Shown one piece after another: positions 1-64,000 of a stretch of DNA of 64,000 bases. The position numbers and the translations under genes are program-made. The notes beneath the pieces are model-generated. The model searched no databases and was not told where the DNA came from. It saw only the letters and a program-made list of their open reading frames with translations. Within the stretch, counting starts at the first letter, position 1. Every line of letters begins with the position of its first letter. The stretch is from assembly GCA_014695295.1 (NCBI GenBank), contig JACJNY010000042.1:1-64000 (forward strand), given 5' to 3'. The stretch comes from Microcoleus sp. FACHB-61 (GTDB lineage: Bacteria; Cyanobacteriota; Cyanobacteriia; Cyanobacteriales; Microcoleaceae).

Positions 1-861
1 GCCCAAACATAACGTTTTTCAGTGCGATGGTGTCCCGTTTCAATCTGTTGGTTATAACTAACGTTAATGCCTTCAAAGTTATTAGCTCTTCTGGTGTCAA
101 ACCATTCTTTAACCTGAGAATGTAAAGTGGGATGATTGGCTTTAAGAGATACAATATAATCAGCTTTTTTGTGGCGAATTTGTTTCACAATCTCGGTTTG
201 AGTTCCCATCGCATCAATGGTAACGATCGCCCCGGTCAAGTCTAATAATTCTAAGAGTGCCGGAATTGCCGTAATCTCGTTGGAATGATCCTCAACTTTA
301 ACTTGCCCTAAAACTAAACGCTGTTCACTTGCCCAAGCCGTGACCAAATGCAAAGCTTTTATGCCTTGATTACGGTCATAAGAACCTCTAACACTTTTGC
401 CATCGATGGGGATAATCTCGCCAACTATCGAACCAAGCATACTTTGAAGCCACTTCGCTAAACATTGTTCTAAAGCCTCAGGATTGATTCTTTCAAAGAC
501 TCGTCGAAAAGTATCATCACGCTTGGATACCATTGGGTAATTCGAGAAATTCCTCTAACCATTGCTGTTTAGCGATGCCATAATTTTCCATGTCTTCCCA
601 ACCTTCTGCACCGCTAATGACGGCTAAAATAGAGATTACTAAAATATCTTTTAATAAGTGTTTTTGGGTTCTTTGAACTCTGGGGTCGGGGAGCTCTGCT
701 ACATAATTCAATAAATTGGCTTGGATTTCACTCAGAGGTGTTAACTGTCGTTTTTCTGCTCTTTTAGCTTGAGATTTTACAGCGAGTTTCAATCTAGGTG
801 CAAAACCCTTTGTCATTGTCTTTAACTCCGTTTCAACTTGATTGACTTTGTTAAGATTCAA
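1..861 (-). pseudogene. ISAs1-family (H-repeat) transposase, frameshifted and cut by window edge
   Basis: The N-terminal 114 codons (861 down to 517) read as the H-repeat-associated N-terminal domain, including LPDPRVQRTQKHLLKDIL. This frame stops at 517. The protein continues in another frame from about position 525 to the window edge, with DDTFRRVFERINPEALEQ, then IPIDGKSVRGSYD and IVTIDAMGTQ, which carry two of the DDE aspartates. A single-base shift therefore separates the domains, just after the codons for LPNG. The third catalytic residue and the C-terminus would lie outside the window. The copy is probably inactive unless the shift is programmed; no classic slippery heptamer is evident at the junction. 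Confidence 0.85.
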
Positions 862-1122
862 ACTTAATTATAGCTTTGAGTTCGGTGCACAGATATAGAG
901 CCTATTGGCGGGTTTTTGTCAAGTACAATTTATACCAAATTAGATGAGCTTACCCTGCACAGAGCACCTGTTCGGCTGCTAAACATCAACTCAGAGATTC
1001 TATCTTGGAAATGCAACCAGCAAATGCGGCTGCAAGACTTCTAGATCGAACAAATGCAGCAGCAAGCTAGAGATGCTTTCCCCCTAATTCCAGAAGACTA
1101 AGCCGCAATTCAACTTATAAAT

Positions 1123-1258
1123 CAATACGGTTCAGTTAAAGTTTTTTTGTCATTGCCAGCGAATAGCGAAGCATAAGCCCTTCGGGCAGGCTTCGCCAAC
1201 GCAGTATCTGTTTTTCACAGGGTTTTGTATCCATGAGTGTCTTATCTGAACCGTATTG
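1123..1258. mobile_element. 136-bp MITE-like element with terminal inverted repeats
   Basis: The ends are an inverted repeat: CAATACGGTTCAG at 1123-1135 matches CTGAACCGTATTG at 1246-1258, and the homology continues weakly inward (TTAAAG against ATAAG). The interior has no coding capacity and holds a small palindrome around 1164-1197 (GCGAAG...CTTCGC). The size, the terminal repeats and the absence of a transposase fit a miniature inverted-repeat element mobilised by a parent IS elsewhere. No target-site duplication is obvious. The element lies exactly at the point where the reading frame of the gene at 1258-1386 leaves its expected sequence. Confidence 0.55.
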
Positions 1259-1386
1259 GGTACAGCCACAATTACCATCATAGCTTCGTCCCGGTGATGT
1301 GCCAAAGTGTAATCGATGACCTGTGTTTCCCGATTTTGCAAAAATCCAACTAATTGGTCAAATCCATTCCTTTTTATCGAGCGCAT
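1258..1386 (-). pseudogene. N-terminal remnant of a small cyanobacterial protein, truncated by the MITE-like element
   Basis: The first 43 codons (starting MRSIKRNGFDQLVGFLQ, ending HHRDEAMMVIVAVP) resemble the start of a short cyanobacterial hypothetical family in which 'VAVP' is normally followed by a GERWEVEF-type C-terminal half. Here the frame runs straight into the inverted-repeat end at 1258, and the downstream codons come from the element. The missing C-terminal half is not found on the far side of the element (below 1123), so insertion was accompanied by deletion. The family assignment is from memory of the motif and is moderate; the junction with the repeat is seen directly. Confidence 0.5.
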
Positions 1387-1406
1387 CTCCTGTCGCTGTC
1401 AATAAC

Positions 1407-2135
1407 TCAACCCAAACCCATAGCATCATTTTCACATATTAATAATTTACCTTTTCCCTGATAATACCAAACATAACCCTCTCCACCGCCTTTGCCAAAA
1501 TGACCTAATTTTCGATAATCTTCTTCAATCCCCTTGGTAAATCCTTTTACTAAATCGCAATCAGCTATCAAAGTTTCACCTTGTTTGAGTTCGACAATCT
1601 TAGCAGGTGAATTAGTACCTGCTACAACAGTAGCTTTTTGCTCGCGCAAAGCTGTAACAGCAATTCTCCACCTACCGTCATTAGAAGCAGCCACTTGTCG
1701 GAATTTCAGTTTTTTAGCACCGATAACTACATTGTCCGAACAAAACTGAAATACACCGTCATCAAACTCCCACTGCTCCGCATCCGAAAGGTCGATCGGC
1801 GTATAATGCAGGAAATGCCCTTTTTGTCTCGGTTCGAGCTTCACCGTACCAGTCCCTTGATATACGGGAGCGTTGTAGTCCATTTCCGTTGTCAAAGATA
1901 CCCACATATCTTTCAAACGGTTATCCGTTTTATAAACACCGGAAGTCAATTTCCCCATACACCAATGCAGCGCACCTTTTTGAATGATCGCTCCCGAATT
2001 GTTCAAGTTAATTTCCACTTGCTGAACTAACGGAATATTTTTAGTGGGATGGTAAAACTTATTGGTTTCAGGATTGATGTTATTTTGGATGTACCACAAA
2101 TCCGTTGGTTCCAAAACCTTAATTTCGTATTTCAT
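1407..2135 (-). CDS. AIM24/TRAP-like family protein (tentative)
   Basis: A 242-residue soluble protein with no signal peptide or membrane segment. The region around NNSGAIIQKGALHWCMGKL resembles the 'AIIQAGAM' segment of AIM24-family beta-rich proteins, and the C-terminal part has a Gly-rich stretch (GHFGKGGGEGYVWYYQGKGKL). A good ribosome binding site (GAGGT) lies a few bases upstream of the ATG at 2135. AIM24 proteins have no firm bacterial function. The gene stands alone, divergent from the GH57 gene. The family call could be wrong; the coding call is firm. Confidence 0.6.
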   Translation of the reverse strand: MKYEIKVLEPTDLWYIQNNINPETNKFYHPTKNIPLVQQVEINLNNSGAIIQKGALHWCMGKLTSGVYKTDNRLKDMWVSLTTEMDYNAPVYQGTGTVKLEPRQKGHFLHYTPIDLSDAEQWEFDDGVFQFCSDNVVIGAKKLKFRQVAASNDGRWRIAVTALREQKATVVAGTNSPAKIVELKQGETLIADCDLVKGFTKGIEEDYRKLGHFGKGGGEGYVWYYQGKGKLLICENDAMGLG

Positions 2136-2315
2136 AATTTACCTCGCCTATTTACGTGAAATGTGTTAAACATTTTACCCAAGATTAGGAGCTGCCGCGC
2201 TCCCGGACTTATCTTGTGAAATTAATCTTTGGCAGACATCCTCTGCTACTGTTAAAGTATCTAGCTATCTTAGCAATAGCAGACAGCGCCCCTCCACAAT
2301 TGTTGAGAAAAATTT

Positions 2316-3812
2316 ATGCCTGCGATCGCACAATCTCCCAATTTACCAATTTTACAAGAAATCAACTCAGGATTGCCCAATATTTGTGGCTCAGAAGCAG
2401 AAATTGATGCCGCAGCCAATAGCAACGAACCAATCTTTCTACCTACGACAAATCTGCGCCTGGAAAACATTCAAGCCGGATTCGCCTGCGCCCTGCATAT
2501 GCACCAACCGACAATTCCTGCCGGTGCAAACGGCGAACTGATCAGCAATCTCCAGAATATGTTTGAACATCCCAACCAAGGAGATAACCACAACGCCGGA
2601 GTGTTTGCTTGGTGCTATTCCCGAATGGGGGAATTTATTCCCCAACTGATTGCCGAAGGCTGCAACCCGCGAATTATGCTCGATTATTCGGGCAACTTAT
2701 TGTGGGGATTGCGCCAAATGGGACGCGACGATATCTTTGATAATCTCAAGCGGATTACCTGCGATACTCAATATCAACCTCACGTAGAATGGCTGGGCAC
2801 AATGTGGAGTCACGCCGTCATTCCCTCAACTCCCATTCCCGACATCAAACTCCAAATTCAAGCATGGCAACATCATTTTGCGGCAATTTTTGGCTTGGAT
2901 GCCCTGAAGCGCGTTAAAGGTTTTTCGCCCCCAGAAATGCACTTTCCCAATCATCCAGATACACTGTACGAATACATCAAAGCTTTGAAAGAATGTGGCT
3001 ACCGCTGGCTGATGGTACAGGAACATTCTGTAGAAAATCCCGACGGTTCGGGATTGTCGCAAGACCAAAAATATATTCCCAACCGTTTAGTTGCCTGCAA
3101 TTCTCACGGCGAAACAATCAGCATCACTGCTTTGATTAAAACCCAAGGTTCGGATACGAAATTGGTCGGTCAAATGCAGCCGTATTACGAAGCGAAAGGA
3201 CGCAATAAACAGCAAATTGGCAATATTACAATTCCTTCTTTAGTCACCCAGATTGCCGACGGCGAAAATGGCGGCGTGATGATGAATGAATTTCCCAGCG
3301 CCTTTGTCAAAGCTTGGCACGAAAACCGCGAACAAGGCGGCGGAAAATCCGGTGTTGTTGGTTTAAACGGCACTGAATATTTGGAGATAATTGAAGCGGC
3401 GGGGGTTAATCCTGATGATTATCCGATTTGTCAGGGGATTAACCAGCACAAAATCTGGCACCTAGTCGATCCTGATAATGCGACGCCGGAAAAAGTGGAA
3501 AGTGCGATCGCCCAACTCAAGCAAACCGACCATAATTTTCACATGGATGGTGCTTCTTGGACTAACGATTTGAGTTGGGTGAAAGGCTACGAAAATGTCT
3601 TGGAACCGATGAATCTACTCAGCGCTGCATTTCACAAAAAATACGACCCGCTGGTGCAGCAAGATGCTTCAGTTACCAAGCAGTTTGAATACCAGCAAGC
3701 TTTGCTTTACAACTTGTTGCTACAAACAAGCTGTTTCCGCTATTGGGGACAGGGAACTTGGACTGATTACGCGCGGGAACTTTACAACCGCGGCGCTGCT
3801 TTAATGAAGTAG
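2316..3812 (+). CDS. Glycoside hydrolase family 57 protein
   Basis: A 498-residue protein. After a variable N-terminus of about 50 residues comes the GH57 start FACALHMHQPTIP, then MLDYSGNLLWGLRQMG, and KGFSPPEMHFP, whose Glu near residue 207 sits where the GH57 catalytic nucleophile is expected (the 'PE' motif). GH57 enzymes act on alpha-glucans (amylase, branching enzyme, glucanotransferase). This subtype is common in cyanobacteria and its substrate is not known to me, so a role in glycogen or other alpha-glucan turnover is inferred. It has no signal peptide, so the protein is presumably cytoplasmic. It stands alone. Confidence 0.85.
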   Translation: MPAIAQSPNLPILQEINSGLPNICGSEAEIDAAANSNEPIFLPTTNLRLENIQAGFACALHMHQPTIPAGANGELISNLQNMFEHPNQGDNHNAGVFAWCYSRMGEFIPQLIAEGCNPRIMLDYSGNLLWGLRQMGRDDIFDNLKRITCDTQYQPHVEWLGTMWSHAVIPSTPIPDIKLQIQAWQHHFAAIFGLDALKRVKGFSPPEMHFPNHPDTLYEYIKALKECGYRWLMVQEHSVENPDGSGLSQDQKYIPNRLVACNSHGETISITALIKTQGSDTKLVGQMQPYYEAKGRNKQQIGNITIPSLVTQIADGENGGVMMNEFPSAFVKAWHENREQGGGKSGVVGLNGTEYLEIIEAAGVNPDDYPICQGINQHKIWHLVDPDNATPEKVESAIAQLKQTDHNFHMDGASWTNDLSWVKGYENVLEPMNLLSAAFHKKYDPLVQQDASVTKQFEYQQALLYNLLLQTSCFRYWGQGTWTDYARELYNRGAALMK

Positions 3813-3823
3813 GAGAATTTCTC

Positions 3824-3885
3824 GTAGGGTGCCCCGCAAACAAACTGTTGGATCAGCGTCAAATATCGGCGCTGACGCACCCTAC
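3824..3885. repeat. Imperfect inverted repeat downstream of the GH57 gene
   Basis: GTAGGGTGC at 3824-3832 is matched by GCACCCTAC at 3877-3885, with further partial pairing inside (CAGCG/CGCTG). GTAGGGTGC/GCACCCTAC motifs recur elsewhere in the window as short dispersed palindromes. It may act as a weak terminator or as a small dispersed repeat; it lacks a T-run. Confidence 0.5.
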
Positions 3886-3955
3886 ATCTAGAAAGCTTTA
3901 TTGATAAAGAGAGGACTAAAGTCCTCACTACAAACACGGATTTACCAATTACTGC

Positions 3956-4255
3956 CTACATTTCTTGCATCAACCGCAAATAATTCTGCCGCATCTGCGT
4001 CATATTTTCCATCATTCTATTAGCCATATCTTTCTCAACATCGCTCATTTGTTGCCAAAATAAAGCAGATCGCCTCGCCATAATTGCTTCTTCCCACAGC
4101 ATCTCCAAAAGTTGCGCCGCCATTGGGTTTTCAGCATCGATAATCCCACACAATTGCTCGAAAGCCCGGTTGGCTTCGGTGTGAGTGCTAACATCCTGAA
4201 CCAGGCTTAGGCATTTTTTGAGTTGTACGATCGGATTTTCAGAAGAGTAAGCCAT
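3956..4255 (-). CDS. Conserved hypothetical protein, helical
   Basis: A 99-residue protein, almost entirely alpha-helical in character, with many Met, Gln and Glu residues (ending MTQMRQNYLRLMQEM), and no membrane segment. I do not recognise a named domain. Composition and codon use look like a real cyanobacterial gene and not a shadow frame. It lies between the GH57 gene (convergent) and a repeat-rich intergenic stretch. Function unknown. Confidence 0.6.
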   Translation of the reverse strand: MAYSSENPIVQLKKCLSLVQDVSTHTEANRAFEQLCGIIDAENPMAAQLLEMLWEEAIMARRSALFWQQMSDVEKDMANRMMENMTQMRQNYLRLMQEM

Positions 4256-4279
4256 AATTTCACAAAAAACACTCGGTAA

Positions 4280-4660
4280 GTGGGAAGCTCAGTGGCTTTA
4301 GCCCTGAGAGGAAAACGACCAGGCGGTTAAAACCACCTTGAATCCCCTTTCGGGGTTGGAGAGGTATGGTAGCCTCTCCGGTGAGGTATGGTAGCCTCAA
4401 TCTCCCTTGCGGGGTAATGTTCGCTTCGACCTGGTTATAAAGGCTTGTTAGACCTGCAACACTGTTTCAGTGACTTTAAAACTGTTTAATTGCAGATGAC
4501 AGAGCGGAAAACTAGCGTCGCATTCTCCGGTGTCGTGACCCAAATAACGTCTCCTCTTACGAGGGGTCTGGTCAGTACAGCTTGCGAGAGATTGCTCGCG
4601 ACCAAGCTCAGTCCTTTTAGGGCTGAGTTACTGACTAAGATAAGCGACAAAATTTACACT
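4280..4660. repeat. Hairpin-rich non-coding stretch, possibly a transposon relic
   Basis: No credible gene. The stretch is a run of small palindromes and repeats: GAGGTATGGTAGCCTC occurs twice (4361-4376 and 4383-4398). CCCCTTTCGGGG lies just before it, GCGAG/CTCGC at 4584-4599, and CTCAG/CTGAG at 4607-4627. The left part, with 'GTGGCTTTAGCCCTGAGAGG', resembles the non-coding ends of IS200/IS605-type elements. I cannot find a tnpA or tnpB frame, so a decayed or non-autonomous relic is only an inference. Confidence 0.4.
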
Positions 4661-4673
4661 GATACCTTTGACA

Positions 4674-5288
4674 TTACAAGAGTTGTGACACAGCCGTACA
4701 GTTCCCTACATACCAGCGCCAAGGCAAATCCATTCCTTGAGAAATCCCGATCCGCGTAGTTTGCACAAAATTTATTGTACCCTCCTCCACAGCTTGCTGA
4801 AAGTGTTCGCTCCGGTGTTCCAACCGCAGCGGTTGGCCTGCACCCAAGGGAAAACCGCTTAAAGTTCGATCGATATCCAGCACCTTACACAGTTTCCCAG
4901 GCCCGGCGGCGAGGCGCGATCGCTTCTTCTCGGGAATTCCAGCGAATCCCTTGGGAAGCGCATCTACCTGCAAAGCTCGAATCAGCACAGCACTAGCAAC
5001 TCCCTCTGCATCAGTCACGACATTAAAGCAATGGTACATCCCGTAGATTAAGTAAACGTAGCTCATACCCGCAGGCCCGAACATCACCTCATTGCGAGGA
5101 GTTCGCTGCCGGTAAGCATGACAAGCGGGGTCTCCCGGGCCGTAAGCTTCGGTTTCGACAATAATGCCCCGAATCGTCTCGCCGTCAGGAAACTGCCGCA
5201 CCAGCGAGCACCCCAGCAAATCTGGCGCTACGCTGGTAGATGGCCGCGCCAGCCAAAAAGATTCTACAATCTGAGTATTTGCACTCAC
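4674..5288 (-). CDS. 3-methyladenine DNA glycosylase (AAG/MPG family)
   Basis: A 204-residue protein typical in length for bacterial AAG-type glycosylases, which excise alkylated purines in base excision repair. Visible family motifs are DLLGCSLVR, the catalytic region IIVETEAYGPGDPACHA (the Glu activates the water), FGPAGMSYVYLIYGMYHCFNV for damaged-base recognition, and RLAAGPGKLCKVLDID. The ATG at 5288 lies just upstream of the DLLG motif region. It is divergently transcribed from the small gene starting at 5309, so the two share a promoter region of about 20 bp. Confidence 0.93.
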   Translation of the reverse strand: MSANTQIVESFWLARPSTSVAPDLLGCSLVRQFPDGETIRGIIVETEAYGPGDPACHAYRQRTPRNEVMFGPAGMSYVYLIYGMYHCFNVVTDAEGVASAVLIRALQVDALPKGFAGIPEKKRSRLAAGPGKLCKVLDIDRTLSGFPLGAGQPLRLEHRSEHFQQAVEEGTINFVQTTRIGISQGMDLPWRWYVGNCTAVSQLL

Positions 5289-5308
5289 TCAACAACAGCA
5301 GGTAAATT

Positions 5309-5431
5309 ATGGACGTTAAGTTAGTTTTAGCAGTCTTGACAGCAGTTTTCACCGTTTGCTGTCTGTTCTTTGGTACAAAAAACGGATTCTACGATACTGA
5401 CAAGTATCACGGTAACGGTTCTGCTCACTAA
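5309..5431 (+). CDS. 40-residue single-membrane-span protein, NdhP-like
   Basis: The start MDVKLVLAVLTAVFTVCCLFF is one hydrophobic span of about 18 residues. It is followed by a polar tail ending in GFYDTDKYHGNGSAH. Length, topology and the conserved-looking tail fit a thylakoid small subunit. From memory it resembles NdhP of the cyanobacterial NDH-1 complex, but I cannot confirm that without a search. A strong terminator follows immediately, so it is a single-gene transcript. Coding status is well supported; the name is tentative and therefore not used as the gene symbol. Confidence 0.7.
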   Translation: MDVKLVLAVLTAVFTVCCLFFGTKNGFYDTDKYHGNGSAH

Positions 5432-5463
5432 TTTTAGGCGATTGTTAGTTGCTTAAAAAAAAA

Positions 5464-5496
5464 CCGCTGTCTGTTATTCAGACGGCGTTTTTTTTA
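5464..5496 (+). terminator. Rho-independent terminator after the NdhP-like gene
   Basis: The stem GCTGTCTG / CAGACGGC (one G-T pair) has a TTATT loop and is followed by a run of eight T. It lies about 33 bp after the stop codon. Confidence 0.85.
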
Positions 5497-5649
5497 GGAA
5501 CCACAGAGGCCACAGAGGACGCAGAGAAAGAGACAAGAGAGAGCAGAAAGAATGAAAAGAAGTTGACAAATGATGAGACAGCAGATTGCTGTATTTGCTG
5601 CAATTAAGGATGAATTGTGCCATCTGGCATTTTAGCTTCTTGCAAGCTA

Positions 5650-6973
5650 GTACAGCTCGGCGTAAGTAGACAGACTATATTTGTGGTAGAATAACATAGT
5701 TAGTTTAGACCAGTTTCGGTAGGTGATAAAGGAGTCATATATGGCCTTATTAATGCCTAAAATATTAAAATTAAGCGATGGCGAGCGTCATCAACTTAAC
5801 CAGTTGAGCAAGAGACACAACACGCCGCAACAGATCGTGCTACGAGCCAAAATCATTCTGATGGCATCTGATGGTCAAAACCATCGTGAAATAGCCCGAA
5901 GCCTAGAGATTAACCGGCAGATGGCTCGTTTATGGCGAAACCGATGGTTGGAGAGCGAGGGAAAAGACTTATCGATTTTGCAAAGATTACAAGATCGAGA
6001 GCGTGTTGGCGCACCAGTAAAATTTAGCATGGAACAAGTAACCGAGTTATTTGCACTCGCCTGTTCCTCACCGTCAGATTATGGACGACCAATAAGTCAC
6101 TGGACAGCTAGAGATCTGGCGGAGGAAATCATAAAACAAGGCATTATTGAAAGTATATCAGTCCGCCATGTTGGCAGATTATTAGAAGAAGCAGAAATTA
6201 AACCACACGCCTCGCGCTACTGGTTAACCCCCCCCTGTGGATGAAGAATTTGATGCAAAAGTTAAAGATATTACAGGCTTATATCTGACTGCGATTGAAC
6301 GCAGTCAAAATGGAGAACACACTATATCAGTTGATGAAATGACAGGGATTCAAGCCCGATGAGCGTCTCGAAAAAGACTTACCAATGCGACCCGGGAAAG
6401 TTGCAAGAAGAGAGTTTGAATATATTCGTCATGGTACGCAGACCTTGATCGCTAATTTCAATATTGCGAATGGTAAGATAATCGAGCCAACTTGCGGAGA
6501 TTCGAGAACAGAATCAGATTTTTTACTGAATATTCGTCACATCATTGAAACTGACCCTGATGCCAAAAAATGGCATCTAATTATGGATTGTCTGAATACT
6601 CACCAATCTGAATCACTGGTGCGTTTGGTCGCCGAAAAAGAAGGCTTAGATATCGACCTCGGTATTAAGGGAAAAAGCGGCATACTTCAATCTATGAAAT
6701 CTCGCGCAGTTTTTTTAAGTGACCCAACACATCAAATTGTTTTCCATTACACACCAAAACATTCTTCGTGGCTTAATCAAATAGAGATTTGGTTCAGCAT
6801 TTTGGTGCGGAAATTACTTAAAAGAGCAAGTTTCACCAGTGAGTACGATCTGAAAAATCGCATCCTCAATTTTATTAACTACTTTAATCAAACAATGGCC
6901 AAACCTTTTAAGTGGACATATAAGGGTAAAGTCTTGGCTGGTTAATAGTCTGTGTATTTACGCCGAGCTGTAC
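5650..6973. mobile_element. IS630-family insertion sequence, complete ends, dead transposase
   Basis: Terminal inverted repeats are seen directly: GTACAGCTCGGCGTAAGTAG at 5650-5669 is answered at the right end by the complement reading TACGCCGAGCTGTAC, ending at 6973. ACAGACTAT continues the match inside. Both ends are flanked by TA (5648-5649 and 6974-6975), the target duplicated by IS630 elements, within a CTAG context. The element is about 1.32 kb and carries one transposase gene, which is frameshifted twice. Confidence 0.9.
5723..6945 (+). pseudogene. IS630-type transposase with two frameshifts
   Basis: The N-terminal frame (5723-6244) encodes the HTH region (HREIARSLEINRQMARLWRNRW) and a winged-helix-like part up to ASRYWLTPP. 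After a run of eight C (6228-6235) the protein continues one base out of frame, with VDEEFDAKVKDITG and [10 protein letters not shown] (first catalytic Asp). Near 6356-6361 a second shift leads to [29 protein letters not shown] (second Asp) and [18 protein letters not shown] (catalytic Glu). All DDE residues survive, so decay is recent. The C-run could be a slippage site, but the second shift argues for a pseudogene. Confidence 0.88.
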
Positions 6974-6975
6974 TA

Positions 6976-7698
6976 GCATTCGAGAAGTCAGCGCATCCCA
7001 TGAGGTTGAAACGCATTGTCGCTCCTTGATCCGTTGCTTTCATATTGAAACCAACTATTACATTTTCTGGGTTATTCTGTTCTGGAACAGCCGTGACATT
7101 AAAATCCATATTTGCTTCTTTTTCATTAGCCTCAAGGTTGAAAGTAGCGAGAATCCAGCAGTAACTAAATTATTTAATTTCATAAATATCCGAAAAGCTT
7201 GGGCGGCTTTCTCTCGCGGTTAATAGATTTCTGCAATAGTGCGATCGGCCTCTCCAGAATTCGCACAATAAAATTGCAGGCATCCCCCACAAGCAGTCTG
7301 GCGCAATTAAACACCGCCGGACTTATAGATTCCGCCTCCTTTCCCTCGCCAGTGCTGCTTTGAGTTTCGGACTCGCCCCCTCCGTCTGCTTCACTTTGCT
7401 GTGAGCAGTCCACAAACGGAATTTATTCTTACCCGAAAGCGCCCATTTGCATATACCTGCGGACTGAAATAAAAGAAACTTTATTTATATCGCTGGAATG
7501 AGCCAATTTTCGAGAGACTTGAGGATGATTAAATACAAAGGCAATACCGTACCTGCGCTGTTAAGTTCTCAGCAACTACTTTTTTGGGCAAAATTGCTTC
7601 GAGAAATTAATTTACTCTAAAAACTGTTGGCAGCAGCTCAGGTTTCTCAACCTCGCCAGAACACACCCTACCTGTAATCCCGACAATTCGGAGCGGTA
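6976..7698. other. Intergenic stretch of about 720 bp without a convincing gene
   Basis: Short frames on both strands have no recognisable domain, lack ribosome binding sites and have poor composition. The last 100 bases before 7699 probably hold the promoter of the lipoprotein gene. I see no repeat, hairpin or RNA gene here that I can support. Confidence 0.5.
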
Positions 7699-8202
7699 AT
7701 GAACACAATCAAACCCGAACCCCAAAGATCGCGCTTCATGGCTCTGCTGCTGACAACGCTGCTGACCTTTCCCTTTGTGAGTGCTTGCGGTTCTGACGAT
7801 CGAACTGTCGCTCCCCCGCCTCCTGTTGACAATTCTCGCGCTGGAGGAGTGCAAACTAATCGTGGCTCCACTCCTTCCCCACAAGCGAAAAAAGGACTGA
7901 GCAATGCTCAAAAAGTAGGGATTACTTTAGCAGGAGCAGCCGCCCTTTACTACATCTACAATCAGCACAAAAATAAACAAGAAAAGGGGCCGCAGGGAAA
8001 ACATTACCTTTCCAAAAACGGTCGGGTTTACTACCGCGATGCCCAGAATCGCGCGGTCTGGGTAACGCCCCCGCCTGAAGGAATTAAAGTTCCGGAGTCC
8101 GAGGCAACGCGTTACCGCGAATTCCAGGGGTACAACAACCAAAATACCGGTCGAGACCTCACTACCTTGCCGGAAGCTACAAGTCCTGTTCCCGCACAGT
8201 AG
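7699..8202 (+). CDS. Putative lipoprotein, conserved cyanobacterial hypothetical
   Basis: A 167-residue protein with an N-terminal basic region, a hydrophobic core and a lipobox FVSAC near residue 30, indicating a lipid-anchored protein. A Pro-rich linker (APPPPVDN) follows, then a second hydrophobic segment (VGITLAGAAALYYIY), and a C-terminal part beginning HYLSKNGRVYYRD that may be a small beta domain. No named family is recognised. It is followed after about 108 bp by the repeat protein gene in the same direction, so the two may be co-transcribed. Confidence 0.7.
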   Translation: MNTIKPEPQRSRFMALLLTTLLTFPFVSACGSDDRTVAPPPPVDNSRAGGVQTNRGSTPSPQAKKGLSNAQKVGITLAGAAALYYIYNQHKNKQEKGPQGKHYLSKNGRVYYRDAQNRAVWVTPPPEGIKVPESEATRYREFQGYNNQNTGRDLTTLPEATSPVPAQ

Positions 8203-8310
8203 TCTAAGCATTTGAGATTTTAGATTGCAGGTTCCGTGACTTTCAATTAAATCTGGGATTCCCAATCTAAAACAGTCGTTTTTCAACACATAAAAAAGAG
8301 GAACTTTATC

Positions 8311-8751
8311 ATGGTAGACGGATTTTTGCGCAAGTTAAAAGATGCGATCGTCGGACCAGACAGCGAGCAAGCCGATCCTGACGGCTATTACGAAGATGCC
8401 TCAAATGCCGGACAGTTCGGCAACGTGACTCCAGCCAGCGAAGACCCCTACGGCGACCCGGCTGAGTACGGACAGTTCGGCAACGTGACTCCAGCCAGCG
8501 AAGACCCCTACGGCGACCCGGCTGAGTACGGAGAGTTCGGCAACCTGACCCCGGCAAGCGAAGACCCTTACGGCGATCCCGCAGACGACGCCGGTACCGA
8601 CTACGCACAGTTCGGCAACGTGACTCCGGCCAGCGAAGACCCCTACGGCGACCCGGCAGACTACGTAGCGGATGCTGGAATGTTCGGCAATGTGATGCCG
8701 GCCAGCGAAGATCCCTACGGCGACCCGGCGGATGAAGAAGGGTTTAGTTAA
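8311..8751 (+). CDS. Acidic protein of five tandem 'FGNVTPASEDPYGDPA' repeats
   Basis: A 146-residue protein. The first 16 residues (MVDGFLRKLKDAIVGP) form a likely amphipathic helix. From about residue 35 it consists of five copies of a unit with core FGNVTPASEDPYGDPA, separated by short acidic linkers, and ends DEEGFS. It is strongly acidic and rich in Asp, Glu, Pro, Gly and Tyr, so probably disordered. AGAGGAAC lies about 9 bases upstream of the ATG, and a terminator follows. No function is known to me. The repeated PxSEDPYGD module suggests multivalent binding of one partner, with the N-terminal helix as an anchor (inference). Confidence 0.8.
   Translation: MVDGFLRKLKDAIVGPDSEQADPDGYYEDASNAGQFGNVTPASEDPYGDPAEYGQFGNVTPASEDPYGDPAEYGEFGNLTPASEDPYGDPADDAGTDYAQFGNVTPASEDPYGDPADYVADAGMFGNVMPASEDPYGDPADEEGFS
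8411..8726 (+). repeat. Tandem coding repeat, 60-bp period
   Basis: The first two units (8411-8470 and 8471-8530) are identical over about 62 bases at a 60-bp period. The third is slightly diverged, and the fourth and fifth have short inserted linkers (GTDYA, DYVADAG). Near identity at DNA level indicates recent unit duplication or gene conversion. Confidence 0.9.
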
Positions 8752-8786
8752 CTCAGTTGGCTATAAAATTTACCTGGTAAGCAACA

Positions 8787-8811
8787 GCACCCCTGCGGGG
8801 GTGTTTTTTTT
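8787..8811 (+). terminator. Rho-independent terminator after the repeat protein
   Basis: GCACCCC / GGGGTG stem with a short TGC-type loop, followed by a run of eight T, about 35 bp after the stop codon of the repeat protein gene. Confidence 0.88.
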
Positions 8812-8839
8812 GCCAGTTCTTTTTGCTAGTTCTCAAAAA

Positions 8840-8924
8840 CGGAGAGGGTGGGATTTGAACCCACGGAACCTTTCAGTTCACCTGATTTCAAGTCAGGCGC
8901 ATTCGACCACTCTGCCACCTCTCC
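8840..8924 (-). tRNA. tRNA-Ser(UGA)
   Basis: On the minus strand the 85-nt sequence starts GGAGAGGTGGCAGAGTGG and ends CCCACCCTCTCCG. It folds as a class II cloverleaf: acceptor stem GGAGAGG/CCTCTCC, anticodon stem CTGA/TCAG around loop CTTGAAA with anticodon TGA (plus-strand 8888-8890), a long variable arm, and the T arm with GGTTCAAATCC. The CCA end is not encoded. The long variable arm and the UGA anticodon identify serine. Confidence 0.95.
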
Positions 8925-8961
8925 GGGCGCATACATTAATTTATCATACCAGCAATTGTCT

Positions 8962-9879
8962 CTAACTACAAATAGTCGCAGATTCAGCGCGCCGATAAAG
9001 AATTTGTTCTAAAGCCACCGCGAAATCCTCCCCCAGCCAAACCAGAGACACTTCCGACACTGCTCCATTTTCCAGCAGGACGATCGAGAAATTGCGCAGT
9101 TTCGAGCACTCTCTCTCCACAATTCGCGGTACGCTGGCCGCATTCAAATAAACTGTACCCTCCGCACTCACCTCCAGCGACTTCCGCAACTCCTGCTTTG
9201 TGTGCCGCAGTTTGTGGTGCATATGACCAAAAGTTACCAGAGGTATGTGCTTTCCAGAACTCCGAGTTCGATCGATCGCCTCCGCAAAATCCGGGTCGCC
9301 CCAATCCCCTCCCAACGGCTTCCAATCTCGCCCGCAGGGGTCTTCAGGAGCCTCTCCCAACCCCGTCGGGCCCGTGTGACCCAAAAAAATCACATTTTCG
9401 CAGTCTGCCTCAGCAGCAGCCCCTGCAATGCGCTGCGCCGACTCCTCAAAACTTTCTACCCCAAACCACTCCGAGTAAAAATCCCCGTACTTCCACTCCG
9501 ATCCCCCCCAAGTAAACGGGCGGCTTCCCACCACAGTTACGCCCAATTCGGGAAAATCCCGTTTCCCGTAACCGACGTGAGCTTCTCCCATTAAATCTAA
9601 CTGCTGTTTCACCCAATTTTCTTGAGTGCGATCGTAAGGACACTGACTGCGGCCCCACTCTGTCGCCGTGTACCAAGCGTCGTGGTTCCCAAAAACCGCT
9701 GCTTTCGGAATGTCCAATTGGGCGATCGCCCGCACCACCTCCACCGACTCATTGCCAAAATCCCCGACAAACAGCACCAAATCAACGCCCAGATGCTTCA
9801 GGGCCTCGCCGTCTTCAGGTTCCCAGCGATCGTGAATATCCCCCACCACCGCAATTTTGATAGATTTAGCTTTGTTCAT
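8962..9879 (-). CDS. Metallophosphoesterase (TIGR04168-type)
   Basis: A 305-residue calcineurin-like phosphoesterase. Metal-binding motifs in order are VVGDIHDRW (D-x-H), FVGDFGNESVE (GDxxxxxE type), VFGNHDAWY (GNHD), FLGHTGPTG (GH) and TFGHMHH (GHxH). The family resembles the cyanobacterial/plant group TIGR04168 as far as I recall; its substrate is not known to me. The protein is cytoplasmic, with no signal peptide. It lies downstream of nothing in particular and is followed by tRNA-Ser on the same strand. Confidence 0.88.
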   Translation of the reverse strand: MNKAKSIKIAVVGDIHDRWEPEDGEALKHLGVDLVLFVGDFGNESVEVVRAIAQLDIPKAAVFGNHDAWYTATEWGRSQCPYDRTQENWVKQQLDLMGEAHVGYGKRDFPELGVTVVGSRPFTWGGSEWKYGDFYSEWFGVESFEESAQRIAGAAAEADCENVIFLGHTGPTGLGEAPEDPCGRDWKPLGGDWGDPDFAEAIDRTRSSGKHIPLVTFGHMHHKLRHTKQELRKSLEVSAEGTVYLNAASVPRIVERECSKLRNFSIVLLENGAVSEVSLVWLGEDFAVALEQILYRRAESATICS

Positions 9880-9963
9880 TTCATTTGTTATTTGCGATCG
9901 ATCCCTAGCCCCTTCTTATCAGCATAAGAAACAGCGACCAATTTTTGCACCCTCCCCCAGGCA

Positions 9964-9990
9964 TTTTTAGATTTTAGATTTTAGATTTAG
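9964..9990. repeat. TTTTAGA heptamer array
   Basis: About three to four tandem copies of the 7-bp unit TTTTAGA. Similar arrays occur at 17828, 27487, 28913, 30850, 54190, 57452 and 63560, always between genes. Confidence 0.8.
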
Positions 9991-10088
9991 ATGGGTTCCA
10001 CTGAACAGCCAGCACTTTTTGGTGAATTCAACTATAATTCAAAATACACTTTAGCTGTCTTCGCCACCTTCCCCGGAATATTCTAACT

Positions 10089-11057
10089 GTGTTTACCACC
10101 GCACCTGTTCGCAACTTTACTCAAACCCGACTGCCCGACGACTTGTTTGCAGCGATTAACGCCCTCAAACAAGAGTTGAACGCCGTCATTCTCGCCCACT
10201 ATTACCAAGACTCCGAGATTCAAGACATCGCAGACTTCATTGGCGACTCCCTAGAACTTGCCCGCAAAGCCGCCAACACCAGCGCCGATGTCATAGTTTT
10301 TGCCGGAGTTCATTTCATGGCCGAAACCGCAAAAATTCTCAATCCCGACAAATTAGTATTGTTGCCAGACTTAAATGCTGGGTGTTCCCTCGCCGACAGT
10401 TGCCCTCCCGAAGCCTTTGCAGCTTTCAAAGCCGCTCGACCAGGACATTTGGTAATTTCCTACATTAATTGTACCGCCGCCATTAAGGCAATGAGCGATA
10501 TAATTTGCACCAGTTCTAACGCAGTTAAAATTGTCAACCAAATTCCCGAAAATCAGCCGATAATTTTTGGGCCAGATCGCAATCTCGGCCGCTACGTCAT
10601 GGAACAAACTGGTAGAAAGATGGAGATTTGGCAAGGAGCCTGCATCGTCCACGAAAACTTCTCAGAAAAAAAGATAGTTCAACTTAAAATCGAAAATCCC
10701 GAAGCCGAAATAATTGCCCACCCAGAATGCGAACCTCCCGTGCTGCGCCACGCCAATTACATCGGCTCCACCACCGCTTTGCTCAAATATTCTCAAGCTA
10801 GTTCCAGCCAAGCTTTTATTGTCGCGACTGAACCGGGAATCATTCACCAAATGCAAAAGCAAGCTCCGCACAAACGCTTCATCCCCGCTCCTTCAACCAA
10901 TAATAACTGCGCTTGCAATGAATGCCCGCACATGAGATTAAATACCTTGGAAAAATTGTATCTATCCCTAAAAAATCAAACCCCTGAAATTACAATGCCC
11001 CTAGATATTCAACTAGCAGCCTTGCAGCCCATCCAGCGAATGCTAGAAATGAGCTAA
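10089..11057 (+). CDS. nadA: Quinolinate synthase
   Basis: A 322-residue NadA, which condenses iminoaspartate with dihydroxyacetone phosphate to quinolinate in de novo NAD synthesis, using a [4Fe-4S] cluster. It shows [20 protein letters not shown], the first cluster Cys region ([11 protein letters not shown]), PECEPPV with the second Cys, and [12 protein letters not shown] with the third. The start is a GTG at 10089 ([10 protein letters not shown]), the first plausible codon before the conserved region. It is a single gene with no obvious partner; nadB is not in the window. Confidence 0.95.
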
Positions 11058-11239
11058 CCGCTGGCTATTTTTAAGTAAATCTATTGTAGGCTGGGTTGGG
11101 CGCGGCGATTAAATTAAGTCATTGCCTAACCCACCAACATCGATCGGCAATCCGTGAATCAGTTGTCAACTCTTTCTCTTTTCTTCCTCTGCGCCTCTGC
11201 GCCTCTGCGGTTCCTTCCTTTAAAACTCATGAACAATAA

Positions 11240-11857
11240 ATGATACCCGAAAAACTGATTGTTTTCACCCGCTATCCAGAACCGGGAACAACCAAAACTC
11301 GACTAATTCCGGTGCTGGGAAAAACAGGCGCTGCCAACCTTCACCGCTTGATGGCCCAACGAACGATCGCCTGCGCTCTCTCTCTCGAAAAATCCCGCCA
11401 ATTATCGGTAGAAATTCACCGAGCAGGCGGCAGCCAACAACTGATGCAAGAGTGGTTGGGAACTGATATTATTTGTCAAAATCAAATAAACGGCGATTTG
11501 GGCGCAAGAATGACGGCAGCGTTTGAAAATTCTTTTAATTCAGGGGTTGGAAAAACAGCAATTATCGGCACTGATTGTCCGGATTTGAAAGCAGAAATCA
11601 TGGCACAAGCTTTTGAGGAACTGAGCCAGCACGATTTAGTTTTGGGCCCGGCAAAAGACGGAGGTTATTACCTGATCGGGCTGCGGCGATCGATACCGGA
11701 ATTGTTCAGTGGCATTCACTGGGGAACAAGTGAAGTCTTTACTTGTACGAGGGCGATCGCCCAAAAGCTAGATCTCAATATTGCTTATCTTCCCACTCTT
11801 GCAGATATCGATCGACCGGAGGACTTGCTCGGTTTAGATATTAATCTATTGAAATAA
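11240..11857 (+). CDS. TIGR04282-family glycosyltransferase (arsenosugar-type, DUF2064)
   Basis: A 205-residue nucleotide-sugar/nucleotidyltransferase-like fold protein. The motifs are FTRYPEPGTTKTRLIPVLG at the N-terminus, IGTDCPDL (metal-binding Asp) and LGPAKDGGYYLIGL. This family is routinely found next to the TIGR04283 glycosyltransferase present here at 12280, and the pair is annotated as arsenosugar biosynthesis. The link to arsenic is by association in other genomes; no arsM or arsS is visible in this window, so the true product may be another glycoside. Confidence 0.85.
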   Translation: MIPEKLIVFTRYPEPGTTKTRLIPVLGKTGAANLHRLMAQRTIACALSLEKSRQLSVEIHRAGGSQQLMQEWLGTDIICQNQINGDLGARMTAAFENSFNSGVGKTAIIGTDCPDLKAEIMAQAFEELSQHDLVLGPAKDGGYYLIGLRRSIPELFSGIHWGTSEVFTCTRAIAQKLDLNIAYLPTLADIDRPEDLLGLDINLLK

Positions 11858-12055
11858 CTAAACTATATTTAATGGACATAAAATATTATAAATTATCATA
11901 AGTAATTATAATAAACTACTTGATTGTGAAACCATAAAGTCATAATATAGTAAGTGTATTTGTCTAACCAAATGCTGAATATCAGTAGCAGTTAGACAGC
12001 GCTTGGGACAATAGTCCCAGGCGCGAGAAAAAGCCAAAAATTAGCACATAAATGA

Positions 12056-12217
12056 ACAACTAACAACTCTGCTTTGTACGAAACTTGCCCTGCCAGATGA
12101 AAGCCCAATGTAGGCGCGGGCCCGGCGTAAAAAATCAGCAACTAACAGTTTTGTTTTGTACAAAACTCGCCCTCCCAGGTTAAGGCCCCATGTAGGGGCG
12201 ATCCCGGCGTCAGAAAT
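12056..12217. repeat. Diverged tandem duplication of about 80 bp between the two glycosyltransferase genes
   Basis: Two adjacent copies (about 12056-12134 and 12137-12217) share AACTAACA, TTTGTAC, AAACT, CCAATGTAGG/CCATGTAGG and CCCGGCGT landmarks in order. A third partial copy (AAATAACAGATAAGCTTGGTACAAAAC) follows near 12224-12250. A small hairpin, TGGGAC...GTCCCA, precedes at about 12004-12018. The 420-bp gap holds no gene. Confidence 0.65.
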
Positions 12218-12279
12218 TTGCCAAATAACAGATAAGCTTGGTACAAAACCCCTCTCTCTCACGGGGTGCTTAATTCTGT

Positions 12280-12996
12280 ATGTCGCCAGAAAATCCCACT
12301 CTCAAAATTTCCATTATCATTCCAGTCTTAAACGAAGCATCTACAATTGCCCCAGTCATCTCCACCGCCGGAAATGCCAAAAATGTCGAAATAATTGTCG
12401 CCGACGGCGGCAGCAGCGACGGTACAGCAGATATAGCAAAATCTTTGGGCGTGCGAGTTATCTCCACCGCCCCAGGCCGCGCCACCCAAATGAATGCAGG
12501 TGCTGCCGCAGCTACTGGAGATATCCTGCTGTTTCTCCACGCAGACACTCTTTTGCCTCCCGAGTACGACTCTTGCGCGCGTCGGACACTAGCTAACCCG
12601 TCTGCTGTAGCGGGGGCCTTTGAACTCAAGATTGACTCCCGCAGGCTGAGCCTCCGGCTGGTAGAAAAAGCGGTAAACTGCCGATCGAACTTTCTGCAAA
12701 TGCCTTACGGCGACCAAGCCATTTTCCTCAAAGCAGCTACCTTTGAAAAAATCGGCGGTTTTCCAGACTTGCCCCTCATGGAAGACTTTGAATTCGTGCG
12801 CAGGTTAAAAAAACAAGGCCGCATCGAAATAGTACCCCAGCCAGTGCTGACATCCGCCCGCCGATGGCAGCAGCTTGGGGTCATCAAAACCACCGCTATC
12901 AATCAAATAGTAATCATCGCTTATTTCCTGGGAGTGTCGCCCGATCGACTCGCTTTCTGGTATAAGAGGCAAAAGAAAAATTCTTCCAAAAACTAA
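12280..12996 (+). CDS. TIGR04283-family GT2 glycosyltransferase (arsenosugar-type)
   Basis: A 238-residue GT-A fold family 2 glycosyltransferase. The motifs are ISIIIPVLNEASTI, IIVADGGSSDGTADIA, the Gly-rich APGRATQMNAGAAAATGD, LFLHADTLLPPEY (metal-binding DxD-like region) and GGFPDLPLMEDFEFVRRLKK. It pairs functionally with the TIGR04282 gene upstream in many bacteria. The gap of 420 bp with repeats suggests they may not be one transcript here. It ends 113 bp before psaL in the same direction. Confidence 0.88.
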   Translation: MSPENPTLKISIIIPVLNEASTIAPVISTAGNAKNVEIIVADGGSSDGTADIAKSLGVRVISTAPGRATQMNAGAAAATGDILLFLHADTLLPPEYDSCARRTLANPSAVAGAFELKIDSRRLSLRLVEKAVNCRSNFLQMPYGDQAIFLKAATFEKIGGFPDLPLMEDFEFVRRLKKQGRIEIVPQPVLTSARRWQQLGVIKTTAINQIVIIAYFLGVSPDRLAFWYKRQKKNSSKN

Positions 12997-13109
12997 AGAA
13001 TAGTGAACTTTTCTAAAGCTCGCCGTTAATTATGTAAATAGGAAACACGTCCCTGCGTAAAATATGACTTGAACGCCTCAACTTTTTAAACTGCGAGGAC
13101 AAACAGAAT

Positions 13110-13619
13110 ATGCCCGATCCCAGAGATGCAGAGCTTATTAAACCCTTTAACGGCGACCCCTTCACGGGTCATCTAGCCACCCCCATCAGTGCTTCTGATT
13201 TCACAAAAGCATACCTTGGGAACTTGCCCATCTACCGCAAAGGACTCTCGCCCCTAGTTCGAGGTCTAGAAATCGGTTTGGCACACGGTTATTTCCTCAT
13301 CGGTCCCCAAATCGTCTTCGGACCCCTGCGGGATTATGGAGAAGCAGCTAATCTCGGCGGATTATATACAGCCCTCGTCTTAGTTCTGCTTGGCACAATA
13401 GGTCTGTCTCTTTACGGTTTAGTCTCTTTCAAACAAGACAACACCAGCTACCCTAGCGCTAATCCCATGACCCCCGATGCCCTCAGAAATTCTGAAGGGT
13501 GGAGCCAGTATACCGCTGGTTTCTTCATTGGCGGGATGGGCGGCGTCTTTCTTGCCTACTTCTTACTCGAAAACTTTAATGGCCTCGATGCCATTTTCCG
13601 GGGTTTAGTCAACAATTAG
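13110..13619 (+). CDS. psaL: Photosystem I reaction centre subunit XI
   Basis: A 169-residue PsaL, needed for trimer/tetramer contacts of photosystem I in the thylakoid. The N-terminal stretch holds GDPFTGHLATPIS and YRKGLSPLVRGLEIGLAHGYFLIGP, with the Glu and His that ligate chlorophyll, followed by two hydrophobic spans (ALVLVLLGTIGLSLYGLVSF and the GGMGGVFLAYFLL region). The length is normal for cyanobacteria. GAGGAC lies about 13 bases before the ATG. psaI follows 57 bp downstream, and a strong terminator lies 210 bp further on. Confidence 0.97.
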   Translation: MPDPRDAELIKPFNGDPFTGHLATPISASDFTKAYLGNLPIYRKGLSPLVRGLEIGLAHGYFLIGPQIVFGPLRDYGEAANLGGLYTALVLVLLGTIGLSLYGLVSFKQDNTSYPSANPMTPDALRNSEGWSQYTAGFFIGGMGGVFLAYFLLENFNGLDAIFRGLVNN

Positions 13620-13676
13620 ACTCCACTCCCCAATATCTCTGTTGGAATGCACTAACTTTAGTTTGGAGAATTTGAT

Positions 13677-13793
13677 ATGACAGGTTCCTACGCTGCTTCT
13701 TTCTTGCCTTGGATTTTGATTCCGGTTATTACCTGGGTGATGCCGGTTGTGGTAATGAGTTTGTTGTTTATCTACATTGAAAGCGACGCCTGA
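13677..13793 (+). CDS. psaI: Photosystem I reaction centre subunit VIII
   Basis: A 38-residue single-span protein (starting [20 protein letters not shown], ending FIYIESDA), with the conserved PWI/LIPxxxWxxP pattern of PsaI, which contacts PsaL in the trimer domain. TTTGGAGAATTTGAT before the ATG supplies a good ribosome binding site (GGAG). It lies directly downstream of psaL and is probably co-transcribed. Confidence 0.93.
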
Positions 13794-14002
13794 TCCTTAC
13801 CCCTAAAGTAAGGCCTAAGTTGGAAAGCCGAAGTAAGACGATGGATGAACAATTGCTCTGAAATTTCTAGATAACTCTAGGGAAAATCAGCAAAAATTGT
13901 TTTGAGATTGCTGGCTATCAGAAAACTTAGTTTCTTTAGCCCCATCTCCAGAATTTATCTGTGGAGCGATCTTTCAATTTTCTTCCTTGAGAACTCCTAA
14001 TT

Positions 14003-14042
14003 GCAAAAAAATCCTCTGCCTGCAGGCAGAGGATTTTTTTGC
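14003..14042 (+). terminator. Perfect-palindrome terminator of the psaL-psaI transcript
   Basis: GCAAAAAAATCCTCTGCCTG at 14003-14022 is mirrored by its exact reverse complement through 14042. This gives a G+C core flanked by A-run and T-run, so it can act in both directions. The gap 13794-14130 otherwise holds nothing I recognise. Confidence 0.88.
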
Positions 14043-14130
14043 AAAGAAGACAAATCATCCGATCGGGGAACACAAATTGCCAAATTCTGAGCCACAATTG
14101 TTATGGAAACCTACTAATGAGGAGAGAGCG

Positions 14131-14685
14131 ATGCAATTTTCCCCCGCACGCCGAATTTTAGCTCCATTCCTGATCTCGGTACTGCTGCTGGTGACTTCCT
14201 GCGGCCAAACTCAAGCCCCCTCCCGCTGGGACAAAGCCCAGCAGGAAAGCACCCAAAAACCTGCTAAAGCCAACCAGACAACTGCTGACAAATCAACTGC
14301 TAGTAATCAAAATCTGCCCAATAAGGCAGTTGCAGGCGGTAAGTTAAATAAATACTTCCCGGCTTCTGGCGGTGGATTCGATCGCGTTTTTGCTCAAGAA
14401 AAATCCGGTTTTGCTGAAGCTAAATTGAACAAAGGCGGTAAAAATCTCGCGGTGCTCTCGATTAACGACATCGCCGGCAACCCCAGCGCCGCTACAAAAT
14501 TTAAGCAAAGTACCAAGCAAATTGCCGGCTATCCCGCTATTAATCAGGGTGCTAATATCACCGCTGTTTTAGTAGCAAATCGCTATCAGGTGAAAGTTCA
14601 ATCCCGCAATCCCTCTTTTACTGCGAGCGATCGCGAAGCTTGGCTGTCAAAATTTAACCTCGGCGGCCTCGCCCGCGTCAAGTAG
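14131..14685 (+). CDS. Putative lipoprotein, conserved hypothetical
   Basis: A 184-residue protein. The start at 14131 is preferred over an in-frame upstream codon at 13987 because GAGGAGAG precedes it, a signal peptide begins there, and the longer version would read through the psaI terminator. The lipobox LLLVTSC is near residue 20. A Lys/Gln/Thr-rich linker follows, then a C-terminal domain (from about FPASGGGFDRVFAQEK) ending WLSKFNLGGLARVK. No family name is recognised. A periplasmic or thylakoid-lumen lipid-anchored location is inferred. Confidence 0.75.
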   Translation: MQFSPARRILAPFLISVLLLVTSCGQTQAPSRWDKAQQESTQKPAKANQTTADKSTASNQNLPNKAVAGGKLNKYFPASGGGFDRVFAQEKSGFAEAKLNKGGKNLAVLSINDIAGNPSAATKFKQSTKQIAGYPAINQGANITAVLVANRYQVKVQSRNPSFTASDREAWLSKFNLGGLARVK

Positions 14686-14822
14686 CAATGTCTCTTGTCA
14701 CACTCCGCGCCCGACTTCAGTCTGGCGCTATCAGAACTAAGTCTGCAACAATGAGACTGTGAAGTTTTGCAATCTGCCAAAAGTAATACCTTTGATTTTC
14801 GTCCCAGCATAAGGAGTTTTTT

Positions 14823-15710
14823 GTGAGCAAAACAGTCTTTGAATTAGTCGATCAACTGCCTCAAGACAACATGACTGTCAAAGCCCTGCGAGCGCTTGAC
14901 TTTGTGGTTCCCGGCGAGTGGAACAATTTAGTGGGCTTTGAAAATACCATTCGCACCGTTACTGGCGAAACTGACGAAGATCTGATTCAGCAAATTGGCG
15001 ATCGCGCGATCTACCTCTACAACGATAAATCTGAGGGCTACCAGCGCGCTCTCTGGCTCTACCAAACTATTGACAATGCCGACAAGGCTTTGGGCACTGC
15101 CGCCCTCGCTAACAAAGTCGCCCAAAATGTGCCGTTTTTGTCCATGCTCGGCAATCTCACCCCCAAGCCGGAAAAAGCTCAAACGATCGACCTTTCTCTG
15201 AAGTTAGTCACTGAGTTGCTGGCTTTTTGCCAAATCAACGGTATTCCCGGCGACAGCATCGGCGATTTTGCCGCATCCTTGGGTGACTACGGTGGCGAAT
15301 CCCTGATGCGGATGGCTGCTTTGGTTTGTTTTGACGGTTTGATTCCCCTGGGCCCAGACTTTATCCTCGCTACCCAGTCTTGGATTCAAAAGCTCTCTCC
15401 TAACGATTTGCAATCCAATCCGTCATTTAACGCGATCGGCGGCATGATTCCTGGGGGCTCTCCCGCCGGCCAACTCGGCTTTATCGGCGAAAGCTTTAAC
15501 TCGGTTTCCGGCTGGATGAGCTCTTTTGTGGGCGATCGAGGTTTGACTCCCCAAAACGTACTCGGCCACTTGCAGAATGTTGTAGATATTTCAGCAGACA
15601 AGGTGGACTACGTGGGCGCATTCCTCGACATGACTACCAACTACTACGAACACACCGGTGTTCAAACTCTCGCCCGCCGTTTGATTGAACGAGCTGTCGC
15701 AGAGATTTAG
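14823..15710 (+). CDS. Conserved cyanobacterial hypothetical protein, 295 residues
   Basis: Starts with GTG at 14823, preceded by AAGGAG. It is a soluble, mainly helical protein with segments such as VKALRALDFVVPGEWNNLVGFE, GDRAIYLYNDKSEGYQRALWLYQTID and a C-terminal Gly/Pro-containing loop (IGGMIPGGSPAGQLGF). There is no signal peptide and no clear membrane span. Codon use is like its neighbours. I do not recognise a domain and do not assign a function. It lies between a lipoprotein gene and the DUF2996 gene, all on the plus strand. Confidence 0.75.
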   Translation: MSKTVFELVDQLPQDNMTVKALRALDFVVPGEWNNLVGFENTIRTVTGETDEDLIQQIGDRAIYLYNDKSEGYQRALWLYQTIDNADKALGTAALANKVAQNVPFLSMLGNLTPKPEKAQTIDLSLKLVTELLAFCQINGIPGDSIGDFAASLGDYGGESLMRMAALVCFDGLIPLGPDFILATQSWIQKLSPNDLQSNPSFNAIGGMIPGGSPAGQLGFIGESFNSVSGWMSSFVGDRGLTPQNVLGHLQNVVDISADKVDYVGAFLDMTTNYYEHTGVQTLARRLIERAVAEI

Positions 15711-15895
15711 AATAATCTCAAGAGTTGTGATGTTTGCGGGCGATCGCCCTCTGAGAGTGTTTTCAGTTCAAATTTTTTTGACTAGCCATTCTCTCAGCTT
15801 GGTTTTGCATAAAATATGTGTGCGCTCAAGAAAGCCGATCGCCCGCTTGCTCAACTCCCAACTCCTTACCGAATCACTTTTAACAGGAAGCGTTA

Positions 15896-16747
15896 ATGTC
15901 AGAAGAACCGAAAAATCCTACCGCTGGCGAATCGGAAACTCCCAGTGCTTCGAGCGAGCACGCTCCGAGTACCGACACAGCCGAGACAACCGACTTTCCC
16001 AGCACTGACAAGCCTCAGCCGACTGCTAAACAGTCAGAACAACCGAAAAATCCTACCGCTGGCGAATCTGAAACTCCCAGTGCTTCGAGCGAGCACGCTC
16101 CGAGTACCGACACAGCCGAGACAACCGACTTTCCCAGCACTGACAAGCCTCAGCCGACTGCTAAAAAACCCGCAGCCAAGAAAGAACCGAAAAATCCTAG
16201 CGCTGGGGAATCGGAAACTCCCAGTGCTTCGATCGAGGACGCTCCGAGTTCCGACACAGCCGAGACAACCGACCTTCCCAGCACTGACAAGCCTCAGCCG
16301 GCTGCTAAAAAGCCCGCAGCCAAGGCGGACGGCGACAAGCCCCCAGCTAAAGCTAAAAAGGAAAAAGCACCTGCTGTTGAAGACAAGCCCTTTGCGGATT
16401 TTATTCAACAAGACTATTTGCCCGCCTTGCAAGCTGCTTTAGCTAAGCAGGGCGTTAAGGATTTAGAGGTGAGTTTGATCAAGCAAAAATTCCCCGTTTT
16501 TGGCATGAGTTCCGCTGGCGATTGCTGGCAGGTAATTGGTAAATTCCAAGAAGGTGAGCGCCAATTTAACCTGTATTTTCCTCAAGAAAATATTCAAAGT
16601 CAAAGAGCCTTTTCCTGCGCGGAGAATAAGACCAAAACCAGCACTTTAGAGCCTTTTTTGATAGACGAGCGTAAGGTTACTCTAGACCTCATGGTGTTTG
16701 GCGTAGTCCAGCGGCTTAACGCTCAAAAATGGCTAAATCTTAATTAG
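15896..16747 (+). CDS. DUF2996 protein with a long N-terminal tandem-repeat region
   Basis: A 283-residue protein. Residues 5 to about 145 are three copies of a Ser/Thr/Pro/Glu-rich unit (PKNPTAGESETPSAS... ending TDKPQPTAK), followed by an Ala/Lys-rich linker. From about residue 162 (DKPFADFIQQDYLPALQAAL) to the end comes the DUF2996 domain, recognisable by FPVFG, CWQVIGKFQEGERQFNLYF, AFSCAEN and LEPFLIDERKVTLDLMVFG. DUF2996 is restricted to photosynthetic organisms as far as I know and its function is unknown to me. The disordered repeat arm is unusual in length. Confidence 0.85.
   Translation: MSEEPKNPTAGESETPSASSEHAPSTDTAETTDFPSTDKPQPTAKQSEQPKNPTAGESETPSASSEHAPSTDTAETTDFPSTDKPQPTAKKPAAKKEPKNPSAGESETPSASIEDAPSSDTAETTDLPSTDKPQPAAKKPAAKADGDKPPAKAKKEKAPAVEDKPFADFIQQDYLPALQAALAKQGVKDLEVSLIKQKFPVFGMSSAGDCWQVIGKFQEGERQFNLYFPQENIQSQRAFSCAENKTKTSTLEPFLIDERKVTLDLMVFGVVQRLNAQKWLNLN
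15908..16310 (+). repeat. Three near-identical coding repeats of about 123 bp
   Basis: Units begin at 15908, 16043 and 16187. Units 1 and 2 are almost identical over their whole length; unit 3 has a few substitutions (TCGATCGAGGAC for TCGAGCGAGCAC). They are separated by variable spacers encoding QSEQ and KPAAKKE. The near identity indicates recent expansion. Confidence 0.9.
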
Positions 16748-16989
16748 TTAATTGGGAATTGGGAATTGCGAATCGGGAATTGGGCATTGGTATTTGATAA
16801 CATCCTGTCCGGGTAATCCTGATAATTATTGTCAAGTGCGAGCGTCCCGCTCGCGAGCTAGAAGCTCGCACTGTAGCCGTAATCGATTGACCGGACATAA
16901 TATAATTGGTAATTGCTGATGCCGATAAGATTGTTTTTCGGAGATGCCCAATGCCCAATGCCCAATGCCCAATGCCCAATGACTATTGA
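16748..16989. repeat. Low-complexity intergenic repeats
   Basis: GGGAATT(G/C) repeats lie at 16752-16789, a palindrome GCGAGCGTC...CGCTCGCGAGC near 16838-16870, and four tandem TGCCCAA heptamers at about 16945-16979, followed by TGACTAA-type units. CGGACA/TGTCCGG pairs at about 16804-16811 and 16890-16897 flank the palindrome. No gene. Confidence 0.6.
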
Positions 16990-17811
16990 CTAATGACTGC
17001 TGACTAATGACAGATTTTCTTCGGATTTTGTCAAAAAATTGCGAGCTTGCATAATCCCGTAAAGGTTAACATCGGTTTCTAACAAACAAGCATGACCGCT
17101 GTTAGCCAGCAGCACCATTTGAGCCTTGGGAATTACCTTGACTAAAAGCTTCGCTTCTACTAGCGAAGGCAGCAGCCGATCGGCACCGCTAGCAATTACT
17201 AGCGTCGGCTGTTTGATGCCGCGCAACTGATTTTCGTCAACATTAAACGATCGCACTAACGCCAATCTCCACACAGACGTGTTTTGCGGTACCGCTTGCA
17301 TCGCTTCTAGCAAAGCTCGCCGATCGTCGCGCCCAATCTTTCCTAAGGATGCTAATATCGGCAAGAGACCGATTACCGACAGCGGATAAAGGTTGGCCGG
17401 CAGCCACTGAGTCAGATACGATCCCCACTGTACCCAAGGCTGCTGTCGAAACGAAGAAGCTGGATTGACTAAAATTAATCGATCGCACAATTGAGGAGCT
17501 TCTAAAACAGTTTTCATCGCTAAACAGCCCCCAAATGACTCGCCGCACAGATAAACCGGCCGCTTCGGCTTTCCGGCTTGCTTTTCTGCTTCAATTAAGG
17601 CAATTGTTTCGCTAACAAGTACCTCCCAACTAGCCATGTCGTCAGCCGGTATAGCTAAGCAGCGAATGTCGAAATGATTAGCTAATTTAGGAATTTGCGA
17701 CCGCAGCAGCAAACCGCCCCCGTCCATACCGGGCAGAAATACAAATAAAGGGCGATCTGGTTTCGGCGGTTTGGGGGTTAGGAAACGAATCTTGTTGTTA
17801 GCATTTGCCAT
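16990..17811 (-). CDS. Alpha/beta hydrolase resembling the hydrolase half of phytyl ester synthase
   Basis: A 273-residue alpha/beta hydrolase. It shows FVFLPGMDGGG (oxyanion region), the nucleophile elbow GESFGG near residue 93, LVNPASSF, a catalytic Asp in VIASGADRLLPS and a His in NSGHACLLE. The FLPGxDGxG, GESFGGCLA and NPASSF signature is what I know from the N-terminal half of plant phytyl ester synthases (esterase-lipase-acyltransferase). The next gene upstream is an acyltransferase, matching the C-terminal half of those fusions. A role in acyl transfer to phytol or diacylglycerol is inferred. Confidence 0.8.
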   Translation of the reverse strand: MANANNKIRFLTPKPPKPDRPLFVFLPGMDGGGLLLRSQIPKLANHFDIRCLAIPADDMASWEVLVSETIALIEAEKQAGKPKRPVYLCGESFGGCLAMKTVLEAPQLCDRLILVNPASSFRQQPWVQWGSYLTQWLPANLYPLSVIGLLPILASLGKIGRDDRRALLEAMQAVPQNTSVWRLALVRSFNVDENQLRGIKQPTLVIASGADRLLPSLVEAKLLVKVIPKAQMVLLANSGHACLLETDVNLYGIMQARNFLTKSEENLSLVSSH

Positions 17812-17827
17812 GATTCAAGTCAATCGA

Positions 17828-17857
17828 TTTTAGATTTTAGATTTTAGATTTTAGATT
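17828..17857. repeat. TTTTAGA heptamer array
   Basis: Four tandem copies of TTTTAGA between the hydrolase and the acyltransferase genes. Confidence 0.85.
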
Positions 17858-17961
17858 GGATAATTGACCCCACGGATCTATCAACATTCTCGGCAATTAA
17901 GAGGCTTTTAATTGCTTAAACTATTGATATTACTGCATTTGGGCATCGACAGTCAACAAAC

Positions 17962-18687
17962 TTACAAACAACGTCGTTGGAGTAATTCTGCAATTTCTCC
18001 CTGACAGTGCTCTGTGAGTTCAGCAACAACTGCTTTGGCTTTTTTGCCTCGATATTGCTGCTGTCGATCGACAGTAATCCAGTAAGGGCGGCCGATTAAA
18101 ACATTAACTCGCTGATAAATTATCACAGGATGCCACCCAGATCGATCGAACAGCGGTTCCGAAGGATCAAACAAACTCAACAACTTGAGCGGTACACCCG
18201 ATCGTACTGAGTGTTCCTCAAAAGAACTAATCGCCACCGGCAAAACTGCCAAATCCCGCACCGGTGCCCGCAAAGCCAAATGAGCAAATCCCCGCTGAAA
18301 CTTCCCCACAGTATTCGGCCCAGTAAGCTTCACCATCGGTTCTGCACCCTCTGGAAACACCCCCACCATCTCCCCGCCTTGCAGCAGCGCTGTCGCTTGA
18401 GAGAAAAAATGCTGCTGTCGGTGCTCCGGTGCTTCCAAGGGGAAAGCGCCGAAAGTCGTGACAATTTCTCTCATCACCGGAACTTGACCCATGTAATGAT
18501 GACAAGCAAAGCGAATCGATCGACCCAAAGCCGCCGTCAGCAGCACAGGATCTAAGAAACTGCGGTGATTGCTCACCACCAGCACCGGACTCTCTTGGGG
18601 AATCCGGTCTTCGCGGTACATAAACATCTGTGTTCCCAAACCAGCCAGGAAACAGCGCGAAATCAGCAATTTGCTCTCTGAAAACAT
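17962..18687 (-). CDS. Lysophospholipid acyltransferase-like (PlsC family) protein
   Basis: A 241-residue PlsC-type glycerolipid acyltransferase. The catalytic NHRSFLD motif (NHx4D) is near residue 40, a second block lies at GAFPLEAP, and FPEGAEP and VLPVAISS form the acceptor-binding blocks. It has a short hydrophobic N-terminus. It lies 150 bp upstream of the alpha/beta hydrolase on the same strand, and an operon is likely. The pair mirrors the two-domain order of plant phytyl ester synthase, here split and in reverse gene order. Confidence 0.85.
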   Translation of the reverse strand: MFSESKLLISRCFLAGLGTQMFMYREDRIPQESPVLVVSNHRSFLDPVLLTAALGRSIRFACHHYMGQVPVMREIVTTFGAFPLEAPEHRQQHFFSQATALLQGGEMVGVFPEGAEPMVKLTGPNTVGKFQRGFAHLALRAPVRDLAVLPVAISSFEEHSVRSGVPLKLLSLFDPSEPLFDRSGWHPVIIYQRVNVLIGRPYWITVDRQQQYRGKKAKAVVAELTEHCQGEIAELLQRRCL

Positions 18688-18931
18688 GGGCGAAAAGACA
18701 GGTGCGACGCTATAAAGGTTGATTCCATTGCCATGCAGCTTAACATTACTTTACCAAGTCGGGGCTCCCTCAAAAAGTAGACTTTCCCCTTATGCCTTTG
18801 TTTCGTAATCCTGGAGGCACGGGCGGTCATGACCTTGGTTTTTTCGCGCGTTCACTTCCAGTCAGCCCGCCAAAACAGTAAAAAACCCGGTTTCTAGGCG
18901 TCGGAGTGCGATCGCCAACTGTTTCGGCAGA

Positions 18932-19108
18932 ATTTCCCAGTCTGAAGCAAAAATATACCAACTCTTGTGGCAACTTATTAAAGAATGTTTACAACAACCC
19001 CAAAAGCAAGTTGCGACAGCTAAACTTAGAAATTTACAGTGGGCATTGACGCACTGTCAAAGTATTTTTGGACAAGTCGTAATAGCAATCTCGCGAGGCA
19101 TCAAATGA
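18932..19108 (+). other. Possible coding remnant overlapping the next start codon
   Basis: An open frame without a standard start reads, in part, YQLLWQLIKECLQQPQK and AKLRNLQWALTHCQSIFGQ, and ends in a TGA that overlaps the ATG of the following gene as ATGA (19105-19108). The amino-acid pattern looks protein-like, and an ATGA overlap is typical of translational coupling. No domain is recognised. It may be the 3' end of a decayed gene. Confidence 0.3.
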
Positions 19109-19419
19109 ATAACATCCAAAACTATCGCCTTAGATGTACGCTCACCTTTGGCGACATTTACGGTCAAATCATTGTTTGGCTGATAGTCATCTTCCTAAGT
19201 CTAGCGTCGGCACTCGCCTTGTGGAGTAGCGCCCGCCAAATCTTCGCCTTGGCTACCGTCGGCTTGATTTTAGTGCTGTCTCTGCCCTTCTTGCTGTTTG
19301 CTTTCGTGACAACTCTGCTAAATAACATTGAAGTGCTTGCTGTAGAACCCGGTACCGAACCTCAACCTTCTGCAACGGGAAATCAGTCGCTTCAGAACCC
19401 TGCCGAAAGCGCCGGCTAG
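19105..19419 (+). CDS. Conserved cyanobacterial membrane protein, 104 residues
   Basis: The chosen start is ATG at 19105 (MNNIQNYRLRCTLTFGDIYG). An in-frame GTG at 19039 would add a weakly hydrophobic tail without a binding site. It has two hydrophobic spans (IIVWLIVIFLSLASALAL and FALATVGLILVLSLPFLLFAFV) and a polar C-terminal tail. No domain name is known to me. It is followed by a terminator, so it is separate from sdhA. Confidence 0.7.
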   Translation: MNNIQNYRLRCTLTFGDIYGQIIVWLIVIFLSLASALALWSSARQIFALATVGLILVLSLPFLLFAFVTTLLNNIEVLAVEPGTEPQPSATGNQSLQNPAESAG

Positions 19420-19466
19420 TCCAATTTGAGATTTTAACTTTTGATTTTCCATTCAAATCAAAAGTT

Positions 19467-19505
19467 AAAAAACTTCCCGCTCTTGTGGTAGGAAGTTTTT
19501 TTTTG
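19467..19505 (+). terminator. Rho-independent terminator upstream of sdhA
   Basis: AAAAAACTTCC / GGAAGTTTTTTTTT stem with a 12-base loop and a run of nine T. Confidence 0.85.
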
Positions 19506-19548
19506 CGTCACCATAAGTTGAGCAGAACACTCAAAATAATTCAAAAAA

Positions 19549-21276
19549 ATGCTAGAACACGACGTAATCATTGTAGGCGGCGGTTTAGCAGGTTGCCGCG
19601 CCGCAGTAGAAATTGCTCGGACTGACCCCAGTTTAAAGGTAGCTGTCGTCGCCAAAACTCACCCGATTCGATCGCACTCCGTCGCAGCCCAAGGTGGCAT
19701 GGCCTCCAGCCTCCAAAATGTCGATCCCGAAGACAGTTGGAAAGCCCACGCCTTCGACACAGTAAAAGGTTCAGACTATTTAGCCGACCAAGACGCGGTA
19801 GAAATCCTCACCCGGGAAGCACCCGGTGTAGTCATAGATTTAGAACACATGGGAGTCCTCTTCTCCCGCCTCCCAGACGGCAGAATTGCCCAGCGCGCTT
19901 TCGGCGGACATTCCCACCGCCGCACCTGCTACGCCGCCGACAAAACCGGTCACGCCATCCTCCACGAATTAGTCAACAATCTGCGCCGCTGCGGAGTTCA
20001 CATCTATCAGGAGTGGTATGTTACGCGCCTGATTTTGGAAGAAGGCCAAGCCAAGGGGGTCGTTATGTATAGCCTGCTAGACGGCGAAATTGCCGTAGTG
20101 CGCGCTAAGGCGGTGATGTTTGCTACGGGCGGTTACGGCCGAGTTTACAATACCACGTCGAACGATTACGCCTCGACGGGAGACGGTTTGGCGATGACGG
20201 CTTTAGCTGGATTGCCGCTGGAAGATATGGAATTCGTGCAGTTTCACCCGACGGGTTTGTATCCCGTGGGAGTGTTGATTTCGGAGGCTGTGCGGGGCGA
20301 AGGCGCTTATTTGATTAATTCAGAGGGCGATCGATTTATGGCGAATTATGCCCCGTCGCGGATGGAATTAGCGCCCAGAGATATCACCTCGCGGTCAATT
20401 TCCATAGAAATTCGCGCCGGCCGAGGAATTAATGTTGATGGTAGTGCCGGCGGCCCCTTTATCTACCTGGATTTGCGGCACATGGGACGCGAAAAAATCA
20501 TGAGCAAAATTCCTTTTGCTTGGGAAGAAGCCCACCGTTTGTTAGGAATTGATGCGGTAAATCAGCCGATGCCCGTGCGCCCTACCGTTCACTATTCAAT
20601 GGGGGGAATTCCTACTAATGTTAGCGGGCAAGTTCGCAGCAGTCCTGAGGGTTTGGTAGACGGTTTCTTTGCAGCGGGCGAAGCAGCTTGCGTGTCTGTT
20701 CACGGCGCCAACCGTTTGGGCAGCAACTCGCTGTTGGAATGCGTCGTTTACGGCAAAGTTACTGGCGCAACCATAGCACAATTCGTACAAAATCGCAAGT
20801 TGCCTGCCGTAGACGAACAGCGTTATATCCAGGAAGCCGAAGAGCAAATTCAAACACTTTTAGACCGTCCCGGACAATACAGAATCAATCAAGTGCGACA
20901 GCAGTATCAAGATACTATGACTGAGTATTGTGGCGTATTTCGTAGCGCCGAATTGATGCAGGAAGGTTTAAAGAAGTTGGAGGATTTAGAGCGAAAATAT
21001 GAGGAGGTTTACTTAGACGATAAAGGCAAGTTGTGGAATACGGAAATTGTGGAAGCTTTGGAGTTGCGGAGTTTGATTATTGTCGGAAAAATGATTTTAA
21101 CTTCTGCTTTGAACCGTCAGGAAAGTCGGGGAGCTCATTCGCGGGAAGATTTTACTGAGCGCGATGATGGGAATTTCTTGAAGCATACAATGGCGTATTA
21201 TTCGCCGGCGGGGATTGATTTGGCTTATATGCCCGTGGCGATTACGATGTTTGAGCCACAGGAACGTAAATACTAG
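19549..21276 (+). CDS. sdhA: Succinate dehydrogenase/fumarate reductase flavoprotein subunit
   Basis: A 575-residue FAD-dependent subunit that oxidises succinate and feeds electrons to the plastoquinone pool in cyanobacteria. It shows the Rossmann start [17 protein letters not shown], the covalent-FAD His motif [42 protein letters not shown] and [12 protein letters not shown], and a C-terminal four-helix domain with [17 protein letters not shown]. The length is normal. sdhB is not adjacent, as is common in cyanobacteria. No frameshift is seen. Confidence 0.95.
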
Positions 21277-21438
21277 AAGCTAGTTTGAAATCCTTGTTCC
21301 CGTGCTGAACTTGGGAACAAGGAAAACCTTACACACAGCAGAAGTTAAAAATGCTAGGATATAATAAAATTGGCTAAAATAAATAAAAAATATTTTGGTT
21401 ACAATGAAAATAATCTGGTAATTTACTGAACAATAACT

Positions 21439-21660
21439 ATGAGTAAAACAGCACATACATCTCAATTCCAGCAAGCTCTTGAAGCTGTAGAAGTTTTATC
21501 ATTAGAAGATCAAGCCATGCTTCTAGATATTCTTCAGAATCGCCTGCGACAGCGAGGAAATGAATTACTCAAGGAAGTGGCAGAAGTTCGTCAAGAGTAT
21601 GCTGAGGGCAATGTTAAATTTGGGTCGGTAGCCGATTTTATGGCGGAGTTGGATGATTGA
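21439..21660 (+). CDS. Type II antitoxin-like protein
   Basis: A 73-residue helical acidic protein (QALEAVEVLSLEDQAMLLDIL... ending SVADFMAELDD), typical of cyanobacterial antitoxins preceding YafQ/RelE-type toxins. Its stop codon overlaps the start of the next gene by one base (TGATG). It is intact, whereas its partner is not. It would be expected to autoregulate its promoter and bind the toxin; with a broken toxin it is probably an orphan. Confidence 0.75.
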   Translation: MSKTAHTSQFQQALEAVEVLSLEDQAMLLDILQNRLRQRGNELLKEVAEVRQEYAEGNVKFGSVADFMAELDD

Positions 21661-21821
21661 TGAAAATTGGTTGGACTCCCAAATTGACAGGAGATTTATC
21701 GGGTATCTGGTCGTGTTCCATAGATTATGATTATCGGATTTTATTTGAGTTTGCGATCGATCCAGAAGATGAGGAGGAAACTATTTTATTGCTCAAAATG
21801 GGTTCTCATGATGAAGTCTAA
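21660..21821 (+). pseudogene. YafQ/RelE-type toxin with an internal in-frame deletion
   Basis: The 53-codon frame begins MKIGWTPKLTGDLSGIWSCS and ends LLLLKMGSHDEV. Full-length relatives are about 90-100 residues and carry a helical stretch of some 40 residues between the initial WTP and the K-LxGDLSGxWSC block. Here that stretch is missing while the frame is kept. The first helices of the RelE fold are therefore lost, and the product is very probably non-toxic. The next feature downstream is an IS fragment on the other strand, so the locus has been disturbed. Confidence 0.7.
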
Positions 21822-22062
21822 TAACTGTGTCATCCCCGCTTAATGTCCCGCCTATTAACTCAATATGTGGTTTGAGTTCGTTAAATAAATCTTTTGGTTC
21901 ATATCTTTCCCTTAACAAAAAACGGTTAATGCTATCGTGAGATAGTTCCTCTAAAATTTCGGAAAGCCGACAGCAACCTGAATATTTAGACTCAGCTAAA
22001 AGAAAATATGTGTACTTTTCCAGGTTGCACTGTGCAGTAGATGGCTTAGTTCTGGTTCTAAT
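21822..22062 (-). pseudogene. 5' fragment of an IS4-like DDE transposase
   Basis: The minus strand reads KPSTAQCNLEKYTYFLLAES, then RLSEILEELSHDSINRFLLRERYEPKDLFNE and ELIGGTLSGDDT, the N-terminal part of a cyanobacterial DDE transposase up to its first catalytic Asp region. It lacks a start codon and ends against the toxin remnant at 21821, so both ends are degraded. A hairpin GGGAACTGA/TCAGTTCCC at 22114-22138 may be the former terminal repeat region. Confidence 0.7.
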
Positions 22063-22189
22063 ATTTTTTCTCCCCTAATAGCTTAAGCAATTTTACCCAA
22101 TTCTATCTGTTTTGGGAACTGAACTCACCTCAGTTCCCGATATGCACAATTGAGCTATTTTGTCAATGCGTAAGTCCTACAATTTTTTG

Positions 22190-24286
22190 TCAAAACCCGC
22201 CCTTCCGCATAATATCAAATCCTAAGATGCGCCGTACTGGATCTACTTGGCTAATATCGGGGAAACTATTAGTAGGATACGGATTCATTCCGTAAGTATT
22301 TACTGATAGTTTATTGCCATCAGCACTCACATCAAGAGTGACATAATTAAAGGTATCCGGTGAGTAAAAATCTACAGGTTGACGTAATGTATTTGCATTA
22401 GGATCGCCTTCGCGGAAAACATTTTGTAATCCGGGGAAGTTAGGATCTAAACCTAATAGATCAACCCCTGTTGCTTGCTGTTGTGCCACAATGCCATCAG
22501 CTAAAGATTTAATGTTCTCAAAACTGTGGTTATTAATTAAACCAGGGCCAAAAGCTGCCATTGGGCCAGCAACAATTGTCAACGCATTGGGTACGCGAAC
22601 GCGAGAGCCTGTTAGCGGATCTGTATAAGTTAATTCGTTAACTCGATTTTCGTGATCGTCAGCGGTCAGAAAGACAACATTATCGATCTTGTTATCAGCA
22701 ATAAACTTGAGTAAATCGTTACGTTCGGCGCGATAACCTCCAATCCAAGTTTTTCCTGTATCTAAGGGGATAATTTTATTCCCGCTGGTGCTGGCATTTT
22801 CATCAATTGGCGCGGAAATAGCCACTATTTTCCAGGTAACACCATCATTTTTAGCTTGGAGGAGTGTTTGTTTAAGCCAATTAAGTTGAGTAGATCCCAA
22901 CATTGTGCGATCGGGATTATCTGCACGAGAACCAACATCATCGACAATTCTACCCTCAGCGTTGGTTCTTCTCATCCGAATATCTCGGTAAGAGCGATCG
23001 TCAACGTTCACAAAAAGCGCATTTGCTCCCCACGGCTGAGCAAAATATTGCTGTAAAGTGCCATCAATGCGAGGATCGTTGGGAGCAGAAATGATTTTTT
23101 CCCGGATAGGTTGATAATCTTGATAAGGTTTTAATACTGCTTGATATCCGGGTGTTTTGTTAATAAATGTGCCAGTTGTATTGGCATCGTAAATGGGATT
23201 AGTAGGATCTACGCCTGCACCTGCTGGCGTTCCTGCTGGCGCTCCACCATTGGCGAATTGTTTATCTCCCAATTCGTGATTATCTAACAGTGTATAGTTT
23301 CCTTGAGCAGCATAAAACGATCTCAATCCTGGGAAACCATTGGGTGTAACAGGTAATAAATTTTCCAGGTATTTACGGCGATAATCAGCTAAAGCTTGCG
23401 CGGGATCTGCGAAGGGATCGGCGGTAGCTGGAGATATACCTACACCAGTAGTTGTATTACCGCTTGGTGTTTCGTAAATTGTATCTCCCAAATAAACAAA
23501 AAAGTCCAAATTCAGTTGATTGAAATCTTTAATTAAAGGATAGGGTCGCCACTCACCCGCAGTATCTGCGCTAAAAGCCATGCGGAGAGGTGCTTGCTCG
23601 GTTTTATTGGGTGCAGTTTTAAATGTTCCGACTGGACTAACTTCTCCCCCCGGTGCTAAAAATCGATAGTAGTAGCGCGTATTACTCTGCAAAGATGTGT
23701 TATCCAATTTGGCAGTGTAATCGCGATCGGGATTAGTTTTAGTCAGTAAAGTGTTTTGGATGCCGTTAAATTGTGGATCGGTGGCAACTTGCACAATTAA
23801 ATCAGTGATTTTGCCTTTGTTAGTGGTAGGGTCGGCGGTGCGCGTCCACAGAATAGCGCTATTTTCGGTGGCATCTCCCGCTGCTACAGCATTGAAGAAT
23901 ATGTCAGTTTTAAGATTACCAACGCGACCTTCTTTCAAACCATAATTAACGAAATGTTGTAATCCTTGTTGGTAGTTGAATCCAGCATTTTGCAAATCTT
24001 GGTTGTTGGCCACGTAATAACTAGCGCTGAAAAACTGGGAGGAAGCACGTCCTTCGTTGATGCCAAACTTTTGAAAATGTTCGTATAATTGTTGGTTGTT
24101 GAGATTAGCTGTCACTAAATCGGGATTAACTGTGCGATAGTAATCTAGATCGAAAGCAACAGAAAATTTTCTGCCTTCCTTTAAACCGAATTGTTCAAAG
24201 TGCGATAAAGCTTCGGTATCATTTAAGCCAAGTAAGTCTGGGTTGGCAGCACGATAAAAGTTGGGGTCAAATAAGTTAACTGTCAT
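22190..24286 (-). CDS. PhoD-type alkaline phosphatase with N-terminal tandem repeats
   Basis: A 698-residue protein. Residues 1 to about 125 are three 40-residue repeats with the pattern YY/FYRxxNPDL... HFxxFGxxEGR, a module seen in secreted cyanobacterial proteins. From about residue 128 comes a PhoD-like domain: FFNAVAAGDATENSAILWTR, the metal site FVYLGDTIYE, LLDNHELGDKQF, AISAPID and LTADDHENRV. PhoD enzymes are Ca/Fe-dependent phosphomonoesterases or diesterases that supply phosphate. There is no Sec or Tat signal, so export by a type I route, with the repeats involved in secretion or binding, is inferred. Confidence 0.88.
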   Translation of the reverse strand: MTVNLFDPNFYRAANPDLLGLNDTEALSHFEQFGLKEGRKFSVAFDLDYYRTVNPDLVTANLNNQQLYEHFQKFGINEGRASSQFFSASYYVANNQDLQNAGFNYQQGLQHFVNYGLKEGRVGNLKTDIFFNAVAAGDATENSAILWTRTADPTTNKGKITDLIVQVATDPQFNGIQNTLLTKTNPDRDYTAKLDNTSLQSNTRYYYRFLAPGGEVSPVGTFKTAPNKTEQAPLRMAFSADTAGEWRPYPLIKDFNQLNLDFFVYLGDTIYETPSGNTTTGVGISPATADPFADPAQALADYRRKYLENLLPVTPNGFPGLRSFYAAQGNYTLLDNHELGDKQFANGGAPAGTPAGAGVDPTNPIYDANTTGTFINKTPGYQAVLKPYQDYQPIREKIISAPNDPRIDGTLQQYFAQPWGANALFVNVDDRSYRDIRMRRTNAEGRIVDDVGSRADNPDRTMLGSTQLNWLKQTLLQAKNDGVTWKIVAISAPIDENASTSGNKIIPLDTGKTWIGGYRAERNDLLKFIADNKIDNVVFLTADDHENRVNELTYTDPLTGSRVRVPNALTIVAGPMAAFGPGLINNHSFENIKSLADGIVAQQQATGVDLLGLDPNFPGLQNVFREGDPNANTLRQPVDFYSPDTFNYVTLDVSADGNKLSVNTYGMNPYPTNSFPDISQVDPVRRILGFDIMRKGGF

Positions 24287-24430
24287 AAATCTCTTTTTTG
24301 CTCAGTTTTGTCTAAAAATTGAGATGATAAAATATTGCAGTTCCAAGTATACTTGATAACAACGATTTTAGATTAATATTAGATTATATTACAAAATCAG
24401 CTCTCCCGTACTTGTGGTGATAACGCAAGC

Positions 24431-24577
24431 TTATAATCTAGCTGCATCAAAGTTTTCAACCTTCATTACCGAGCAAAAATGTATTAGCCAATAATTTTTA
24501 CACCAAACATCCGGGAGAGCCCCAGTGTGGTCTGGAAAAGCAGGAGGTAGAACAACGCGGTCAACGCTTTGGGTCAT
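24431..24577 (-). CDS. Possible 48-residue small protein
   Basis: A short frame (MTQSVDRVVLPPAFPDHTGA...) with an excellent binding site GGAGGG four bases before its ATG at 24577. No domain and no membrane span are recognised. CTCTCCCG (24402-24409) and CGGGAGAG (24510-24517) form an inverted repeat around its 3' half. The rest of the 24287-24742 gap holds only ACAGTCA repeats near 24655-24675. Confidence 0.3.
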   Translation of the reverse strand: MTQSVDRVVLPPAFPDHTGALPDVWCKNYWLIHFCSVMKVENFDAARL

Positions 24578-24742
24578 AATTCCCTCCGAGGTTTTATAAT
24601 TGGCGATCGGTAATATCAATTCCGATTGCACCGGAATGATATTGACGGTGAACAGTCAACAGTCAACAGTGAGTGGCATGGTTAAGGACACAGCAATGCT
24701 GTGTCCTTAAAGTTATAGGGTACTCAAAACTCAAAATACTCC

Positions 24743-25651
24743 TTAAGGCTTCGGTAGCGCACCTTCAGGGCTAGGAGAAGCCGCCGGTTCCGGAGTCGTC
24801 GTAGCCGCAGGAGAAGGCGAAGGAGTGCCACTAGCTAACTGATTAATTTGGTCTTTATAGTTAGGAGGAGCTAACTCAGTAGCTCGATCGAACAGCGTTT
24901 TTGCTTCATCTGTTTTGCCCTGTTCCTTCAGCACGATCGCCTTTCCTAAAGTGGGGCGAAAATCTTTTGGATTAGCCTTAGCAGATTCGTCGTAAATTGC
25001 GATCGCCTCCTCAAACCGCTTCTGCACAGCATAAACCTGTCCCAAAATCAACTGCACCGAAGTTACATCCACACTTTCCGGTTTCGCCTGATTTGCAGCC
25101 GGAGCCGCCTTCAGCGTATCTTGCAGCAGTCCGATCGCAGCTTCGGGCCGCTGCTGCACCAGCAGCAAATTCACCAACCCCTGCAAAGCCTTAATTTCCC
25201 CAGGCCTAGACGCTAAAATTGACCTGTAAGCCTGAGCAGCCCCTTCGCGATCGCCCGTGCGTTCCTTAGCCTGAGCCAGCAAAATCCCGTATTCAGTAGT
25301 CTCAGGATTCAGCGAAGCCAACTTTTCCAAAGGAGCGATCGCATCCTTAATGTCGCCGACTCCTTGTCCGATCAACTCCAGCCGCACCTGCAAAAGCCCC
25401 CGCAAAGCCGTTACATTGTCAGGTTCCCGCTGCAAAACCAATTCGTACCCCCTCGCCTGAGCTTGCAGTAACTCTGATTGCTTCTCCCCAGACTGCGCCG
25501 TTTGAGTAGGCGTTGGAGTTGACCGACTTTGCGCTTGGCTGGCCTTGAGAATACTGTCCAAAATTGGCACAAGGGAAAATCCCAAAAAAGCGATGAGCGA
25601 CAGCACCACCACCACAGTAATCAACCCACGACGCTTGTTTGCTTTTTCCAT
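24743..25651 (-). CDS. Membrane-anchored TPR protein
   Basis: A 302-residue protein. The N-terminal cytoplasmic KRR is followed by one membrane span (LITVVVVLSLIAFLGFSLVPI), a Thr/Pro/Gln linker, then about five TPR-like helical pairs (YELVLQREPDNVTALRGLL, EKLASLNPETTEYGILLAQA, YRSILASRPGEIKALQGLV and others), and a Pro/Ser/Ala tail. It is a scaffold-type protein with no enzymatic motif. A shorter paralogue with the same layout lies at 42166-42558. Partner proteins are unknown. Confidence 0.8.
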   Translation of the reverse strand: MEKANKRRGLITVVVVLSLIAFLGFSLVPILDSILKASQAQSRSTPTPTQTAQSGEKQSELLQAQARGYELVLQREPDNVTALRGLLQVRLELIGQGVGDIKDAIAPLEKLASLNPETTEYGILLAQAKERTGDREGAAQAYRSILASRPGEIKALQGLVNLLLVQQRPEAAIGLLQDTLKAAPAANQAKPESVDVTSVQLILGQVYAVQKRFEEAIAIYDESAKANPKDFRPTLGKAIVLKEQGKTDEAKTLFDRATELAPPNYKDQINQLASGTPSPSPAATTTPEPAASPSPEGALPKP

Positions 25652-26234
25652 AATTCAACTATCCCAGCTTAAAATCTACTTTTTTCTAAGAATTAAGGCA
25701 TCACCAGGCGGCATCTGCCATTTAGCTCGATCGCTGCAACCGTAAACGTTTTTAACTTCAAAGTCCCAACGGACAAAGCAGCCTTTTACTTGCAGCTAAT
25801 ATGGTAACAGACCCACAACTCCATGCTAGCTAAACAATTTTGGACGCTCAGACCCGCAGCCCCCAGGACTGCGGTGTCTGTCCAATTTAGTCTGGTCAAG
25901 CTAAAAATTACCGAAAATATGGCGGATCAGCCCGTTAGGTAATTGGATTAAGTAAAATAGGCAAGCTGAATATCCTAAATGCTATTAGCCAGCAACTCCA
26001 AACTCAGCGCGATCGCAGGATCGATCGGTCAGCAACTCCCAAAGTCCTTGCTCGCAAGGATTTTAGCAGCCAGCGAACCGATCGGCACTCGTAGCGTTGA
26101 AAGTTGGCGTTGACGGGTCACAACCAGACCTCCGGGCGCAAGCCCCAAGTCAGGTGCTAGTAGTTTTTAAAGCAGTTTCTTCAGTTTATTCCTAATTTCC
26201 CTTAAGGGATGTGTCTCCGCTGCAAGGAGTTTTT
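25652..26234. other. Intergenic stretch of about 580 bp
   Basis: No gene. It contains several GCGATCGC/GATCGATC sites and, at about 25990-26160, a G+C-rich stretch with many short complementary segments that could be the 5' leader of the gene at 26235. I cannot assign an RNA family. An AAGGAG site at its end serves the ATG at 26235. Confidence 0.4.
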
Positions 26235-27482
26235 ATGAACCCCTCTCCCAACCGCTCTTCCAAATCGCCCAAATCTACTTCAAATCGCAAGGCTCAGCCA
26301 AGCGAACCGGCCGTCAATCTGCCTAAAGATACAGATTCCATGCCTGAGACACCAGACGAAAGTCCGGTGCCTTCGGCGTTGGCTGCAGATGTTGACCAAA
26401 ATCAACCGCCAACGCCAACAGACGCCCCAGCGTCCAAGGATAAGCTGCAACGACCACGCTACAGTTCTGCCCTCGACAAGGACAAAACAAAGCCACAAGA
26501 CCAGCCCAGCAATGCTCCTGCACCCTCTGAGCAAGCAGCACCTTCGGAAGCTGTCAGCGATCCGACAGCGCTAGCAGTCGCACCGCCCGCAAACGCCGAG
26601 CCTGCCACTAACGAAAGTCAGGCCGCTGAGGACATACCCTCGGTCATGCGCCAACATCCCATTCCCCCGCCCAGCGAACCCAGACAGTACCGAGCTGTTG
26701 GTTTGGTGCGGGGCCGCTACACGCAATCAGAAGAGCAATTCACCCGGGGTATGCTCATAGCTGCCGACGGAACTGCCATCGACGCAGTTTTGCTGGGTAG
26801 AGTCATGAGTTTAGTCAAAAATCACCTGGATCTGGAACAAGAACACCTGTGGGTGGTCTATCCCCGCACCAGGCAAGAAGACGGCAACTTGCACGCCCAG
26901 ATTATGGGAGTTTGGGAGCCGGAAACGCTCAAGAAACCTCCCGAACCGTCCTCTGATGAGGAAAATCAGGAAGCAGCGGAGATTGAGGCTAGTGGCGAAG
27001 CATCGACCGCATCTTTGCCGCCCTCGGAACCTGATGTTGAAGATGGCTATTTTTCGATTAGAGGTGAGGTGATTTATCAATCCCAAGACGAAGAAAAGTA
27101 TGTCATCGTCAAAATCAAGCAAGCTCCCCGCAAGAATGACGACAAGATGAAGTTTTTTAAACTGAAACTCAAGGGAGATTTAGCAACAAAAGCGATCGGG
27201 TTTTTTTGGGATTTCCACGTCAAATTGAAAGCTGACAGTCTGATGATTGAGCAAGCCAATAATATTGGTGCCCTGCCGATTAAAAAGCGGAAATTCCCCC
27301 CGGGCAGCAAGCCGCCCGGTGGCTTCAAAGGAGGAGGGAAGCGTCCGTTTACTCCTAAGCCGAGCGGTGACGGTGCTCCTGTAGGGCGTCCTAACATCAA
27401 GTCCGCAGCAGCAGCACCACCGCGTGTCCCCAAGGAACCTCTTCCTAAGCCGGTTAAGAAGCCTAAGCCGATCCAAGAATGA
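26235..27482 (+). CDS. Conserved cyanobacterial hypothetical with disordered arms
   Basis: The start at 26235 is chosen for the AAGGAG a few bases upstream; a GTG at 26211 is in frame. A 415-residue protein with about 140 residues of Pro/Ala/Ser-rich disorder, then a conserved-looking core (RQYRAVGLVRGRYTQSEEQF, LWVVYPRTRQEDGNLHAQ), an acidic linker, a second block (YFSIRGEVIYQSQDEEKYVIVKIKQ) and a basic Gly/Pro/Lys tail. The two beta-rich blocks and the basic tail suggest nucleic-acid binding, but that is only a guess. No family name is recognised. Confidence 0.75.
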   Translation: MNPSPNRSSKSPKSTSNRKAQPSEPAVNLPKDTDSMPETPDESPVPSALAADVDQNQPPTPTDAPASKDKLQRPRYSSALDKDKTKPQDQPSNAPAPSEQAAPSEAVSDPTALAVAPPANAEPATNESQAAEDIPSVMRQHPIPPPSEPRQYRAVGLVRGRYTQSEEQFTRGMLIAADGTAIDAVLLGRVMSLVKNHLDLEQEHLWVVYPRTRQEDGNLHAQIMGVWEPETLKKPPEPSSDEENQEAAEIEASGEASTASLPPSEPDVEDGYFSIRGEVIYQSQDEEKYVIVKIKQAPRKNDDKMKFFKLKLKGDLATKAIGFFWDFHVKLKADSLMIEQANNIGALPIKKRKFPPGSKPPGGFKGGGKRPFTPKPSGDGAPVGRPNIKSAAAAPPRVPKEPLPKPVKKPKPIQE

Positions 27483-27486
27483 ACCA

Positions 27487-27514
27487 ATTTTAGATTTTAG
27501 ATTTTAGATTTTAG
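27487..27514. repeat. TTTTAGA heptamer array
   Basis: Four tandem copies. The following 27590-27690 stretch holds two GAAACC(T/C)GGTTTC-type palindromes (near 27603-27616 and 27655-27671) that recur elsewhere in the window. Confidence 0.8.
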
Positions 27515-27729
27515 GTGAGTGCATCAGTTTCCAATGTGTGCAGTTTTTAACCAGAATTCTTAAATCGAAAATCTAGAATCCTGGACGCACTCGCGAGGAT
27601 CAGAAACCTGGTTTCTTGACCAAAAACCTAAGCTTTCAGGCAAAGCTGGCGACAAGAAATCCGGTTTCTAAGACCTTGTGCGTCCACAAATTATCTAAAA
27701 CCGCCAAATAATCGCCAATCTAAAATCCT

Positions 27730-28905
27730 TTATTCGAGCCTCACTTGAGCGCCCCACAAATCTTGCGGGAGAAATACTCTGTCGGTGGGTAGGGGAGCAA
27801 CTGGGGCCGTGAGGGTAAATTGACCCGCTTCAATTTGCTGCTTCAATTCCAATGCTACTTGGCGGGACAGAAACATACTCGCAAGGGGGGCGGCCCGCAC
27901 AGGTTTGCCCTCGATCAAGATGCGGCCAGTCTTTAATTGAGCGTAACTAACTAAACCGAAGGTGGGACGAACGCGCCGGGGGATAGAGAAATCTACCACC
28001 GGCGCTACTATTTTTTTGTCTGATACTGCACAGTTGGCGACGACTGTTTCGTTTAAGACGGGAAAGGGGATGCCGACTCCCAGCATCAGGGATGGGCCGT
28101 AGTTTTTGAAGTAGCAGCCGCGCACCCATTTGGAGTTCATCTGTTTGGCGTCGCCGATTAGTGCGAGGGTGGCGGCCGGGCCGATGGGGGTGCGGTTGGG
28201 CTGGCGTTTTTGCAGCGGGAAGTGCTGGGTTCCTTCCCAGGTGATGTAGCCGGTGGCGCCTCCTAGGAAGATGCGGGTGCCGATGCCGATGATTTGGAGG
28301 TCGGGGTCGTTGAGCAGGGGAGACATGGCTCCAAGGTTCGAGTAGACGGCGTTGCCGAGGTTTGGTTGCAAGGGGCCGAGGTAGGTGAACAGCGGGCGAT
28401 CGCCTCCATTGACGCCAACAATAAAGTTTTGATATGCGTTGCGGGGATTGAATAAATAAAACTGGTTGATTGTATCGCGGGTAATCGTGGTTTCAAAGGA
28501 GGCGCGGGGGTAGCAGTCTGTTACTTGCCCCAAGGCTCGCAACTGCACGGGTTTGCCGGCTATTAAGTCTTCGATGACGTGTCCGCCGCCCCGTTCGCGC
28601 GATTCTTCGCCGTCTTCGGCTACTTGGGTGGCTCCCAGGTACAGGTCTACTGCCCCGAAGCCGGAGTAGGCTAAAACGCCGTCCAGCCAACATTGACGGA
28701 TTTTTATCGGCGGGTCGGTATGGCCGAGGTTGATGATTGCACCGGAGGATTCCATCGGCTCGAAAGTGCCTGCGGTAATCACATCGACTTCTTTGGCTGC
28801 TTGGGTAATGCTGGTTTCTTGAACTCTAGTTTTGAGTTCTTCGATTGTCCAGACTGTGGCTTTGCCCTGGCTGATTTTATCGTTGATTTCGTCGATCGAT
28901 CGCAT
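27730..28905 (-). CDS. Homocysteine biosynthesis protein family (DUF39/HcyBio)
   Basis: A 391-residue protein starting MRSIDEINDKISQGKATVWT, with the family blocks DVITAGTFEPMESSGAIINLG, RERGGGHVIEDLIAGKPVQL, IIGIGTRIFLGGATGYITWEGTQHFP and a Cys-containing segment WVRGCYFKNYGPSLMLGVGIP. In methanogens the family takes part in homocysteine formation from aspartate semialdehyde with sulfide, together with a ferredoxin-domain NIL partner; no such partner is visible here, although some versions carry CBS domains. Function in this cyanobacterium is inferred from the family only. Confidence 0.85.
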   Translation of the reverse strand: MRSIDEINDKISQGKATVWTIEELKTRVQETSITQAAKEVDVITAGTFEPMESSGAIINLGHTDPPIKIRQCWLDGVLAYSGFGAVDLYLGATQVAEDGEESRERGGGHVIEDLIAGKPVQLRALGQVTDCYPRASFETTITRDTINQFYLFNPRNAYQNFIVGVNGGDRPLFTYLGPLQPNLGNAVYSNLGAMSPLLNDPDLQIIGIGTRIFLGGATGYITWEGTQHFPLQKRQPNRTPIGPAATLALIGDAKQMNSKWVRGCYFKNYGPSLMLGVGIPFPVLNETVVANCAVSDKKIVAPVVDFSIPRRVRPTFGLVSYAQLKTGRILIEGKPVRAAPLASMFLSRQVALELKQQIEAGQFTLTAPVAPLPTDRVFLPQDLWGAQVRLE

Positions 28906-28912
28906 AAGACTA

Positions 28913-28932
28913 TTTTAGATTTTAGATTTTAG
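28913..28932. repeat. Short TTTTAGA array
   Basis: Between two and three tandem TTTTAGA units just upstream of the HcyBio-family start codon. Confidence 0.7.
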
Positions 28933-29004
28933 TGTGATGGAAGGTCGATCGAGCGAATGCAGTTTTGGCGATCGGCCTCCTTATTGGTCTTCGCTATAAA
29001 GTAG

Positions 29005-29664
29005 CTACAAACTCTGTGTTTGCAATTGCTGCCTCACCCACTGCGGCCACCGGACAATAGCATTATTGTCCTGAGTTTCTGATATTTGTACTAAATGATG
29101 ATTCAGCAAGGTTGCAGGCCTAATTAGAAATGCGAGACGGTATTCGCAAAAAATATATCGGGTATTTTGAAGTTGGTAAATTTTGACAGTTACTCCCCTA
29201 TATAGCTCCCTTTCAATAATTCCTAGATGCTGATAAACAGGTAATCGATTCGATGAGAGACTGGTAAAATCTACTTTAATGACTAAATCGGGCGACGCAG
29301 CGTTTAAAATTTCAAGGTTTTTACCGAGAATACTGTCAAATTTTTGCAGAGAAAAACAGGAATCTTGTTCTTCACCGTATTGTAAATCGTAGGAATTTAA
29401 ACTCGTCGAACTAAATCCTTTAACTCTCAAGTTAACCTTTTTAGTTAAAGCGGTAACGATGCCTTTCAGCACGCAATTTATTTTTTCGTGCAAGTCGGAC
29501 GGCATCATGATTTCTAGCACTCCTCGACTGTAAGCGAATTTAGAGGATATGCGCTCTCCAGATTCTGCCAATAAGGTCTGATAAGTTGGCCAACTAATAT
29601 TTGGTAAAACCACTATTTGAGTAGTTTTTAAACGTGGATTGTCAACCAGTGCAACAGTCATCAT
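29005..29664 (-). CDS. Uma2-family protein (PD-(D/E)XK-like), probably degenerate
   Basis: A 219-residue member of the Uma2/DUF820 family. It has WPTYQTLLAE at the N-terminus, RGVLEIMMPSDLHEKI, and the core block AASPDLVIKVDFTS. In active-looking members the latter is PDLVIEV; here the acidic residue is Lys. The following block (PVYQHLGIIERELYR) also departs from the usual PIYAALGVPEVWRY. This family is expanded in cyanobacteria and its physiological role is unclear. Transcribed just downstream of the AI-2E permease (13-bp gap), so the two probably share an mRNA. Confidence 0.8.
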   Translation of the reverse strand: MMTVALVDNPRLKTTQIVVLPNISWPTYQTLLAESGERISSKFAYSRGVLEIMMPSDLHEKINCVLKGIVTALTKKVNLRVKGFSSTSLNSYDLQYGEEQDSCFSLQKFDSILGKNLEILNAASPDLVIKVDFTSLSSNRLPVYQHLGIIERELYRGVTVKIYQLQNTRYIFCEYRLAFLIRPATLLNHHLVQISETQDNNAIVRWPQWVRQQLQTQSL

Positions 29665-29677
29665 CGATCCATTTCAA

Positions 29678-30850
29678 TTATTGATTTTCAGGAGTGTGGC
29701 TTTCTGTATTATTTGGGATTTCTAATTTTTGTTCTGGCAGGCTTTCTGGCTTGCTATGCGTTACTCCTATAGATTCGTACTCCTCGTGAATAGCGGTGTC
29801 GATCGCTGCTAGGTGTCTGGGATTGGTATGCCACTGGTTGAGAATGTCTTTAATTAAAACTTCTCTAACCCAAACTTGAGCGACAACGGTGAGAGGAAGG
29901 GCAAGCAATAGCCCTAGAAATCCAAAGAAGGTGGCGAAGAATACTTGAGCTATTAAGGTAACAGCCGGCAATAGCGCTACTTGCTGCGCCATAACGTAAG
30001 GGGTGAGGAGGTTACTTTCAAATTGTTGAATTAGAAAGTAGAGGATGAACACAAAACCTGATTTTAAGGGAGAGTCTAAAAGTGCGATCGTCACTGGGGG
30101 AATGACGCTCAAGCCGGGCCCGATATTGGGTATTAAGTTCAGCAAGCCAGCTAAAACAGCGTGAGCTAGAGCTAGGGGAACTTGCAATACTGACAAACCA
30201 ATTAGGCTGAGAAAAGTGATGACGCTCATGCTAATTAAAGCACCGATTACCCATCGACCGAGGGCTATTTCGCATTCATCTAAGATTCCCTCGATTCGCC
30301 GCCGATAAAAAGAGGGAAATAGTTGAGTAAATCCTTTGCGGTAAGATAAAGGCTCGGCTAATGTCATCAAGGTCAAAACTATGACTAGCAAAAAGCTGAG
30401 AATAACCCCTAATGTGTTGCCGACAAAGGCTCCTGCACCGCCGACGAGTTGATTGAATAGGGGTTGCAGTTGTTGGATAATGTCGTTAATATCAAGATTC
30501 GGTAGTCGCTGACCAATTTGTCCAGAAAAGCGAGCTTCAATCTGATCGATCCACTCATTTAACCTTGCTATTCCTTGAGGGCCTCTTTGGGTAAGTTGTT
30601 GAAACTGTTCGGCAAAGGGTGGTACAATGATTAGGAATAATCCTACGAAGATGAGGACTAGGAAGCTAACTGATAAGAGTACGGCGATCGATCTTTTGAG
30701 CCCGAATTTTTGCAAGTAGCGTGCTAGTCTGTTTAAGGCGGTGGCTAAGACGACGGCGGCAAATAGCAGCAGTAGGGCCTGCCTGATTTGCCACAGGATG
30801 TAACAAGATGCGATGAGGGCTAATAAGCCCATCCACTGTCCTAGCTTCAT
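29678..30850 (-). CDS. AI-2E family transporter (PerM-like permease)
   Basis: A 390-residue integral membrane protein with about seven or eight hydrophobic spans. The family signature lies in the C-terminal half (LAHAVLAGLLNLIPNIGPGLSVIPP and FLGLLLALPLTVV). The central region between spans 2 and 3 is a soluble helical part (FAEQFQQLTQRGPQGIARLN). These proteins export small molecules or ions; the AI-2 link rests on one E. coli member. Substrate unknown here. Confidence 0.9.
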   Translation of the reverse strand: MKLGQWMGLLALIASCYILWQIRQALLLLFAAVVLATALNRLARYLQKFGLKRSIAVLLSVSFLVLIFVGLFLIIVPPFAEQFQQLTQRGPQGIARLNEWIDQIEARFSGQIGQRLPNLDINDIIQQLQPLFNQLVGGAGAFVGNTLGVILSFLLVIVLTLMTLAEPLSYRKGFTQLFPSFYRRRIEGILDECEIALGRWVIGALISMSVITFLSLIGLSVLQVPLALAHAVLAGLLNLIPNIGPGLSVIPPVTIALLDSPLKSGFVFILYFLIQQFESNLLTPYVMAQQVALLPAVTLIAQVFFATFFGFLGLLLALPLTVVAQVWVREVLIKDILNQWHTNPRHLAAIDTAIHEEYESIGVTHSKPESLPEQKLEIPNNTESHTPENQ

Positions 30851-30870
30851 TAGATTTTAGATTTTAGATT
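30850..30870. repeat. TTTTAGA array at the start of the permease gene
   Basis: Roughly three TTTTAGA units directly before the ATG at 30850 on the minus strand, leaving no Shine-Dalgarno sequence. Confidence 0.7.
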
Positions 30871-31014
30871 AAGGAATAGGGTATTGGGAATGGCTGCTTG
30901 CTAATTGCTCTGCTCCCCAGACGCGATGAATCGCCTCTATACAAGATACAGCAGATGCGCGCGCTTGCATCTTTAATCAGATACCCCTATCGGACATCAG
31001 CATAAGCAGCCTCC

Positions 31015-31632
31015 TCAATTCCCTTTTGCGAACACCTGCTGCGCTGTCAGCTTCAATTCTGGGAAAGTTGGGGACTCAATACCCTCGCCGCCTCTGAACA
31101 GTTTGACTTGGTATTCCCCGTCTATTAGTTGGTAAATCGAAAAAGTGGGTTGTTTGGGGTTGCCAATAAACCGTCTGCCGCCCAATCCTAGATAGTCTAT
31201 AATCCAATATTCTTGAATACCCATTGACTCATATGCCTCAAGCTTTAGGGCATAATCATCACCCCAATTAGTGCTAGTTACCTCGACGATTAGGGGGACT
31301 GATGAACCCATTGTGATTATTGATGATTTCTCCCATCGCGGCTCGTTTCCAATGGTTTGTTCGTTAAGTACAATAATATCTGGTTCATATCCCGATTCCT
31401 CGCGCATGGGTTTGATGACGCATTCTTTGGGGATGAAGTAGGGCAAATTGAGACGCTCAATCTCTATTCCGATTTTCAGTGCGGTAAAACCGGCGACTTT
31501 AGAATGTTTACCTGTTGCTTTTGGTATTTCAACAATTTCTCCATTGTGCAGTTCGTAGTGGTGTTCTGAGTTCTCAGGATACCAGTCAATGAATTCATCG
31601 AATGTTACTAATTCAGGTATGATTTGAATCAT
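31015..31632 (-). CDS. Uma2-family endonuclease-like protein
   Basis: A 205-residue Uma2/DUF820 protein with all PD-(D/E)XK-like elements visible: the N-terminal helix (TFDEFIDWYPEN), HNGEIVEIP, YEPDIIVLNE, VPLIVEVTSTNW with the conserved Glu, KLEAYESMGIQEYWIIDY, and a C-terminal beta part. It looks intact, in contrast to the one at 29005. The biological role of the family is not settled. Stand-alone gene. Confidence 0.85.
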   Translation of the reverse strand: MIQIIPELVTFDEFIDWYPENSEHHYELHNGEIVEIPKATGKHSKVAGFTALKIGIEIERLNLPYFIPKECVIKPMREESGYEPDIIVLNEQTIGNEPRWEKSSIITMGSSVPLIVEVTSTNWGDDYALKLEAYESMGIQEYWIIDYLGLGGRRFIGNPKQPTFSIYQLIDGEYQVKLFRGGEGIESPTFPELKLTAQQVFAKGN

Positions 31633-31737
31633 GGTGAGTGCCTCAACTTTGGTTTTGATAAGCTGTACGGGGAATTAAGATTTGGGCAAAAACACAGTCT
31701 TTAGACCAAGTAGCGATCGCACTTTTTGATTGCGTCT

Positions 31738-31926
31738 CTACTGCTGCTGTTGGCGCGATCGCCAGCCGAGGATCGCAGCTAAGATAATACTGGGGGTAAA
31801 GACGGCGATGAGGGCGTTGAGGTCGGTAGAGGGGATGGATAAGCTAGGCCCTACGTACTTGATAGCCAGGGAAAGGGCGGCGGATAGGGTGAATACTTTG
31901 AGGATGGGGCTGATGTTGGTGTTCAT
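31738..31926 (-). CDS. Small membrane protein, 62 residues
   Basis: Two hydrophobic segments (VFTLSAALSLAIKYVGPSL and ALIAVFTPSIILAAILGW) and a basic tail (RSRQQQQ) give a hairpin-type membrane protein. Composition and length look like conserved small cyanobacterial proteins of unknown function. No family name is recognised. Confidence 0.55.
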   Translation of the reverse strand: MNTNISPILKVFTLSAALSLAIKYVGPSLSIPSTDLNALIAVFTPSIILAAILGWRSRQQQQ

Positions 31927-32053
31927 GGATGTGGTGGTTGGTTGTATAATCTGGTTTTCAGACTATTATTGCAAGTATGTGTTGCGGGTGGGCGGGCGAT
32001 CGGCTATTTTCTGAGATACTAAAATAATTTGCCAGCGTTGAGCGTAATTAAAA

Positions 32054-33373
32054 ATGGATCACCAAAATTTAGAGTTAATAGAAAATATTCGCCAGCAATT
32101 TGACAATACTCCTTTTCCCAGAATCCCCCTAGAACAATCTCCCAAAGACAACAGTGAATTGCTCTACCTTCATAATCTTGTCACTGCTTACTACTTCAGA
32201 AATAGAAAAATTATCAATACAGAAGGTAAAGTTATCCTAGATGCGGGATGCGGCACCGGTTATAAATCCTTGGTTTTAGCTCTAGCCAATCCGGGAGCAA
32301 AAATAGTAGGCATCGATTTATCAGAAGAATCTGTGAAACTAGCTGAGCAACGTTTACAGTATCATGGGGTTGCTAATGCAGAGTTTTATGCTTTGAAGAT
32401 AGAAGAGTTACCAACTTTAGGGTTAGAGTTTGACTATATTAATGCTGACGAAGTTCTGTATCTCTTGCCAGATGCTATTGCTGGGTTGCAAGCGATGAAG
32501 TCTGTTCTCGCGAGCGATGGCATCATCCGCACAAACCTTCACAGTTCACATGGTAGAGCCGGAGTATTTCGCGCTCAAGCTGCTTTCAAAGCAATGGGAT
32601 TAATGAATGGAAGTCCGGGAGAATTGGAGATAGAAATAGTCCGGGAAACAATGGAAGCATTACAAGATGAAGTAGGGCTTAAGGCATTCACATGGAATTC
32701 CGATCGCGCGCAGGATGAGGGATGGATTATGGCTAACTATTTATTAGTGGGTGATAAAGGTTGTACCATTCCTGAAGTGTTTGCAATGTTGAGAGGTGCT
32801 GATTTAGAGTTTATCAGTATGGTGGCCTGGCGCAGGTGGGAGTTGATGGATTTGTTCAAAGAGCCAGATGATTTGCCTCCGTTTTTGGCGATGAGTCTGC
32901 CAGAAGCTTCTGTGGAAGAGCGGCTGCATTTATTTGACTTGTTACATCCCCTGCACCGTTTGTTTGATTTCTGGTGCGGCAATCCCCATCAGGCTCAGGC
33001 TTTTGTGCCCGTTGCTGAATGGACGGAAGCTCAATGGCAGGAAGCACGGGTACACCTGCACCCTCAACTGATGACTTCCGAGATTAGGGAAGACTTGATG
33101 AATTGCATTGACAGTCAGACGCCGTTTGAGATTAGCCGTTATATTATTGTGCCAACTCTAGCGCCAGTGGCGATCGAGAGTGGGATCGCGGCTTGTTTGC
33201 TACCTCTTTGGGATGGGCCACAGTCTGTGGTGTCCATCGTGGAACAGTGGCTCCAAATCCGCTCGCAGATCGGTGTTAACCTAGAGTCTATTAGTGATGA
33301 GACTGCCTTTGAGGAAGTCAAGGAACTGTTGATTAGGCTGGAAGTCTTTCTGTATGTGCTTTTGGAGTCTTAG
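32054..33373 (+). CDS. Class I SAM-dependent methyltransferase with extra C-terminal region
   Basis: A 439-residue protein. The SAM-binding motif I is VILDAGCGTGYKSLVLAL near residue 61, motif II is AKIVGIDLSEESVKLAEQRL, and DYINADEVLYLLPDAIAGLQ follows. Beyond about residue 250 comes a C-terminal region (LFDLLHPLHRLFDFWCGNPHQAQAF) that I do not recognise. It sits at the head of the pilin/GT41 cluster in the same direction as the pilin gene, 114 bp away, so it may methylate the glycan or a protein in that system (inference). Confidence 0.85.
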   Translation: MDHQNLELIENIRQQFDNTPFPRIPLEQSPKDNSELLYLHNLVTAYYFRNRKIINTEGKVILDAGCGTGYKSLVLALANPGAKIVGIDLSEESVKLAEQRLQYHGVANAEFYALKIEELPTLGLEFDYINADEVLYLLPDAIAGLQAMKSVLASDGIIRTNLHSSHGRAGVFRAQAAFKAMGLMNGSPGELEIEIVRETMEALQDEVGLKAFTWNSDRAQDEGWIMANYLLVGDKGCTIPEVFAMLRGADLEFISMVAWRRWELMDLFKEPDDLPPFLAMSLPEASVEERLHLFDLLHPLHRLFDFWCGNPHQAQAFVPVAEWTEAQWQEARVHLHPQLMTSEIREDLMNCIDSQTPFEISRYIIVPTLAPVAIESGIAACLLPLWDGPQSVVSIVEQWLQIRSQIGVNLESISDETAFEEVKELLIRLEVFLYVLLES

Positions 33374-33487
33374 AGCCAGGAGTTGAAAAAAAAAATAGTT
33401 TGGGGTGATATTAAAGCGCCGATAACTGGGTAAGTTACATATAAGAGTTAGAAATCGAGCATCCCACCCCTCACGGAGAAAAGACTT

Positions 33488-34021
33488 ATGAAGACTGAAT
33501 TTAAAGCTAAGTTCCTGCAACACATCAACAAAAGAAGACAGGAGCAAGGTTTCACACTGATTGAACTGCTGGTTGTTATCATCATTATCGGTATTCTTTC
33601 CGCTATCGCTTTGCCCGCCTTCCTCAACCAAGCAAACAAAGCCAAGCAGTCTGAAGCCAAACAGTACGTCAGTTCAATTAACAAGGGTCAGCAAGCATAC
33701 TACGCAGAGAATACTAAGTTTGGGAGTGACGTTGCAATTTTGGGTCTAGGTCTCAAAACTCAAACTTCTAATTATTCCTACGTAATAGCAACTACAGCAG
33801 ATGGAGCTACTTCCCTTGGACAGCCTTTGGAAGCTACGCGGACAGCTCTCAAAGGATATGCTGGGGGGGTAGGGTTGGTTACTGCTGGCGAAGCCAAAAC
33901 CACCCAGAGCATACTTTGTCAGGTTTCGGGTCCGAATGTTGGTCTTGCTACTGCGCCTACGATTGCTGCTAATACAACGGAGATCGTTTGTCCCGCTAAC
34001 ATGGAAATAGTTACAAAGTAA
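33488..34021 (+). CDS. Type IV pilin-like protein (PilA family)
   Basis: A 177-residue prepilin. The basic leader ends at Gly21, with cleavage before FTLIELLVVIIIIGILSAIA. Glu at +5 and the hydrophobic helix are the prepilin hallmark. The mature head domain is Ser/Thr/Ala-rich (for example TTADGATSLGQ and ATAPTIAANTTE) and carries two Cys (SILCQVSG and IVCPANME) placed for a C-terminal disulphide loop. Known PilA proteins form motility pili and can be O-glycosylated. GGAG lies 11 bases upstream of the ATG. A terminator follows, so the pilin can be expressed more strongly than the downstream genes. Confidence 0.93.
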   Translation: MKTEFKAKFLQHINKRRQEQGFTLIELLVVIIIIGILSAIALPAFLNQANKAKQSEAKQYVSSINKGQQAYYAENTKFGSDVAILGLGLKTQTSNYSYVIATTADGATSLGQPLEATRTALKGYAGGVGLVTAGEAKTTQSILCQVSGPNVGLATAPTIAANTTEIVCPANMEIVTK

Positions 34022-34055
34022 TTGTTCGGCCTAACAACCATGGCTTATTGACGAG

Positions 34056-34093
34056 AGCGGGTAGAACACAGAGTCCTACCCGCTTTGATTTAT
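34056..34093 (+). terminator. Terminator between the pilin and the GT41 gene
   Basis: GCGGGTAG (34057-34064) pairs exactly with CTACCCGC (34076-34083) across an 11-base loop, followed by a T-rich tail (TTTGATTTATT). Confidence 0.75.
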
Positions 34094-34124
34094 TGTGTAA
34101 AAACTGTTTTGAACAGCTTAGTCT

Positions 34125-36359
34125 ATGCTTTCTAGTGATTTATCGGCTGTAGGATTTGATTGCCAGCAAAAAACCGCTCAATTGCTGCTTCAAGGAAATT
34201 ACGTTCAGGCAGCAAAGCTTTACGAACAGGCAATTGAAGACGAACCAAGTGTCAAGTCCCACTACTGGCAGTTAGGGTTGATGTTGCTCTTGCAGGGACA
34301 AGAGGCTGAAGCTCAGACTACCTGGCTGTTGGGATTGGCGGAGGGGGAATCTGAAGAAATAGAGCAGTGGAGTGAGGAACTAATAGAGGTTCTGCAAACA
34401 GAGGCGGATAGACAGCGGGATCTGGGTAACTATGCGGTGGCTTGGGCAATTCGGCAGCACATCAGGGAAATTAATCCTACAGATATCAACAACCTGTTGC
34501 ATTCGATCGGGCTGTCCACCATGCTGGAGACATATACTGGGGAGGAATTGGCAGATATAGGCGTCATTGAGTTGCTTAAGTCAGAACAAACGAATGGGGT
34601 AGACTTTGAGCTATTGATGCAAGTATTGAAGAATGTTTTAGACAGAGCTCCTTTTTATCCGTCATCTTTTGATTTTACGGAAGCTAGTACAGCCCATGTT
34701 AAAGACCCCCTAACTTTTTTGAGGCTTTTAATACCCTTTGTTAATAAGATTGCTTTCTTGGCAAAGCAAGTTGAGTTAGCAGCACGCTTCACAGAGTTAG
34801 CCTTGCGTATGTCTCCTAAAGATCCAGAATTACTAGGTACTTTATCTACTTTTTATCAAGATAGTAGGGAGTATACCAAAGGAATAGAAACTGCTAAGTT
34901 ATGCTATTTAGCTACGGAAGGCTTAGCACAAAAAGTTCATGCTAATTTTATAATAATGCGGAGTTTGATGGGAGCTGGTGGCTATTGGGATGAATTTTGT
35001 TTAGCCTTAGAAACACAGAAATCCCTGTTAGCGTCTTTGATAGAGGAGCAACCGACATCCCTGGTGCAGGGTATTAATGTTCGTTTATTTGTTTCTGTGT
35101 TTTTTTTCCCATACTTTCAGGATATCCCACAAGAAAATATAAAAATTCGCAGTCAAGTAGGTCAGCTTACTCAGTTAAATCTTGAAAATTATGCAAAGGA
35201 GAAAGTGGAGAAATATCGCCAGGGGCGATCGCCACTTCTCAAGATCGAGCCTCCTAGTAAACGTTTGAAGATTGGGTATCTTTCTCATTGCTTACGCAGC
35301 CATTCTGTGGGGTGGTTGGCCAGGTGGGTGTTTGAGTACCGCGATCCATCTCGCTTTGAAGTAAATGCTTACCTGTTTGGCTCTGAAATGAGTCGCGACA
35401 AGTTAGAAGATTGGTACATTAGCAAAGTTGACAAAGCTTATAAGTTAGGATTAGATAGTCACGACACTGCTGAGAAAATTTACGAAGATGAAATAGATAT
35501 TTTAGTCGATCTCGATAGTATAACGCTGAGTAATTCTTGTGAAGTTATGGCCCTTAAACCAGCACCTGTTCAGGTGACTTGGTTGGGTTGGGATGCGTCG
35601 AGTGTGCCAACTATTGATTACTATATTGCCGATCCTTACGTCTTGCCAGAGTCGGCTCAGGAATACTATACGGAAAAAATCTGGCGTTTGCCTCAAACTT
35701 ATATAGCAGTTGATGGTTTTGAGGTTGGGGTGCCAACGCTGCGACGCGATCACTTGGATATTGGCAGTGATGCTGTGATTTATCTTAGCGCTCAGAGGGG
35801 ATATAAATATCATCCCGATACAGCACGGCTGCAAATGCAAATTATTAAAGCTGTACCGAATAGTTACTTTTTAATTAAAGGTATGGCGGATCAAGAATCA
35901 ATCAAAAAGTTTTTTGTCGAAGTTGCGGAATCAGAGGGAGTGGGAGCCGATCGCCTGCGATTTTTAGCATTGGTAGGATCGGAGGCAGACCACCGAGCTA
36001 ATTTGGGCATTGCAGATGTGGTACTGGATACATATCCCTATAACGGAGCTACAACAACTATGGAAACGCTGTGGATGGGCGTTCCTATAGTAACGCGCGT
36101 TGGAGAGCAGTTTGCTGCTCGCAACAGTTACACGATGATGATGAATGCTGGTATTTCTGAAGGGATTGCTTGGACTGATGAAGAGTATGTAGAATGGGGA
36201 ATTCGGTTAGGGAAAGATCCAGTTTTGCGCCAGCAAATATCCTGGAAACTGCGACAGTCACGACAAACTGCTCCGCTATGGAATGGCAAGCAATTTACAC
36301 GAGAGATGGAGAAAGCATACGAGCAGATGTGGCAAATTTACGTTGAAGCTGGAAATTGA
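34125..36359 (+). CDS. GT41 (SPINDLY/OGT-type) O-linked N-acetylglucosamine transferase-like protein
   Basis: A 744-residue protein. The N-terminal third has TPR-type helices (QGNYVQAAKLYEQAIEDEP, SHYWQLGLMLLLQGQEAEAQ). The GT41 domain starts near residue 375: RLKIGYLSHCLRSHSVGWLARWV, the His-containing acceptor side, PVQVTWLGWDASSVPTIDYY, PESAQEYYTEKIWRLPQTY, DVVLDTYPYNGATTTMETLW and GVPIVTRVGEQFAARNSYTM for UDP-sugar binding. GT41 enzymes add GlcNAc or related sugars to Ser/Thr (or Asn). The adjacent Ser/Thr-rich pilin is an obvious candidate acceptor (inference). A gene of this class is known to matter for hormogonium motility in Nostoc. Confidence 0.9.
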   Translation: MLSSDLSAVGFDCQQKTAQLLLQGNYVQAAKLYEQAIEDEPSVKSHYWQLGLMLLLQGQEAEAQTTWLLGLAEGESEEIEQWSEELIEVLQTEADRQRDLGNYAVAWAIRQHIREINPTDINNLLHSIGLSTMLETYTGEELADIGVIELLKSEQTNGVDFELLMQVLKNVLDRAPFYPSSFDFTEASTAHVKDPLTFLRLLIPFVNKIAFLAKQVELAARFTELALRMSPKDPELLGTLSTFYQDSREYTKGIETAKLCYLATEGLAQKVHANFIIMRSLMGAGGYWDEFCLALETQKSLLASLIEEQPTSLVQGINVRLFVSVFFFPYFQDIPQENIKIRSQVGQLTQLNLENYAKEKVEKYRQGRSPLLKIEPPSKRLKIGYLSHCLRSHSVGWLARWVFEYRDPSRFEVNAYLFGSEMSRDKLEDWYISKVDKAYKLGLDSHDTAEKIYEDEIDILVDLDSITLSNSCEVMALKPAPVQVTWLGWDASSVPTIDYYIADPYVLPESAQEYYTEKIWRLPQTYIAVDGFEVGVPTLRRDHLDIGSDAVIYLSAQRGYKYHPDTARLQMQIIKAVPNSYFLIKGMADQESIKKFFVEVAESEGVGADRLRFLALVGSEADHRANLGIADVVLDTYPYNGATTTMETLWMGVPIVTRVGEQFAARNSYTMMMNAGISEGIAWTDEEYVEWGIRLGKDPVLRQQISWKLRQSRQTAPLWNGKQFTREMEKAYEQMWQIYVEAGN

Positions 36360-36390
36360 GCCATTAAAAATAGCTGAGGGAAAAATTACT

Positions 36391-37782
36391 ATGACGAACA
36401 ACGAAATTCCTAGAAGTTCAATGTTTGGGTCATTATGGAATGCAAAGCAGTTGGGTTTTGAACCGGAAACTGTTATTGACGTAGGTGCTGGATTAGGCAC
36501 ATTTGAAATTTACGAAGCTTTTCCAAAATCAAAATATCTCCTCATCGAACCCATAGCAGAGAACGAACCATATCTCAAAAAAATTTGTCAATATCTTGAA
36601 AGAGCAGATTATATAATTGCAGCAGCTTCCAAAGAAGCAGGGCTTGTGCCTCTTCAAGTGAATTTGAGTAACTTTATCCACTCTTACATCTCAGAGGAGG
36701 ATGAGGCTAGCTCAGAAAATTTTGAACTAAGGACAATCCCTGCCGTTACTCTGGATAAAGTTTGTAAAACTCGCCAGTTAGAAGGGCCGTATTTAATCAA
36801 AGTTGATGTAGATGGTAGAGAACTAGATGTCCTAGCAGGTGCAACTCAAATTCTGCAAAATACAGAGTTGGTAATTGTAGAAGTTACTTTATATGTATTA
36901 GCTAGATTTGATAAGATGTGGGCTGTTATAAACTTTATGAAAGAGCAAGGTTTTGTAGCCTACGATATTGTCGGTCTTTCGTATCGACTTTCAGACTTAG
37001 CTTTATCTCAAGTTGATATGGTTTTTGTCAAAGAATCAGGTCAGTTTACAAAAGAATCCCGTTATGTGGCTGGAAAGGAGCAGGAAGAAAGACTGCGGGT
37101 GCATTTGAAAGCATATCGAGAAAACTTCATGGCACACGTCGAAAATTTGATGCCATTTGAAGTTTTACAAAAAACTGGATTGATCCAAGCAGAAACTATC
37201 CAGCAGCAAGCCTATCAAAACTTCATTCAAGGAGATTACAGTGGAGCTGCCAATCTCTACGAACAAGCTATTGAAGCTGAACCCGATAATAGGTCTCACT
37301 ATTGGTATTTGGGGTTGGCGTTGCTATTAGCCGGACAAGAAATAGAAGCTCAGGCGACATGGCTGATAGGGATGACGGGAGGAGATAGCGAACAAGTCGA
37401 GCTCTGGACAAAGGATTTAATCCAGGTCCTGCAAACAGAAGCGGAGCGACGGGGAAAAGTTGGAGACTATGGAATTACTTGGACAATCCGCCATCATCTA
37501 CGGGAAATCAGTCCGACAGACATTAATAATCTATTGCATTTGATTAACCTGTCTATTCTGATGGGGAGCTATACAGAAGCTGATCTCGATTCTTTGGGCG
37601 TAATCAAGCTTGTGAAGTCGGATCAATCCTCTGAAGTAGATTCTGGCTTATTGCTGCTAGTTGTGAAAAATGTTTTAGAATACAATCTTTTGCACCCACT
37701 TTCTAGAGAATTATATGAGCAAGCGGGGACCAGGCTTTTTGGAGCTAGCCCACCGCAGGATACCCTTAAGAGGGAGAACTGA
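36391..37782 (+). CDS. FkbM-family methyltransferase fused to a GT41-type TPR region
   Basis: The start is set at ATG 36391 (MTNNEIPRSSMFGSLWNAK); a longer frame from 36283 would overlap the GT41 gene and is less likely. Residues 1 to about 235 are an FkbM methyltransferase: VIDVGAGLGTFEIYEAFP (motif I), YLLIEPIAENE and IKVDVDGRELDVLAGA. From about residue 270 (QQQAYQNFIQGDYSGAANLY) to the end the sequence aligns block by block with the N-terminal TPR region of the preceding GT41 protein, then stops before any catalytic GT41 domain. It is either a real fusion or a duplicated GT41 gene that lost its catalytic half. Confidence 0.85.
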   Translation: MTNNEIPRSSMFGSLWNAKQLGFEPETVIDVGAGLGTFEIYEAFPKSKYLLIEPIAENEPYLKKICQYLERADYIIAAASKEAGLVPLQVNLSNFIHSYISEEDEASSENFELRTIPAVTLDKVCKTRQLEGPYLIKVDVDGRELDVLAGATQILQNTELVIVEVTLYVLARFDKMWAVINFMKEQGFVAYDIVGLSYRLSDLALSQVDMVFVKESGQFTKESRYVAGKEQEERLRVHLKAYRENFMAHVENLMPFEVLQKTGLIQAETIQQQAYQNFIQGDYSGAANLYEQAIEAEPDNRSHYWYLGLALLLAGQEIEAQATWLIGMTGGDSEQVELWTKDLIQVLQTEAERRGKVGDYGITWTIRHHLREISPTDINNLLHLINLSILMGSYTEADLDSLGVIKLVKSDQSSEVDSGLLLLVVKNVLEYNLLHPLSRELYEQAGTRLFGASPPQDTLKREN

Positions 37783-40700
37783 TTTCATTACGGGAGTTGC
37801 TGATAATTAAGTTGTCTAGTTCAGGAGTGGGAATGTGTTGGGCTTGTACTCTGGCGATCGCCTCTCTATTCTCATTTTCCAAAACAATCCGACCGTGAAG
37901 GCGAGAGAAGAGTATTTCCCGCTGCATTTGGCTCAAGTGTCCAATCAGTGAAATTTCAGGCCCGTCAGATACATCTAAATCTTGTTCTATCAAAAGATTC
38001 ATTGCTACGCCAGACAAAGCGAGATTGGCATCTTCCTCAGAAACATTGCTCGTGTCTACCAGCAATGTCATCTTACTTTTGTCTGGGTGATTTGCGATCG
38101 CCCCGATCACATTCGTCAACTCTTGAAATAAAGTATCTTCCGATTGACTCCAATCGGGGAAAATAATCAGGTTTATTGCTCTTAAGTTCAGGTTGTCGGT
38201 CAGAACAGTTGCTTGTTGCGATCGGAAGAGTTCTTGAAACAGAGTTCCCATTTGAGCCGAGTAAGTACGGCTGTCTAAAAATTTGGGATTACTCTGCATT
38301 CGCTGCTCGATCAAATTGCTATTTTGTTGCCGAAATTCACGGTTTGTACCAAGTGCGATCGCCAACTCGATATATGACTCTTCATTTTCCGCAATCAACT
38401 CATCAAGTTGCAGTTCTTTCAAAAGCGCCAATCCTACCCTAGACCTAAAAGTGCTGCCTCCCATAGCAACTGTTGGCAGACCAATCGTTAAGGGATCTAG
38501 CAGCGATGTTGCACCCGCAAATGGATAAGAATCTAAATAAACATCACCCAGCTTCAAACGTTCTAATACATCAGCGCGGTTCGGCACACAATCAAGAATG
38601 ATTAACTGCTCTTCGCTCAAACCATACCGGGCAAAACTAGCAGCTAAACGCTTCCCAAAAGCGGCAACTGCGTAATTTGAAGACCAGTTAGGATTAAAGG
38701 GATAAAGAACCAGCTTTGAGTTAGGTGTACTAGCAACTATCTTTGTCCAAACTGCTTCTACTTCAGGAGTAATTTTGTAAAAATTAGAACCCGAAATATA
38801 AACTACAGCATCCTCAGCAATCCCTAATTTTTCTCTATTAACGCTGATGGTAGCTGTAAGCTGTTCCTCGGTCGCAAAATCATAACAGTGAGCCGACCCA
38901 TCTAATGTAAGTAGGGTCTCTGTATAATGCTGCTGAGGATCATTTTCTGGCTCGCTAAATAAGCCTGAAACATAGTAATCTACATGACGCATCCCAGTTG
39001 TGATGCAGGAACACACATTAGCAATCTGTATCCGCGCCAGCCGATGCAAAGCCAACCATGCTATGGAATTAGCCCCTGCTGTAACGTTGGTGCCAATCAG
39101 AATAACATCCAGGTCTCCATCCCGAATAGTTTGAACTTGACTCGGCAAATCTTGGGGCAGCAAAACCATAGCATCAGCGTGGCCCCCGCAATACCGCTCT
39201 AGTCTATGATTGCCTGCCTGTACCGTGTAGAGAATAATTTCAAATAAATCTCTATTTAAGTGCTTGTAAACTGGCAGTGTAGCAAAAGTTTCTGTCTGTG
39301 GCTGAAAATGGGCTGCCAAAATTCCTAGACGAATCTTGTCTCTTTCGTGCAACCTTTCTGGAAAATCCCAATCAATTGGGTGTCCACCAATTTTTAAGAC
39401 AAATTCCAGTATCTCAGCACGCTTTTGACAAAGATCTTTCAGATTCTGACTATTAAAGTAAACCGGAATGAAGTTAGCCTTTTGAGAAAAACAAACAGCC
39501 ACATCCTGCCACAGTTGTGATTCTTGGTTGCTCAAAATCTTCTCATGGAGGTAATCTACCCATTTTTTGGCATAGTGGTAGTAACTGTCTGCTTCTCCAA
39601 CTTCCTGAAATAAACCGGGAGACTCAAACATGAATGTCAGATAGTTATTGAGCAACCATTGGGGAATCCGCAGAATGTCATGCTGCAACGGCAACTGAGC
39701 GGCAGGCCGGTACAGCATACCTGCTAGCAAGTAAGGGATAGCTTTCGGAGCATCAAATCCTCTAGAAAGCTCTGCTGCTACTTCATCCAAAAACCTCTGT
39801 TCTGTATCTGTAAGTTGTTCATTTTTTATCCCGCTGTTGAGCAAAATTCGATGTGCTTCTCCTAACTCTCCCAAGTAAGCGCTTTCAAGTTCACCTTCTG
39901 CTAAATTCAGCCAAAAATCGGCAACTTTTTTCCTACTCACACGCAAATCTTGTAGTGCAGAATTTTCACAGAGATTTTTATGATAGTTTTCACAGGACAA
40001 TCGAACGATAGACAATAGAGATTCTGTTGCTCTCCCAGCAAGACTTTCTGTTTGATTTTCTGTTTCAGTTAATTCGATAGAGCCTTCACCTACAGATACA
40101 TTTTTGTCAACTTTCTCTCGGCTTTTTTGATAATAAACTGCTTCTTTCTTTTTGAATATCAAAGCAATAAATGTGTATTCTATCCCTTGCCAAATAATAG
40201 TCTGCTCTGAACAGCTAGGAATATTTATATCTTCGTTTAAGGAAAATCCATAATCTTGAGCTATGTTAATTAACTCTTCTATATCTGCTTCAGAAAATAC
40301 TTTCCAGGGCAACCCCAGAGGATTAATTTCCCCAACATCTTGTTTTTCTGCCCAATAATCAGTCGTCAAGAATAGTAATCCATCGTTTTTTAGAATTCTG
40401 TTAACTTCATTAAATAATTCTTTCAAATCTACGCCATGTTCGATTACAGAAATACTAATTGCCACGTCAAAAAAATCGCTTTCAAAAGTGGTATCGGTAA
40501 GATCCCCCTTATAAAGATTGGCTGGGAAATTTCTACCTCCAGTGAATTCTAGATCAAAATCTATGCCATATAGGTTTGTGAATCCAAGGCTAATCAAAAA
40601 AACCAGAGTACAACCTGGACTGCATCCAAGATCAACAATTCGAGAATTCCTATTTTCCGAGGCAATAGTTTCGTAAAGTAGGGACAAGTCCCAATTTTTC

Positions 40701-40789
40701 CGAGTGTCTGAGTGTGTTGGGAGACCTTTGCGCTGTAGGCTGAGAGTTGCGTCCCCGATTTCTTGCCAATTTTTCAGAACTTTAATCAT
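37766..40789 (-). CDS. Large fusion: N-terminal methyltransferase and C-terminal GT41 glycosyltransferase
   Basis: About 1007 residues from ATG 40789 (MIKVLKNWQEIGDATLSL); a GTG at 40834 would add 15 residues. Residues 1-210 are a class I methyltransferase (RIVDLGCSPGCTLVFLI motif I, DVAISISVIEHGVDL). A helical middle of about 250 residues follows. The GT41-type part runs from about RIRLGILAAHFQPQTETFATLP-like sequence (here DKIRLGILAAHFQ) through RHVDYYVSGLFSEP, YISGSNFYKITPEVEAVW and VYLDSYPFAGATSLLDPLTIGLPTVAMGG. A C-terminal extension of about 150 residues has unknown function. Its stop overlaps the convergent FkbM gene by 17 bp. It probably glycosylates and methylates one glycan (inference). 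Confidence 0.85.
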   Translation of the reverse strand: MIKVLKNWQEIGDATLSLQRKGLPTHSDTRKNWDLSLLYETIASENRNSRIVDLGCSPGCTLVFLISLGFTNLYGIDFDLEFTGGRNFPANLYKGDLTDTTFESDFFDVAISISVIEHGVDLKELFNEVNRILKNDGLLFLTTDYWAEKQDVGEINPLGLPWKVFSEADIEELINIAQDYGFSLNEDINIPSCSEQTIIWQGIEYTFIALIFKKKEAVYYQKSREKVDKNVSVGEGSIELTETENQTESLAGRATESLLSIVRLSCENYHKNLCENSALQDLRVSRKKVADFWLNLAEGELESAYLGELGEAHRILLNSGIKNEQLTDTEQRFLDEVAAELSRGFDAPKAIPYLLAGMLYRPAAQLPLQHDILRIPQWLLNNYLTFMFESPGLFQEVGEADSYYHYAKKWVDYLHEKILSNQESQLWQDVAVCFSQKANFIPVYFNSQNLKDLCQKRAEILEFVLKIGGHPIDWDFPERLHERDKIRLGILAAHFQPQTETFATLPVYKHLNRDLFEIILYTVQAGNHRLERYCGGHADAMVLLPQDLPSQVQTIRDGDLDVILIGTNVTAGANSIAWLALHRLARIQIANVCSCITTGMRHVDYYVSGLFSEPENDPQQHYTETLLTLDGSAHCYDFATEEQLTATISVNREKLGIAEDAVVYISGSNFYKITPEVEAVWTKIVASTPNSKLVLYPFNPNWSSNYAVAAFGKRLAASFARYGLSEEQLIILDCVPNRADVLERLKLGDVYLDSYPFAGATSLLDPLTIGLPTVAMGGSTFRSRVGLALLKELQLDELIAENEESYIELAIALGTNREFRQQNSNLIEQRMQSNPKFLDSRTYSAQMGTLFQELFRSQQATVLTDNLNLRAINLIIFPDWSQSEDTLFQELTNVIGAIANHPDKSKMTLLVDTSNVSEEDANLALSGVAMNLLIEQDLDVSDGPEISLIGHLSQMQREILFSRLHGRIVLENENREAIARVQAQHIPTPELDNLIISNSRNEISSPS

Positions 40790-40861
40790 AAAACTCACTT
40801 TTTTCCTATTTTCTATTGCTTTGCTAGTCACCAATACATAAATCGCTACTGGGAGGTAGGC

Positions 40862-42121
40862 TTAGTATTTAATAATTTCAATGTTTGGGAGAGGAAATAT
40901 CATCCCTATTCCTTTATTCAAAGATTCTTGCTCGCGTTTGATAAATTCTGCTCTAAAGTGCCAAGGTAACACTAGATAATAATCCGGGTTCATAGCCCTT
41001 GACTCCTCTTCACTGACAATGGGAATATCAGTTCCCAGAGTATAAGCGCCATATTTATCTGGGTTTCTCTCCGCAGCAACATCTATAATTCGATGATCTA
41101 TTCCACACCATTGTAATATAGTATTGCCTTTGGTTGAAGCACCGTATAGATGAACCGTATTGCCTTCTTTTTTCCTTTTTTTAAGTAAACAATTCAGTTC
41201 TTCTTTGTGTACGTTTATACGGTCTTGAAAATTTTTGTAGGGTTTATCAGTATCCAGCTCCATATCAAATTCTTCTTGACGCAACAGATTGATGCGCTGC
41301 AAAGCTTCTTTGTTCTTAAATGCAAAGTTATCAATATGTGTCGCATAACAGCGAATACTGCCACCGTTGATGTCGTTGACTACAGCATCCACTATTTTTA
41401 GTTCTGCTTGTTTTAGAATGTACTCCAGCACTGCCAAACTGTAATATTCCAAATGCTCGTGGCAAATTGTGTCATAAGAATTCATTTTGAGCATTGATGG
41501 CATATATGACATTTCTAATATCCATACTCCATCAACTGCTAGCAGTTTTTTAATTTCTTGGCAGAACCTGACAGGATTCTCAAGGTCGTAAAACATCGCG
41601 ATAGATGTAATGATATCAAATTTTTCGCCTTTCAGGAGTGTAATGAGTTCTTCCGAAGGGAAAATATCTTGAATAACAGTAATATCTCCAGTAATTTCTT
41701 GAGCTAAGTCAGACGGATCTACGCCAAATTTGATAAATTCTTCTGGATAGCAATTGAGTAAAGTGCCATCATTGCAACCAATGTCTAAGACAAGCGCTTT
41801 GTCTTTGCCGATTAGCGATGAAGCTTCTTCTGCAATTCCTTGCAAGTGACTTCGCATAGTCTGATTTGTACCGGAACGATACCAGTAGGCGGAATATAAC
41901 ACTTCTGGGGGAACGGTATGTTCCATCTGAAGCAAACCGCAGGCTTTTTCATCTTTCAGCGGGTCACAGCGCACGAGAGAAAGAGGAATTTTTCTGAATG
42001 GCGGTTCTTCTTTGCCGGGTTTTATGAATGAACCTTGCAGATGCTGCTCGCCTAGATTAATAACATTTGTAAGAGCTGAAGAACCACAGACACGGCAAGT
42101 TTTGCGATGGATTAGATGCAT
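40862..42121 (-). CDS. Sugar C-methyltransferase-like protein
   Basis: A 419-residue protein with the three-part build of NDP-hexose C-methyltransferases: an N-terminal zinc-binding region CRVCGSSALTNVINLGEQHL, a central SAM domain (LVLDIGCNDGTLLNCYPEEF, DIITSIAMFYDLENPVRFCQEI) with the catalytic-looking CHEHLEYYSL, and a C-terminal domain (VHLYGASTKGNTILQWCGID, DYYLVLPWHF). Such enzymes build branched deoxysugars, so a methylated sugar for the neighbouring glycosyltransferases fits. It lies 72 bp upstream of the large fusion gene on the same strand. Confidence 0.88.
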   Translation of the reverse strand: MHLIHRKTCRVCGSSALTNVINLGEQHLQGSFIKPGKEEPPFRKIPLSLVRCDPLKDEKACGLLQMEHTVPPEVLYSAYWYRSGTNQTMRSHLQGIAEEASSLIGKDKALVLDIGCNDGTLLNCYPEEFIKFGVDPSDLAQEITGDITVIQDIFPSEELITLLKGEKFDIITSIAMFYDLENPVRFCQEIKKLLAVDGVWILEMSYMPSMLKMNSYDTICHEHLEYYSLAVLEYILKQAELKIVDAVVNDINGGSIRCYATHIDNFAFKNKEALQRINLLRQEEFDMELDTDKPYKNFQDRINVHKEELNCLLKKRKKEGNTVHLYGASTKGNTILQWCGIDHRIIDVAAERNPDKYGAYTLGTDIPIVSEEESRAMNPDYYLVLPWHFRAEFIKREQESLNKGIGMIFPLPNIEIIKY

Positions 42122-42165
42122 TGGATTCCCTTAAAAAACTTCAGTTGCAATGTTTATATTTCCCC

Positions 42166-42558
42166 CTATTTCCCCTTCGCCTGCCCCAACAGCGCCTTAT
42201 AATCCGCCCGATCGGGATTTAGCTTCACCAACTTCTCCAAAGGCTCGATCGCCCCCACCTTATTATTCATCTGCAACCGCACATTTGCCAACCCCTCCAG
42301 AGCCGTCGGATTCTGAGGTTCCCGCTGCAAAACCGTCTCATATCCCCGTTCCTGCGCCGCCAGCAAAGATTCCTGGGAAACTGGCGCAGTTGCCTGCTTT
42401 TGCTGGTGCTGACTGCTCAAACCGCTGCCGAAAAGACTCACCATACCAAATATTGCCGAACCACCAAAGCCAACCATTGATACTAACGCAAAAATCTGCT
42501 TAATTCGATCGCTCCGATGAACGCGACTATTACTAGATTTTTTCTGTGTGCTTTCCAT
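42166..42558 (-). CDS. Short membrane-anchored TPR protein
   Basis: The start is set at ATG 42558 (MESTQKKSSNSRVHR); a longer frame to 42684 adds a sequence without a signal. One membrane span (IFALVSMVGFGGSAIFGMVS) is followed by two TPR-like units (GYETVLQREPQNPTALEGLA and EKLVKLNPDRADYKALLGQA). The layout and the wording of the repeats match the larger protein at 24743-25651, so the two are paralogues. Role unknown. Confidence 0.75.
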   Translation of the reverse strand: MESTQKKSSNSRVHRSDRIKQIFALVSMVGFGGSAIFGMVSLFGSGLSSQHQQKQATAPVSQESLLAAQERGYETVLQREPQNPTALEGLANVRLQMNNKVGAIEPLEKLVKLNPDRADYKALLGQAKGK

Positions 42559-42786
42559 TGCTAACTCTTGGTGTCGCTGTTTTCCAGGCACTTGCAAAGC
42601 ACCTATCTCTAGATTGCCCAAGTTCGATCGCAAAACGATCGCCCTTCGCCATTTAAAATTTGAGACCCATCCTAGCCTGCACACAAAACCTGAGATTTGT
42701 CAAGGACATTTAGGTAACAATAACACGCGATCGAGATCGATGAAGCGCGATCGCACCCTTACTTTTTAGCCGTTACTCTCAGGCAA

Positions 42787-43064
42787 TTAGCCAAACCGAT
42801 CTCGGTAATGCGCTAGCAAAGATTCGAGTTCAGCAGCACGCTGGCGTTCCGCTTCTAGTGCTGAGGCTAATTCATCAGGAAGCAGTAATTTCCATCCATT
42901 ATCTTCCCGATAAAAACCGATGAGTTTTCCATCTATTTCTAAACGCACTTGCAACACTTCACTGCGACTGTCAGTAATTAATTGATAGCTATCTTCCTGT
43001 TGCCCGTATTGAGATCGATCGCCCTTTTGAATGCCTTTAATGTTGTTGCAGTCATGCCGATCGC
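42787..43064 (-). pseudogene. C-terminal remnant, possibly of a Uma2-like gene
   Basis: An open frame without a start codon reads YQLITDSRSEVLQVRLEIDG, KLIGFYREDNGWKLLLPDEL and ends in a coiled tail ALEAERQRAAELESLLAHY. The coiled tail resembles that of the intact Uma2 protein next door (EEERQRADRLMAYLR). The N-terminal catalytic part is absent upstream. The family assignment is uncertain. Confidence 0.45.
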
Positions 43065-43170
43065 TCCTTAATTGTGGTTATTTTTAATCTAAAACGCCCT
43101 TGCTGACTCGATTGTGCAATCAAAATGGGATTGGATTAAGGGCCCAAAGGCCGATCGACCTTCCACGCCT

Positions 43171-43926
43171 TCAAATGGCATCAGGATCGATACCCTGACT
43201 TCTCAAGTATGCCATTAGTCGATCGGCGCGCTGGCGTTCCTCTTCGGCGCGCTGGCGTTCCTGTTCCACCCGTTCCGCACCCCATAGCAGCAAATTGCCA
43301 TTCTCATCCCACCAGCGCAACCAATAACCAGTTCTTTGAGATTTTTCGCCTTCCCAAACCCCTAGAAATAAACCCATTGATTCTATCCACAATCGCTGAT
43401 TAGCATCCGGTTCTTGCAATTCGTATTCTCCCGAAGTCGAGAGTCTGTACACTTCCAATACTCCCGATTTCGGTTCAAAAATTACATAAATCGGTACTTG
43501 CAAAATTCGCTCATAAAACCGCCATTTTCCGTAAGGATATGTCGGTTTATTTGAATATTCACTACCGTCAGTATCCGATAAAAATTCCATCACTACGGCA
43601 GGTACTTCTCCCTCAGCATTGGGCGTATAACTGCGGCGAACTTCTCCTGGTTCTGCGGGCAATACCGAGGGAACGTACACCCAATCTGGTGCTTTTACTA
43701 CTGTTTTGTCGTTAACTTTGGCACACAGTCCAAAATTGGAAGCTATTAGCATTGAAGCTAGGATAAATCCTGCGAGTTCCAAGGCTTCTCGCAGGGCTGC
43801 GGCTAAAAGTGGTTGGTCGATATTTTCCACAGGATCGTCGGGTAATTTAAAGTCGTCTGGCAATTTTTCCCAAGTTATAGTATACTTTGTTTTGGTTTTT
43901 TCCGGTTTCGATAATGTTTGCGTCAT
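43171..43926 (-). CDS. Uma2-family protein with coiled-coil tail
   Basis: A 251-residue protein of the longer Uma2 subtype. It shows KAPDWVYVPSVLP (the PD block), AVVMEFLSDTDGSEYSNKPT (the E block), KWRFYERILQVPIYVIFEPKSG and YELQEPDANQRLWIESMGLFLGVW, then a C-terminal coiled coil of QERQRAEEE units ending AYLRSQGIDPDAI. The tail is encoded by a repeated GCGCTGGCGTTCC element (minus-strand coding). Role of the family unknown. Confidence 0.85.
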   Translation of the reverse strand: MTQTLSKPEKTKTKYTITWEKLPDDFKLPDDPVENIDQPLLAAALREALELAGFILASMLIASNFGLCAKVNDKTVVKAPDWVYVPSVLPAEPGEVRRSYTPNAEGEVPAVVMEFLSDTDGSEYSNKPTYPYGKWRFYERILQVPIYVIFEPKSGVLEVYRLSTSGEYELQEPDANQRLWIESMGLFLGVWEGEKSQRTGYWLRWWDENGNLLLWGAERVEQERQRAEEERQRADRLMAYLRSQGIDPDAI

Positions 43927-44102
43927 TGTTTTTTTTTCCTAAAAAAGTTTTTTGTTAATAGGATTTGGACAAGAGCTTTAAGGTGGGGTGCGCAATTTAC
44001 ACCTTACTAACTAGCTGTAATCGGGGTGCGCACTGCGCACCTTACTAACTAGAGAAAATCACGAATCTTGCAAGAATTGCAGTTATTCAATGATACCGTG
44101 TT

Positions 44103-45593
44103 TTAAGGAGTATTTTCTGGAGCAACTGGTTCTGCTGACCTTGCAGTTTGAGAAGGTATAACAGGCAATTTTGGCTGTTTGTGCAAGCTGGGAAATCCCG
44201 GCTCTAATGATTGATTTTTGGCAGTTTTACTCGCATTTACTTTCTCAGAAAGGGGAGCTAATGTTTGAGTCACTTTAACTTGCTGTCGCAGTTGTTCTGT
44301 CGAACCCAACAAGCCTCCCAATCCGTTGAACAACCTGCGAATGTTGTTGCGGAAAGCGGGATCTCCCGTCAAATCATCCACGTCGGAAGTAATTTTCTGC
44401 ACGTTCTGAAATGTAGCTCGTGCAGAATCTAGAGTTTGCTGCAATAATAGCAAATTGGCGGGATTGTTTACTTGGCTGGATAAATCTCGCAAATTATTAG
44501 AAGCTTGGGCCGCATTCGCTGATAAAACTTCTAAATTGTTCAGTAATTGTCCTTGGTTGATTCGATTAATTGTCGGACTCAAACTGCTGACAGCTACCTG
44601 CAGTTCCTGGCTGCTTTGATTCATGTTATTCAGAGTTGAGACTAAACTAGCGCGGTTGGTTGTTACTAAAGAATTGACTTGGTTTGCTGTTAATGTAATT
44701 TGATTGGCTGCTTGAGTTACTGAATTAGCAGAATTTATCGCAGCGGCAGATACGGCTTTTGTGGAAGTGTCCGCCGTAGATGCTACTTTAGAAACATCAG
44801 CGGCGACTGCTGATATTTCCGTCTTGAGCGATTGATTTAAGGTGCTTGCTTCTCCCTTTAATGATTGATTTAAACTGCGGGCTTCCCCCTTTAAGGATTG
44901 ATTTAAACCTGCTATTTCGGTTTTTACAGATTGATTTAAGCTCCCAATGTCTCCCCTTACAGATTGATTTAAAGTTTTTATTTCCGCTTGGGCAGTTTTA
45001 GTTAAAGTCGATAAATCTTGAGTGAGTTTAGCTGCACCTTTAGCTGTGTTGGCTGTATTTTCTGCAAGGGATTTAATATTGTTGAACAGCGCGGGGTCAG
45101 TGTAGAAATTAGCTAGGCGGACTGTGGATTTAATTAGTTCGTCGATAGTGACTCCAGCTTGACCTTTTAAGCGCGAATTGTTGCAGATAATCTCTGGGGG
45201 ACAGTCGGCGCTAACCGGATTGGCGCTAAGTAACGATTCTGGCAAAATCGATTTGGGGGTAATGTCGATCGAGGATTCGCCAATTAAACCCGATTTATTC
45301 GCTTCGATCACCACATCCCGGGGAATCACTAAAGTACCGGGGGCAATCTCCAGCATCACGTCTACGCCGTTGGAACTCGGTTGGAGGGCGGTAATTTTAC
45401 CGACTGCAACCCCACGATACCTGATGGGCGTGCCTACTTGCATTCCTTGGGCGCTGGCAAATTCTACGGCGAATTTGTAGCTGCGGTTCCCTAGCTGCAC
45501 GCCCCGCAGCCAGAGCACTATGCCGCCAAATAAACCGATTCCTACTAAAATTAATAACCCGACAGAACCTTCTCTTACAGTTCGCGATTGCAT
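44103..45593 (-). CDS. MCE/MlaD-family lipid-transport protein
   Basis: A 496-residue protein. One N-terminal membrane span (VGLLILVGIGLFGGIVLWL) is followed by one MCE domain at about residues 35-115 (FASAQGMQVGTPIRYRGVAVGKI, SGLIGESSIDITP). A very long helical region contains five 11-residue LNQSxKxE repeats (SLNQSVKTEIAGLNQSLKGE), then a Pro-rich tail. MCE proteins form periplasmic rings or tubes that move phospholipids, partnering an Mla-type permease and ATPase; in plants the counterparts are TGD2, TGD1 and TGD3. The ATPase is at 46096-46878; the permease is not in the window. Confidence 0.9.
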   Translation of the reverse strand: MQSRTVREGSVGLLILVGIGLFGGIVLWLRGVQLGNRSYKFAVEFASAQGMQVGTPIRYRGVAVGKITALQPSSNGVDVMLEIAPGTLVIPRDVVIEANKSGLIGESSIDITPKSILPESLLSANPVSADCPPEIICNNSRLKGQAGVTIDELIKSTVRLANFYTDPALFNNIKSLAENTANTAKGAAKLTQDLSTLTKTAQAEIKTLNQSVRGDIGSLNQSVKTEIAGLNQSLKGEARSLNQSLKGEASTLNQSLKTEISAVAADVSKVASTADTSTKAVSAAAINSANSVTQAANQITLTANQVNSLVTTNRASLVSTLNNMNQSSQELQVAVSSLSPTINRINQGQLLNNLEVLSANAAQASNNLRDLSSQVNNPANLLLLQQTLDSARATFQNVQKITSDVDDLTGDPAFRNNIRRLFNGLGGLLGSTEQLRQQVKVTQTLAPLSEKVNASKTAKNQSLEPGFPSLHKQPKLPVIPSQTARSAEPVAPENTP

Positions 45594-45605
45594 ATTACCT
45601 CTTTA

Positions 45606-45636
45606 GGCAGTTGGCAGTTGGCAGTTGGCAGTTGTT
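45606..45636. repeat. GGCAGTT heptamer array
   Basis: Four tandem copies of GGCAGTT at the 3' end of the four-helix-bundle gene. A related ACAACTGCCCACTG array lies on its other side at about 46035-46095. Confidence 0.8.
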
Positions 45637-46009
45637 AATTTTTTTCTGATGTGTTGCCTATAGATTTTAGATAGGCGTTTAGCCTGGGCGACAGTTCGTC
45701 AATAATTGGCTTGAGTATTTCTACTTGCGTAGTTGTTAGTAGTTGCCTAGTATAAGCCCGTCTCAACCAGTGCTTTGTTTCATATAAAGAACCTCTGGCA
45801 ATCTTGATAAATCTCCGATGATCCTGATAGCTACCTCGACCATCTCCTTCAGCAATATTAGCACCAATACTATCAGCCGAGCGAATAATTTGCTTGCCGA
45901 CAGTATCTTTTGCTAGTGCGTCCCATTTTATAACAATATTCCAAATTTCATCAGCTAATTTTTCAGCTAATTTATAAACATCTAACTTCTGAAAGTTTGT
46001 TTGTGACAT
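45635..46009 (-). CDS. Four-helix-bundle protein (S23/IVP family)
   Basis: A 124-residue protein with the family motifs FQKLDVYKLAEKLADEIW, IRSADSIGANIAEGDGRGSYQD, RFIKIARGSLYETKHWLRRA and a C-terminal helix. The family was first seen in 23S rRNA intervening sequences, but free-standing copies are scattered in cyanobacteria. Here the gene is flanked on both sides by short tandem repeats and sits between two genes of one transporter, which suggests it arrived as a mobile or repeat-associated unit. Function unknown. Confidence 0.85.
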   Translation of the reverse strand: MSQTNFQKLDVYKLAEKLADEIWNIVIKWDALAKDTVGKQIIRSADSIGANIAEGDGRGSYQDHRRFIKIARGSLYETKHWLRRAYTRQLLTTTQVEILKPIIDELSPRLNAYLKSIGNTSEKN

Positions 46010-46095
46010 ATGCTATCTCCCAACAATACAAACAATTAACCACGACCTACTGACAACTGCCCACTGACAACTGCCCACTAACAACTGACAATTGA

Positions 46096-46878
46096 CTATC
46101 CAATCGCTTGAATTGGCCCAGTAACGCTGCCGGTAAAAAATTGTTTAATTAACAAATTATCGGTCGATGCAATATCGCTGACACTTCCCTCCCACTGCAC
46201 TTTGCCTCGATAGAGAAATACGAGGCGATCGGCAGTGCGGCGGATGGTACTGTCTTGGTGAGTGACGATCGCATAAGTGCTGCAAACACCTTGGGCCGCC
46301 TGCAACTCGCGGATTAAATCTTCAATTACCGTCGAAGCGATCGGATCTAAACCCGCCGTCGGTTCATCGTACAGCAAAACCTCTGGATTATCCCTGGCAT
46401 TATCGGGATTCGCCATGATGGCGCGGGCAAAACTTACTCGCTTCCGCATTCCCCCAGACAACTGCGCCGGATAGCGTTCGCCAATTCGCGGCAAACCCAC
46501 CATCTCCAACTTTTCCTCCACCAATTCCCGAATGCGGCTGCGCGGCAGCTTAGAATGCTGGTAAAGTAAAAAACCGACATTTTCCTCCACCGTCAGCGAA
46601 TCAAACAAAGCCGCTTGCTGAAATACCATCCCAATTCCGATCGGATCTGCCACGTCGTCCACCCATCCGACCCTGCGCTGTCCCTGAACGAAAACCTCCC
46701 CGGCATCCGGGGCCAACAAACCCGCCATTATTCGCAAAATCGTAGATTTCCCCGTCCCGGAAGGGCCAATAATTGCCAGGGCCTCTCCCCGATAAATCCT
46801 CAGATCGACTCGATCGAGGATCGGGTTCTGGCCGAAGGACTTACTTACCCCCTTGAGTTCGATTAGCGGCTCAACCAT
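46096..46878 (-). CDS. ABC transporter ATP-binding protein, MlaF/Ttg2A type
   Basis: A 260-residue ATPase. It shows Walker A GPSGTGKST, the Q-loop GMVFQQAALFDSLTV, the signature LSGGMRKRVSFARAI, Walker B EVLLYDEPTAGLD and the H-loop IVTHQDS. The LSGGMRKR signature and the DSLTVxENVxF block are typical of MCE-linked ATPases. It partners the MCE protein at 44103, from which it is separated by the four-helix-bundle gene. It energises phospholipid transport between membranes (family knowledge). Confidence 0.93.
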   Translation of the reverse strand: MVEPLIELKGVSKSFGQNPILDRVDLRIYRGEALAIIGPSGTGKSTILRIMAGLLAPDAGEVFVQGQRRVGWVDDVADPIGIGMVFQQAALFDSLTVEENVGFLLYQHSKLPRSRIRELVEEKLEMVGLPRIGERYPAQLSGGMRKRVSFARAIMANPDNARDNPEVLLYDEPTAGLDPIASTVIEDLIRELQAAQGVCSTYAIVTHQDSTIRRTADRLVFLYRGKVQWEGSVSDIASTDNLLIKQFFTGSVTGPIQAIG

Positions 46879-46891
46879 ATGATGTTATCAA

Positions 46892-46965
46892 TAAGTTATC
46901 AGTCCTCAGTCATCAGTCTAGCTAATGACTAATGACTCATGACTAATGATTAATGACTAATGAGT
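46892..46965. repeat. TGACTAA-type heptamer repeats
   Basis: A run of TCAGTC and TAATGAC/TGACTAA units, some perfect, upstream of the ATPase gene and before yvcK. Confidence 0.65.
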
Positions 46966-47049
46966 AGAATTGACTGCCAGAATCAAAACTCTCTTGTATT
47001 GTAAATTTGTCAGCTTGAGCTGTTCCAATACCCTTAAGACTAATTAACC

Positions 47050-48450
47050 ATGTCAATTAGTTCACTTCCTAAAGCCCTTCGCGTCTTGGCTAAAGCCAAG
47101 CAGGTTTTTGGCCGTTCCAGAAATCCTTACCCCCCTTCTTTGCGGAACGGGCGAGTTTACCAGTGGTTTAAGTGGTTGGCCCCCGGACTGTTGGTGAAAC
47201 GGTGGCTGCTGATCAGTGCTAGCGGTTTGGTACTTGCCAGTTTGGGTTTAGCGATTTGGACTGGGATGACTCCGATTTTTTTCTTCTTGCAATTGTTGAG
47301 AAATTTTTTGGCGTGGATTGCGGAAGTTATTCCCAATTACGTGTCGGGCCCGATCATCATTGCTGGCGGGATTTTGTTAATTCTGTGGGGACAAACTCGC
47401 AGTTTGAACTCTATTACTCAAGTGCTGATGCCCGAAGGGAATGAGGAATTGGTCGATCGACTCCTCAACCACCGCCGCTTGAACCGCGGCCCGAAAATTG
47501 TGGCAATTGGGGGCGGTACGGGCCTTTCTAATTTGCTCAGAGGATTGAAGGATTACAGCGCCAAAATCACTGCTATTGTCACAGTGGCGGATGATGGCGG
47601 GTCTTCCGGGCGGCTGCGCAGGGAAATTGGGGTATTACCGCCGGGAGACATTCGCAATTGTTTAGCGGCTTTGGCAGATGAGGAAAAGTTATTAACTGAG
47701 TTATTTCAATATCGCTTTCGGGCCGGTGACGGTTTGATGGGTCACAGTTTTGGGAATTTGTTTTTGACGGCGATGAGCGATATTGCTGGAGATTTGGAAC
47801 AGGCGATCGCCGCGAGTTCTAAAGTTTTAGCAGTTAGGGGAGAGGTGCTGCCGGCTACTCTGAGCGACGTTTCTTTGTGGGCAGAACTGGCTGACGGTCG
47901 GAGGATTGAGGGGGAGTCCAGCATTACAGAAGCTAACGGGCGAATCCTCAAAATAGGCTGTACTCCTGCTAATCCTCCGGCGTTACCCAGGGCTGTGGAA
48001 GGGCTTCGGGAAGCGGATTTTATTATTATTGGGCCCGGGAGTCTTTATACGAGCGTCATTCCGAATTTGTTGGTGCCGGAAATTGCTGATGCGATCGCCA
48101 ACAGCGAAGTTCCGCGCATTTATGTGTGCAATATTATGACTCAGCCAGGGGAAACTGACGGATACAGTGTTGCAGACCACATTCGGGCGATCGACCGCGC
48201 TTGTGGCCGACCACTGTTCGATGCTGTAGTAGTTCAGGGAAAAGTCCCTTCTGCAAAAGCTTTGATCCGCTATTCTCAGGAGAATTCTTATCCGGTTGTG
48301 CTCGATCGAGAAGCCGTAACGCAATTGGGGCGGCGAATTGTCATCGCAAATGTGATGGATGAAGATAAAAATACGGGTTTAATTCGCCACAATTCTCAAA
48401 GGTTGGCGGGGATGTTGCTGCGTTGGTACGGCCGCGCCCAGAACATTTAA
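47050..48450 (+). CDS. YvcK/CofD-like gluconeogenesis factor with N-terminal membrane spans
   Basis: A 466-residue protein. Two hydrophobic segments lie at about residues 45-120 ([32 protein letters not shown]). The YvcK domain starts near residue 150: [64 protein letters not shown] and [17 protein letters not shown]. YvcK homologues bind UDP-sugars and regulate cell-wall precursor flow or carbon metabolism. The membrane anchor is the cyanobacterial form as far as I know. It is followed 171 bp later by tsaE. Confidence 0.9.
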
Positions 48451-48620
48451 GCTGATGCCTTTGAGGGAGAAAGTGGCAGAGAAAATCATATCAAATTTGG
48501 TTGCGGAATTATACCCGAGCGCTCACCTGACCCTCGCGATTAGCACTCGCGATCGAGATGCTCGCACTGCTATTATGCCGATGCAAACAAAAACGATATC
48601 ACAACAGACAACTGATTGAA

Positions 48621-49070
48621 ATGAAAACTTTGCTTCCCGATTCTGAGGCTACGCACAAGTTTGGTGTTGCGTTAGGTCGATCGCTCCCCCCAGGGACTGT
48701 AATCTTATTACAAGGAGATTTAGGTGCTGGCAAAACTACCTTGGTTCAAGGTATCGCTGAAGGTTTAGGAATTTCCGACTCGATCGAAAGTCCTACTTTC
48801 ACCCTGATTAACGAGTATTTTGCAGGGCGAGTTCCGCTGTATCATCTAGATTTGTATCGACTGGAACCCGAAGAAGCCGAGGCTTTGCACTTAGAAAGTT
48901 ATTGGGACGGATTAGAAAGGGATTTGGGAATTGTGGCGATCGAATGGGCGGAAAGATTAAAGTACAAACCAGAAAATTATTTGCAAATTTATTTGACTTA
49001 TCTAGATAACGGGCGGCAAATTGAAGTAATTGGTAATGGCGACTTATTGGATTGGCAATTGGAAATTTGA
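48621..49070 (+). CDS. tsaE: tRNA threonylcarbamoyladenosine biosynthesis ATPase TsaE
   Basis: The start is set at ATG 48621 (MKTLLPDSEATHKFG); a longer frame from 48558 adds a Cys-rich leader without support. It is 149 residues. Walker A is LLQGDLGAGKTTLVQGIAE, followed by IESPTFTLINEY and YHLDLYRLEPEEAEAL (Walker B region), then VAIEWAERL. TsaE drives turnover of the TsaBD complex in t6A modification of ANN-decoding tRNAs. A normal-length, complete gene. Confidence 0.93.
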   Translation: MKTLLPDSEATHKFGVALGRSLPPGTVILLQGDLGAGKTTLVQGIAEGLGISDSIESPTFTLINEYFAGRVPLYHLDLYRLEPEEAEALHLESYWDGLERDLGIVAIEWAERLKYKPENYLQIYLTYLDNGRQIEVIGNGDLLDWQLEI

Positions 49071-49086
49071 GAAAAGGCGATCGAAC

Positions 49087-49419
49087 TTACTGCGGCGGGC
49101 GGTTGACTCGAATCAATTTACCTCTCAAAGTTTCCTCACCAGCAATAGCATCATTAATGCGTGTTGCCAACTTTTCTACGTTCCTATCTTTGGTACAAAC
49201 AATAATACCAGCGTGGCCTGGCTGTCGGTTGTGCAGTCCGATGAAATCAAATCGATTTAATGTCAAAACAGCTCGATCGTTGCTTATAGCAAATGCTAGC
49301 ACCTCTGGATCGGGAATCCCAAGTCCTGCTTTTCCTGCTTCCTGAACCGTCAGGACATTGTGACCAAAAGCGCGCAGCAATTGCACAACTGGCAAAGGAA
49401 ATTGTTCGTCGGCATACAA
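49087..49419 (-). CDS. DUF5615 PIN-like toxin
   Basis: About 110 residues. A PIN-like fold with the acidic residues visible at YADEQFP (first Asp/Glu pair), GHNVLTVQEAG, IPDPEVLAFAISNDRAVLTLNR and FDFIGLH. Partner of the DUF433 gene upstream, 12 bp away. The conserved VILNLYADEQ start lacks a standard codon: the frame after the DUF433 stop reads GTC ATC CTA AAT TTG, so translation would need the TTG at 49419 or a rare start. Predicted ribonuclease toxin (inferred from family). Confidence 0.8.
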   Translation of the reverse strand: MYADEQFPLPVVQLLRAFGHNVLTVQEAGKAGLGIPDPEVLAFAISNDRAVLTLNRFDFIGLHNRQPGHAGIIVCTKDRNVEKLATRINDAIAGEETLRGKLIRVNRPPQ

Positions 49420-49431
49420 ATTTAGGATGAC

Positions 49432-49758
49432 TCAGGCTTCCTCATTCTTGCCGATTGCTTCTTCCATTTCCTCCTGATGTGCATCAGCATAAGTCCAAAC
49501 ATTGACTAGATCGGCAGCGCTTAGATGGGGATAAAATTGTAAAAGTTCGGCATCGCTTGAACCTTCGCGGCGAAAACTTTCAAGCAGCCAAACAGGGATG
49601 CGAGTTTTGGCAATGCAAGCATCGCCACCACACACGTCGGGAGTCTTGGTAATTCCCGGCCAGCTATTACTTAAACTTTGGGTTAACAGTCTGATGACTT
49701 CAGCTTTTTCAGTCGGAGTTAAGGCCAGGAGTTGTGTTTCTAGTTCTTCGAGGAGCAT
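49432..49758 (-). CDS. DUF433-domain antitoxin
   Basis: The start is set at ATG 49758 (MLLEELETQLLALTPTEKAEV), giving 108 residues; the frame is open further up to 49845. It has an N-terminal helical region, then the DUF433 core GITKTPDVCGGDACIAKTRIPVWLLES, with FYPHLSAADLVNVWTYADAH. DUF433 proteins pair with DUF5615 toxins and are thought to bind DNA. The gene is immediately upstream of its toxin on the same strand. Confidence 0.85.
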   Translation of the reverse strand: MLLEELETQLLALTPTEKAEVIRLLTQSLSNSWPGITKTPDVCGGDACIAKTRIPVWLLESFRREGSSDAELLQFYPHLSAADLVNVWTYADAHQEEMEEAIGKNEEA

Positions 49759-49788
49759 GGGTAAAATCGCCTTTGCGATCGGGAATAT

Positions 49789-49928
49789 GTCATAATCAAT
49801 ACTTCGGACAGTTTTTGACTGCCAACCGTAGAATAAGGGTTTCAAAACGATTCGGCAATCGAGCTACCAACGGAACATCGATGATTTCAGACTACGAACT
49901 AAAAACTGTCCGAACTATTGATTATAAC
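49789..49928. repeat. Inverted repeat of about 31 bp upstream of the toxin-antitoxin pair
   Basis: The minus-strand reading of 49789-49820 (containing AAAAACTGTCCGAA and TATTGATTATGAC) matches the plus-strand reading of 49897-49928 (AAAAACTGTCCGAAC, TATTGATTATAAC) with few differences. The arms are separated by about 76 bp. Read as codons both arms give KTVR-IDY, so this may be an inverted duplication of a short coding piece or a regulatory site. Confidence 0.65.
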
Positions 49929-49947
49929 ACTTTACCTTTATTCATGC

Positions 49948-51270
49948 TTAATCAGCGTCAAATGTCAAGGCTTCCCCCCTAACCGTTGTATCCAATTTAC
50001 CCTTCTCAAAAACTACTTTTCCTCCCACAACAGTCACAACCGGCCATCCCGTTAAACTCCATCCTTCAAATGGGCTCCAGCCGCACTTAGTCACCATTTC
50101 TTCTCGCACAACCGGGCGGTAGTTGTCCAAATCTACTAATACTAAATCGGCATCAAAACCCGGGGCAATCGCCCCTTTGTTGGGAATTTTATAAGCCTTA
50201 GCAACTGCTGCCGACATCCAATTAGCAACTTGCGCAACCGTACATCTTCCCTCTACTGCTTGCGTCAACATCAAAGGTAAAGAAGTTTCGACTCCGGGCA
50301 TTCCCGACGGCGTATTTGGATATTCTTGAGCTTTTTCTGCTAATGTGTGCGGCGCGTGATCGGTGGCAATAAAATCAATTACCCCGTCTAATAAAGCTTG
50401 CCAAAGTATTTCGTTATCGCGGGGTTCGCGCAAAGGCGGATTCATCTGAGCTAAACTGCCAATTTTTTCATAGGCGCTGGTATTTAACAACAAATGCTGC
50501 GGCGTAACTTCCGCAGTTACCCAACTCGGTTTTTCCTGGCGCAACAACTCAGCTTCATCCCCAGTTGAAAGGTGCAGAATGTGCAGTCGGCGCTGATATT
50601 TATTAGAAAGTTTTAAGGCTAGCTGAGTTGCTAACAAAGCTGCTTGATTGTCTTGAATTTGCGAGTGCACGGCAACATCGGAAATCCCGGCAAATTCCTG
50701 ACGCCTCTGATTGATTCTAGCTTGGTCTTCCGCGTGTACCGCAATTAGTCGATCGCCCTTGGCAAAAATCGCCTCTAAAGTTGCTTCTCCATCCACCAAA
50801 AGCTGGCCGTGCATCGAACCCATAAAAACTTTAATCCCCGGAGTCGGATTCGCATTCAACAAATCCGGCAAATTCTCGGGCGTTGCACCAATAAAAAAGC
50901 CGTAATTCACCAAACACTTCTCGGCAGCGCGGCTTAGTTTATCATCTAAGGCAGCTTGAGTTGTTGTCAGGGGTCGCGTATTCGGCATTTCCAGAAACGA
51001 TGTTACGCCGCCTTTAGCGCAAGCACAGCTAGCGGTAAACAAGTCTTCCTTGTGTTCTAAACCCGGTTCGCGGAAATGTACCTGGGGGTCAATTACTCCG
51101 GGTAACAGAGTTAAGCCGATCGCATCTATTTCTCGATCGCCCGATTCGGCAATGGACGGAGCAACCCGAACAATTTTGCCCTCGCAGATTTCCACGTCCC
51201 CTACTAAAAACTCGCCGTTGGGCAAAAGAATGCGAGCGCCGCGGATTAACAAACTTGATGTGGTCGGCAT
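49948..51270 (-). CDS. pyrC: Dihydroorotase
   Basis: A 440-residue amidohydrolase for pyrimidine synthesis (carbamoyl aspartate to dihydroorotate). It shows the metal site GVIDPQVHFREPGLEHKED, FLEMPNTRPLTT, KVFMGSMHG, HILHLSTGDEAELLR and FIATDHAPHTLAEKAQ. The first His of the usual HxH pair is Gln here (QVH), as in a known subgroup of bacterial PyrC-like proteins. It could be the active enzyme or a paralogue; no other copy is in the window. Confidence 0.9.
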   Translation of the reverse strand: MPTTSSLLIRGARILLPNGEFLVGDVEICEGKIVRVAPSIAESGDREIDAIGLTLLPGVIDPQVHFREPGLEHKEDLFTASCACAKGGVTSFLEMPNTRPLTTTQAALDDKLSRAAEKCLVNYGFFIGATPENLPDLLNANPTPGIKVFMGSMHGQLLVDGEATLEAIFAKGDRLIAVHAEDQARINQRRQEFAGISDVAVHSQIQDNQAALLATQLALKLSNKYQRRLHILHLSTGDEAELLRQEKPSWVTAEVTPQHLLLNTSAYEKIGSLAQMNPPLREPRDNEILWQALLDGVIDFIATDHAPHTLAEKAQEYPNTPSGMPGVETSLPLMLTQAVEGRCTVAQVANWMSAAVAKAYKIPNKGAIAPGFDADLVLVDLDNYRPVVREEMVTKCGWSPFEGWSLTGWPVVTVVGGKVVFEKGKLDTTVRGEALTFDAD

Positions 51271-51668
51271 AAGCTATAATTAAATGAGTAAGGTGCGTGA
51301 GCACATGAAAAAATTTTATCCTCAAAAGAGTTCTGTCAATAGTAAGAAATATGAATGGGACTGGCGCTCAGAAACTCCGTTTATACGGAAAATAAGAGGT
51401 TGAGGACGATATATCTATGCAAGAAACCCGGTTTCTTACTGGGCGCGTTTGAGGTAACAGGCAGATGCCTGTGAAGCAACAAATATTTTTTTATTGGTAG
51501 CCAGTCCTAACCCCCTCATAAAAAAATTATTCCAAAACAAATCGAAGTTTTGCACTCGTCAGCAGGGCCAATGCAAAAGCCCACCCCGCCGGCGAAGATT
51601 TTGGAGATTTCCTGAAAAAACTCCGAATTAAGTTTATAATTTGTATCCAGCCCAGTCACTTAATATTT
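51271..51668. other. Intergenic region between pyrC and lepB
   Basis: About 400 bp without a gene. It contains the palindrome AAGAAACCCGGTTTCTT at about 51422-51438, of the same type as in several other gaps, and a small inverted repeat CAGGCAGATGCCTG near 51460. The lepB promoter presumably lies at the right end. Confidence 0.5.
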
Positions 51669-52277
51669 ATGACTCGTCTAGACAAGTCAGCCGACGAAAA
51701 ACCTCCGCAAGACACCGAAAATCCTTGGATAGAAGGAATTAAGACGATCGGCTTAGCAGCATTCTTGGCCTTTGGCATCCGTACCCTGGTTGCCGAAGCT
51801 CGCTACATTCCCACCGGATCGATGCTCCCAACCCTACAAATTAACGATCGATTAATTATAGATAAGGTGAGCTATCGATTCCAAGATCCCCAGCGAGGAG
51901 ATATTATAGTCTTTATGCCTCCAGATCCAGCTAGTTTGTGCACGGGACAGCCGCCGCCAATCAAAGATGCCTATATCAAGCGAGTGATCGGACTTCCAGG
52001 AGACACTGTGGAAGTTAAAGAGGGAAAAGTTTTTATTAACAAGCAGCCGCTACAGGAAAAATATATTGAAGAAATTCCACAGTATCCCTACGGGCCTGTA
52101 GTTGTAGATCCAAATTCTTACTTGGTGCTCGGCGACAACCGAAACGCAAGCTGTGACAGCCATTATTGGGGCTTTGTACCGAGGCCAAATATTATCGGTA
52201 GAGCAATTGTGCGTTTTTGGCCACTCAACCGCACAGGTTCGATCGATCCCACGCCCATTTATCCCGCTAAAAATTAG
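51669..52277 (+). CDS. lepB: Signal peptidase I
   Basis: A 202-residue S26A peptidase that removes signal peptides of exported and thylakoid-lumen proteins. One N-terminal span ([19 protein letters not shown]) is followed by the Ser nucleophile in [14 protein letters not shown] at about residue 51, the Lys general base in [11 protein letters not shown] at about residue 104, and the [14 protein letters not shown] block near the C-terminus. The length and all boxes B-E are complete. Confidence 0.95.
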
Positions 52278-52287
52278 CTACAACCCG

Positions 52288-52314
52288 CAACCCGCAGATT
52301 TTCATCTGCGGTTG
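52288..52314 (+). terminator. Hairpin after lepB
   Basis: CAACCCGCAGA / TCTGCGGTTG with one bulged C and a TTTTCA loop. Only a short T-stretch follows, so it may be a weak terminator. Confidence 0.5.
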
Positions 52315-52381
52315 TCAGTTTAAAGTACCAATTACTTATTAGCCATTTTCCACGACAAAATAATCAATGGTTAAAAGAGAT

Positions 52382-53905
52382 TTAGTATGAGGTTTCGCGA
52401 TCGAGCACTTTCACAACTTTGTTATACATCTCCTCTGCTTGTTGCTGCGAGTTGCCGATACTTGTCAATCCCAATTTGCCAAACTCCGACAAACAGCCCA
52501 TTAAATGAAACACGCTCCCCGTCTCAGTACCGGTGTCAAAGTGCAGTTGATTGTCAGCAATAATATCCATCAAATCGTTCGGTAATAATCCCCGATAGCG
52601 CTCTTTTTTCAAATTGTCCGAAGCAACATAATATTTCGGACGGCCCTGCTGGCTGTAAAATAATCCTGTCGAACGTTCGTACCGACCATTTGTTAACAGC
52701 TTTAGCGCCATAAAGGGATGAGTTGTGCCGCCCTTGCGCAGGTTTATCTCTATTGCTTGCATATCCCAGTTGCCGTCTGATTGTCGCACCGCCAGAAAAT
52801 CTACTCCAAATCTTTCTAAAGCGCCTTTTTTAGCTAAGTTTTGCCCTACTTTCCATCCCAATTCCTGCAACGCTATTCGATAAGATTCATCGGCCGGAAA
52901 TCGGCAGCCTAAGAAAATTTGACCGTCGGGGCCTCCTAAAATCTGGTCGTGGGTTGAGAGAATTTCTACTTCGCCGCTGGGGATAATTCTCCCTTGAACG
53001 CTGGGCGAGAACTTCTCTTCTCCTTCGATAAATGCTTCGGCAATTGCCCCTAATTCGGGAATGCGGCTGCTAAAATTTTCCCAGGTTTCGCCCGTTGCTT
53101 GAAAGCGCAAATTATGGAAGCTATCGCCAATTGCCTTCGCTCTTTGTGTAGGCGCTTTACCTGCGAGGGACTTCAGATCTAAAAGTGCATTTCCTTCCCC
53201 CGAAAAACCTTCATTTAACTTAATTACGATCCGCTGCAAATGCGGCTGCCGTTCCCACAACGCGGCCGCAGCTTCCGCTAAATCTTCCGCATTCCAAACC
53301 AACTCGGAACCGTCAGGATAAGGCACGCCACATTCTTTAAAAATTTGCCTGCTGCCACTTTTTGTTCCCCAGTATAAAAGATCGGGATCGCTGGCCCACA
53401 AAGGAATCCCCAATTTAACAGATAACTCGCGTTCTAAGGGCGTCGAGTTATAACAAACCATATAAGATTTTGTCGGTCGCGCTGCTTGACGAATGCGCTC
53501 CATCAAGCGGGGACGCTCTAAAATTTTCTGGGTGAGGGATTTGGCAGAAGCATCGTAAGCACTGAACAGCAAAAGCCGATCGCGCGCGTGAGAAAATGGT
53601 ATTCCCGGCAGCAATTGCAGGTAATAATCCACAATCATCGGGTGCAAGGGTTCCGAGGTAATGTAAATTAAGCGCGTGCGGGGATTTCGCAGGCGAATCA
53701 ATGAAAATAAATGCCGCTCTTCGTAATGGTAAGCACCCTCAACTTTCTGCATTTCTTGCTGATCTAAGCTGAGAGAAGGAATGATAATAATGTCACAATC
53801 TCCGCCGTCGAATTCTTCGACTGCTCGCCAACGTTCGCGTAATTCTGTCTGAAGATTGCGAAATTGCTGTGCGGATTCAGAAGATGGATTATTTAACTCT
53901 TGCAT
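52382..53905 (-). CDS. ATP-grasp peptide ligase, PGM1-related
   Basis: A 507-residue protein. The N-terminal half has IIIIPSLSLDQQEMQKVEGAYHYEER and RLIYITSEPLHPMIVDYYL. The central and C-terminal ATP-grasp part has LLYWGTKSGSRQIFKECGVPYP, IVIKLNEGFSGEGNALLDL (nucleotide lysine and Gly loop) and VDFLAVRQ...MQAIEINLRKGGTTHPF with the metal-binding Glu/Asn. It resembles PGM1-type ligases that couple peptides to an amino acid in pheganomycin synthesis. This cyanobacterial member is widespread as I recall, with unknown substrates. No natural-product cluster is visible around it. Confidence 0.8.
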   Translation of the reverse strand: MQELNNPSSESAQQFRNLQTELRERWRAVEEFDGGDCDIIIIPSLSLDQQEMQKVEGAYHYEERHLFSLIRLRNPRTRLIYITSEPLHPMIVDYYLQLLPGIPFSHARDRLLLFSAYDASAKSLTQKILERPRLMERIRQAARPTKSYMVCYNSTPLERELSVKLGIPLWASDPDLLYWGTKSGSRQIFKECGVPYPDGSELVWNAEDLAEAAAALWERQPHLQRIVIKLNEGFSGEGNALLDLKSLAGKAPTQRAKAIGDSFHNLRFQATGETWENFSSRIPELGAIAEAFIEGEEKFSPSVQGRIIPSGEVEILSTHDQILGGPDGQIFLGCRFPADESYRIALQELGWKVGQNLAKKGALERFGVDFLAVRQSDGNWDMQAIEINLRKGGTTHPFMALKLLTNGRYERSTGLFYSQQGRPKYYVASDNLKKERYRGLLPNDLMDIIADNQLHFDTGTETGSVFHLMGCLSEFGKLGLTSIGNSQQQAEEMYNKVVKVLDRETSY

Positions 53906-53951
53906 TGCGTTTTATCCTAAGTATTCAAATAATTATTGCTGATAATGTCAA

Positions 53952-54092
53952 GTGCGTCACCCCAAATACCTGAGACAACTCACACAGTTTTTTTCTGACG
54001 CACCTTACCAAAAATATTGACAAAAATGCCCAAATAGTGATTTAACGTGCGTCAGTCCAAATATTTGAGGCAACTCAAACAGTTTTTTCTGA
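53952..54092. repeat. Diverged direct repeat of about 46 bp with an internal hairpin
   Basis: Copies at 53952-53997 and 54047-54092 share GTGCGTCA...CCAAATA, GAG(A)CAACTCA and ACAGTTTTTTTCTGA. The first copy is also bounded by GTGCGTCA and TGACGCAC, so it can fold. The gap between the ATP-grasp and GT39 genes contains no gene. Confidence 0.65.
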
Positions 54093-54189
54093 TCCCGCCC
54101 AAAAACCGATACCATGCCACGTACTCCTATCGTGAATATCCAAAAATTTTAGACCAAAGTTTAATCTCCCAGATTCATCTGTGGAATAA

Positions 54190-54220
54190 ATCTAAAATCT
54201 AAAATCTAAAATCTAAAATC
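54190..54220. repeat. TCTAAAA heptamer array (TTTTAGA on the minus strand)
   Basis: Four tandem copies, followed by a GACGCACCCTAC motif at about 54224-54235. Confidence 0.85.
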
Positions 54221-54268
54221 CACTGACGCACCCTACCCGGGACGATCGTCCATTTCTGTCAAGCTGCT

Positions 54269-55885
54269 CTAAGAAGCTCGCCGCACTCGAAAAAGTCTGG
54301 CATACTCCAATATCGGCTCTAGGCGGCGTTGATTTTGCTTGAGTGCCGATCGCAATTTTTCCGAAGGGCGGAACACCAGGGGAGCCGAATATTTGTTCAG
54401 CATCTCCATATCTGGCGACTGGCTCAGCAGCATCAGCCTCACGTCTTTGTCGAGCAAATAACTCAGAGAAAGCAAGTCCCCCATGTTCGTAAAATCGTTG
54501 CCGCGATCGCTAATTACAATTGTATCTTTAATCGATCGGTTAGCTATCGCCTCTTTGTTAATAATTTTCGCAACTTCAGCATTAAAATAGCTCAAGTCTT
54601 TGCTCCACCAAGTATCAGAAAAAGCGCTGACCGTACAGGATGCTACACTTGCTGTAAATACCAAGGCTAAAATGACTTGCCAAAATCGCTGCTGATTTTT
54701 CACGTTACTTGCGAGCAAGTAAGCAACTGCTAGCTGCACTCCCGGGAAGCAGGAAATCAGATAGCGGCTGACGGCGGAACGTTTGCCGCCTAAGATTATA
54801 TCCGGTAACGCCAGGATCAAAAAAGGTACAAAAATTGATGTTAAAATAAACAGCCAAGTTGAACTGCTAGTCCAGCGGCAGATTTGGTAAATGGCTGCCG
54901 CAATTAACAGCAAAAATGGCAATCTCAGCAGATAAGTCCAGATATTATCAAAGCCTAAGTCGAAGTCAAAAAATAATGCTGTAAAGCTGAGCGTCCACAA
55001 TTTGACAAGATACAGCCAACCAGGAGATACTCGCGTCCAATCAGTCGTAGCTGATGCTCGTTCCAGGTTGGTTGCCAGCACGTAAATCCACGGAAGATAA
55101 AATATTAAAGCTGCTGTTACTGCTAAGAAAAATTGGGAATTAGTTACATGACCTGGCAATTTGGTTTTTTTGACAAAGAACCAGTAAGCAATTATAAAAA
55201 CTCCGTGTCCGATGAGTGTTAAACTGAAGAAAGGATGAGTGTAGAAACCAAGGGCGATCGCCAGCGAGTAAAATACCCAATTTTGCCAATCCCGCAACCG
55301 CACTGCTCTCAGCAGCAGCCAACTGCTGCCAATAACTGTGGCTGTTAGGAAACTGTACTGCCTTGCTGTCTGAGCAAACAATATGTCAAAGGGTGATAAA
55401 GCCAAAAGTGCTGTTGCTAATAACGCCGCCAAATTCGAGGCGAAAAGTTCCTGAGCTAAAGCGTACATCAAAGGCAGCGACAGCAAACTCAATAGTGCTG
55501 GCAAAGTGCGGGATGCTGTTAGAGAACTGCCAAATTCCTGCATCCACCAACGAGCCAGAAGAAAGTATAAAGGCGGATGCTGCGGGTCTTCCAGTGCTAA
55601 AGAACGAATTGTGTCTGCTTCTGTAGTTCCCGGTTTAATCCGCTGATATTGCTGCAATTCTGGTGCGGGAACAATCCGGTTTTGGAATAGTTCGTCGTCG
55701 ATTTCTTGGCGGGTGAAACCAGCGGCGCGGATTGATGTGTAAGCTTCGTCGTGCCAGTAAAGTTTGCGATCGATCTCAAAAAAGCGGAATCCGATACCTA
55801 ATAAGATGCCGATCGCCAATAAGCTCATCAGCCAGCGGGAATTTTTGGTATTAACAGATGTGTCTTGATGTGTTGTAGATCCCAT
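54269..55885 (-). CDS. GT39/ArnT-like membrane glycosyltransferase
   Basis: A 538-residue membrane protein with about ten or more hydrophobic spans. The first luminal loop has the acidic-aromatic motif FEIDRKLYWHDEAYTSIRA (the DE pair typical of GT-C enzymes) and a second motif LEDPQHPPLYFLLARWWMQ. These enzymes transfer sugars from polyprenyl phosphates on the outer face of the membrane. The acceptor is unknown. It could act on exported proteins or surface glycans, but no direct link to the GT41 cluster 12 kb away is seen. Confidence 0.88.
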   Translation of the reverse strand: MGSTTHQDTSVNTKNSRWLMSLLAIGILLGIGFRFFEIDRKLYWHDEAYTSIRAAGFTRQEIDDELFQNRIVPAPELQQYQRIKPGTTEADTIRSLALEDPQHPPLYFLLARWWMQEFGSSLTASRTLPALLSLLSLPLMYALAQELFASNLAALLATALLALSPFDILFAQTARQYSFLTATVIGSSWLLLRAVRLRDWQNWVFYSLAIALGFYTHPFFSLTLIGHGVFIIAYWFFVKKTKLPGHVTNSQFFLAVTAALIFYLPWIYVLATNLERASATTDWTRVSPGWLYLVKLWTLSFTALFFDFDLGFDNIWTYLLRLPFLLLIAAAIYQICRWTSSSTWLFILTSIFVPFLILALPDIILGGKRSAVSRYLISCFPGVQLAVAYLLASNVKNQQRFWQVILALVFTASVASCTVSAFSDTWWSKDLSYFNAEVAKIINKEAIANRSIKDTIVISDRGNDFTNMGDLLSLSYLLDKDVRLMLLSQSPDMEMLNKYSAPLVFRPSEKLRSALKQNQRRLEPILEYARLFRVRRAS

Positions 55886-56203
55886 GCTTGTCCTAATTGT
55901 GGCGATTCCCTCCGGGATAGCTACGCTTCACGGAATTTGGAACTGTAGACCATCTTAAACCGCACTCCGAGAGCGATCGATACCCCGTACATACCCCAAC
56001 AGACGATCATTCTACCCTCTGCCGGATGCCGAATACCTCTACATCAGTGCCTTGTGAAAGCTGGCGAGTGGCTGAACCACCCCCAAAATCAAGAATCTTC
56101 AACCAGATCCTCCTAGAACCTCCAGAGCCCAAAAATAACTGCTAACATACGTGTTGTACAGTTAATCAACAAGCTCCGCAAGGGGTCTACCCGCATACCG
56201 CAA

Positions 56204-57328
56204 ATGGCAAAAAAAGAAGCGTCTATAAAAACTTCCACTGAAAACTCAGAAAAGCAAAAAGCTCTAACTTCCGTACTGTCCCAAATCGAGCGCAGCTTTG
56301 GCAAAGGGGCGATCGTCCGATTGGGAGACTCCACTCGCATGAGGGTAGAAACCATTCCCACCGGAGCTCTGACACTGGACATTGCTTTGGGCGGCGGTTT
56401 GCCAAAAGGCCGAGTCATTGAAATTTACGGCCCGGAAAGTTCTGGTAAAACCACTCTAGCCCTCCACGCGATCGCCGAAGTCCAAAAATCCGGCGGTATC
56501 GCAGCCTTCGTCGATGCCGAACACGCCCTCGATCCCACCTACGCCTCAGCTTTAGGCGTCGATATTGAAAATCTATTAGTTTCCCAGCCGGATACCGGTG
56601 AAATGGGTCTAGAAATTGTCGATCAACTCGTGCGTTCCGTCGCCGTCGATATCGTAGTAATTGACTCCGTAGCCGCCCTCGTCCCCCGCGCCGAAATCGA
56701 AGGCGACATGGGCGATTCCCACATGGGTTTGCAAGCGCGCTTGATGAGCCAAGCTTTGCGGAAAATCACCGGCAATATCGGCAAATCCGGCTGTACCGTC
56801 ATCTTCCTCAACCAATTGCGGCAGAAAATCGGCGTAACTTACGGCAACCCCGAAACAACAACCGGCGGTAACGCACTCAAATTCTACGCCAGCGTGCGGC
56901 TCGACATTCGCCGCATTCAAAGCTTGAAAAAAGGTACAGAAGAATACGGCAACCGCACGAAAGTTAAAGTTGCTAAAAATAAAGTTGCTCCGCCTTTCCG
57001 CATTGCCGAATTTGACATTGTATTTGGCAAAGGCATTTCTACTTTAGGCTGTTTGACTGACTTGGCCGACGAAATGGGAGTAATTACTAAGAAAGGTTCT
57101 TGGTACAGCTACAACGGCGACAACATTGCTCAAGGACGCGATAACGTAATTCGGCACATGGAGGAAAATACCGAATTTAAAAATGAGATCGAGAAGTTAG
57201 TGCGGGAGAAACTTGATACGGGAGCTGTGGTTTCTGCTAATTCTGTCACTCCTGTCGATCTTGATGTTGATGATGAGGATGAGGATGTTGATGACGTTCA
57301 GGATGTAGAAGAGTTGGAAGAAGTATAA
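56204..57328 (+). CDS. recA: DNA recombinase A
   Basis: A 374-residue RecA, the strand-exchange and SOS/repair ATPase. Walker A is [15 protein letters not shown] near residue 76, and other blocks are [11 protein letters not shown]-type ([15 protein letters not shown]), [19 protein letters not shown] (Walker B), the DNA-binding loop region [15 protein letters not shown], and NQLRQKIGV. The C-terminus is an unusually long run of Asp/Glu/Val ([21 protein letters not shown]), a negative-regulatory tail in other RecA proteins. I see no clear LexA box upstream. A strong terminator follows. Confidence 0.97.
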
Positions 57329-57373
57329 CTTTTCTAGTGATTTATCATTAGTCATTTGTCATTAGTGATTAGC

Positions 57374-57416
57374 AAAAGTAGGTTGGGTTTAGTATACACA
57401 AACCCAACCTACTTTT
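57374..57416. terminator. Bidirectional terminator after recA
   Basis: A perfect 17-bp stem: AAAAGTAGGTTGGGTTT (57374-57390) and AAACCCAACCTACTTTT (57400-57416) around a 9-base loop. Confidence 0.88.
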
Positions 57417-57451
57417 GTGCTTTTCTTCTCAAGGAGCCGCAGGTTATACCA

Positions 57452-57482
57452 TTTTAGATTTTAGATTTTAGATTTTAGATTT
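57452..57482. repeat. TTTTAGA heptamer array
   Basis: Four tandem copies, followed by TTCCTTC repeats at about 57535-57565. Confidence 0.85.
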
Positions 57483-57640
57483 GGGAATTACTTACTGGGA
57501 GCATCTCATATTTGTAAAAACACTTCTTCTGGCTCCTTCCTTCTTCCTTCTTCCTTCTTCCTCTTTCCTCCTAGCTCCTGGCTCCCAACTCCAATTTCTC
57601 GCTTGGCTGCAAAAGTGAGATGCTCCCTATTTACGAACAC

Positions 57641-58360
57641 TTATTCAGGCATAGAAACTGGCTGAACGTATTGAGAATTAGCGCGCACATAACAGCCTTG
57701 TCTTGTCAGCAACCAGGGTTGACCGTTCGCCATCGTAATAGCATTTGCTCCCCTGAGTTCAGCAGCAACTGTATCTCTATCCGCGCGGTAAACTTGTTGA
57801 ATGGCTCCGTTTGCGGTCTTGCGGCAGTTGAGTTGTCCATCTCGCGAGGTGACTCGCCAAGCAGGCCAAGTTACAAAACCATTTGTTTGACTCGACCAAG
57901 TATTAGCATTGCTAGAAGTATAGTCGCCACTTGCATTAGGACGCGGTAAAGCTTCGACTAAATTTACTTTAAATGTCTGGCCAATAGAAGGACAATTTTC
58001 TCCTGCTTTCACCTTCCAAGTAACTTCGGCTCCCAATTGGCTGCTTCTTCCAACTTGACGCCTGACAATGGCAATATCTCCAGAACAAACAATTTTTCTG
58101 CCAGGGCCGATCGCACTGTCTTTGAAAGTCCCATTGTAATAGTAAGAGCCTGCTGCTCCTTCGGAACGGGTAATTTGAATATTGCCAAAAAATTCCCTAT
58201 TGCCTACTTTGGTCAAGTAAAAACCGCTGCGATTGTTTCCTTTTTCTAACAGGTTTAAAGTAGTTTTACCGTTGGGATTAACATAAGTGGTAGCGCTAGC
58301 AGCACCACACCAAACTAATGACAAAACTCCTGCATAAAACCAAAGGTTAAGTCGTTTCAT
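57641..58360 (-). CDS. Secreted hypothetical protein
   Basis: The start is set at ATG 58360 (MKRLNLWFYAGVLSLVWCG), because a clean signal peptide begins there; starts at 58366 and 58402 are in frame. Cleavage is expected after ASA near residue 24. The mature part of about 215 residues is beta-rich with Cys at IVCSGD, ENCPSI, QLNCRK and RQGCYVRA, compatible with two disulphides. The C-terminal segment (WPAWRVTSRDGQLNCRKTANGAIQ) resembles a small SH3-like domain. Function unknown. A 25-bp palindrome lies about 60 bp upstream. Confidence 0.75.
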   Translation of the reverse strand: MKRLNLWFYAGVLSLVWCGAASATTYVNPNGKTTLNLLEKGNNRSGFYLTKVGNREFFGNIQITRSEGAAGSYYYNGTFKDSAIGPGRKIVCSGDIAIVRRQVGRSSQLGAEVTWKVKAGENCPSIGQTFKVNLVEALPRPNASGDYTSSNANTWSSQTNGFVTWPAWRVTSRDGQLNCRKTANGAIQQVYRADRDTVAAELRGANAITMANGQPWLLTRQGCYVRANSQYVQPVSMPE

Positions 58361-58421
58361 GGCCATACTTTTTATGAATTTATACTTTATTATAGCTAGC
58401 ACCCGAATACTTCACCAGCCC

Positions 58422-58446
58422 CTCAAATGAGTGTCACTCATTTGAG
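58422..58446. promoter_or_regulatory. Perfect 25-bp palindrome, candidate operator
   Basis: CTCAAATGAGTG, a central T, then CACTCATTTGAG: 12-bp arms with one central base and no T-run. It lies 62 bp upstream of the chosen start of the secreted protein gene on the minus strand. Arm length and spacing fit a dimeric repressor or activator site. The rest of the 58447-58923 gap has no gene. Confidence 0.5.
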
Positions 58447-58923
58447 CGACAGCGCACTCGTTTGACCCTGCGCGCGGAGCATCCCCGGTATCAGCTATGC
58501 AAAACTTCACCCTACTTCAGGTTTCTTCAGCTCTCTTCACTTGTATGCACCTGCATCACTGGCCTTGCAAGCTTCAACTTCTGACTCATTGCAGGTTCCA
58601 ATAATCAGCAGCAGAATAAATTTATATACGTACGTAAGGGAGTTCCAGTCACCTCTAAATACTGTGGATTTTACGGCTACTTCCCGGGGGGTCCAGTGGG
58701 GGCAACTAACACTAGCCCGATTTTGACAAATGGCAGATTTCACCTCTGAGGCAGTTTGTAAAGAAATGTAAAAGCTCCTGAAAGCCAATTGCTGTGACAG
58801 AAAGTACGGTTTCTAAGCTGAGTCGGTAAAAAAAAGTCGTCTTGATTCAGCACAAAAATGAACTTGAAAAACACAAATTTAATTTGCCATAGAGTTCAAT
58901 CATTTTTCGAGGGAGAATAAATC

Positions 58924-59397
58924 ATGGCTGACGGTCAATTAGAAGTTATATTAAAGATGGCTCAAACAATTAATCCTCAAATTGAGAGCGATCGACATTT
59001 TGAAATAGACTTGGAGAAATTGCGCCAACTGCCAGCAGGAACATTAGGGTGCGAAGTGGCGCGGTTTTTAGACGAACAAGGCTTTGAGCCGATCGCATCG
59101 GGAGACTGGATTCAGCGAAACCACGACGTTTGGCACGTCCTGACAGGTCTTTCAGCTTCAACAGAAGATGAATTTGTACTTCAAGCGTTTACTCGCGCTC
59201 AAGTCTTTCGCCCTTCCTGTGCGATTTTAGTGTTAGTGGGACTGATCGGCGGCAAATGCACGATCGGACAAATTATCAAAGGCTTAAAACATGGAAAATT
59301 AGCCGCTCGGCTAATTGACTGGGACGTTGCATCTGATTGGGAAACTCCTTTATCTGAAGTTCGAGAGAAACTCGGAATTCTACCCTTAATTGATTAG
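58924..59397 (+). CDS. COQ4-like protein
   Basis: A 157-residue protein with the COQ4 family motif HDxxHxnE, seen as RNHDVWHVLTGLSASTEDEF (H and D near residue 67), preceded by LPAGTLGCEVARFLDEQGFEP and followed by the lipid-binding-type helix ILVLVGLIGGKCTIGQII. COQ4 is an organiser of ubiquinone synthesis. Cyanobacteria make plastoquinone, so the role here must differ or concern another prenylquinone (inference). It is followed by a LuxR-type HTH gene after about 29 bp, very probably in one operon. Confidence 0.85.
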   Translation: MADGQLEVILKMAQTINPQIESDRHFEIDLEKLRQLPAGTLGCEVARFLDEQGFEPIASGDWIQRNHDVWHVLTGLSASTEDEFVLQAFTRAQVFRPSCAILVLVGLIGGKCTIGQIIKGLKHGKLAARLIDWDVASDWETPLSEVREKLGILPLID

Positions 59398-59426
59398 ATT
59401 TTAAGTCGTTACCTCATTGCAAAAGT

Positions 59427-59651
59427 ATGCAAAGCATAAGTTACAAACCGGAAATTAGCCTGAGTCCACGGGAAAGAGCGATCGCGCAATTAGTAGCCCA
59501 AGGCCTGCCAAACAAATGTATTGCCAAAAATTTAAATATCAGCCACTGGACGGTTGCTACTTACGTGAGGCGGATTTTTATCAAACTCGGTGTTTGTTCC
59601 AGAACTGCGATGATTGCACTGCTGATCCAAGAAAATTTGCTCTGGGACTGA
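59427..59651 (+). CDS. Stand-alone LuxR-type (GerE) DNA-binding protein
   Basis: A 74-residue protein consisting only of a LuxR/FixJ-type HTH: LSPRERAIAQLVAQGLPNKCIAKNLNISHWTVATYVRRIFIKLGVCSRTAMIA. No receiver or sensor domain is present. Three Cys residues (in NKCIA and GVCSR, plus none elsewhere visible) could allow redox control, as proposed for the small cyanobacterial regulator PedR, but this is not clearly its orthologue. The operon with the COQ4-like gene suggests regulation linked to quinone or redox state (inference). Confidence 0.85.
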   Translation: MQSISYKPEISLSPRERAIAQLVAQGLPNKCIAKNLNISHWTVATYVRRIFIKLGVCSRTAMIALLIQENLLWD

Positions 59652-59743
59652 TAAATAAGTAGGCTGCGTCAGCTAGCTTTAATTCTCTGGTAATCCAGAA
59701 ACTCTAGGCACAACGCACCCTACAAAAACCTATCCCGAGACAA

Positions 59744-59780
59744 ATTAAAACCCGGTTTACCTGTAAAACCGGGTTTTAAT
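59744..59780. terminator. Bidirectional terminator between the HTH and hydrolase genes
   Basis: ATTAAAACCCGGTTTAC / GTAAAACCGGGTTTTAAT: a 12-bp GC-containing stem with A and T flanks, serving the two convergent genes. Confidence 0.85.
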
Positions 59781-59799
59781 TTGCAATGTTTAAAATTTT

Positions 59800-60696
59800 C
59801 TATGCCAAAGCCAAAGAACCAGAAGAATTTCTCAGGAAGCTCAGCAATTCTCGATTCACCGTTTGTGGCGCTTCCTGCTGAATCCAGTGACCGCAGTTAG
59901 GGACTAATTTCAGCTTAAACGGAGCCGTAATTAATCTGTCTAAACCTTCTACAAGTTTGTGGCTCAAAAACGCATCTTCTTCTCCCCAAAGCACCAAAGT
60001 AGGCACTGTCACAGGTTCTAATTTCTGTCCCCAATTCCAAAGCCACTGCGGGTTAAACATCTGCTGGTAATAATTCATCGCCGCAGCTAACACTCCCGGC
60101 TTTTCTAAAGCTGTCTGATAAATTTTAGTTTCCTCAGCGCTAAAAGCTCCTTTACGAACAGCTTGTCCTTGAAAAACATTTTTCACAAAATCTTTCAAGT
60201 TTTGCCGGATCAACCATTCGGGAATGCCGGGAACCTGAAAAGCCAAAACGTACCAACTGCGACGGATTTGATCTAAATTGCTCGCCATTTCCTGCACGAA
60301 TCGCTGCGGGTGCGGAGCGTTTAAAATTGCCAAACGATTGAGCTGTTCGGGGAATTTTTGAGCTATGTGCCACGCGATCGCACCTCCGCAATCGTGACCG
60401 ACAATGTGAGCTTTTGTATAGCCCAAGCTCGCAATCAAACCGCGAATATCGGCGCTCAGCGTATCTAAATCATAGCCGCTTGTGGGCTTGTCGGAATCGT
60501 TGTAGCCCCGCAAATCCGGCACCACAACCTTGAAATGACGCGCTAAAGCAGGGATTTGATGACGCCAAGAGTACCAAAACTCTGGAAACCCGTGCAGGAG
60601 CAGAACCAGCTCGCCTTCTCCTTGAGAAACGCAGTGCAGGCGGATGTTGTTGGTTTCGACAAAAATGTGTTGCTGTTCGGAATCTAAAGAATTCAT
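59800..60696 (-). CDS. Alpha/beta hydrolase, epoxide hydrolase-like
   Basis: A 298-residue enzyme. The oxyanion motif is HGFPEFWYSWRHQIPALA, the nucleophile elbow is VGHDCGGAIAW with Asp near residue 104, LWGEEDAFLSH carries the acid, and PNCGHWIQQE carries the catalytic His. An Asp nucleophile in GHDxGG is typical of soluble epoxide hydrolases and haloacid/haloalkane dehalogenases. The substrate cannot be told from sequence. Complete, cytoplasmic. Confidence 0.9.
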   Translation of the reverse strand: MNSLDSEQQHIFVETNNIRLHCVSQGEGELVLLLHGFPEFWYSWRHQIPALARHFKVVVPDLRGYNDSDKPTSGYDLDTLSADIRGLIASLGYTKAHIVGHDCGGAIAWHIAQKFPEQLNRLAILNAPHPQRFVQEMASNLDQIRRSWYVLAFQVPGIPEWLIRQNLKDFVKNVFQGQAVRKGAFSAEETKIYQTALEKPGVLAAAMNYYQQMFNPQWLWNWGQKLEPVTVPTLVLWGEEDAFLSHKLVEGLDRLITAPFKLKLVPNCGHWIQQEAPQTVNRELLSFLRNSSGSLALA

Positions 60697-60913
60697 AGTT
60701 GGAAAGTTAGACTTATTTTCGGGAAGTAAACAACCCGCCGACTGGTAGCAGGCTGAAACGGCCCAGTGGTTTTAATTTTTCTACTTTTATTGTAGCTGCT
60801 TTTCGATCCCCGTCGGTGCAATCTAATTAAACTTAAAACTTGTAGGGTTTTGGGGTGTCCTGTGTTTTAGGTGTAACTACTGAGTTCAAGTTTATCACCT
60901 TAAATGTATTGTT

Positions 60914-62362
60914 TTAACAGCGGCGCAGGCGATTCAATAATAGCACAATTTCGTCCGTTGCCGATCGCATTTTTGCAGTCGATAGGTCAGATTGATTGAC
61001 GATAATGCTAAACACCAGCGGCTCGTAATTCGGAACTTCGATATATCCCGACAGCGCCGAAACTCCACTCATAGTTCCTGTTTTTGCTTGCAAATTTACG
61101 CGGCTTGGTGTATTATTGAAGCGATTTTTCAAAGTGCCGCTCTCGCCAGCGATCGGCAGTGACTGGCGGTAAATAGATGCAGCAGGTGAATTGGCCATAA
61201 ATCTCAAAGTTTGCACCAAGGCTTCTGGGCTAATTAAATTGTGGCGGGAAAGTCCCGAACCGTCGGCTAATATGTAGCTGTTTGGATTTACTCCTAATTG
61301 AGTTAAAGCGGTTTTTAACTCTTTCAAACCCATTTCACCTGTATCCTCTTGCTGCTGGGGCATCTTGTCTGTAACTTTTCCCAACAATCTCAATAAAACT
61401 TCTGCATAAAGATTGTTGCTTTCGCGATTAGTTTCTCTCACCAATTCCGCCAGCGGCGGCGATTCAACGGTCGCTAATTCTTGATTTAAATTGCGAGAAG
61501 CCGATGCAACTAAAGCCTGTTTAACAGGAATTCCCTCCGCCGCCAGGGCTTGTTGAAAATACTGCAAAAAATTATTAGCGGGGTTGACAACTGCGACATA
61601 CGCTGATTCAGGTTCGCCACCAACTTTCAACTGTCCGCTCACTCGAATTATAGGTCGATCGAACTCCCGACCAACTTCAATAAACTCGGATTCGTTTTGG
61701 GCGACTGTTACTGAATTGTTCTGGAGTTGCCACTGATTTGCCAGCTTTGGTTCGGCAAAAGTAACTTTCAGAGGTTGCCCGATTGCCTGGGGGGACAAGA
61801 GAAGGTCGATCGCGTTTTGATTGAAAATTAAACTGTTAATCGGTGCTCCGTAGCCTGCTTGCGCGTCTTCCCATTCCCAATTGGGATTGACTGCACTGCC
61901 TTGAAAATAGCTGTCATCGCCAATCAACTGGTTGGCTTGAGTGATTCCCCGCTGCTTCAACTGCTGCGCCAAAGATTTCAACTGAGCCTCAGCAATGCTC
62001 GGATCTCCCCTGCCCGCAACGTACAAACTCCCATTTTCGCCGCTGTAAACCGATGTCTTAATCCGAAAATCTGCACCGAGTTTCTGCAAAGCAGCGGCTG
62101 TAGTTAGCAGCTTGGCATTTGATGCTGGAATAAAATATTTGGTGGCATCGCGACTGTAGAGAGTATCAGTAGAAGATAGAGGTTGAATCAAAATGCCCCA
62201 GCGCGATCGACTAAATTCGGGACGGTTGGCGATCGCATCTACTTGCGCCCCCAATTCCCCAGGACAAATATCCCCAGCAACCGCCGGCGTTTGAGCAGCA
62301 ACCGCCGACGGACGCCCCAGAATTAGGACTAACAAACTAACCGCAATTCCTTGGATTTTCAA
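60914..62362 (-). CDS. dacB: D-alanyl-D-alanine carboxypeptidase/endopeptidase (S13, PBP4-type)
   Basis: A 482-residue protein with a signal peptide (SLLVLILGRPSAVAAQ). S13 motifs: SxxK in IPASNAKLLTTAAAL, SxN in ADGSGLSRHNLISPEAL and KTG in LQAKTGTMSGVSALSGYI. The insertion domain between SxxK and SxN is present, as in PBP4. It trims or cleaves cross-links of periplasmic peptidoglycan. Stand-alone gene. Confidence 0.93.
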   Translation of the reverse strand: MKIQGIAVSLLVLILGRPSAVAAQTPAVAGDICPGELGAQVDAIANRPEFSRSRWGILIQPLSSTDTLYSRDATKYFIPASNAKLLTTAAALQKLGADFRIKTSVYSGENGSLYVAGRGDPSIAEAQLKSLAQQLKQRGITQANQLIGDDSYFQGSAVNPNWEWEDAQAGYGAPINSLIFNQNAIDLLLSPQAIGQPLKVTFAEPKLANQWQLQNNSVTVAQNESEFIEVGREFDRPIIRVSGQLKVGGEPESAYVAVVNPANNFLQYFQQALAAEGIPVKQALVASASRNLNQELATVESPPLAELVRETNRESNNLYAEVLLRLLGKVTDKMPQQQEDTGEMGLKELKTALTQLGVNPNSYILADGSGLSRHNLISPEALVQTLRFMANSPAASIYRQSLPIAGESGTLKNRFNNTPSRVNLQAKTGTMSGVSALSGYIEVPNYEPLVFSIIVNQSDLSTAKMRSATDEIVLLLNRLRRC

Positions 62363-62437
62363 AGTGCAAGTTCCTTAACAATAACTATTAAAATTAGATG
62401 CGCCAGAGCTTGGAAGTGTCACCGAATCAAGTCAATA

Positions 62438-62764
62438 TTAATAATAATAACGCGCATGAATTCTCGGATTAAACAGCGGCTCTACAGGTTTTCCCTCTTT
62501 GAGGTGCTCTTCCACAATCAACGGTACATCACTCGGTTTAACTCGACAATACCAAATTTCGTCTGGGGTAACTCGTACAGTCGGGCCAGTGTTGCACTGT
62601 CCCTGACAGCTACTGGCCTCAACTTTTACCCCTGCAACTTGTTGGGCTTCAAAAGCAGCTAGCACTGCTGCTGAACCATTTTTCAGGCAAGATTGATACT
62701 GGCAAACCAATACACAGCGCGCTTCTGGTTGGGAGTCTGGTTCTCGGGTTGGAGATTCTGGCAT
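62438..62764 (-). CDS. Thioredoxin-like [2Fe-2S] ferredoxin domain protein
   Basis: A 108-residue protein with the cluster Cys pattern of thioredoxin-fold ferredoxins: CVLVCQYQSCLKNGSAAVL (Cys pair separated by nine residues) and SSCQGQCNTGPTVRV, then PDEIWYCRVKPSDVPLIVEEHL. An electron-transfer role is likely; the partner is unknown. It starts with ATG at 62764 and stands alone, with its stop near the dacB promoter. Confidence 0.88.
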   Translation of the reverse strand: MPESPTREPDSQPEARCVLVCQYQSCLKNGSAAVLAAFEAQQVAGVKVEASSCQGQCNTGPTVRVTPDEIWYCRVKPSDVPLIVEEHLKEGKPVEPLFNPRIHARYYY

Positions 62765-63009
62765 TGGTAAGGATTTATCCGCTCTTTAAGATATCTTAAC
62801 AATCTTGTCAGGCATATCGCCCGCCGGAGGGAGGCAAACGGCAGAATTTTACAGTGCGATCGAAAAAAACAGCAAAATTCTGGCATTCAAACTTTTTCCT
62901 TGCTTCTACCTTCTAACGAATCCCTTCAGCAGAGCTGCCTTTCTTCAGTCTGTGTCACGCTTTCCCGATATGATCTGATTTAGAGCAACAACTCAATAAA
63001 CCGCCAATC

Positions 63010-63471
63010 ATGCCCAAAACAGTAGCTGATGTGATGAGCCGCGATCCGATTTTGGCGCGACCCGAAATGCCCCTGAACGAAGCGATTAAAATTTTAGCCG
63101 ATCGACGCATTAGCGGTCTTCCCGTCGTAGATGAGAATGACTTGTTGGTAGGAGTCATCTCCGAAACCGACTTGATGTGGCGGGAAACCGGCGTAACTCC
63201 CCCCGCTTATATCATGGTGCTCGACAGCGTGATTTACCTAGAAAATCCAGGTCGTTATGAGCGAGAACTCCACAAGGCTTTAGGGCAAACAGTAGGAGAA
63301 GCGATGAGTAAAGAGCCAGTTACCATCGATCCCGACAAATCTCTCCCAGAAGCTGCAAAACTAATGCACGATCGCAGCATCCACCGATTGCCAGTGCTCG
63401 ATCCTGCGGGCAAAGTAATCGGCATCCTCACTAGGGGAGATATTATTCGCTCGATGGCTGCCGAATCTTAA
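63010..63471 (+). CDS. CBS-domain pair protein
   Basis: A 153-residue protein made of two CBS motifs: VADVMSRDPILARPEMPLNEA...RISGLPVVDENDLLVGVISETDLM, and VGEAMSKEPVTIDPDKSLPEAAKLMHDRSIHRLPVLDPAGKVIGILTRGDIIR. CBS pairs bind adenine nucleotides and regulate partner enzymes or transporters. In plants such single-pair proteins (CBSX) regulate thioredoxins. No attached effector domain. Confidence 0.92.
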   Translation: MPKTVADVMSRDPILARPEMPLNEAIKILADRRISGLPVVDENDLLVGVISETDLMWRETGVTPPAYIMVLDSVIYLENPGRYERELHKALGQTVGEAMSKEPVTIDPDKSLPEAAKLMHDRSIHRLPVLDPAGKVIGILTRGDIIRSMAAES

Positions 63472-63559
63472 ATTAACTGTTGCAGTTCCAGGACTGTATC
63501 AGAAAATGAGTCGATCGCTCTTTCAATCTCCCTCACTTTTGGCAATTACCAATTACCAA

Positions 63560-63590
63560 ATCTAAAATCTAAAATCTAAAATCTAAAATC
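63560..63590. repeat. TCTAAAA array abutting the nblB start codon
   Basis: Four tandem heptamers ending three bases before the ATG at 63593, occupying the space where a Shine-Dalgarno sequence would lie. Confidence 0.8.
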
Positions 63591-63592
63591 CG

Positions 63593-64000
63593 ATGAGCAT
63601 TACCCCTGAGTCCGTCGAACAATTGCTGAATTCCGAGGATTTTGGCGAAAGGCTGCGAGCAGTCAACCAACTGCGACAACTAGAACCCGCGATCGCCTAT
63701 AAACTAATTCAAATTGCGATCGGCGACAACAACGTCCGGGTTCGCTACGCAGCAGTCAGCCAATTATCAACCCTCGGCACGCAGAATCTGCCGAACGCTT
63801 TAGAGGTACTGCGAAACAGCTTGAACAACGACCCAGAACCCGACGTGCAAGCAGCAGCAGCCGATGCTTTGGGCGCATTGAAATTAACCGATGCTTTAGA
63901 AGATTTGCAGCAAGTTTACAGCAGTACCTCTGAATGGTTGGTGCAACTGAGCATCATTGCTGCTTTGGGAGAAATGGGAGATCCGAAAGCTTTTCCTATG
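63593..64000 (+). CDS. nblB: HEAT-repeat protein, NblB-like (5' part, continues beyond the window)
   Basis: 136 codons are visible and the frame is open at the window edge. MSITPESVEQLLNSEDFGERLRAVNQLR is followed by alpha-solenoid HEAT repeats (VRVRYAAVSQLSTLG, PDVQAAAADALGALK, WLVQLSIIAALGEMGD). This is the N-terminus of NblB, a protein related to phycobilin lyases and required for phycobilisome degradation under nutrient stress. The start is ATG 63593, preceded by the heptamer array and no binding site. Confidence 0.85.
   Translation, partial: MSITPESVEQLLNSEDFGERLRAVNQLRQLEPAIAYKLIQIAIGDNNVRVRYAAVSQLSTLGTQNLPNALEVLRNSLNNDPEPDVQAAAADALGALKLTDALEDLQQVYSSTSEWLVQLSIIAALGEMGDPKAFPM

Follow-up and report, generated by a model that had tools for sequence, protein, structure and literature searches.

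The small acidic repeat protein described here and the lipoprotein encoded immediately upstream from it are very probably functionally coupled. The two genes (Table 1) are found in a stretch of 64,000 nt of the Microcoleus sp. FACHB-61 genome, referred to below as the window. A preliminary description of this DNA had reported the repeat protein and overlooked the partner lipoprotein. A motif-and-reader module at a membrane is the best explanation of the pair, with a probability of about one half.

Table 1. Features of the lipoprotein-repeat gene region in the window
Feature	Position	Strand	Remarks
Partner gene, 167-aa basic lipoprotein	7699..8202	+	intact and adjoining in 79/80 loci; alignment A2
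Lipobox cysteine C30 of partner	7786..7788	+	invariant in alignment A2
Second Gly/Ala-rich hydrophobic helix of partner, residues 69-91	7903..7971	+	AF2 helix, low confidence; hydropathy peak about 1.1
Basic C-terminal domain of partner, residues 94-155	7978..8163	+	near-invariant YLSKNGRVYYRD...WVTPP core
108-nt intergenic gap, lipoprotein to repeat gene	8203..8310	+	
Repeat protein gene, 146 aa	8311..8751	+	ORF with ATG start; related stretches elsewhere, n=179
N-terminal helix of repeat protein, VDGFLRKLKDAIVG	8314..8355	+	hydrophobic moment; kept across family
Unit 1, FGNVTPASEDPYGDPA	8416..8463	+	
Unit 2	8476..8523	+	DNA identical to unit 1
Unit 3, FGNLTPASEDPYGDPA	8536..8583	+	
Unit 4, FGNVTPASEDPYGDPA	8611..8658	+	
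Unit 5, FGNVMPASEDPYGDPA	8683..8730	+	
Terminator-like hairpin and T run, 3' of repeat gene	8786..8805	+	

The repeat protein

The ORF is real and encodes a small acidic protein (computed pI 4.05, charge about -31), as the preliminary description had it. Five FGN[VL][TM]PASEDPYGDPA units are placed after MVDGFLRKLKDAIVG, behind the N-terminal helix. The reported near-identity of the units at the DNA level holds. Units 1 and 2, contained in an exact 64-nt repeat (8409-8472 / 8469-8532), share all 48 nt, possibly as a result of homogenisation; the remaining unit pairs feature 2-10 differences per 48 nt, but only 0-2 at the residue level. Tandem Repeats Finder (TRF) assigns to the gene a period of 60, with 93% matches. 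The helix had been called amphipathic, and probably is, as judged from its hydrophobic moment. Amphipathicity is weak in the window copy (moment 0.55, equalled by 6% of shuffles) and clearer in five tested relatives (0.2-4% of shuffles). The protein lacks a signal peptide, and is therefore expected to be cytoplasmic.

Looking for the motif in other cyanobacteria had been proposed as a check, and the motif might have turned out to be conserved in no relative. Relatives are encoded in 179 stretches found by scanning one-per-species genomes, by which measure the ORF is not a chance one. The best 80 of the 179 stretches were retained for analysis. Hosts among these include Microcoleus, Nostoc, Scytonema, Tolypothrix, Calothrix, Brasilonema, Fischerella and Trichocoleus, as well as a few unicellular cyanobacterial lineages; in a sample of 386 genomes covering the phylum every match falls within the order of the window. 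Members typically start with MV(D/G/N)xFxxKxxD and carry 1-10 units. The longest tail found, made of ten units separated by nearly identical spacers, is that of Tolypothrix campylonemoides (L041 6001-6675; L172).

The repeated motif of the preliminary description is only in part a family trait, as the core PAS(E/Q)DPYGDPAD is kept throughout and FGNVT varies. Among 371 units from 81 loci the core is near-invariant and codons are variable. The within-gene, unit-to-unit dN/dS is 0.032, a value which, as all the conservation figures, is biased toward conservation because units were gathered by a pattern fixing some positions; synonymous variation between units is free of this bias. Since the core is near-invariant while codons vary (dN/dS about 0.03), the motif is held by selection. 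The five genomes nearest to the window all have five units, and there is therefore no sign of recent change in number. The claim that the units are actively expanding is not supported by this constancy, nor by the purifying selection on the motif, even if unit number varies within the family.

The upstream lipoprotein

An intact lipoprotein gene precedes the repeat gene on the same strand in 79 of the 80 loci with upstream sequence, and a remnant of it is found in the remaining one. The gap separating the two genes measures 15-224 nt in the 81 loci, throughout which the lipoprotein is the sole gene conserved next to the repeat gene. Further conserved neighbours were sought, but malate dehydrogenase, ATPase, tRNA-Ser and the other flanking genes are all lineage-specific. 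No plus-strand terminator was found in the interval 8203-8310 of the window, and a good one is located downstream from the repeat gene; an operon is therefore likely. The tRNA-Ser(TGA) gene at 8839-8925, on the minus strand, converges on the repeat gene, and also adjoins a broken repeat gene in another locus (L021).

Members of the lipoprotein family are roughly 150-175 aa long. In addition to the lipobox cysteine and the second hydrophobic helix, they feature a proline-rich linker and a basic C-terminal domain, the core of which is near-invariant (YLSKNGRVYYRDxxxRxHWVTPP). In the window protein an N-terminal hydropathy peak of 1.92 (residues 13-29) leads to the lipobox, and C30 is invariant in 21 sequences, a pattern suggesting that the protein would be lipidated at this residue. 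The second hydrophobic helix, which is weak and flanked by positive charges on both sides, may possibly span the membrane. AF2 modelled the lipoprotein poorly (pLDDT 52). The two proteins have opposite charges, that of the lipoprotein being about +7.

Presence and absence of the two genes were monitored in two sets of genomes. In the order sample (196 genomes) both genes are found in 45 genomes, the repeat gene only in 4, the lipoprotein only in 1, neither in 146; in one family (218 genomes) the corresponding figures are 134, 13, 1 and 70. Fisher values are not literal probabilities, given the overlap of the two samples and the relatedness of the genomes. In the single genome with the lipoprotein only, the start of the repeat gene is present and is followed by a masked stretch; counting this one, the repeat gene accompanies the lipoprotein in each sampled genome.

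Motif decay and retention in trans

A profile search found the lipoprotein nowhere in the genomes that have the repeat gene only. The N-terminal helix is retained in the 13 such genomes of the family sample, and most of the loci are in the position at which relatives hold an intact pair, next to malate dehydrogenase or to a regulator/ATPase pair. The tails are Arg/Asp/Glu-rich or carry broken motifs: no intact motif is left in 12 of the 13, and one in the thirteenth, against 2-10 in genes with a lipoprotein in the genome. Decay was observed in four genera (g21, g55, g57 and g212), three of which (g21, g55, g57) include also members with both genes. As the genomes are related, lipoprotein losses correspond to few independent events (about four genera). 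In one genome of the genus of the window only the last unit of the repeat gene remains, and no credible lipoprotein was found.

Different is the case of three genomes of genus g203 (G550, G552, G555), in which a lipoprotein remnant of 20-29 residues adjoins an intact repeat gene. Each of them hosts a solitary intact lipoprotein elsewhere in the genome, and the motifs are intact. Similarly, a lipoprotein remnant adjoins an intact repeat gene at a Brasilonema locus (L072). These patterns indicate that what the motif tracks is whether the genome has the lipoprotein, rather than simple linkage. Of four g203 genomes, three have no more than a remnant of the lipoprotein next to the repeat gene, and solitary lipoproteins lacking an adjoining repeat gene were noted in this genus at L203, L213, L214 and L215.

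Some orphan genes (L156-L158, L178-L185, L195) encode proteins with the same N-terminal helix followed by a repeated Arg/Asp/Glu-rich tail (RRSRRDRYDDEDE). One such protein is found alongside a protein with an intact motif tail in genome G699, and proteins with Arg/Asp/Glu tails may therefore serve a use of their own. Likewise, the charged tails of the orphans are altered in composition, not deleted, and so the orphans may have another use.

A second protein architecture

The tail is also attached to another domain, about 165 residues long (MNxLxxIFGGG...DYRNFVNRYEQG...); this is the case in family f17, and many Nostoc-like genomes have such a gene as a second locus. These genes also adjoin a lipoprotein paralogue. 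The alternative domain is predicted to be helical (pLDDT about 60-86), and its tail to be disordered (pLDDT under 50). Residues 123-167 of the domain gave a weak match to DUF533 (PF04391; E 0.0025), rejected because the score of 17.9 is below the cut-off of 29.6; the repeat protein of the window does not share this feature. A Foldseek comparison to the PDB revealed no fold match (best E 0.98). Wherever the domain was found in 196 genomes the tail goes with it, and the role of the domain itself therefore offers no clue. A modular docking motif would be expected to look like this, with one tail and one class of partner common to two carriers.

Comparison to databases and other repeats in the window

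The repeat protein has no credible relative among Pfam, NCBIfam and PDB sequences. The single Pfam match of the window protein, to Auts2, was below threshold, and the dehydrin profile was not matched. A match to a hypothetical protein of an Acinetobacter phage (32% identity) was discarded as chance similarity of repetitive sequences. No relative of the repeat protein was found on plasmids and viral contigs, and the repeat gene is therefore not a mobile-element gene. The lipoprotein has no match above the curated cut-offs in Pfam and NCBIfam; hits to NCBIfam invert_tail and SslE are below cut-off and confined to the signal region. By eye, there is a resemblance between the lipoprotein core GRVYYRD...W..P and a WW domain (strands 2-3), and DPYGDP recurs in the tail. 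However, the first Trp is missing in the lipoprotein, PPxY is missing in the tail, and no Pfam WW match was obtained in 21 members even at E 10, so that this assignment was abandoned. Literature searches retrieved no paper with the motif, and none relevant. On the basis of the Pfam, NCBIfam, PDB and literature searches, the pair appears to be undescribed.

The window hosts another repeat protein, of 283 aa (15896-16747, plus strand), in which three 45-residue units (SEEPKNPTAGESETPSASSEHAPSTDTAETTDFPSTDKPQP...), 91% alike at the DNA level, are followed by a globular C-terminal part. Two successive ORFs at 5723-6945 (plus strand) resemble, by the look of their sequence, the halves of an IS630-type transposase.

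Discussion

Computed anatomy, pairing, co-occurrence, motif decay, retention in trans, the shared tail and selection all enter into the motif-and-reader module. In this scheme the lipoprotein would be held at the membrane by a lipid anchor at C30, and possibly a second time by its second hydrophobic helix, and its basic C-terminal domain is proposed to recognise the acidic PAS(E/Q)DPYGDPAD motif. The repeat protein would be the carrier, its N-terminal helix, replaced elsewhere by the different helical domain, acting as payload or second membrane contact. With its predicted disorder and 1-10 copies of the motif, the tail of one carrier could gather several lipoproteins into a cluster. Chances that the lipoprotein binds the tail motif directly are about even. 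The topology of the lipoprotein, the clustering and the cellular process served are what we infer.

Topology is the weakest point of the model. The soluble part of a lipoprotein is normally periplasmic. The repeat protein being presumably cytoplasmic, direct reading needs the C-terminal domain of the lipoprotein to lie in the cytoplasm, and this domain may not reach it, because the second helix is weak and positive on both flanks. If the domain stays out of the cytoplasm, the data are better read as an indirect link via a third protein. The two proteins would then belong to one shared pathway, the tail motif being read by the third protein and the lipoprotein working across the membrane or as an adaptor of that protein. 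Co-occurrence and decay would be accounted for equally well, the topology problem disappears, and the gene of the reader is free to lie elsewhere. Still, a third gene conserved beside the pair is absent, and no partner other than the lipoprotein is known to follow the motif, which the lipoprotein does in trans too; overall the indirect link is possible, yet less probable than the motif-and-reader module. Slightly more doubtful is the boldest form of direct reading, in which different cytoplasmic domains carry PAS(E/Q)DPYGDPAD as a tag dedicated to membrane docking and the C-terminal domain of the lipoprotein reader does reach the cytoplasm.

Explanations that leave the lipoprotein aside fare worse. 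A hydrophilic, repeated tail, predicted to be disordered, would suit a dehydrin-like stress-protective protein with a helix contacting membranes on drying, and many hosts among the genera named above inhabit soil or surfaces. Yet such a role is improbable, as it leaves unexplained the strict pairing to the lipoprotein and the decay of the motif after its loss, no match to dehydrins or other Pfam families was obtained, and the near-invariance of a 12-residue core exceeds the need of bulk hydrophilicity. A multi-core precursor of the RiPP type, with the helix as leader and the repeats as cores, is also called to mind by the leader-like N-terminus and the short peptide repeated in tandem after it. 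Genes for modification, protease or export are not conserved alongside, the lipoprotein alone being so, and the 165-residue domain preceding the same tail in other genomes is not leader-like; such a precursor is very improbable. Least credible of all is the neutral expansion of tandem repeats in a dispensable protein, to which the identical DNA of units 1 and 2 and the different number of units in different genera might point. It is already contradicted by the selection data, that is by the low unit dN/dS with freely varying codons (some ascertainment bias being allowed for), and also by the constant number in the nearest relatives, by the wide conservation, and by a motif that decays only without the partner.

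The preliminary description had likened the protein to a multivalent, acidic, membrane-tethered scaffold or linker. The disordered tail, the helix and a co-evolving, membrane-associated partner gene are in keeping with this view; the part tying the tail to this particular helix is not, as the same tail follows another domain. Disordered multivalent linkers are of a known kind, represented by EPYC1 and CsoS2 (PMC11570498, PMC10614612). Like them, the repeat protein is, by prediction, a disordered chain of repeated short motifs, on which several partner copies could be bound. It differs in its motif and in its much shorter tail, and the sequences revealed no relation. The partner is Rubisco in those systems, whereas the partner proposed here, linked to the motif by genetic coupling, is a membrane lipoprotein. 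Plant dehydrins similarly alternate conserved segments of 8-15 residues with disordered stretches (PMC11763121), and the repeat protein shares with them small size, hydrophilicity and the alternation of short conserved segments with variable disordered ones. However, there is no sequence match to dehydrins, which are not characterised by strict coupling to a lipoprotein gene.

Two uncharacterised families of proteins, common in several families of cyanobacteria, are thus a genetically coupled pair. The motif decays upon loss of the lipoprotein and is retained if the lipoprotein has been relocated; this amounts to a natural deletion experiment, which points to a specific interaction between motif and lipoprotein. 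Should the tag be read as supposed in the boldest form of direct reading, an unusual lipoprotein topology and an undescribed cyanobacterial recruitment system would be implied. If binding is true, the tail would serve membrane docking as a short and portable tag of adjustable valency, and the pair would raise a new question of membrane organisation in these cells.
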